This document shows positions 1 to 20,658 of a DNA stretch of 20,658 bases, piece by piece. Origin of the DNA: a virus; IMG/VR virus record IMGVR_UViG_3300020166_000139, positions 1-20,658 of that record. One strand, written 5' to 3'. The first letter of the stretch is position 1. The number at the start of each line of letters is the position of its first letter. The position numbers and the translations under genes were made by a program. The notes beneath the pieces are model-generated. The model did no database searches and was not told the DNA's origin. It saw nothing but the letters and a program-made list of their open reading frames with translations.

Positions 1-94
1 ATAAAAAAAATATATAAAGAATACTCTAAGGACTAATACTAATAAATATAGGGTAAGACCTACAAAAGCGTTTATTTTACCTAGAGTAGTAGAG

Positions 95-115
95 GGGGGG
101 TGTGGTTACCTCCCC
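95..115 (+). other. G-rich hairpin in the gene-free start of the window
   Basis: A run of seven G (94-100) is followed by a C-rich arm. GGGGGGT (95-101) can pair with ACC-T-CCCC (108-115) around a six-base loop, with one bulged T. The surrounding bases 1-136 contain stops in all + frames and no gene I can support. No T-run follows the hairpin, so it is not a canonical intrinsic terminator. It could be a leader structure for the gene starting at 137, or a 3' end structure of something upstream of the window. Confidence 0.35.
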
Positions 116-136
116 AATACAATAAACCGAATAGAA

Positions 137-337
137 ATGTTAATCGGCTCAACTAAAACAATAGATATGGAAAGAACATACAAGACAATAAAAAGTGTAT
201 TAAAACATCACATCAAAACAGGAGTGAAAAGTCTTTGGACTTGGAAGGACGATAACTTCACAATGATATATGAAAATTATAGTGGTGACGACAGGATTTA
301 TACAAGCAACCAACTATTAAAAATACTAAGCAAATGA
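137..337 (+). CDS. Small hypothetical phage protein (66 aa)
   Basis: I do not recognise this protein. It is 66 residues, basic in its first half (KHHIKTGVKS around residues 23-32) with an aromatic centre (LWTWKDDNFTMIYENY, about residues 33-48). No membrane segment or signal peptide is seen. The ATG at 137 opens the frame; an alternative ATG lies at 167 (residue 11, MERTYK). Its stop codon overlaps the start of the next small gene (ATGA, 334-337), the tight coupling seen throughout this phage, which supports it as a real gene in a transcription unit running to the methyltransferase. Function unknown. Confidence 0.5.
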   Translation: MLIGSTKTIDMERTYKTIKSVLKHHIKTGVKSLWTWKDDNFTMIYENYSGDDRIYTSNQLLKILSK

Positions 338-510
338 TACTACAACTATTAGCATACTTTTCCTTATTTGTAATTTTTGTAATTACAATTTTAAGTATAA
401 TAGAAGGCAAGATAAGAGCCAAAAGAAATAACAAGATAAAATACAGAATTGACAAGGTAGAAACACTAACAGGAGGACTAGAAAACGATAGGATAAATGA
501 AAGACAATAG
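334..510 (+). CDS. Small single-pass membrane protein (58 aa)
   Basis: Reading from the ATG at 334 gives 58 codons ending at TAG 508-510. The N-terminus is a hydrophobic helix (about residues 2-22, LLAYFSLFVIFVITILSII), followed at once by a very basic stretch (KIRAKRNNKIKYR, about residues 25-37) and a short polar tail ending ENDRINERQ. That pattern predicts one membrane span with the C-terminus in the cytoplasm. The start overlaps the upstream stop (ATGA) and its end overlaps the next gene by 14 bases. Small membrane proteins of this kind in phages can be holin-like, spanin-like or exclusion proteins, but nothing here decides between these. The coding call is good, the function is unknown. 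Confidence 0.6.
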   Translation: MILQLLAYFSLFVIFVITILSIIEGKIRAKRNNKIKYRIDKVETLTGGLENDRINERQ

Positions 511-706
511 AATACCAAGCTACTACAAAGGAATCAGATACGGCTATGAAGCTCGTAAGGTCATAGAGGACTTTGAACTTAGCTACAATACAGGAACAGC
601 CGTTACTTACTTGCTCAGAGCAGAAAGGAAACACGCTAGTCCTATTGAGTGCATACAGAAAGCAATCAATCACTTAGAATTTGAACTTGATAAACTAAAG
701 AAATGA
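497..706 (+). CDS. DUF3310-like phage protein
   Basis: A 69-residue protein with the layout of the DUF3310 (SaV-like) family found widely in phages: an early KVIEDFELSYNTGTAVTYLLR segment (about residues 21-41), then basic residues, and a C-terminal helix with CIQKAINHLEFEL (about residues 53-65). Family members typically show a pattern like x-I-x-x-[FW]-x-L-x-x-x-x-G-x-x-x-x-Y-x-x-R followed by a D/E-x-x-K-A-x-x-[YH]-L helix, which matches. The domain also occurs in phage proteins linked to nucleotide metabolism, such as T7 gp1.7, but the biochemical role of stand-alone copies is unclear. It overlaps the membrane protein upstream by 14 bases and the next gene by ATGA at 703-706. Family assignment is by eye. 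Confidence 0.6.
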   Translation: MKDNRIPSYYKGIRYGYEARKVIEDFELSYNTGTAVTYLLRAERKHASPIECIQKAINHLEFELDKLKK

Positions 707-939
707 CTCTATACTTTTGCGAATGTGGAAAAACTATGGAAATAGGAAAGGCTACAATAGTTAACAGAGATGGCAAATGGGTAACTAAGGAAGCACTCTG
801 TGAGTGTGGTAAATATATGGACAGCAAACCAACTGAAGGAATGCCAAGTCTAAAAAGAACTGAACCTACTCTAAGTATGAAAAGAGATAAGCTTTGGGAA
901 GGAGCAACAGAAAAGATAAGAAGTAAAGCAACTGAATAG
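703..939 (+). CDS. Small Cys-rich (putative zinc-binding) protein
   Basis: A 78-residue protein carrying two copies of a CECGK motif: FCECGK at residues 5-10 and LCECGK at about 32-37, spaced 27 residues apart. Two C-x-C-G knuckles on a beta-hairpin are consistent with a four-cysteine zinc ribbon. The C-terminal half is lysine-rich and probably disordered. The start overlaps the upstream stop (ATGA) and its TAG stop (937-939) shares one base with the GTG start of the next gene. Small zinc ribbons of this kind in phages are usually nucleic-acid binding or regulatory, but no specific family is recognised. Confidence 0.55.
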   Translation: MTLYFCECGKTMEIGKATIVNRDGKWVTKEALCECGKYMDSKPTEGMPSLKRTEPTLSMKRDKLWEGATEKIRSKATE

Positions 940-1322
940 TGAAGTTTGTAATAAAAGACAAAAGAGATAAGCAAAGTCTATTTAGTTATCTAAAGGAATT
1001 AGAGAACGACTACATAGTAAGTGTAAAGAAACAAAGAAACACAAGAAGCAATATGCAGAACAGTTACTATTGGAAATGTATCGTACAAGGACTAGCAGAA
1101 GAACTAGGATATTTCCCAAATGAAATGCACGATGTACTAAGAGCTAAGTTCTTATCAGAATATGAAATGATAAGTATTAATGATAACCAAATAGCAATAA
1201 ATAAAATAGGAAGTACAACAGCTTTAAACACTAAAGCGTTTGAAGTATATACAGAACAAATAAGAGTATGGGCTTTAACTGACTTAGGAATAAGGCTTAT
1301 GCTTCCAAATGAATACGAATGA
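939..1322 (+). CDS. NinB/Orf-like recombination protein
   Basis: A 127-residue protein resembling the NinB (lambda Orf) type of phage recombination mediator, which helps load recombinase on SSB-coated single strands. Supporting features are the RSNMQNSYYW segment (about residues 36-45; the family has RSxxQNxxxW), the ELGYFPNEMHDVL segment, the STTAL turn at about residue 92, and a C-terminal IRVWALTDLGIRLMLPNEYE ending typical of these proteins. The start is GTG at 939, overlapping the upstream stop by one base; the next in-frame ATG is the Met in SNMQNS, inside the conserved core, so GTG is the better start. The stop overlaps the methyltransferase start (ATGA, 1319-1322). Confidence 0.6.
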   Translation: MKFVIKDKRDKQSLFSYLKELENDYIVSVKKQRNTRSNMQNSYYWKCIVQGLAEELGYFPNEMHDVLRAKFLSEYEMISINDNQIAINKIGSTTALNTKAFEVYTEQIRVWALTDLGIRLMLPNEYE

Positions 1323-1966
1323 ATATAACAAACGAATGTAATATGGAGTTAATGTCAAGGTATGAAGATAACTACTTTGACCTTGCAATAGTTGACCCTC
1401 CTTATGGGATTGGTGAAAGCTCAAATAATAACAAAAGCCGTTCTAAACTTGGCAAATCAAAAGATTACGGAAATAAAAAATGGGATGATAACGCACCAAA
1501 TAAAGAATACTTTACAGAACTAAAAAGAATTAGTAAAAATGTAATAATTTGGGGTGCTAATCATTTCATTGAAAACATACCAAATGCAAATAGTAGTTGT
1601 TGGATTGTATGGAATAAAGAAAATGGAAAAAATGATTTTGCAGACTGTGAACTCGCTTATTGTAGTTTTAAAAGTGCTGTAAGAAAAATAGATTTAAGAT
1701 GGCACGGAATGTTACAGCACGATATGAAAAACAAAGAGATAAGAATACACCCAACGCAAAAACCTGTAAAACTTTACGAGTGGCTACTAATGAATTACGC
1801 AAAGGAGGGAGATAAGATACTAGATACTCACTTAGGTAGTGGAAGTATTGCTATTGCTTGTCATAATCTTAAATATGATTTAACTGCTTGTGAATTAGAT
1901 AAAGAGTATTATGAAGCAGCAATGAAAAGAATAACTAAACATAAGCAGCAATTAACTATGTTTTAA
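1319..1966 (+). CDS. DNA methyltransferase, beta class (N6-A or N4-C)
   Basis: A 215-residue SAM-dependent DNA amino-methyltransferase of the N6_N4_Mtase type. The catalytic motif IV, DPPYG, is at residues 26-30 near the N-terminus. HPTQKP is at 144-149. The SAM-binding motif I, here DTHLGSGS in place of the usual DPFxGSG, is at 169-176, followed by ACELDKEYYEAA. Motif IV before motif I defines the beta class, so the target-recognition region lies between. It is short for the class. No restriction endonuclease is present nearby, so this is an orphan phage methylase, probably protecting phage DNA from host restriction or marking it. The target base cannot be fixed from sequence; DPPY is compatible with adenine or cytosine. 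It is the last gene before a promoter-like element at 1982. Confidence 0.88.
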   Translation: MNITNECNMELMSRYEDNYFDLAIVDPPYGIGESSNNNKSRSKLGKSKDYGNKKWDDNAPNKEYFTELKRISKNVIIWGANHFIENIPNANSSCWIVWNKENGKNDFADCELAYCSFKSAVRKIDLRWHGMLQHDMKNKEIRIHPTQKPVKLYEWLLMNYAKEGDKILDTHLGSGSIAIACHNLKYDLTACELDKEYYEAAMKRITKHKQQLTMF

Positions 1967-1981
1967 ATAAATAACAATTAT

Positions 1982-1995
1982 TTCTATTATATAAT
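1982..1995 (+). promoter_or_regulatory. Late promoter-like element, copy 1 (before terS)
   Basis: Exact copy of the consensus TTCTATTATATAAT in the 57-base gap between the methyltransferase and the small terminase. There are 28 bases between the element and the ATG at 2024. It marks the switch from the small-gene block to the packaging block. No TTTG -33 box of the usual Bacteroidota promoter is evident upstream. Confidence 0.6.
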
Positions 1996-2023
1996 ACAAC
2001 TTGATTAATCAAATTATTTCAAA

Positions 2024-2278
2024 ATGGAACACGGAGGAAAAAGAGTAGGTGCAGGACGCAAAGGTAAAGCTGAAGAACAAAAGCTAATAGAGAACTTAAC
2101 ACCAATGAGTAGTATTGCATTGGAGTCATTACAAAAGGGCTTAGAAAAGAAAGAGCAATGGGCGGTAAAGTTATTCTTTGAATACTTCTATGGCAAACCA
2201 CAACAAAGAGTAGATGTTACAACAAATGATGAAAGTCTTAATGTACCACTAATAAACTTTATAAGCTCTGAATCTTAG
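2024..2278 (+). CDS. terS: Putative terminase small subunit (short)
   Basis: An 84-residue protein directly upstream of the large terminase. It starts with a glycine/basic GGKRVGAGRKGKAEEQK segment (about residues 4-20), of the kind found at the N-terminus of DNA-binding small terminases in Bacteroidota phages. A predicted helical part follows (SIALESLQKGLEKKEQWAVKLFFEYFYGKP, about residues 30-60). Small terminases recognise the packaging site and hand DNA to the large subunit. It is short, since most are above 120 residues, so it may be a minimal version. It follows promoter-like element 1, and its last 11 bases overlap the probable start of the large subunit. The call rests on gene position and the N-terminal motif. 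Confidence 0.6.
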   Translation: MEHGGKRVGAGRKGKAEEQKLIENLTPMSSIALESLQKGLEKKEQWAVKLFFEYFYGKPQQRVDVTTNDESLNVPLINFISSES

Positions 2279-3470
2279 CGACAAATATACAGCACTATTT
2301 AAGTCTGAAGCTAGATACTTTATTATAACAGGTGGTAGGGGTTCAGGAAAGTCTTTCGCAGTTACAGTCTTTCTAACACTCTTAACTATGTCTAGGAATA
2401 TAAGAGTCCTATTCACTCGTTATACAATGGTATCAGCTCACTTATCAATTATTCCTGAGTTCTTAGAGAAGATAGGGCTACTAGGATATGAAAACACCTT
2501 TAGCGTAAATAAAGCTGAGGTAGTCAATTTAGGAAACAAATCAGACATATTATTTAGAGGTATTAAGACATCAGCAGGAAACCAAACAGCTAGTCTAAAG
2601 TCATTACAAGGAATAAGTACTTGGGTACTTGATGAAGCAGAAGAACTTATTGATGAAAATATCTTTGATACTATTGACTTAAGTATAAGGGAAAAGAAAG
2701 TACAAAATAGAATCATATTAGTTTTGAACCCTGTAACTAAGGAACATTGGATATACAAAAGGTTCTTTGAAGAAAAAGGAGTACAAGCAGGTTTTAACGG
2801 CATTAAAGACAATGTATGCTATATCCATAGTACATACCTAGACAATAAAGATAATCTATCACAGAGCTTCCTAGAGCGTATTAAGAGTATAAAGCATAGG
2901 AACTTTAAAAAGTATCAGCATAAAATACTTGGAGGGTGGTTAGACAAAGCAGAAGGAGTAGTTTTTGAGAATTGGAGTATAGGAGAATTTAATCCTGATG
3001 GCTTACAAACTTCTTGCGGTATGGACTTTGGTTTTAGTGTAGACCCTGACTCATTGACTGAAGTAGCTATTGATAAAAAACATAAGAAGATATACTTGAA
3101 AGAACATCTTTACAGGAATGGGTTAAAATCACAAGAACTAGCTAAGATAATACTAGAAAAAGTAGACAACAAACTTATCATTGCAGACTCAGCAGAACCA
3201 AGACTAATAGCAGACCTTAGACATTTAGGAGTAAACATCAAACCTGTAAAGAAAGGAACTATTGAAAGTGGTATTACTCGTATGCAAGATTATCAATTAA
3301 TTGTAACTCCTGAATCTATAAACATAGCCAAAGAGCTAAACAATTACGCTTATCAAGATAAAGGTTCAAAATTATATATAGACAACTACAATCACGCAAT
3401 AGACGGCATAAGGTACAATGTAATTTACCACCTAGATAATCCAAACGCAGGAAAGTATTACGTACAGTAA
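2268..3470 (+). CDS. terL: Terminase large subunit (ATPase and nuclease)
   Basis: Packages DNA into proheads. The first ATG of this frame (2388) lies after the ATPase P-loop, so it cannot be the true start: the open frame upstream encodes Walker A GGRGSGKS at bases 2331-2354. The frame is open back to TAA 2262-2264, and CTG 2268 is the most plausible start, giving 400 residues beginning (M)NLSDKYTALF. With that numbering Walker A is 22-29, Walker B VLDEAEE 120-126, and the RNase H-like nuclease has acidic residues D253 (GMDFGF), D307 (IADSAEP) and D379 (NHAIDGIRY). Both domains are intact (Terminase_3-like type). Alternatives for the start are a +1 frameshift from the end of the small subunit, or a sequence error. 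The protein identity is very secure, the start is not. Confidence 0.9.
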   Translation: MNLSDKYTALFKSEARYFIITGGRGSGKSFAVTVFLTLLTMSRNIRVLFTRYTMVSAHLSIIPEFLEKIGLLGYENTFSVNKAEVVNLGNKSDILFRGIKTSAGNQTASLKSLQGISTWVLDEAEELIDENIFDTIDLSIREKKVQNRIILVLNPVTKEHWIYKRFFEEKGVQAGFNGIKDNVCYIHSTYLDNKDNLSQSFLERIKSIKHRNFKKYQHKILGGWLDKAEGVVFENWSIGEFNPDGLQTSCGMDFGFSVDPDSLTEVAIDKKHKKIYLKEHLYRNGLKSQELAKIILEKVDNKLIIADSAEPRLIADLRHLGVNIKPVKKGTIESGITRMQDYQLIVTPESINIAKELNNYAYQDKGSKLYIDNYNHAIDGIRYNVIYHLDNPNAGKYYVQ

Positions 3471-3486
3471 ACTAAATTCTAACTTT

Positions 3487-3500
3487 TTCTATTATATATT
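3487..3500 (+). promoter_or_regulatory. Late promoter-like element, copy 2 (before the tail chaperone)
   Basis: TTCTATTATATATT, one mismatch from the consensus at the penultimate base, inside the 32-base gap after terL. Only two bases separate it from the ATG at 3503. It is preceded by TAACTTT, which resembles the AACTT upstream of copies 3 and 5. Confidence 0.55.
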
Positions 3501-3502
3501 GT

Positions 3503-4102
3503 ATGGAAATCAAAATCAAAAAGAAGGGTAAAGTAAAAGAGTTCAAGCTAATTAATAGTTGGGAAGATGTAACGCTTGAGAAGTGGTTGCAACTGATTGA
3601 CTTTGAAACAGGTACAAAGACTGAAGAAGCTACTGAAACAATAGCAGCATTATCTAACATTCCTAAGCAGTTAGTAAAGGAGTTAGCATTGTCAGATGTA
3701 GCTGTTATAATGAGTAGGATAGCAGAGCTACAACAAGAGCAAGATACAAAGCTAAAAAGGATAATAGAGATAAACGGAATTGAGTACGGATTTCATCCTG
3801 ATTTAGATTCTATAAGTTTAGGAGAATACGCAGATATAGAGCAATTCATCAAGAACGGAATAGAAAAGAACCTACCTGAATTAATGGCTGTTCTGTATAG
3901 ACCTGTAAAAGAAAAGAAGAATGATATATATATTATTGACGCTTATGATGGTGATATTCGGCTCAGGACGGAAGAAATGAAACAGATGTCAGCTCAGCAA
4001 GTGCAAAGTGCATTGGTTTTTTTTTACACTTTAGGGAAGGAGTTGTCCGAGATTTTGCCATTGTATTTGATGGAGCGGCTGAAGGAAACGAAGACGCAAT
4101 AG
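3503..4102 (+). CDS. Tail assembly chaperone, short (gpG-like) form
   Basis: A 199-residue protein with the pattern of phage tail assembly chaperones of Bacteroidota phages: an N-terminal basic beta strand (MEIKIKKKGKVKEF), a SWEDVTLEKWLQLID helix (about residues 19-33), a central ISLGEYADIEQFI helix, an LMAVLYRP strand and a C-terminal helix LVFFYTLGKELSEILPLYLMERL. These chaperones coat the tape measure during tail assembly and are absent from the virion. The gene contains a T9 run at 4017-4025 in which the -1 frame continues open for 85 more codons, the hallmark of this gene class (G and GT forms). The tape measure itself lies about 6.5 kb downstream, a larger distance than usual. Identity is by pattern plus the frameshift arrangement. 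Confidence 0.75.
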   Translation: MEIKIKKKGKVKEFKLINSWEDVTLEKWLQLIDFETGTKTEEATETIAALSNIPKQLVKELALSDVAVIMSRIAELQQEQDTKLKRIIEINGIEYGFHPDLDSISLGEYADIEQFIKNGIEKNLPELMAVLYRPVKEKKNDIYIIDAYDGDIRLRTEEMKQMSAQQVQSALVFFYTLGKELSEILPLYLMERLKETKTQ

Positions 4103-4281
4103 CTTCAGAATCCTTTGCAGAGAAATGGGGATGGTTTGGAGTGATGTACAGATTGACAAATGGAGAGATAGTAAACTTAGAACGAATAACAAGATTAAGT
4201 CTATTAGAGTGTTTAACTTGGCTTAGTTATGAAACAGATTTAAACTCGCAAAATAAAGTAAAGAGAAATGGTAAACAATAA
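3503..4281 (+). CDS. Tail assembly chaperone, -1 frameshift (gpGT-like) form
   Basis: A -1 shift on the T9 run joins codons 1-174 of the short form to a second frame running from 4024 to TAA 4279-4281, giving about 259 residues. I translated the second frame base by base and found no stop. It reads FLHFREGVVRDFAIVFDGAA, then AEKWGWFGVMYRLTNGEIVNL and LLECLTWLSYETDLNS. The KWGW..VMY.L..GEI block and CLTWLSYE ending are what the T portion of Bacteroidota chaperones looks like. There is no good independent start in this frame after the T-run; the only ATG is 4144, inside the conserved block. Programmed frameshifting of this gene pair is well established in siphoviruses; here it is inferred. Confidence 0.75.
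4018..4024 (+). promoter_or_regulatory. Programmed -1 ribosomal frameshift slippery site
   Basis: The zero frame reads GTT TTT TTT TAC from 4016, so T TTT TTT at 4018-4024 is a perfect X-XXY-YYZ heptamer. Two Phe tRNAs can re-pair after slipping back one base, and the next codon in the -1 frame is TTA at 4024. It lies near the 3' end of the short chaperone, where such sites are normally found. Confidence 0.75.
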
Positions 4282-4816
4282 GACATACAATAATGTAGTA
4301 AACACCTTACTAAGATTAGGTGAATACCACGAACAAATAAGCACAACTTCAGTAGGAGATATTTTTGACATAGATTTGTCTAAGGTGAATAAATTTCCGT
4401 TGCTTCATATAAACCCTGTAAACGTATCAACAGGAGATAGTCAGCTTACTTACAACTTTCAAATCTTTATTATGGATATGGTAAGCGAAAAAGAAGATTG
4501 GGCTAAGAACAATGCTTCAGCTAACTTCCCTAAGCTTTATAAGACTTTAAGCAATGAGCAAGATGTATTTAACGAAGTGCTACAAATCTGTACTGACTTT
4601 ATAGGAATGCTTAGACACTCAGAGCAACAATCGTTACAAGGAACAAACGATATAAACGCTCCTATATACTTTACACAAGACCAATTCACAATAGAGCCGT
4701 TTCAAGAAAGGTTTGATAACTTATGTTGTGGATGGGTATTTAATATTGGAGTCTTAGTTCAGAACGACTTCTCAACTTGTACAATACCTGTAACTTCTGA
4801 AGGAGCAGGGTACTAA
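4268..4816 (+). CDS. Conserved tail-module protein, possible tail terminator/completion protein
   Basis: A 182-residue protein whose start overlaps the end of the frameshifted chaperone frame by 14 bases. It has an N-terminal helical part (TYNNVVNTLLRLGEYHEQI), a DIFDIDLSKVNKFPLLHINPV segment (about residues 31-51), beta strands around YNFQIFIMDMV (residues 62-72), a helix DVFNEVLQICTDFIGML, and a C-terminal EPFQERFDNLCCGWVFNIGVLV region. This alpha/beta layout and its position are compatible with a tail terminator or tail completion protein, but I cannot assign a named family. No signal peptide or membrane segment is seen. Confidence 0.5.
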   Translation: MVNNKTYNNVVNTLLRLGEYHEQISTTSVGDIFDIDLSKVNKFPLLHINPVNVSTGDSQLTYNFQIFIMDMVSEKEDWAKNNASANFPKLYKTLSNEQDVFNEVLQICTDFIGMLRHSEQQSLQGTNDINAPIYFTQDQFTIEPFQERFDNLCCGWVFNIGVLVQNDFSTCTIPVTSEGAGY

Positions 4817-4884
4817 TGTTTAAAATAAGAATAGGAAAACTAACAATACAATTATTACCACCAAAAATAACTTACAAATTTTAA
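4816..4884 (+). CDS. Possible tiny CDS (22 aa)
   Basis: An ATG overlapping the upstream stop (TAATG, 4814-4818) opens a 22-codon frame reading MFKIRIGKLTIQLLPPKI and ending at TAA 4882-4884, one base before the ATG of the next gene. The exact fit between neighbours and the coupled start favour translation, while the tiny size argues for caution. The basic, beta-prone sequence has no recognisable family. Confidence 0.35.
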   Translation: MFKIRIGKLTIQLLPPKITYKF

Positions 4885-4885
4885 T

Positions 4886-5335
4886 ATGGCAACACTAACA
4901 ACAACAATCACCGAAAGCGTTACAATCAATGGAGCGTTAAGAGGTTCATCAAACACTTTAACTGTAACAGACATTGTAGACACTTTTGAAAGAGTAGTTA
5001 CTTGTCCTAACGCAGCAACAACAACAATAGCTACATTTTCTAGCAATGTATACGACAGTGCAGGAGCAATAGACGCTGAGAATGTAAGATACATAAGAGT
5101 ATCAAATCTATCAACTACTGCTGATATTGAAATAGGTGTAGCAGGAGCTGCTTCAAACTATTCCATGTTGATACCTGCGGGAAACTCGCATATCATTTCA
5201 AGAGCTGACAATGTTATGTTGGCAGAAGCTGACGCAGTTCCTACTTATGGTTCTTTAGCTGATATAACAAAATTAGAGGTAAGACCAACAGCTTCAACAG
5301 ATGTAAATGTAGAAATATTTGTAGCTACTGTTTAA
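4886..5335 (+). CDS. Hypothetical virion structural protein (149 aa)
   Basis: A 149-residue, threonine- and alanine-rich, beta-predicted protein without a membrane segment. Notable parts are an N-terminal TLTTTITESVTINGALRG strand pair, a repeated-strand centre (VRYIRVSNLSTTADIEIGVAG, about residues 68-88), and SMLIPAGNSHII at about 93-104. That pattern (a strand, a polar turn, then a PAGNSHII-like strand) resembles small jelly-roll virion proteins that decorate tails or capsids. The TAATG overlap with the next gene (5333-5337) ties it to the tail module. Function is inferred from context only. Confidence 0.5.
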   Translation: MATLTTTITESVTINGALRGSSNTLTVTDIVDTFERVVTCPNAATTTIATFSSNVYDSAGAIDAENVRYIRVSNLSTTADIEIGVAGAASNYSMLIPAGNSHIISRADNVMLAEADAVPTYGSLADITKLEVRPTASTDVNVEIFVATV

Positions 5336-5868
5336 TGGATACAGCTAATATAGAAAGGTATTTAAACAGCTTTGGAAAACAGGTTGTTAATCGTTCTAAG
5401 GGTAACTTGCAAAAAGCAGGTAAAGGTGGAAAGTTAGAAGAATCCATTAGCTTTAAAGTTATCAAAGAAGGAGAGAATTACACAGTACAATTCTATATGT
5501 CTTACTATGGTCAGTTTGTAGACAAAGGGGTTTCAGGAACACAAAAGAAAAGAACCTTTAAAGACTACAAAAGCAAAGTAATAAAAAGTCCTTATAGTTA
5601 TAAAAATTCTAAAGGGCATTCACAACCACCAAGTAAAGCTTTAGATGGTTGGGCTGTAAAGAAAGGAATAGCACTAAGAGATGCTAAGGGAAGATTTATG
5701 AAAAGAAAGACTTTAACATTCTTATTAGCTAGAAGTATTGGTAGAAACGGAATACAAGGAATTAGCTTTTTCCAAAAACCTTTAGGGTTAGGTCTTAAGC
5801 AGTTTGGTAAAGAAATGTTAGGAGCAGTCAAAGAAGATATAATTAATAGTTTAACAACAGTAAAATAA
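5335..5868 (+). CDS. HK97 gp10-like tail/neck completion protein (putative)
   Basis: A 177-residue basic protein. An N-terminal helix (NIERYLNSFGKQVVNRSKGNL) is followed by a VQFYMSYYGQFVDKGVSGTQ segment (about residues 50-69) resembling the YxxFVDKGVxG motif of HK97 gp10-like and related head-tail or tail completion proteins. Then come a glycine/serine loop with PPSKALDGWAVKKG (about residues 98-111), the basic RDAKGRFMKRKTLTFLLARSIGRNGI region, and a C-terminal helix. Such proteins join the tail to the head or cap the tail tube. The TAATG overlap upstream and the immediate ATG at 5869 place it in a single operon. Family call by motif only. Confidence 0.55.
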   Translation: MDTANIERYLNSFGKQVVNRSKGNLQKAGKGGKLEESISFKVIKEGENYTVQFYMSYYGQFVDKGVSGTQKKRTFKDYKSKVIKSPYSYKNSKGHSQPPSKALDGWAVKKGIALRDAKGRFMKRKTLTFLLARSIGRNGIQGISFFQKPLGLGLKQFGKEMLGAVKEDIINSLTTVK

Positions 5869-7269
5869 ATGGCAACACAAATAGAACAACACCCTTTATA
5901 CGATACACTTCCTGTAGGTCAGGAGGTAATATTTACAGTATCTAATTCAGCTATTGTACCAACAGAAACAAGAGTAAAATTTATTGCTGAAGTTCATATA
6001 AGCGACACAGCTATTAATCTTTCTACTTCTACTCCTGTAGGTACATTTAAGACTACTCCCAATAACGCAGGGGTTGGTATATTTGACTTCAGACCTATTA
6101 TTGAAAGCTTTGTAAGTGCTGATAATATAGCAGGAGATGGAAGTCCTTACAAGATACACACTTCTTCAGCTGCACAACAATTTCCGTTACATATAATAAA
6201 CAAGTTTTCTACTAATACAAATTCAGTAAGGTACTTAGCAATAGTATTTAAAACAGAATACTTAGACACGACAGTAACACCAAACACTATAACAGATGAC
6301 GGAACGCAAGATAACTCAGATGAATACACGCTATTCAATGGGTATTTAAAGCACAATGACAGACTTAAAATTGGTTACCCTAACAACTTTGGTTATAATG
6401 TAGATAAGTTTGAATTAGCTCCTGTTTCTCTTGCTCAATTTTTAAGCAATGCACCAACTACTCAATACGCTAATAAAGAAGATTACGGAACTCTTTCATT
6501 ACTGACTAACTCAAGTGCTTTAAGTTATGTGAAGTTCACATTTACAGAATATGACGGAACAGTAACAACTTTAGATGTAGACAATACTGACGCTAACGGA
6601 GGATTTACTGCTTATTCATCAGACGCTAAGAACCAAATATTATTCATTGGATGTTTCCCTGCTAACTTAAGAAATTACGATACAGCATTTGAAGCACTAA
6701 TAACAGCAGGAACTTTATCGCATTACACAGTAGCAGCTTATAATGTATCTGATGTTATAATAAGTGAAACAGTAACAATCAATCTAAATTGTCCTAATCT
6801 TAAAGGTTATGAACCTATCAGACTTTGTTGGTTGAATCAATGGGGTGCTTGGGATTACTATACTTTCAAAATGAAGTCTACTAAAATGATTTCAACTAAA
6901 GGAAGTACATATCAGCAATTAGGAGGTTCTTGGAACGAAAGTTTATACACTCCTTATGGTTACAAGGGAGGAAAGAAAGCATTTAGAGTAAACGCTACTG
7001 AAAAGATAACAATGAACACAGACTTTGTTAATGAATCAGAATCAGAATGGTTTGAGGAGCTTATAAATAGTCCTGAAGTATATTTAGTGAACAATTATAT
7101 TTCAGAAAGTTCTGTAGCACAATTACAAATATTATCACCAAGTCTTTACATAAACCCTGTAAGACTAACAACTTCAAGTTATACTAAAAAGACTGTAGCA
7201 AATGATAAATTAATGCAATACACTTTTGAAGTAGAAAAGAGTAAGAACTTAAGAACTCAATCAATATAA
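5869..7269 (+). CDS. Tail/baseplate protein (466 aa)
   Basis: A 466-residue, beta-rich protein with no membrane segment. The N-terminus (HPLYDTLPVGQEVIFTVSNS) looks like a beta-sandwich strand. A VGIFDFRPIIESFV motif follows at about residues 63-76, and the C-terminal part contains ATEKITMNTDFVNESESEWF (about residues 371-390), ELINSPEVYLVN and a KKTVANDKLMQYTFEVEKSK ending. A conserved strand-helix C-terminal domain ending in a YTFEVE-like strand is common in tail proteins of Bacteroidota phages. It overlaps the next, larger tail gene by one base (TAATG, 7267-7271). Probably a baseplate or distal tail component; exact role unknown. Confidence 0.55.
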   Translation: MATQIEQHPLYDTLPVGQEVIFTVSNSAIVPTETRVKFIAEVHISDTAINLSTSTPVGTFKTTPNNAGVGIFDFRPIIESFVSADNIAGDGSPYKIHTSSAAQQFPLHIINKFSTNTNSVRYLAIVFKTEYLDTTVTPNTITDDGTQDNSDEYTLFNGYLKHNDRLKIGYPNNFGYNVDKFELAPVSLAQFLSNAPTTQYANKEDYGTLSLLTNSSALSYVKFTFTEYDGTVTTLDVDNTDANGGFTAYSSDAKNQILFIGCFPANLRNYDTAFEALITAGTLSHYTVAAYNVSDVIISETVTINLNCPNLKGYEPIRLCWLNQWGAWDYYTFKMKSTKMISTKGSTYQQLGGSWNESLYTPYGYKGGKKAFRVNATEKITMNTDFVNESESEWFEELINSPEVYLVNNYISESSVAQLQILSPSLYINPVRLTTSSYTKKTVANDKLMQYTFEVEKSKNLRTQSI

Positions 7270-9911
7270 TGAGCGTACAACTTATAATATATCCACAAAG
7301 TTATGAAGGGACTCATAACGCTATTTCAGGAACACCTAGTGAATTTGTTGTTGATGGAATAAACTTTAACACTATAAATACTTCCACGCAGTATGTAGCC
7401 TCTGCTCCTTTTCCACAGAATGCAATAAACTTTTACGCTCCCACACTTCCTTTAAACAATTGGGATAGATATAATAGTTTAGGGGGTGGTATTGTAAGTG
7501 AAACTTCAGGTGATATTGTGTTTTCAGGAGGTACTTCAGGAAATGAAGATTGTGGTATAATTCAAAAGCTATCTAATTTAACAATAGGAATAGATTATAC
7601 AGTAAGTGTTGATATTGCCTTAGTTTCTGCAACTGCTGACTTATTTGTAAACACTTATAACGGAACTATTTTAAATTCAACAGCGACACTTACACAATCT
7701 GTAGGAGTTGTTTCAACAACCTTTACAGCAAACGCAACAGACCAAACTATTCTAATAGGTACTTCAGGAATTGGAGCAATAATTGTAAGTTCAATTTCAA
7801 CACAACAAGTTAGTGGATTAACAGTTGCTAGTTTATCTGACGGACAAGTAATTTGCGACCTTTATGAAGATGAAGATATTCCTTTAAGTCTTAGTGTTGA
7901 TGACTTTAAAAATGTAGCTGAAAAGGTGCAGTCTTATTCTAAAGCGTTTAATCTTCCTGCTACAAAAAGAAACAATAGAATCTTTGACCAAATCTTTGAA
8001 ATAACTCGTTCAGATGATGGCGTTATTTTCAACCCTTATAAGAAGACTCAATGCGTACTTAAGCAAGATGGCTTTATTTTATTTGAAGGGTATTTAAGAC
8101 TGTTAGATGTAACGGATAAGGAAGGAGAAATAAGCTACAATGTAAACTTGTATTCAGAAGTAGTAGCGTTGGCTGATGTTTTGAAAGACAGAGCTTTTAG
8201 AGATTTAGACTTTACAGAATTAGAACACGAATACAATAGAACGCAAATTACAGTTAGTTGGAACGATACAGGTTCAGGCATAACTTACTTAAACCCTAGT
8301 ACTTCAGGGTTCAGAGATGCTAATTCAACTGTCAAATATCCTTTTGTAGATTGGAATCATCAATTTATTGTAGGAGGTTCTAGTAATAGTGGAAATTTAG
8401 CAACTGATGGAAACCCTGAACTTACACAATTAGAACAAGCGTTTAGACCTTTTATAAATATTAAGTACTTAATAGACAGGATATTTGAACCTACTCCTTT
8501 TACTTACGAAAGTGCTTTGTTTGATACGACAGAATTTAAGAAGCTTTATATGGACTTTAATTGGGGTTCAGGTAATGCACCTGTTGTGTTTAATTCTAGT
8601 GCAAATATTACAAGAAATTCACAACAAATACTTACTACGTCTTACGCTACATTAGATTTTGATTCTTCAACACCCCCTTCAGATTTTGGTTATTCATCAG
8701 GTGTTTTTACAGCTCAAGTAGATAGTCAAATCTACAACCTGTCTTTTAATATGATTTTTAAAACACCTTCTTCACCTCAATCTTTAGATGTGCAATGGAT
8801 TGTAAACGGAGTACCTTTTTTTTCAGTTAATGGTCAGGTTGTAACCACTTCTAACCCTTTTACTTATGCGGGTAATATTACGACTACATTGTCAGCAGGT
8901 GATACTATTGTATGTCAAGCAAAAAGTTCTAGTACCACAATGTACTTAGAAGGGGGTTCTAATTCTATTATTGCAAATACAAGTTCAGACCAAACTACAA
9001 ACGAAACACTACTAGACACTTTAAGAGGAGAAACAGGTCAATGGGATTTCTTAAAAGGAATACTTACTATGTTTAACTTAGTTACTTTACCTGATGAAAA
9101 TAATCCTAACAATATTCTGATAGAACCTTATGCTGATGTGTTTTTGAATAGTGCTGATAGTGTTCAGTTGGATTGGACAGAAAAGATAGATGTTTCAGAA
9201 ATGAAGTTAGAACCTTTAGCGGACTTAAATAAAAAGACTATTTTTAAGTTTGTAGAAGACGACGATGACTACGCTTTTACTAAATATAAAAATTCAGTAG
9301 GTGGACATTTATACGGAAGTAAGATGTATGACGCAGGAAATGAATTTAACATATTAGTTGGAGAAGATGAAATAGTAGCAGAACCTTTTGCGGCTACAGT
9401 AGTCAAACCTTTAATGAGTCAATTTCCTGATTTTATAACTCCTGCACTATATTCTTATAACGCTGATGACGGAACTTCTGAAGGGTTTGACAATAGTCCT
9501 AGAATAATGTATAACAACGGAGTCAAGAATACAGGAGCTTCTTACTATATGCCTTCACAAAATGGTGTTACTTCAGATAATCAAGACTATTTTTTACAAT
9601 TTAGCCATTTGACTGATGTGCCAACAGTAGTAGGTTCAAAAGATTTCCACTTTGGAGAATGTCAGCTTTTAACAGGAGTTGGTAGTTCTGTTCCTGATAA
9701 CTTATTTAACTTGTATTGGTTGCCTTACTACTCAGAACTTTACAATCCTAACACTAGAATTATGACTATCAAGGTTAATTTAACTCCTGCTGATATTAAT
9801 ACCTTTAAATTCAATGATACTGTATTCCTTAAGAACAGAACATTTAGAGTAAACAAGATAGACTATAAACCAAACGACTTAGCAACTGTAGAATTTATAC
9901 TTATACCATAA
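7269..9911 (+). CDS. Large tail protein with jelly-roll-like inserts (baseplate hub candidate)
   Basis: An 880-residue protein, the largest in the window. Residues about 60-185 are a Ser/Thr/Gly-rich beta region (GDIVFSGGTSGNEDCGIIQK, IDYTVSVDIALVS) resembling a carbohydrate-binding jelly roll. Residues about 200-310 hold a helical core, LSVDDFKNVAEKVQSYSKAF and NRIFDQIFEITRS, then LFEGYLRLLDV, which looks like the conserved body of the protein. Residues about 440-565 form a second beta-rich insert (VDSQIYNLSFNMIF, LDVQWIVNGVPFF). The C-terminus is another beta domain (FKFNDTVFLKNRTFRVNKIDY). Size, position between the 466 aa protein and the fibre, and modular structure suggest a tail tip or hub protein that also binds surface glycans. 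This is inference. Confidence 0.55.
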   Translation: MSVQLIIYPQSYEGTHNAISGTPSEFVVDGINFNTINTSTQYVASAPFPQNAINFYAPTLPLNNWDRYNSLGGGIVSETSGDIVFSGGTSGNEDCGIIQKLSNLTIGIDYTVSVDIALVSATADLFVNTYNGTILNSTATLTQSVGVVSTTFTANATDQTILIGTSGIGAIIVSSISTQQVSGLTVASLSDGQVICDLYEDEDIPLSLSVDDFKNVAEKVQSYSKAFNLPATKRNNRIFDQIFEITRSDDGVIFNPYKKTQCVLKQDGFILFEGYLRLLDVTDKEGEISYNVNLYSEVVALADVLKDRAFRDLDFTELEHEYNRTQITVSWNDTGSGITYLNPSTSGFRDANSTVKYPFVDWNHQFIVGGSSNSGNLATDGNPELTQLEQAFRPFINIKYLIDRIFEPTPFTYESALFDTTEFKKLYMDFNWGSGNAPVVFNSSANITRNSQQILTTSYATLDFDSSTPPSDFGYSSGVFTAQVDSQIYNLSFNMIFKTPSSPQSLDVQWIVNGVPFFSVNGQVVTTSNPFTYAGNITTTLSAGDTIVCQAKSSSTTMYLEGGSNSIIANTSSDQTTNETLLDTLRGETGQWDFLKGILTMFNLVTLPDENNPNNILIEPYADVFLNSADSVQLDWTEKIDVSEMKLEPLADLNKKTIFKFVEDDDDYAFTKYKNSVGGHLYGSKMYDAGNEFNILVGEDEIVAEPFAATVVKPLMSQFPDFITPALYSYNADDGTSEGFDNSPRIMYNNGVKNTGASYYMPSQNGVTSDNQDYFLQFSHLTDVPTVVGSKDFHFGECQLLTGVGSSVPDNLFNLYWLPYYSELYNPNTRIMTIKVNLTPADINTFKFNDTVFLKNRTFRVNKIDYKPNDLATVEFILIP

Positions 9912-10795
9912 TGGCAGAAATAATAAGAACAATAGAAAACTTATCAGGATTTGATGTTAAACCTTATTCAATTTCAAATATTGGGGTTGTAACTTTTACT
10001 TCAGGAAACGACTATGAAGATGTGCCTATTTTAGTTACTCCAAATCAATTACAATGTGAAGCTTATGGGTACACTTACAATAAAGCGTCAGGAACTTGTT
10101 CAACATTTAGGTACAATACAAATCTGAATCGTAGCTTTGACAATGTAAACAACAACACTCAAGGTTCAGGGAATACCACAGAAACAGGTACTAATAATAC
10201 TTATATAATGGGGGAGAACAATACTGTAAAAGGTATGTCTAGGAATAACATTATAGTAGGTAATCAAAATGAAATAGCAAACGGAGTAAATAACGCTAAT
10301 GTCTATGGTACTTTAGGAGAAGCAACAACTGACAATACTATTGTCTTAGGGGGTAACAAAGCAACAGACAACTTAGCTGAAAGACAGTCTATGCATATGA
10401 TGTACGGACTAACAACCACAGACGGAAACACTAAAGCTAGTTACTTAAATAACACTACAGGAAGTTTACTAGAAGTTCCTGACAATACTGCTATGTACTT
10501 TCACGCTGACGTATTAGCAGTAAGAGTAGGAGGTACTGATACGTCAGGAGGTGGAGCAGCAGGTGATTTTGGTAGTTGGACTGAAAGGGGTGTTATAATT
10601 AACAAGTCAGGAGTTCTAAGTATATCAAGAGAAAGAGATACTGTACAGCATAGTGGTCATACTACTAATTGGCGACCTACAGGTGCAGTATCAGGAACTA
10701 ACTTTGTAATGAATGTAAGAGGACACGAAAATACGATTATAGAATGGTGCAGTAATATAAGATTCACACAAATAAAAACAGGGGTAACTTTATAA
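9911..10795 (+). CDS. Tail fibre/receptor-binding protein with YadA-like repeat region
   Basis: A 294-residue protein. Residues about 78-150 are a run of Asn/Gly-rich short repeats (NNTYIMGENNTVKGMSRNN, IIVGNQNEIANGV, NANVYGTLGEATTDNTIVLGG), with the hydrophobic-x-G-x-x-N spacing seen in YadA-like or haemagglutinin-type left-handed beta-roll heads. The N-terminal part (IIRTIENLSGFDV) is probably the tail attachment domain. The C-terminal part (about 195-294) contains RVGGTDTSGGGAAGDFGSWTE and a beta-rich ending. Such proteins are usually trimeric adhesins. It overlaps the large tail gene by one base (TAATG) and is followed after nine bases by the tape measure. The fibre role is inferred from the fold pattern and position. 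Confidence 0.55.
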   Translation: MAEIIRTIENLSGFDVKPYSISNIGVVTFTSGNDYEDVPILVTPNQLQCEAYGYTYNKASGTCSTFRYNTNLNRSFDNVNNNTQGSGNTTETGTNNTYIMGENNTVKGMSRNNIIVGNQNEIANGVNNANVYGTLGEATTDNTIVLGGNKATDNLAERQSMHMMYGLTTTDGNTKASYLNNTTGSLLEVPDNTAMYFHADVLAVRVGGTDTSGGGAAGDFGSWTERGVIINKSGVLSISRERDTVQHSGHTTNWRPTGAVSGTNFVMNVRGHENTIIEWCSNIRFTQIKTGVTL

Positions 10796-10804
10796 AATAA
10801 AATT

Positions 10805-12337
10805 ATGGCAGATAAAGTAGTATTAGAAGCGGAAATAAAATCAAACATAGGCAAGGTATCTAAAGAAACAAAAGAATTAACTAATGAATTTGGAGCTTTT
10901 GGTATTACTATTGGTGGTGTAAAAGACAAGTTCAAAGATGTAGCTAAGATAATGAACAACGGTCTTAAGCAAATAGCTTTACAAGCGCAATTAGCAGGGG
11001 TAGGGTTTAAGAAAATGTTTAGTGGTGATATAATAGGAGGAGCAAAAACGTTATTCGGAGTAATTAAAACAGGAATAGCCGCAACAGGGATTGGCGCTTT
11101 GTTAATTGCTTTTACTTCTTTAGCTACATTCTTTACTAAAACTAAAAAAGGAGCTGAGTTATTAGAAGTAGCGTTTGCAGGTGTTGGTGCTGCTATAAGT
11201 GTTATAGTTGATAGAGTATCAAAATTTGGAGGCGCTATTGTTAAGTTGTTTCAGGGTGACGCTAAAGGTGCGTTACAAGATGTTAAAGGAGCGTTTACAG
11301 GAATAGGAGAAGAAATCGCCAATGACACTAAACAAGCTGTTGCGCTTAAAAAAGCGTTTCAAGATTTAAGAGATAGTGAAAGAAACTTAAATGTAGAAAC
11401 AGCACAAAGAAGGGCAGAAATAGAAGCGTTAAAATTAATAGCAGAAGACGTTACAAATTCAGAACAAGTAAGGCTAAAAGCTGCGCAAGACGCGTTTGCA
11501 ATAGAAAATAAATTGTTAGCTGATAGAGTTGCTAATGCAGAAGAAGCTGTTAGAATACAAAAAGAGCAAAATGAGATAAACCAAAGTATGGATGAAGACT
11601 TGGACGCTCTAGCACAAAAAGAAATAGATTTAGCAAATATAAAAGCAGAATCTACTACTAAACAAATAGAACTTAACAATAAGATAAACTCAATACAAGC
11701 AGAAGCAGCAGCAAAAAGGTTAGCAGCATTAGATGAGTTAAAGGCAATAGATGCTGAAAGAATGGGAACTTTAACAGAGATGCCTTTGTTAGCTGAAGTT
11801 GAAGCGCAAGGGATAATACAAGCAAACAACAAGGTTTTAGACAACTTTTTAACCAACAACAAAATAAAGAAACGAGACGCAAAATTATTAGCTGACGCGC
11901 AGAAAGCAATGGCGTTAGAGGGACTTGCCTTAGTTTCAAAAATAGCAGGAGAGGGAAGCACAATAGGAAAAGCAGCAGCAGTAGCTTCTGCCACAATATC
12001 AGGGGTAGAAGGTGTTCAAAACGCATTTACAACAGCACAAAAATCACCAATAACAGCTCTTTTACCTGCTTATCCATTTATTCAAGCAGGGTTAGCAGGA
12101 GCTTTTTCCGCTGTACAAATACAAAAGATATTAAGCGGAAGTCCTGCGACAGGAGGAGGAGGAGGAGGAGCGTCAGCAGCAACACCACCTGCAACACCTG
12201 CACCACAAATGATGTCAGGAGCTTTTGATATATCAGGAGGAGTAGCGCCTGAAGCAGCTAAAGCTTATGTAGTTACAGATGAAATGACTAACAGCCAAAA
12301 CCAACTAGCCAACATTAGAAGAAGGGCTACAATCTAA
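10805..12337 (+). CDS. Tail tape measure protein
   Basis: A 510-residue, Ala/Lys/Glu-rich helical protein. An N-terminal helical part is followed by hydrophobic segments at about residues 85-110 (GVIKTGIAATGIGALLIAFT and onward) and 120-136. A long coiled coil spans about residues 175-320 (AQRRAEIEALKLIAEDV, NAEEAVRIQKEQNEI, IQAEAAAKRLAALDELKAI). A second Ala/Gly hydrophobic region (SKIAGEGSTIGKAAAVASATIS, about 379-400) and a glycine run near residue 450 come next. That combination is characteristic of tape measures, which set tail length and help deliver DNA through the membrane. At about 0.15 nm per residue, 510 residues suggests a tail of roughly 75 nm. Its position downstream of the fibre is atypical. 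Confidence 0.8.
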   Translation: MADKVVLEAEIKSNIGKVSKETKELTNEFGAFGITIGGVKDKFKDVAKIMNNGLKQIALQAQLAGVGFKKMFSGDIIGGAKTLFGVIKTGIAATGIGALLIAFTSLATFFTKTKKGAELLEVAFAGVGAAISVIVDRVSKFGGAIVKLFQGDAKGALQDVKGAFTGIGEEIANDTKQAVALKKAFQDLRDSERNLNVETAQRRAEIEALKLIAEDVTNSEQVRLKAAQDAFAIENKLLADRVANAEEAVRIQKEQNEINQSMDEDLDALAQKEIDLANIKAESTTKQIELNNKINSIQAEAAAKRLAALDELKAIDAERMGTLTEMPLLAEVEAQGIIQANNKVLDNFLTNNKIKKRDAKLLADAQKAMALEGLALVSKIAGEGSTIGKAAAVASATISGVEGVQNAFTTAQKSPITALLPAYPFIQAGLAGAFSAVQIQKILSGSPATGGGGGGASAATPPATPAPQMMSGAFDISGGVAPEAAKAYVVTDEMTNSQNQLANIRRRATI

Positions 12338-12358
12338 AATCAAATAAACTAACTTAAA

Positions 12359-12372
12359 ATCTATTATATAAT
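12359..12372 (+). promoter_or_regulatory. Late promoter-like element, copy 3 (abutting the protease ATG)
   Basis: ATCTATTATATAAT, one mismatch from consensus at the first base, in the 35-base gap after the tape measure. It runs directly into the ATG at 12373 with no spacer. AACTT lies just upstream (12351-12355), as at copies 2 and 5. Confidence 0.55.
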
Positions 12373-13095
12373 ATGCCTTGCGAAAAATGTGAAAACGGAA
12401 AATACAAATGGGGAAAGACAGGAAGCTGTACTTACGACTCAGTAGCTGAATGTGAAGAAGCCAATAAAGACTATTACGAAGATATGAAAGTAACAAACAT
12501 AGTAGAACTAGTAATTGCAGACGATTCAGAAGAACTAGCTATTGACGCTATTAGTTTAGTAACATCACCTGCAATAGAACAAGACTTTGTTTATTTTGGA
12601 AAAGAAAAGAATAACTTAACATTCGCTAAAGTAGATGAAGAAAAAAGAATGTTGGTTAGTCCTGCTCTTATTCCTAATAAGCAAATATTCAGACACAACC
12701 CTAATACAGATTCAGATTACTATGTTTATTTTAGTCCTGATACAGTTAGGAAAGCTTCTGAATTATATTTGAAACATAACAATCATCATAAAGCTACATA
12801 CCAACACCAAGACAGAGTTTCAGGCGTTCTAACAGTTGAAAGTTGGATTAAGGAAGGTGATATGGATAAGTCTAAGTTATACGGCTACGATTTACCTAAC
12901 GGCACTTGGTTCGTTAAAATGAGAATTGACAATGATGAGCTTTGGAATAAAATCAAAGAAGGAGAATTAAAAGGTCTTTCAATTGAAGGCTACTTTACAG
13001 ACAAGATGGAAAAGATGTCAGAAAAAGCTCCAACAAATGAGGAAATTCTTACAGCACTTAATGAAATAATTAAGGAAAATCAAACAAAAAAATAA
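12373..13095 (+). CDS. XkdF-like prohead protease
   Basis: A 240-residue protein matching the phage XkdF-like (Peptidase_S78_2) layout. The region from about 115 to 208 contains YYVYFSPDTVRKASELYLK, then YQHQDRVSGVLTVESWI with candidate catalytic H145, YGYDLPNGTWFVKMRI, and finally ELKGLSIEGYF with candidate nucleophile S203. Prohead proteases cleave scaffold and capsid N-termini during maturation. The N-terminus has four Cys (C3, C6, C19, C27) in MPCEKCENGKYKWG and following residues, resembling a small zinc knuckle found in many Bacteroidota homologues. This argues that 12373 is the true start even though the promoter-like element ends on the previous base. Gene order protease-scaffold-capsid supports the call. 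Confidence 0.78.
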   Translation: MPCEKCENGKYKWGKTGSCTYDSVAECEEANKDYYEDMKVTNIVELVIADDSEELAIDAISLVTSPAIEQDFVYFGKEKNNLTFAKVDEEKRMLVSPALIPNKQIFRHNPNTDSDYYVYFSPDTVRKASELYLKHNNHHKATYQHQDRVSGVLTVESWIKEGDMDKSKLYGYDLPNGTWFVKMRIDNDELWNKIKEGELKGLSIEGYFTDKMEKMSEKAPTNEEILTALNEIIKENQTKK

Positions 13096-13098
13096 ATA

Positions 13099-13112
13099 TT
13101 CTATTATATAAC
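13099..13112 (+). promoter_or_regulatory. Late promoter-like element, copy 4 (before scaffold)
   Basis: TTCTATTATATAAC, one mismatch from consensus at the last base, in the 39-base gap between protease and scaffold genes. There are 22 bases to the ATG at 13135. It lets scaffold and capsid, the most highly expressed late products, be transcribed separately from the protease. Confidence 0.55.
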
Positions 13113-13134
13113 AAACAATTAACAATAATCAACT

Positions 13135-13812
13135 ATGGATTTAAAAGAACAAATTTTAGTAGCTCTAGGACTTGACAAAGAAGAAACAATTAAGTTAGAG
13201 TGGCAAGCAAAATCAGAAGACGGAACTATTTTCGTTTCAACTGCTGAGGAATTAGAAGCAGGAGTAGACATTTCAGTATTGACTGAAGATGGAACTACAA
13301 TTTTATTACCTGTTGGAACTTATAAGACTGACGCAGGAGTATCTTTCAGAGTAGAAGAAGAAGGTATTGTTGCTGAGGTTATTGAATCAGAAACTGAAGA
13401 AGTAGTTGAGGAAGAAGAATTAGCTGAAGAAGTTACTGAAGAATTAGAAGTTGAAGATGACGCTTTTGAAAGATTAGTACAAAGAGTACAAAACTTAGAG
13501 GACGCAATCGCAGACTTAAAAGAAGATAAAGTTGGAGGTGATGACGAAGTTGAAGAAATGTCAGAAGAAACAACTGAACCTTCTACAAATCCTAAGTCTA
13601 TTAAAACTACAGAAGTAGTTGAGTTTTCAGCAGAAGATGAATTAACTAAGTTAAAAGAAGAAAACGAAAAACTAAAGACTGAGTTAGCAGCACAACCTGC
13701 TTCAGCACCTTTAGACACAAACAAGTTCAGTTCAGATAGAAAGCCAATGGCTAGAAAAGAATACAACAAACTATCTAAAAGAGAAAAGTTCTTACACGAT
13801 TTAAACAAATAA
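13135..13812 (+). CDS. Capsid scaffolding protein
   Basis: A 225-residue, very acidic protein between the protease and capsid genes, the classic scaffold position. An N-terminal domain (1-75) is followed by a Glu-rich stretch at about 81-110 (VIESETEEVVEEEELAEEV), a first coiled coil at 110-133 (FERLVQRVQNLEDAIADLKE), a second at 166-185 (AEDELTKLKEENEKLKTEL), and a short basic tail (RKPMARKEYNKLSKREKF, about 202-219) that could contact the capsid shell. Scaffolds guide HK97-fold shells and are then removed or cleaved, here presumably by the XkdF-like protease. The strong charge bias and coiled coils support the call; sequence homology of scaffolds is generally low. Confidence 0.75.
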   Translation: MDLKEQILVALGLDKEETIKLEWQAKSEDGTIFVSTAEELEAGVDISVLTEDGTTILLPVGTYKTDAGVSFRVEEEGIVAEVIESETEEVVEEEELAEEVTEELEVEDDAFERLVQRVQNLEDAIADLKEDKVGGDDEVEEMSEETTEPSTNPKSIKTTEVVEFSAEDELTKLKEENEKLKTELAAQPASAPLDTNKFSSDRKPMARKEYNKLSKREKFLHDLNK

Positions 13813-13838
13813 TAATTAATAAATAAAAAACAAAAATT

Positions 13839-14753
13839 ATGGCATTTACTACAACAAGTAATTATGCAGGTAAAGCAGCAGGATTCTACATCTCAGCAGC
13901 TTTAAACCAAGCAAACTCACTAGAATACTTAACTATGATTGAAAACGTGAAATTTAAGAGTTCAATCCAAAAAATGGCAGGTTCATCTTTAGTAGCAGAC
14001 GCTTCTTGCGACTTTACTGACGCAGGTACTTTAGCATTGACTGAAAATGTACTTACTCCAAAGAACTTGCAAATTAACCTAGATTTATGTAAAGCTACTT
14101 TACTTGATTCTTGGGAAGCGATGCAAATGAGAGCAGGAGCAGGCGCACCACCACCTGCATCTTTTGATGACTATGTAATCTCTTATATGGGAGAAATTAT
14201 CGCTAATGGAGTTGAAGAATCAGTATGGTCAGGAGCAGCAGCTACAGGAGGACAATTTGAAGGGTTCTTAACAGCTACTACAGGAGCATTTGCAGTAGAT
14301 GGTACAGTAAACACTTCAACTGCTTCAGCAGCTTATACAGCAGCTAACATTATTGCTAACTTACAAACTTTAACGGCTGATATGGCAACTGATATTTCAG
14401 CAGTATTGAGAAAAGATGACTTACATATTTATATGAGTCCTAAAACTTACGCTTTATATGTTTCAGCAGTATCTACTTTAGGATATGTAAACGCTTACAA
14501 TATGAACGGAGACTATGCACCTGTATTTGAAGGGTACAAAATCGCTGTTTGTAACGGAATGCCAAACGACCAATTAGTAGCAGCAGAGAAGTCTAACTTA
14601 TTTTTCGGTACAGATTTAATTTCTGACCAAACTGCAAATATCAAATTAATGGATATGTCTGCTTTGGATGGTTCTGATAATATGAGGTTAGTTGCTCGTT
14701 ACTCAGGAGGTGTTCAGTTAGGTATCGGAGCTGATATCGTTCACCAATCATAA
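13839..14753 (+). CDS. Major capsid protein
   Basis: A 304-residue protein directly after the scaffold gene, with the Ala/Gly/Thr-rich composition of HK97-fold shell proteins in Bacteroidota phages. Visible parts are an N-terminal arm (TTSNYAGKAAGFYISAALNQ), QINLDLCKATLLDSWEAMQM (about residues 79-98), FDDYVISYMGEIIANGVEE (about 109-127, spine helix candidate), DDLHIYMSPKTYALYVSAV (about 192-210), a FEGYKIAVCNGMP strand and a C-terminal MRLVARYSGGVQLGIGADIV. The start follows AAAAATTATGG and fits the mature-type N-terminus. Order protease-scaffold-capsid and the post-gene hairpin at 14771 strengthen the assignment. Confidence 0.82.
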   Translation: MAFTTTSNYAGKAAGFYISAALNQANSLEYLTMIENVKFKSSIQKMAGSSLVADASCDFTDAGTLALTENVLTPKNLQINLDLCKATLLDSWEAMQMRAGAGAPPPASFDDYVISYMGEIIANGVEESVWSGAAATGGQFEGFLTATTGAFAVDGTVNTSTASAAYTAANIIANLQTLTADMATDISAVLRKDDLHIYMSPKTYALYVSAVSTLGYVNAYNMNGDYAPVFEGYKIAVCNGMPNDQLVAAEKSNLFFGTDLISDQTANIKLMDMSALDGSDNMRLVARYSGGVQLGIGADIVHQS

Positions 14754-14770
14754 TAAAATAAATAATACGG

Positions 14771-14798
14771 AAGGAGGGGGTAAAACCCTTCCTCCCTT
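14771..14798 (+). terminator. Imperfect hairpin after the capsid gene
   Basis: AAGGAGGGGG (14771-14780) can pair with CCCTTCCTCCCTT (14786-14798) around a TAAAA loop, with small bulges in the 3' arm. It is strongly GC-rich in an AT-rich genome and lies 17 bases after the capsid stop. No U-tract follows on the + strand (AACCTAAAAAAAA), so it may be a partial terminator or an mRNA-stabilising 3' structure that boosts capsid over the downstream gene. Confidence 0.5.
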
Positions 14799-14818
14799 AA
14801 CCTAAAAAAAACAATAAT

Positions 14819-15385
14819 ATGGCTTGTACAGCACTAACAAAAGGTAGGGGACTTGACTGTAACAGAATCAGTGGAGGAATTAAGAATGTATATTTTGGTG
14901 TTTACGACCAATTTAGTCCACTTCCTGTTGTAGCTTCAGGAGAAGTAACGGATATTGAAATGGCTTCTAACACCCTGTATAGATATACTACACCATTAGG
15001 AGTAGCTAGTCTTTCAGAAACAATTACAGGAAGTAGAGAAAACGGAACAATTTTTTATACTCCTTCAATAACAGTAATTCTTAACAGACTTACAAAAGAA
15101 GACCAAAATCAAATAAAACTTTTAGGTCAAACTAAATTAATAGTATTTGCAGAGTTGAACGCAACTTTAGCGAATGGACACAATGTGATAGTTGCTTTAG
15201 GAGTAACAAACGGAATGGAACTTAACGCAGGTACTGAAGATAGTGGTGCTGCATTCGGTGACAGAAACGGTTACACTCTTACATTTGACGGTTTAGAAAA
15301 TGAGCCGTTCCCAATGGTTGCAGACTACACTACAGACCCATTTGATAATTCAGCGTTCACAATGGGAACAATAGTTACTTCTTAA
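14819..15385 (+). CDS. Probable major tail tube protein
   Basis: A 188-residue beta-rich protein. It begins ACTALTKGRGLDCNRISGGI (residues 2-21) and contains a SLSETITGSRENGTIFYTPSITVIL strand pair (about 65-89), LTKEDQNQIKLLGQTKLIVFAEL (about 92-114), and a C-terminal GAAFGDRNGYTLTFDGLENEPFPMV (about 143-167). The N-terminal cysteine/glycine segment, the GTIFY-like strand and the final TLTFDGLE strand resemble tail tube proteins of Bacteroidota phages, which form the hexameric tube. Its separate ribosome-binding region after the capsid hairpin fits an abundant structural product. It could alternatively be another abundant virion protein. Confidence 0.6.
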   Translation: MACTALTKGRGLDCNRISGGIKNVYFGVYDQFSPLPVVASGEVTDIEMASNTLYRYTTPLGVASLSETITGSRENGTIFYTPSITVILNRLTKEDQNQIKLLGQTKLIVFAELNATLANGHNVIVALGVTNGMELNAGTEDSGAAFGDRNGYTLTFDGLENEPFPMVADYTTDPFDNSAFTMGTIVTS

Positions 15386-15391
15386 TCAGTA

Positions 15392-15405
15392 TTCTTTTAT
15401 ATATT
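15392..15405 (+). promoter_or_regulatory. Late promoter-like element, variant copy 6 (before structured RNA)
   Basis: TTCTTTTATATATT differs from copy 2 (TTCTATTATATATT) by one base. It lies seven bases after the tail tube stop and, unlike all the others, is not followed by a protein gene but by the structured 15406-15530 interval. Confidence 0.45.
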
Positions 15406-15530
15406 TCTTGAATGGGGTGGCTTAGTGGCTACCCTTTTCTATTAGTCTAGTGAAGGTGTTACAGCTTGTCTGTATATAGGAAACTAGCGTTCACTATGGG
15501 TTAAAGGGTGCTTCGGCATCCTTTTTCTCT
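15406..15530 (+). ncRNA. Candidate structured phage small RNA
   Basis: No protein frame fits the 184-base gap 15386-15569. It contains three structural units in order. Hairpin 1: GGGTGGC (15415-15421) pairs with GCTACCC (15428-15434), with one G-U pair and a TTTTC tail. Nested stem: TAGTGAA (15448-15454) pairs with TTCACTA (15490-15496) and encloses a small TACAG/CTGTA hairpin (15460-15464 with 15470-15474). Last comes a terminator stem at 15503-15524. A promoter-like element precedes it. If transcription starts just after that element, the RNA would be about 115-125 bases. The interval is visibly richer in G and C than its surroundings. The alternative is a tandem-terminator spacer between transcription units. 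Confidence 0.5.
15503..15530 (+). terminator. Intrinsic terminator with UUCG tetraloop
   Basis: AAAGGGTGC (15503-15511) pairs with GCATCCTTT (15516-15524), nine pairs with one G-U, closed by the extra-stable C(UUCG)G loop and followed by a T-rich tail to about 15530. It is a classic Rho-independent terminator. It lies 25 bases upstream of promoter-like element copy 5, marking a transcription-unit boundary. Confidence 0.85.
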
Positions 15531-15555
15531 TACTAACCAAACAAATTCAACTTTT

Positions 15556-15569
15556 TTCTATTATATAAT
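15556..15569 (+). promoter_or_regulatory. Late promoter-like element, copy 5 (abutting an ATG)
   Basis: Exact consensus TTCTATTATATAAT preceded by TTTT, directly followed by the ATG at 15570 with no spacer. It follows the UUCG terminator, so a new transcription start in this spot is needed, which supports promoter function. Confidence 0.65.
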
Positions 15570-16055
15570 ATGATACAAGCAATTACTGCAACAAACTTTA
15601 CAGCATATATATCAACTGAAGACAATCGCATAAATACTTCTGTTGCTAAGACGCAGATAAGACACTTAGTAAAGTTCATAAACGATATGGATGGAAGTGT
15701 AGAGTACGCTTACCCTACTGAACAAATAAACAATAGATATACGCAAATGGGATTCACTTACAGAGCTGATTTGGAAGGTTTAGACTTATATGACGCTGAA
15801 GTTCATTTATTACCTGCGGGATATTGGAAGTATGAAGTTTACGAAGTAAGTTGGGTTGGAACAGTTACTTTAGATGAAAATCACGCACCTTCTACAGAAA
15901 CTGAAGTGTTACACCCTGCTGCAAATGTTGGAATAGTACAAGGGTTAGTAACTAAAGGAAAAATGTATCTAGCAGAAAAAGACGGAACAGAACAAGTTCA
16001 ATACACACAATACCCTGAAACTTCAGGAACTAATTATATATATTACGGACAATAA
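15570..16055 (+). CDS. Virion structural protein (161 aa)
   Basis: A 161-residue beta-rich protein opening the transcription unit after the terminator. Parts that look structured are the start MIQAITATNFTAYISTEDN, RHLVKFINDMDGSVEYAYPT (about residues 31-50), RYTQMGFTYRADLEGLDLYDAEVHLLPAGYWKYEVYEVSWV (about 56-96) and a C-terminal strand pair LVTKGKMYLAEKDGTEQVQY. The GYWKYEVYE strand after a leucine/alanine-rich turn is a recurrent pattern in phage virion proteins of this host group. The next in-frame ATG is 40 codons in, so 15570 is the start despite the adjoining promoter-like element. Role in the particle unknown; tail or head decoration are options. Confidence 0.5.
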   Translation: MIQAITATNFTAYISTEDNRINTSVAKTQIRHLVKFINDMDGSVEYAYPTEQINNRYTQMGFTYRADLEGLDLYDAEVHLLPAGYWKYEVYEVSWVGTVTLDENHAPSTETEVLHPAANVGIVQGLVTKGKMYLAEKDGTEQVQYTQYPETSGTNYIYYGQ

Positions 16056-16066
16056 AATAAAAAAAA

Positions 16067-16351
16067 ATGGCAATAGACAATGTACAACAATTATTAACAG
16101 AGCAACTAGGAAAAAATAGATGTGATGTAATATCAACAACAGCAATGACAAGCAAAGATTATTATGCAGTATTCTTTCCTGTAGAGAGCGTAGTAGCTTC
16201 AATAGTGGCTTCTAACGTACAAACAGGTACAGGTAGTGCAATAGCTAACCTGCACACAACTTTCGCAGCAGGAACGACTTTATTCTTAAATGTAACGGCT
16301 ATCACTTTGACTAGTGGAGTTGCTATCTGTTACTATGACCAAGTAATATAA
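16067..16351 (+). CDS. Small virion-type protein (94 aa)
   Basis: A 94-residue, Ala/Thr/Val-rich, beta-predicted protein. The N-terminus is a short helix (NVQQLLTEQLGKN), the rest alternating strands: YYAVFFPVESVVASIVASNV (about residues 32-51), GTTLFLNVTAITLTSGVAICYY (about 69-90). Cys19 and Cys88 are single. It starts after a run of A (AAAAAAATGG) and its stop overlaps the next small gene (TAATG, 16349-16353). The sequence resembles small trimeric-type structural domains in phage particles, but no family is recognised. Confidence 0.5.
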   Translation: MAIDNVQQLLTEQLGKNRCDVISTTAMTSKDYYAVFFPVESVVASIVASNVQTGTGSAIANLHTTFAAGTTLFLNVTAITLTSGVAICYYDQVI

Positions 16352-16518
16352 TGAAGTTAGCACTAGGAATGTCTTTACCTTCTAGTAATAAAGGAGGATT
16401 AACACCTGTACAAAAGCAAGTAAATGACTTTAAGGTTAGGGTTGTTGCTGATGGAGGTGTATTTGAAGCTAAGGCTTGTTTAGAAGCACAATTAACAATT
16501 TTAAGTAATATACAATGA
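16351..16518 (+). CDS. Small hypothetical protein (55 aa) before the fibre gene
   Basis: The ATG at 16351 overlaps the upstream stop (TAATG), and the 55-codon frame ends at TGA 16516-16518, overlapping the next ATG by ATGA (16515-16518). It begins MKLALGMSLPSSNKGGLTP, continues QKQVNDFKVRVVADGG (about residues 21-36), then FEAKACLEAQLTIL. The RVVADGGVFEAKACL segment resembles a short motif seen at the start of, or next to, phage fibre proteins. Fully coupled on both sides, it is very probably translated. Role unknown. Confidence 0.6.
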   Translation: MKLALGMSLPSSNKGGLTPVQKQVNDFKVRVVADGGVFEAKACLEAQLTILSNIQ

Positions 16519-17690
16519 GTTTATTAGATGATGTAAGTATTGTAGTAACTCCTAATGGATATAAGGCAGGAGAATTGTATGCAGTTAAACCTAATAATGG
16601 AGACGCAGATATGGATGTTACTAGAGCAACTGATGCTACAAGAGTAGATGAGAATGGTTTAATTAAAAAACTTGGAGCAAACGTACCTCGTATAGACTAC
16701 ACAGGAGGAGGTTGTCCACATATATTAGCAGAGCCACAGAGGACTAATATTGTTACTTATAGTGAAACTTATGGTTCAGGTACTTTTTTTATTGGAACTT
16801 CAGGTTCTACGATTGACAATACAACAAACATTTCTCCAAGTGGAGATGCTAATGCAACACAATTAACGAGCACAGGTGCAGGTAAATTACAGTCAGGAGG
16901 ATTAGGTTTAACTCAAAATACAGATTATGTACTTTCTTTTTATGCTAAAAATGTAGATGCTACGCTTGTTAATAGCAGGGTTTTAGGTCTAGGAGGTAGT
17001 GGAGGGACTAATTTAACATCAGTAGATTACACAAGTCAATTAAGTACTACGGAATGGACGAGAATTACACATACATTTAATACAGGTACAAATACTACAA
17101 TTTATGTATATTTATCAAGTGCTTTAAATAGTGGAGGTACTATACAATTATGGGGAGCACAATTAGAAGAAGGCTCTTACGCAACATCATACATTCCAAC
17201 ATCAGGAAGTACAGTTACAAGAAACCAAGACATCTTCACAAGAGATGGTATAGGTAGTTTGATTAATAGTACAGAAGGGGTTTTGTTTGTAGAGATGGCT
17301 GCTTTACAAACTACAAATACTAATACAGAGTATTTAGTTATGTCTGATGGGAGTTATGCTAATAACAGTATTATGTTTCAATTAAGAAGTGGGGCTAACC
17401 AATTAGCAGTTTGGGGATATAGTGGTGGTGTTTATCAAATTGCTGAAATAATTACTTTAACAGACATAACTGATTTTAATAAAATAGCAATTAAATGGAA
17501 AGTAAATGATTTTGAAGTTTTTATCAATGGTTCTTCAGTTTATTCTTTAGGTACATATACAGCACCAACAGGATTAGATAGAATAGAATTTTCAAGAAAT
17601 GGCTCGTCTCTTTTCTACGGTAAAGTAAAACAACTACAAGTATATACCACAGCACTCTCAGATGACCAAATAAAGCAAATAACTCAGTAA
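16515..17690 (+). CDS. Tail fibre-like adhesin with jelly-roll and LamG-like domains
   Basis: A 391-residue protein. Residues 1-70 form a head domain with VTRATDATRVDENGLIKKLG (about 34-53) and PRIDYTGGGCPHILAEPQRTN (about 58-78), a combination common in phage tail or virion adhesins. Residues about 80-225 are a carbohydrate-binding-like jelly roll (DANATQLTSTGAG, TDYVLSFYAKNVD, WTRITHTFNTG, IQLWGAQLEEGSYATSYIPT). Residues about 240-391 look like a concanavalin/LamG-type sandwich (GVLFVEMAALQ, NKIAIKWKVNDFEVFINGSSVYSL, GKVKQLQVYTTALSDDQIKQIT). It probably recognises glycans on the host. The domain calls are by pattern. The next gene starts one base after the stop. Confidence 0.65.
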   Translation: MSLLDDVSIVVTPNGYKAGELYAVKPNNGDADMDVTRATDATRVDENGLIKKLGANVPRIDYTGGGCPHILAEPQRTNIVTYSETYGSGTFFIGTSGSTIDNTTNISPSGDANATQLTSTGAGKLQSGGLGLTQNTDYVLSFYAKNVDATLVNSRVLGLGGSGGTNLTSVDYTSQLSTTEWTRITHTFNTGTNTTIYVYLSSALNSGGTIQLWGAQLEEGSYATSYIPTSGSTVTRNQDIFTRDGIGSLINSTEGVLFVEMAALQTTNTNTEYLVMSDGSYANNSIMFQLRSGANQLAVWGYSGGVYQIAEIITLTDITDFNKIAIKWKVNDFEVFINGSSVYSLGTYTAPTGLDRIEFSRNGSSLFYGKVKQLQVYTTALSDDQIKQITQ

Positions 17691-17691
17691 T

Positions 17692-18051
17692 ATGAATATA
17701 TATAAATTACAATACGAAACAAAAGCAGAGGGAGATGCTGACTTACTTGCTAAAGGTACTTACGAAGTAATAACTGAAGAAGGAGTTACTCAAGATGTTT
17801 ACAGAAATGGTACACAGGCTATCGTGTATCTTGGTAAAATAGTAGAAGTACCTGCAACTTATGATAAAGATGGTAAAGAATTAACTCCTCCTATTTATTA
17901 TGATGGAGTATTTTACGACCTAATGACTACAGAAGAATATGATTTTGGAATACACGAGTTATTTCCTGTAAATTGTGTACATTCGTTCTTAGGTTATGAA
18001 AAGAACGCAGAAGGTACAGATGTAGACCCTGATGAATTAATAATAGAATAA
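17692..18051 (+). CDS. Small protein after the fibre gene (119 aa)
   Basis: A 119-residue acidic protein, starting one base after the fibre stop. An N-terminal helix (KAEGDADLLAKGTYEV) is followed by beta strands (DVYRNGTQAIVYLGKIVEVPATYD, about 36-59; GKELTPPIYYDGVFYDLMT) and a C-terminal EEYDFGIHELFPVNCVHSFLGY (about 81-102). It is always tempting to call the gene after a fibre a fibre chaperone, and that is possible, but no chaperone family motif is visible. A virion role is equally likely. Confidence 0.5.
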   Translation: MNIYKLQYETKAEGDADLLAKGTYEVITEEGVTQDVYRNGTQAIVYLGKIVEVPATYDKDGKELTPPIYYDGVFYDLMTTEEYDFGIHELFPVNCVHSFLGYEKNAEGTDVDPDELIIE

Positions 18052-18052
18052 A

Positions 18053-19924
18053 ATGGATAAAATACTTAGTATAAACTTAGAAACATCAACAGCTCCAATA
18101 GTACAAGAAGTAAGAGGACGTGATTACATAGAGTACGGAACGGAAGATTGGAAAAACCTCTATCCTCAGTTCTTGATTGACCTTTACTACAATTCTAGTA
18201 CACACGCTGCAATTATCAATCAGACTGCTGAAATGATAGCAGGTGAAGACTTAGTATGTGAAGAAGATGATACTAATTTAGAAAGTTACGTTAAGCTTAA
18301 GAAGTTTCTAAGACACGCTAATTCTAACGAAAGTTTACACCAAGTAATTAAAAAAGTTGCTTTTGATTTTAAGCTTCAGGGAGGGTACGCAATACACGTT
18401 GTTTTTAATAGAGAAAGAACAGAAATCGTAGAGCTGTATCACGTACCTGTAGAGCGTGTAAGAGCAGGAAGACCAAATGCAATGGGTAAGGTTGATACTT
18501 ACTATATAAGTGCTGATTGGGGAAACACTAGAACGAATAAACCCTATCCTGTACCTGCTTTTAATGTGAACGACAGGACTTCAGGAAGTCAGTTAATTTA
18601 CTCAGGTTCGTACAGTCCTAATATGGACGTTTATTACACTCCTGACTACATAGCAGGTTGTAATTGGGCTTTAGTAGACCAAAAGGTAGCGGAGTTCCAC
18701 CTTAACAATATAGAGAATGGATTCGCAGGCTCGTATTTTGTAAGTTTCGCTAATGGTATACCAACATCTGAGGAAAGAAGACAGATAGAACAAAGCTTAG
18801 TAGATAAATTTACAGGAGCTTCTAATAGTGGTAAATTTGTATTGACGTTCTCAGATGATAAGACAAGAGTACCTGAAATAACTCCTATTAGTGTTTCTGA
18901 CGCAGACAAGCAATACCTAGCATTACAAGAACTTTTAGTTTCAAATATTTGTGCAGCACATAGAATTACATCTAAGACTTTAATGGGTATTGATACAGAT
19001 AATGGTTTTTCAAGTAACGCAGATGAACTTATCAATGCAGCTAATTTTTATCAAAATACAGTAGTAAGAGGATTCCAATTAAATATCCTAAATACTTTAC
19101 AGACTATATTCTCTGTGAACAATATGGATTTACCTGTTGAGTTTGTTCAACTTAAACCAATTACAGTTCAATTTGATTCTAAGACTATTAGAGAAGTAAT
19201 GACAGTTGATGAAATCAGAGCTGACTTAGGACTTGAACCTTTAGGAGATGAAGAAACAGTAGAACAAGATGTAAAACTATCTGAAGTTGAAAAATGTAAT
19301 TGCTCAGAAAAAACAGAGCTAGATTCTTTTATTGAAGAATTTGGTGAGGATATTTCAGAAGATTGGGAATTGATAGAAGAAGAAGTAGTAGACGGAGAGC
19401 ATCAAGACTTTGACTTTGAAAATGAGCTTAACAATATAGCTAATGACAAGACAGAATTAGCATCAACAGGAACTGCTAGACCTAATGCTAGAAGTAAGCA
19501 AGACGGAACAAATAAAGCAGACAATGAATTTTATAAGGTTAGATATGTTTACACTAAAGACAACTTCTTAAGCCAAGAAGGAAGTACTAGAGAATTTTGT
19601 AGTAAAATGATGTCAGCTAGGAAAGTTTACAGAAAAGAAGATATAATACAAATGGGTTCAAGAGCTGTAAATGCAGGTTGGGGACCTCGTGGTGCAGATA
19701 CTTACTCAATTTGGCTTTACAAAGGAGGGGGAAATTGTCATCACTTTTGGTTAAGACAAATCTACAAAACATCTTTAAGAGGTGCTAAAAGTAACATCAA
19801 GCCAAGTGAAGCAATATCTTATACTAAAGCTTTGTCTGAAGGTTTTACATCTGAAAAGAATGACAACCTAGTAGCAAGACCACCAAAAAGAATGAAAAAT
19901 AACGGATTTTTAGAACCAAGATAA
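18053..19924 (+). CDS. Portal protein with C-terminal extension domain
   Basis: A 623-residue protein. Residues 1 to about 400 have a portal layout: THAAIINQTAEMIAGEDLVC (about 50-69), VAFDFKLQGGYAIHVVFNRE (about 103-122), LYHVPVERVRAGR, GCNWALVDQKVAEFHLNNIENGF, SEERRQIEQSLVDKFTGASN, FSSNADELINAANFYQNTVV and VDEIRADLGLEPLGDEE (about 382-398). The portal is the dodecameric DNA channel at one capsid vertex. An acidic linker (about 400-475) leads to a separate domain at about 479-623 with REFC (C516), KVYRKEDI (about 525-531), GWGPRGADTYSIWLYKGGG and CHHFW (562-566). That extension has a Cys and a Cys-His-His pair in the manner of a degenerate MuF/gp7-type head morphogenesis domain. The gene lies after the capsid and fibre genes, not next to the terminase. 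Confidence 0.8.
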   Translation: MDKILSINLETSTAPIVQEVRGRDYIEYGTEDWKNLYPQFLIDLYYNSSTHAAIINQTAEMIAGEDLVCEEDDTNLESYVKLKKFLRHANSNESLHQVIKKVAFDFKLQGGYAIHVVFNRERTEIVELYHVPVERVRAGRPNAMGKVDTYYISADWGNTRTNKPYPVPAFNVNDRTSGSQLIYSGSYSPNMDVYYTPDYIAGCNWALVDQKVAEFHLNNIENGFAGSYFVSFANGIPTSEERRQIEQSLVDKFTGASNSGKFVLTFSDDKTRVPEITPISVSDADKQYLALQELLVSNICAAHRITSKTLMGIDTDNGFSSNADELINAANFYQNTVVRGFQLNILNTLQTIFSVNNMDLPVEFVQLKPITVQFDSKTIREVMTVDEIRADLGLEPLGDEETVEQDVKLSEVEKCNCSEKTELDSFIEEFGEDISEDWELIEEEVVDGEHQDFDFENELNNIANDKTELASTGTARPNARSKQDGTNKADNEFYKVRYVYTKDNFLSQEGSTREFCSKMMSARKVYRKEDIIQMGSRAVNAGWGPRGADTYSIWLYKGGGNCHHFWLRQIYKTSLRGAKSNIKPSEAISYTKALSEGFTSEKNDNLVARPPKRMKNNGFLEPR

Positions 19925-19926
19925 TT

Positions 19927-20499
19927 ATGGCATACGTACTATTTATATCAGAAGCGAAATTAAAGGACTCTACAGCAATCAATTTGAATGTTGATGTTGA
20001 GCTATTACTTCCTTATGTTCGTCAAGCACAGAAGCTCTATGTAGAAACTAAGCTAGGTACTGACTTGAATCAAAAGCTTAAAGACTTAATTGTAGCAGGA
20101 ACAGTAGGAAACGCAGGAAACGAAGCTTACGCTACTTTACTAAATGACTACATAGGTGATATGTTACCGAATTGGGCGTTCTATCACGCTATCCCTTTTT
20201 TAAGATTTAAGATTGAGAACGGCAATATTTACTCTAAGACTTCAGAAACAGGAACTGCTTTAAGTACAGAAGAAAGCCAACACCTAAGAGAAGAAGTAAG
20301 AAATACAGCTGAATACTACACAGAGAGAATGATTGACTACATTTGCAATAATAATTCTAGTTTCCCTGAATACTCTACAAATACAGGTGCAGATGTGAAC
20401 CCTGATAGAAACGCTTACTATAATGGAATGAACCTTGAAAGACCAACACCACAAGGAACAAAACTTACTTTAAGAAACTTTCTAAATTCATCTGATTAA
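19927..20499 (+). CDS. Head-tail connector/adaptor protein (putative)
   Basis: A 190-residue, mostly helical protein next to the portal. The N-terminus VLFISEAKLKDSTAINLNVDVELLLPYVRQAQKLYVETKLG (about residues 4-44) reads as a strand, then the long helix typical of small connector adaptors. Then come YATLLNDYIGDMLPNWAFYHAIPFL (about 68-92), a KIENGNIYSKTSETGTALSTEE loop and a helix REEVRNTAEYYTERMIDYICN. It resembles the DUF6712-type connector proteins found beside the portal in Bacteroidota phages, which bridge portal and tail. It starts three bases after the portal stop (TTATGG) and its stop overlaps the next ATG (TAATG). Confidence 0.6.
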   Translation: MAYVLFISEAKLKDSTAINLNVDVELLLPYVRQAQKLYVETKLGTDLNQKLKDLIVAGTVGNAGNEAYATLLNDYIGDMLPNWAFYHAIPFLRFKIENGNIYSKTSETGTALSTEESQHLREEVRNTAEYYTERMIDYICNNNSSFPEYSTNTGADVNPDRNAYYNGMNLERPTPQGTKLTLRNFLNSSD

Positions 20500-20636
20500 T
20501 GAAGAAACACTATAAACCTAAACAAAAGAATATAACTAAATTAAAATCGTACTTAAATGCCGATAAGAAAAACAATACAGGAAGTGTCCGAAGTAGCAGT
20601 AGTAAACGGAACTGTCCTAAGCGTAACAACATTTAG
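20499..20636 (+). CDS. Possible small basic protein (45 aa)
   Basis: The ATG at 20499 overlaps the connector stop (TAATG) and a 45-codon frame ends at TAG 20634-20636. It is extremely basic and low in complexity (KKHYKPKQKNITKLKSYL, then NADKKNNTGSVRSSSSKRN). Its last 80 bases are shared with the gene starting at 20557 in another frame, which looks more protein-like there. The coupled start supports translation; the overlap makes the call uncertain. Confidence 0.3.
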   Translation: MKKHYKPKQKNITKLKSYLNADKKNNTGSVRSSSSKRNCPKRNNI

Positions 20637-20658
20637 CAATTTAGAACTAGCTTTAAAG
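20557..20658 (+). CDS. Start of next head-tail gene (partial)
   Basis: The ATG at 20557 opens a frame that runs out of the window after 34 codons: MPIRKTIQEVSEVAVVNGTV, then LSVTTFSNLELALK. The alternating hydrophobic strand pattern looks like the N-terminus of a small connector or tail completion protein, in keeping with its position after the connector. The frame is incomplete, so length and function are unknown. Confidence 0.45.
   Translation, partial: MPIRKTIQEVSEVAVVNGTVLSVTTFSNLELALK

Follow-up and report, generated by a model that had tools for sequence, protein, structure and literature searches.

The g20–g21 gap and its flanking genes

The window, i.e. the whole stretch of DNA analysed here, is an entire IMG/VR record of 20,658 bases and possibly a fragment of a genome. 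Its virion genes encode a large terminase, a protease (Peptidase_S78_2), a major-head-like protein, a portal protein and a DUF6712 protein. The non-coding gap studied here (positions 15386–15569) separates g20 from g21 (table 1). The original prediction, made on the sequence alone, had taken g20 for a tail-tube gene, a label that is unconfirmed: PHROG 19091 is of unknown function and the fold model of g20 is poor. For g21, only a weak match to a phage baseplate protein was retrieved. The gap consists of three separate things, namely a terminator (T1), an optional RNA module and a promoter-like element (P) before g21.

Table 1. Positions of the genes and predicted elements in the window.
Feature	Position	Strand	Description
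Large terminase	2388–3470		Terminase_3 / Terminase_3C
Major-head-like protein	13839–14753		g20 directly 3′ of it
g20	14819–15385	+	ORF, PHROG 19091; last gene of the capsid operon
E1	15400–15405	+	TATATT, −10-like box, 8 nt 5′ of the hairpin of T1
T1	15414–15435	+	hairpin plus T-tract, predicted terminator
RNA module	~15445–15530	+	predicted three-way junction with its own terminator, about 85–87 nt; covariance-model match 91.5 bits
P1	15448–15454/15490–15496	+	100% of cells paired; two-sided changes in 4/7 pairs
J1/2	15455–15459	+	GGUGU in the window; GGUG invariant in 42/42
P2	15460–15464/15470–15474	+	loop CUUGU; 98.6% of cells paired; two-sided changes in 4/5 pairs
P3	15477–15479/15484–15486	+	UAG/CUA, GAAA loop
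CUAGCGUU	15484–15491	+	invariant strand through P3, J3/1 and P1; identical in 42/42
T2	15504–15526	+	stem 15504–15511/15516–15523, UUCG loop, U-tract; two-sided changes in 5/8 pairs
P element	15533–15567	+	CAAACAAA...TTTTTTCTATTATATA; phage-specific, promoter-like, just 5′ of the g21 ATG
g21	15570–16055	+	161 aa; module presence tracks it
g22	16067–16351		downstream of g21

Most relatives have a gap of simpler composition, typically 93–128 nt long: the stop codon is followed by a T-rich stretch with a TATA-like E1 box, T1, the P element (CAAATAAA...TTTTTCTATTATATA) and the ATG. T1 is kept in nearly all homologous gaps without the module and thus lies outside this optional part; judged from its sequence, it is the predicted ordinary terminator of the g20 (capsid-gene) operon. 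Of the 106 T1-bearing gaps, with or without the module, 102 have an E1-like box 2–10 nt 5′ of T1, so these boxes are not module-specific. Their mean score is 5.59, versus 5.07 for shuffled sequences, and they could be promoters. Gaps with the module come in two types. In type i, to which the window belongs, T1 is retained 5′ of the module and the sole promoter-like box is upstream of T1. In type ii (e.g. L033, L240, L286 and L337), T1 is gone, a box GTAGTTTTnnTATA directly abuts the module, and the module itself closes the operon. In one further gap (L125, 177 nt), the stretch from the stop codon to T1 is tandemly duplicated, indicating that the spacer at this site readily grows and shrinks.

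The P element (consensus CAAATAAA-N~12-TTTTTCTATTATATA) stands directly 5′ of gene starts. Within the window it is found at positions 1959, 3464, 12336, 13076 and 15533, at that strength on the + strand only. Across 38 contigs we counted 98 sites, 92 of them in front of the g17, g18 or g21 families. The distance from P to the start codon is 0–40 nt, which would imply leaderless transcripts or very short leaders if P is a promoter. P is probably the late promoter, in which case g21 would open a new unit and the gap would be an operon boundary.

A structured module with an invariant junction

Between T1 and P, the RNA is predicted to fold into a three-way junction (P1, P2, P3) followed by a terminator hairpin (T2), an order found in every copy of the module. 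The stretch 15408–15530 has a predicted folding energy of −46.7 kcal/mol (z = −5.27 against dinucleotide shuffles). An alignment was built from 15 seed sequences and then extended to 66 loci (42 distinct). In the alignment fitted to the covariance model (A4), 98.8% of the pair cells of the 42 distinct sequences are standard pairs and 14 of the 24 pairs show two-sided changes; none of 500 shuffles reached the A4 values for paired percentage, pair count or covariation score, and slid-structure controls paired at 32–54%. As A4 had been fitted to the model, a cleaner check is provided by a MAFFT alignment (A1), which gave 94.7% paired cells, two-sided changes in 12 of 25 pairs and again 0/500 shuffles.

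By these measures, the predicted stems P1, P2 and T2 are well supported by covariation. The support for P3 comes from three invariant pairs (UAG/CUA) and one covarying pair next to them (A-U and G-C), the loop also being variable; the P3 stem is longer in L318. A possible extension of T2 below the U-tract comes from columns 65–66 of the alignment, which also covary with columns 94–95, though mainly as a contrast between two clades. There are 118 G-U cells versus 0 A-C cells, so the functional RNA is assigned to the + strand. On this comparative evidence, the module qualifies as a structured RNA whose compensatory base-pair changes exceed those of the controls, i.e. as more than a chance fold.

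The original prediction had proposed a free-standing RNA of approx. 120 bases, with its own promoter, three consecutive stems and its own terminator, and had suggested looking for compensatory changes in related phages. Such changes are indeed present in the stems of the relatives' modules (14/24 pairs, 0/500 shuffles, as above). Its outer stem (15448–15454/15490–15496), inner hairpin (15460–15474) and UUCG terminator (15504–15523) were all borne out, as was, as a sequence, a second promoter-like element before the next gene. The nested stem is real, but a third arm (P3) had been missed, so that the structure is a three-way junction instead. Likewise, the RNA is structured and ends in a terminator of its own, but it spans ~85 nt (15445–15530) rather than starting at the first hairpin. 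That hairpin (T1) and the upstream promoter-like element (E1) both exist, but neither is a constituent of the module RNA, since both occur in nearly all module-less gaps and type ii has no T1.

While the letters of the stems vary, three segments do not differ among the 42 distinct sequences: GGUG in J1/2, UNUAG on the P2/P3 side and CUAGCGUU; this invariance is partly imposed for the loci fetched by pattern, as those searches demanded the core letters (GGTG, TMTAG and CTAGCGTT). The same core was found in 15 distinct gaps reached via the g20 or g21 protein. Within this protein-found set, the longer gaps held no diverged version of the module, and long module-less gaps contain other spacer sequence. 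Variable stems around invariant junction residues are the signature expected of a recognition or catalytic core.

Two resemblances within this region were set aside. A likeness of AGGGUGGU to a T-box was dropped, UGG not being kept in the 9 of the 42 sequences that carry GGUGU. A 15-nt near-repeat shared by g20, near its end, and the module (AGCGTTCACAATGGG at 15352–15366, AGCGTTCACTATGGG at 15486–15500) was judged a coincidence, because the codons for FDNSAFTMG are conserved in relatives without the module, such as L009.

An optional module at a single site

Searching IMG/VR with g20 and g21 yielded 153 loci, 144 of which had both genes and a readable gap. The module occurs in 24 of these 144 loci, or 15 of 88 distinct gaps; about 83% (five sixths) of the protein-found relatives do without it. 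In total, at least 50 distinct phage gaps contain it. Its position is fixed: among the matches listed by context-free pattern searches, all 59 true copies that were checked lie between homologues of g20 and g21 on the same strand, some of these loci being contigs also reached by the protein search. Each of 17 long module-bearing contigs contains a single copy. In module-less contigs, two weak matches (23 bits), only ~59 nt long, were regarded as terminator-like. A recurrent lookalike (GGTGTTCTGTAAGCC...TATAGGAAACTAGCGTT, in L191, L296, L297 and others) was treated as chance, as the model does not match there, and so was L383, a GTDB genome that matched a strict pattern.

The window and L098 differ cleanly by 87 nt (184 versus 97 nt) in the interval between the T1 tail and the P element. 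It is plausible that the module is gained or lost by exchange between two terminator tails, its ends lying in tails of similar sequence (ACCCTTTTCT / ATCCTTTTTCT).

On unrooted FastTree trees, as used throughout, module presence requires 11 changes for g21 versus 23 for g20 (143 rows). For a common set of 113, the numbers are 8 (g21), 19 (g20) and 16 (capsid protein), and the portal tree required 12 changes versus 9 on g21. As judged from these trees, the module follows g21 and not g20. Three relatives (L036, L084 and L086) have almost the same gap as the window and a g21 that is 96–100% identical, whereas their g20 is only 80–83% identical. Physical linkage combined with upstream recombination would produce such tracking of g21 without any functional tie. 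Downstream, g22 is present in 3 of 18 module carriers versus 18 of 20 non-carriers (contigs of differing completeness), which is consistent with a linked or exchanged cassette downstream of the gap; this anti-correlation was all that a co-occurrence search for a partner gene returned.

The closest isolates found are the Nonlabens phages P12024S and P12024L, which infect a marine flavobacterium; the P12024S gap has a terminator and no module.

Possible roles and nearest known RNAs

Known families gave no counterpart. No match was obtained in the window at the gathering cut-off of Rfam 15 (4227 families, including riboswitches, ribozymes, 6S and tmRNA). Nine relatives (L081, L076, L364, L306, L351, L355, L304, L329 and L309) gave two chance Rfam matches, both elsewhere, ARAGORN reported no tRNA or tmRNA, and the literature searched held no description of the module. 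As far as Rfam 15 and this literature reach, the module is best read as a new phage RNA family.

We tentatively propose that the module is a small phage RNA of ~85 nt from the 3′ end of the late capsid operon, which would accumulate and whose junction would probably be protein-bound. RNA polymerase passing T1 would transcribe the three-way junction and halt at T2; in relatives without T1, polymerase reaching the end of g20, or starting at E1, would transcribe the module. The compact fold and the terminator hairpin would leave a stable 3′ fragment, i.e. a small RNA accumulating late in infection, and the invariant junction (GGUG / UNUAG / CUAGCGUU) would be a recognition core, most likely for a phage or host protein. 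Structure, strand, conservation pattern, position, optional presence and linkage to g21 come from the data; discrete transcription, stability and protein binding are what we infer. The proposal draws on the covariation in P1, P2, T2 and one P3 pair together with the G-U bias, on the terminator 3′ of the junction in every copy, on the restriction to one gap and one copy per record in the long contigs, and on type ii, in which the module itself ends the operon; the invariant junction amid changing stems argues for recognition. Moreover, the module need not serve the downstream genes in cis, since those have their own promoter-like element. Against the proposal, E1 is not module-specific and, in type i, precedes T1; the co-occurrence search gave no partner gene, and the phage has no conserved antisense site.

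A role in cis only, at the transcript 3′ end, is possible if somewhat doubtful, and fits nearly as well as a small RNA: junction and T2 would serve as a back-up terminator and would cap the capsid mRNA to stabilise it, and no separate RNA would be made. The position of the module, always at the operon 3′ end, suits both readings; its replacement of T1 as sole terminator in type ii agrees with a cis role, and so does the clean indel against L098, as expected if terminator tails of similar sequence are exchanged when the module is gained or lost. However, terminators do not need an invariant junction sequence, type i already has T1, and the large majority of protein-found relatives manage without the module. 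An aptamer-like junction core directly 5′ of a terminator, in a module that tracks g21, also recalls a riboswitch-like attenuator, controlled by a ligand or a protein and setting read-through into g21 and later genes; this is unlikely, as there is no conserved antiterminator (any 6-nt stretch of the junction pairs with T2 in at most 35% of the sequences) and g21 has its own promoter-like element just 5′ of its ATG. The same small junction, with its invariant core and variable stems, could in principle belong to a self-cleaving ribozyme trimming the 3′ end of the capsid transcript, but a cleavage site is not deducible and no Rfam ribozyme matches, which makes this decidedly unlikely.

Base-pairing with phage mRNAs as an antisense small RNA is very unlikely: a small, terminator-ended element in the late region would suit it by position only, and for 17 of 18 contigs shuffled controls yield antisense matches just as long as the longest one in the phage's own genome. 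The single exception (L331/L441, near 14310) is an opposite-strand recurrence of 15 nt of the module, 70 nt away from a contig end; it has no counterpart in relatives and is probably an assembly artefact. As for packaging, the original prediction had left open a role like that of the phi29 packaging RNA, a phage RNA which also has a three-way junction. Beyond the neighbourhood of virion genes, nothing favours it, and we consider it next to impossible: the large terminase is of the Terminase_3 / Terminase_3C type and not a phi29-type ATPase (in a record that may be a fragment), most relatives of the same gene order have no module, and no pRNA was among the matches when the gap was searched against Rfam to E 10. 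Differing in motor, position and sequence, the module is refuted as a member of that family.

More speculatively, and in our view rather improbably, the invariant junction would be a new RNA core with its own activity (a self-cleaving ribozyme, or capture of a host protein or defence factor), and marine flavophage-like genomes would carry it optionally, as a cassette at a fixed site. To our knowledge, few structured RNAs have been described from tailed phages. This one is compact, with an unchanging core, and optional yet confined to a single site, and near-identical gaps without it provide natural controls that make its function directly testable, given a cultured carrier phage. Its covariance model offers RNA databases a searchable model.

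Among described RNAs, a 3′-UTR RNA has a precedent in the L17 downstream element (RF01708): this structured candidate, called highly unusual in bacteria (PMC2864571), is likewise conserved downstream of a gene, likely in a 3′ UTR, but its gene context and hosts differ from those of the module, which has no Rfam match. CisR, a small RNA derived from a 3′ UTR, is reported to act on an mRNA (PMC13250501); phage-derived small RNAs have been reviewed (PMC12197685). Like these, the module is terminator-ended and sits at a transcript 3′ end, from which it would be expressed; unlike CisR, it has no conserved phage antisense target, and its conserved part is a multi-branched core and not a seed. Lastly, the manA, wcaG and PhotoRC-II motifs (RF01745, RF01761 and RF01717) are structured RNAs from marine metagenomes that also occur in cyanophages and are tied to metabolic or photosynthesis genes (PMC2864571), whereas the module lies 3′ of a virion gene and carries its own predicted terminator.
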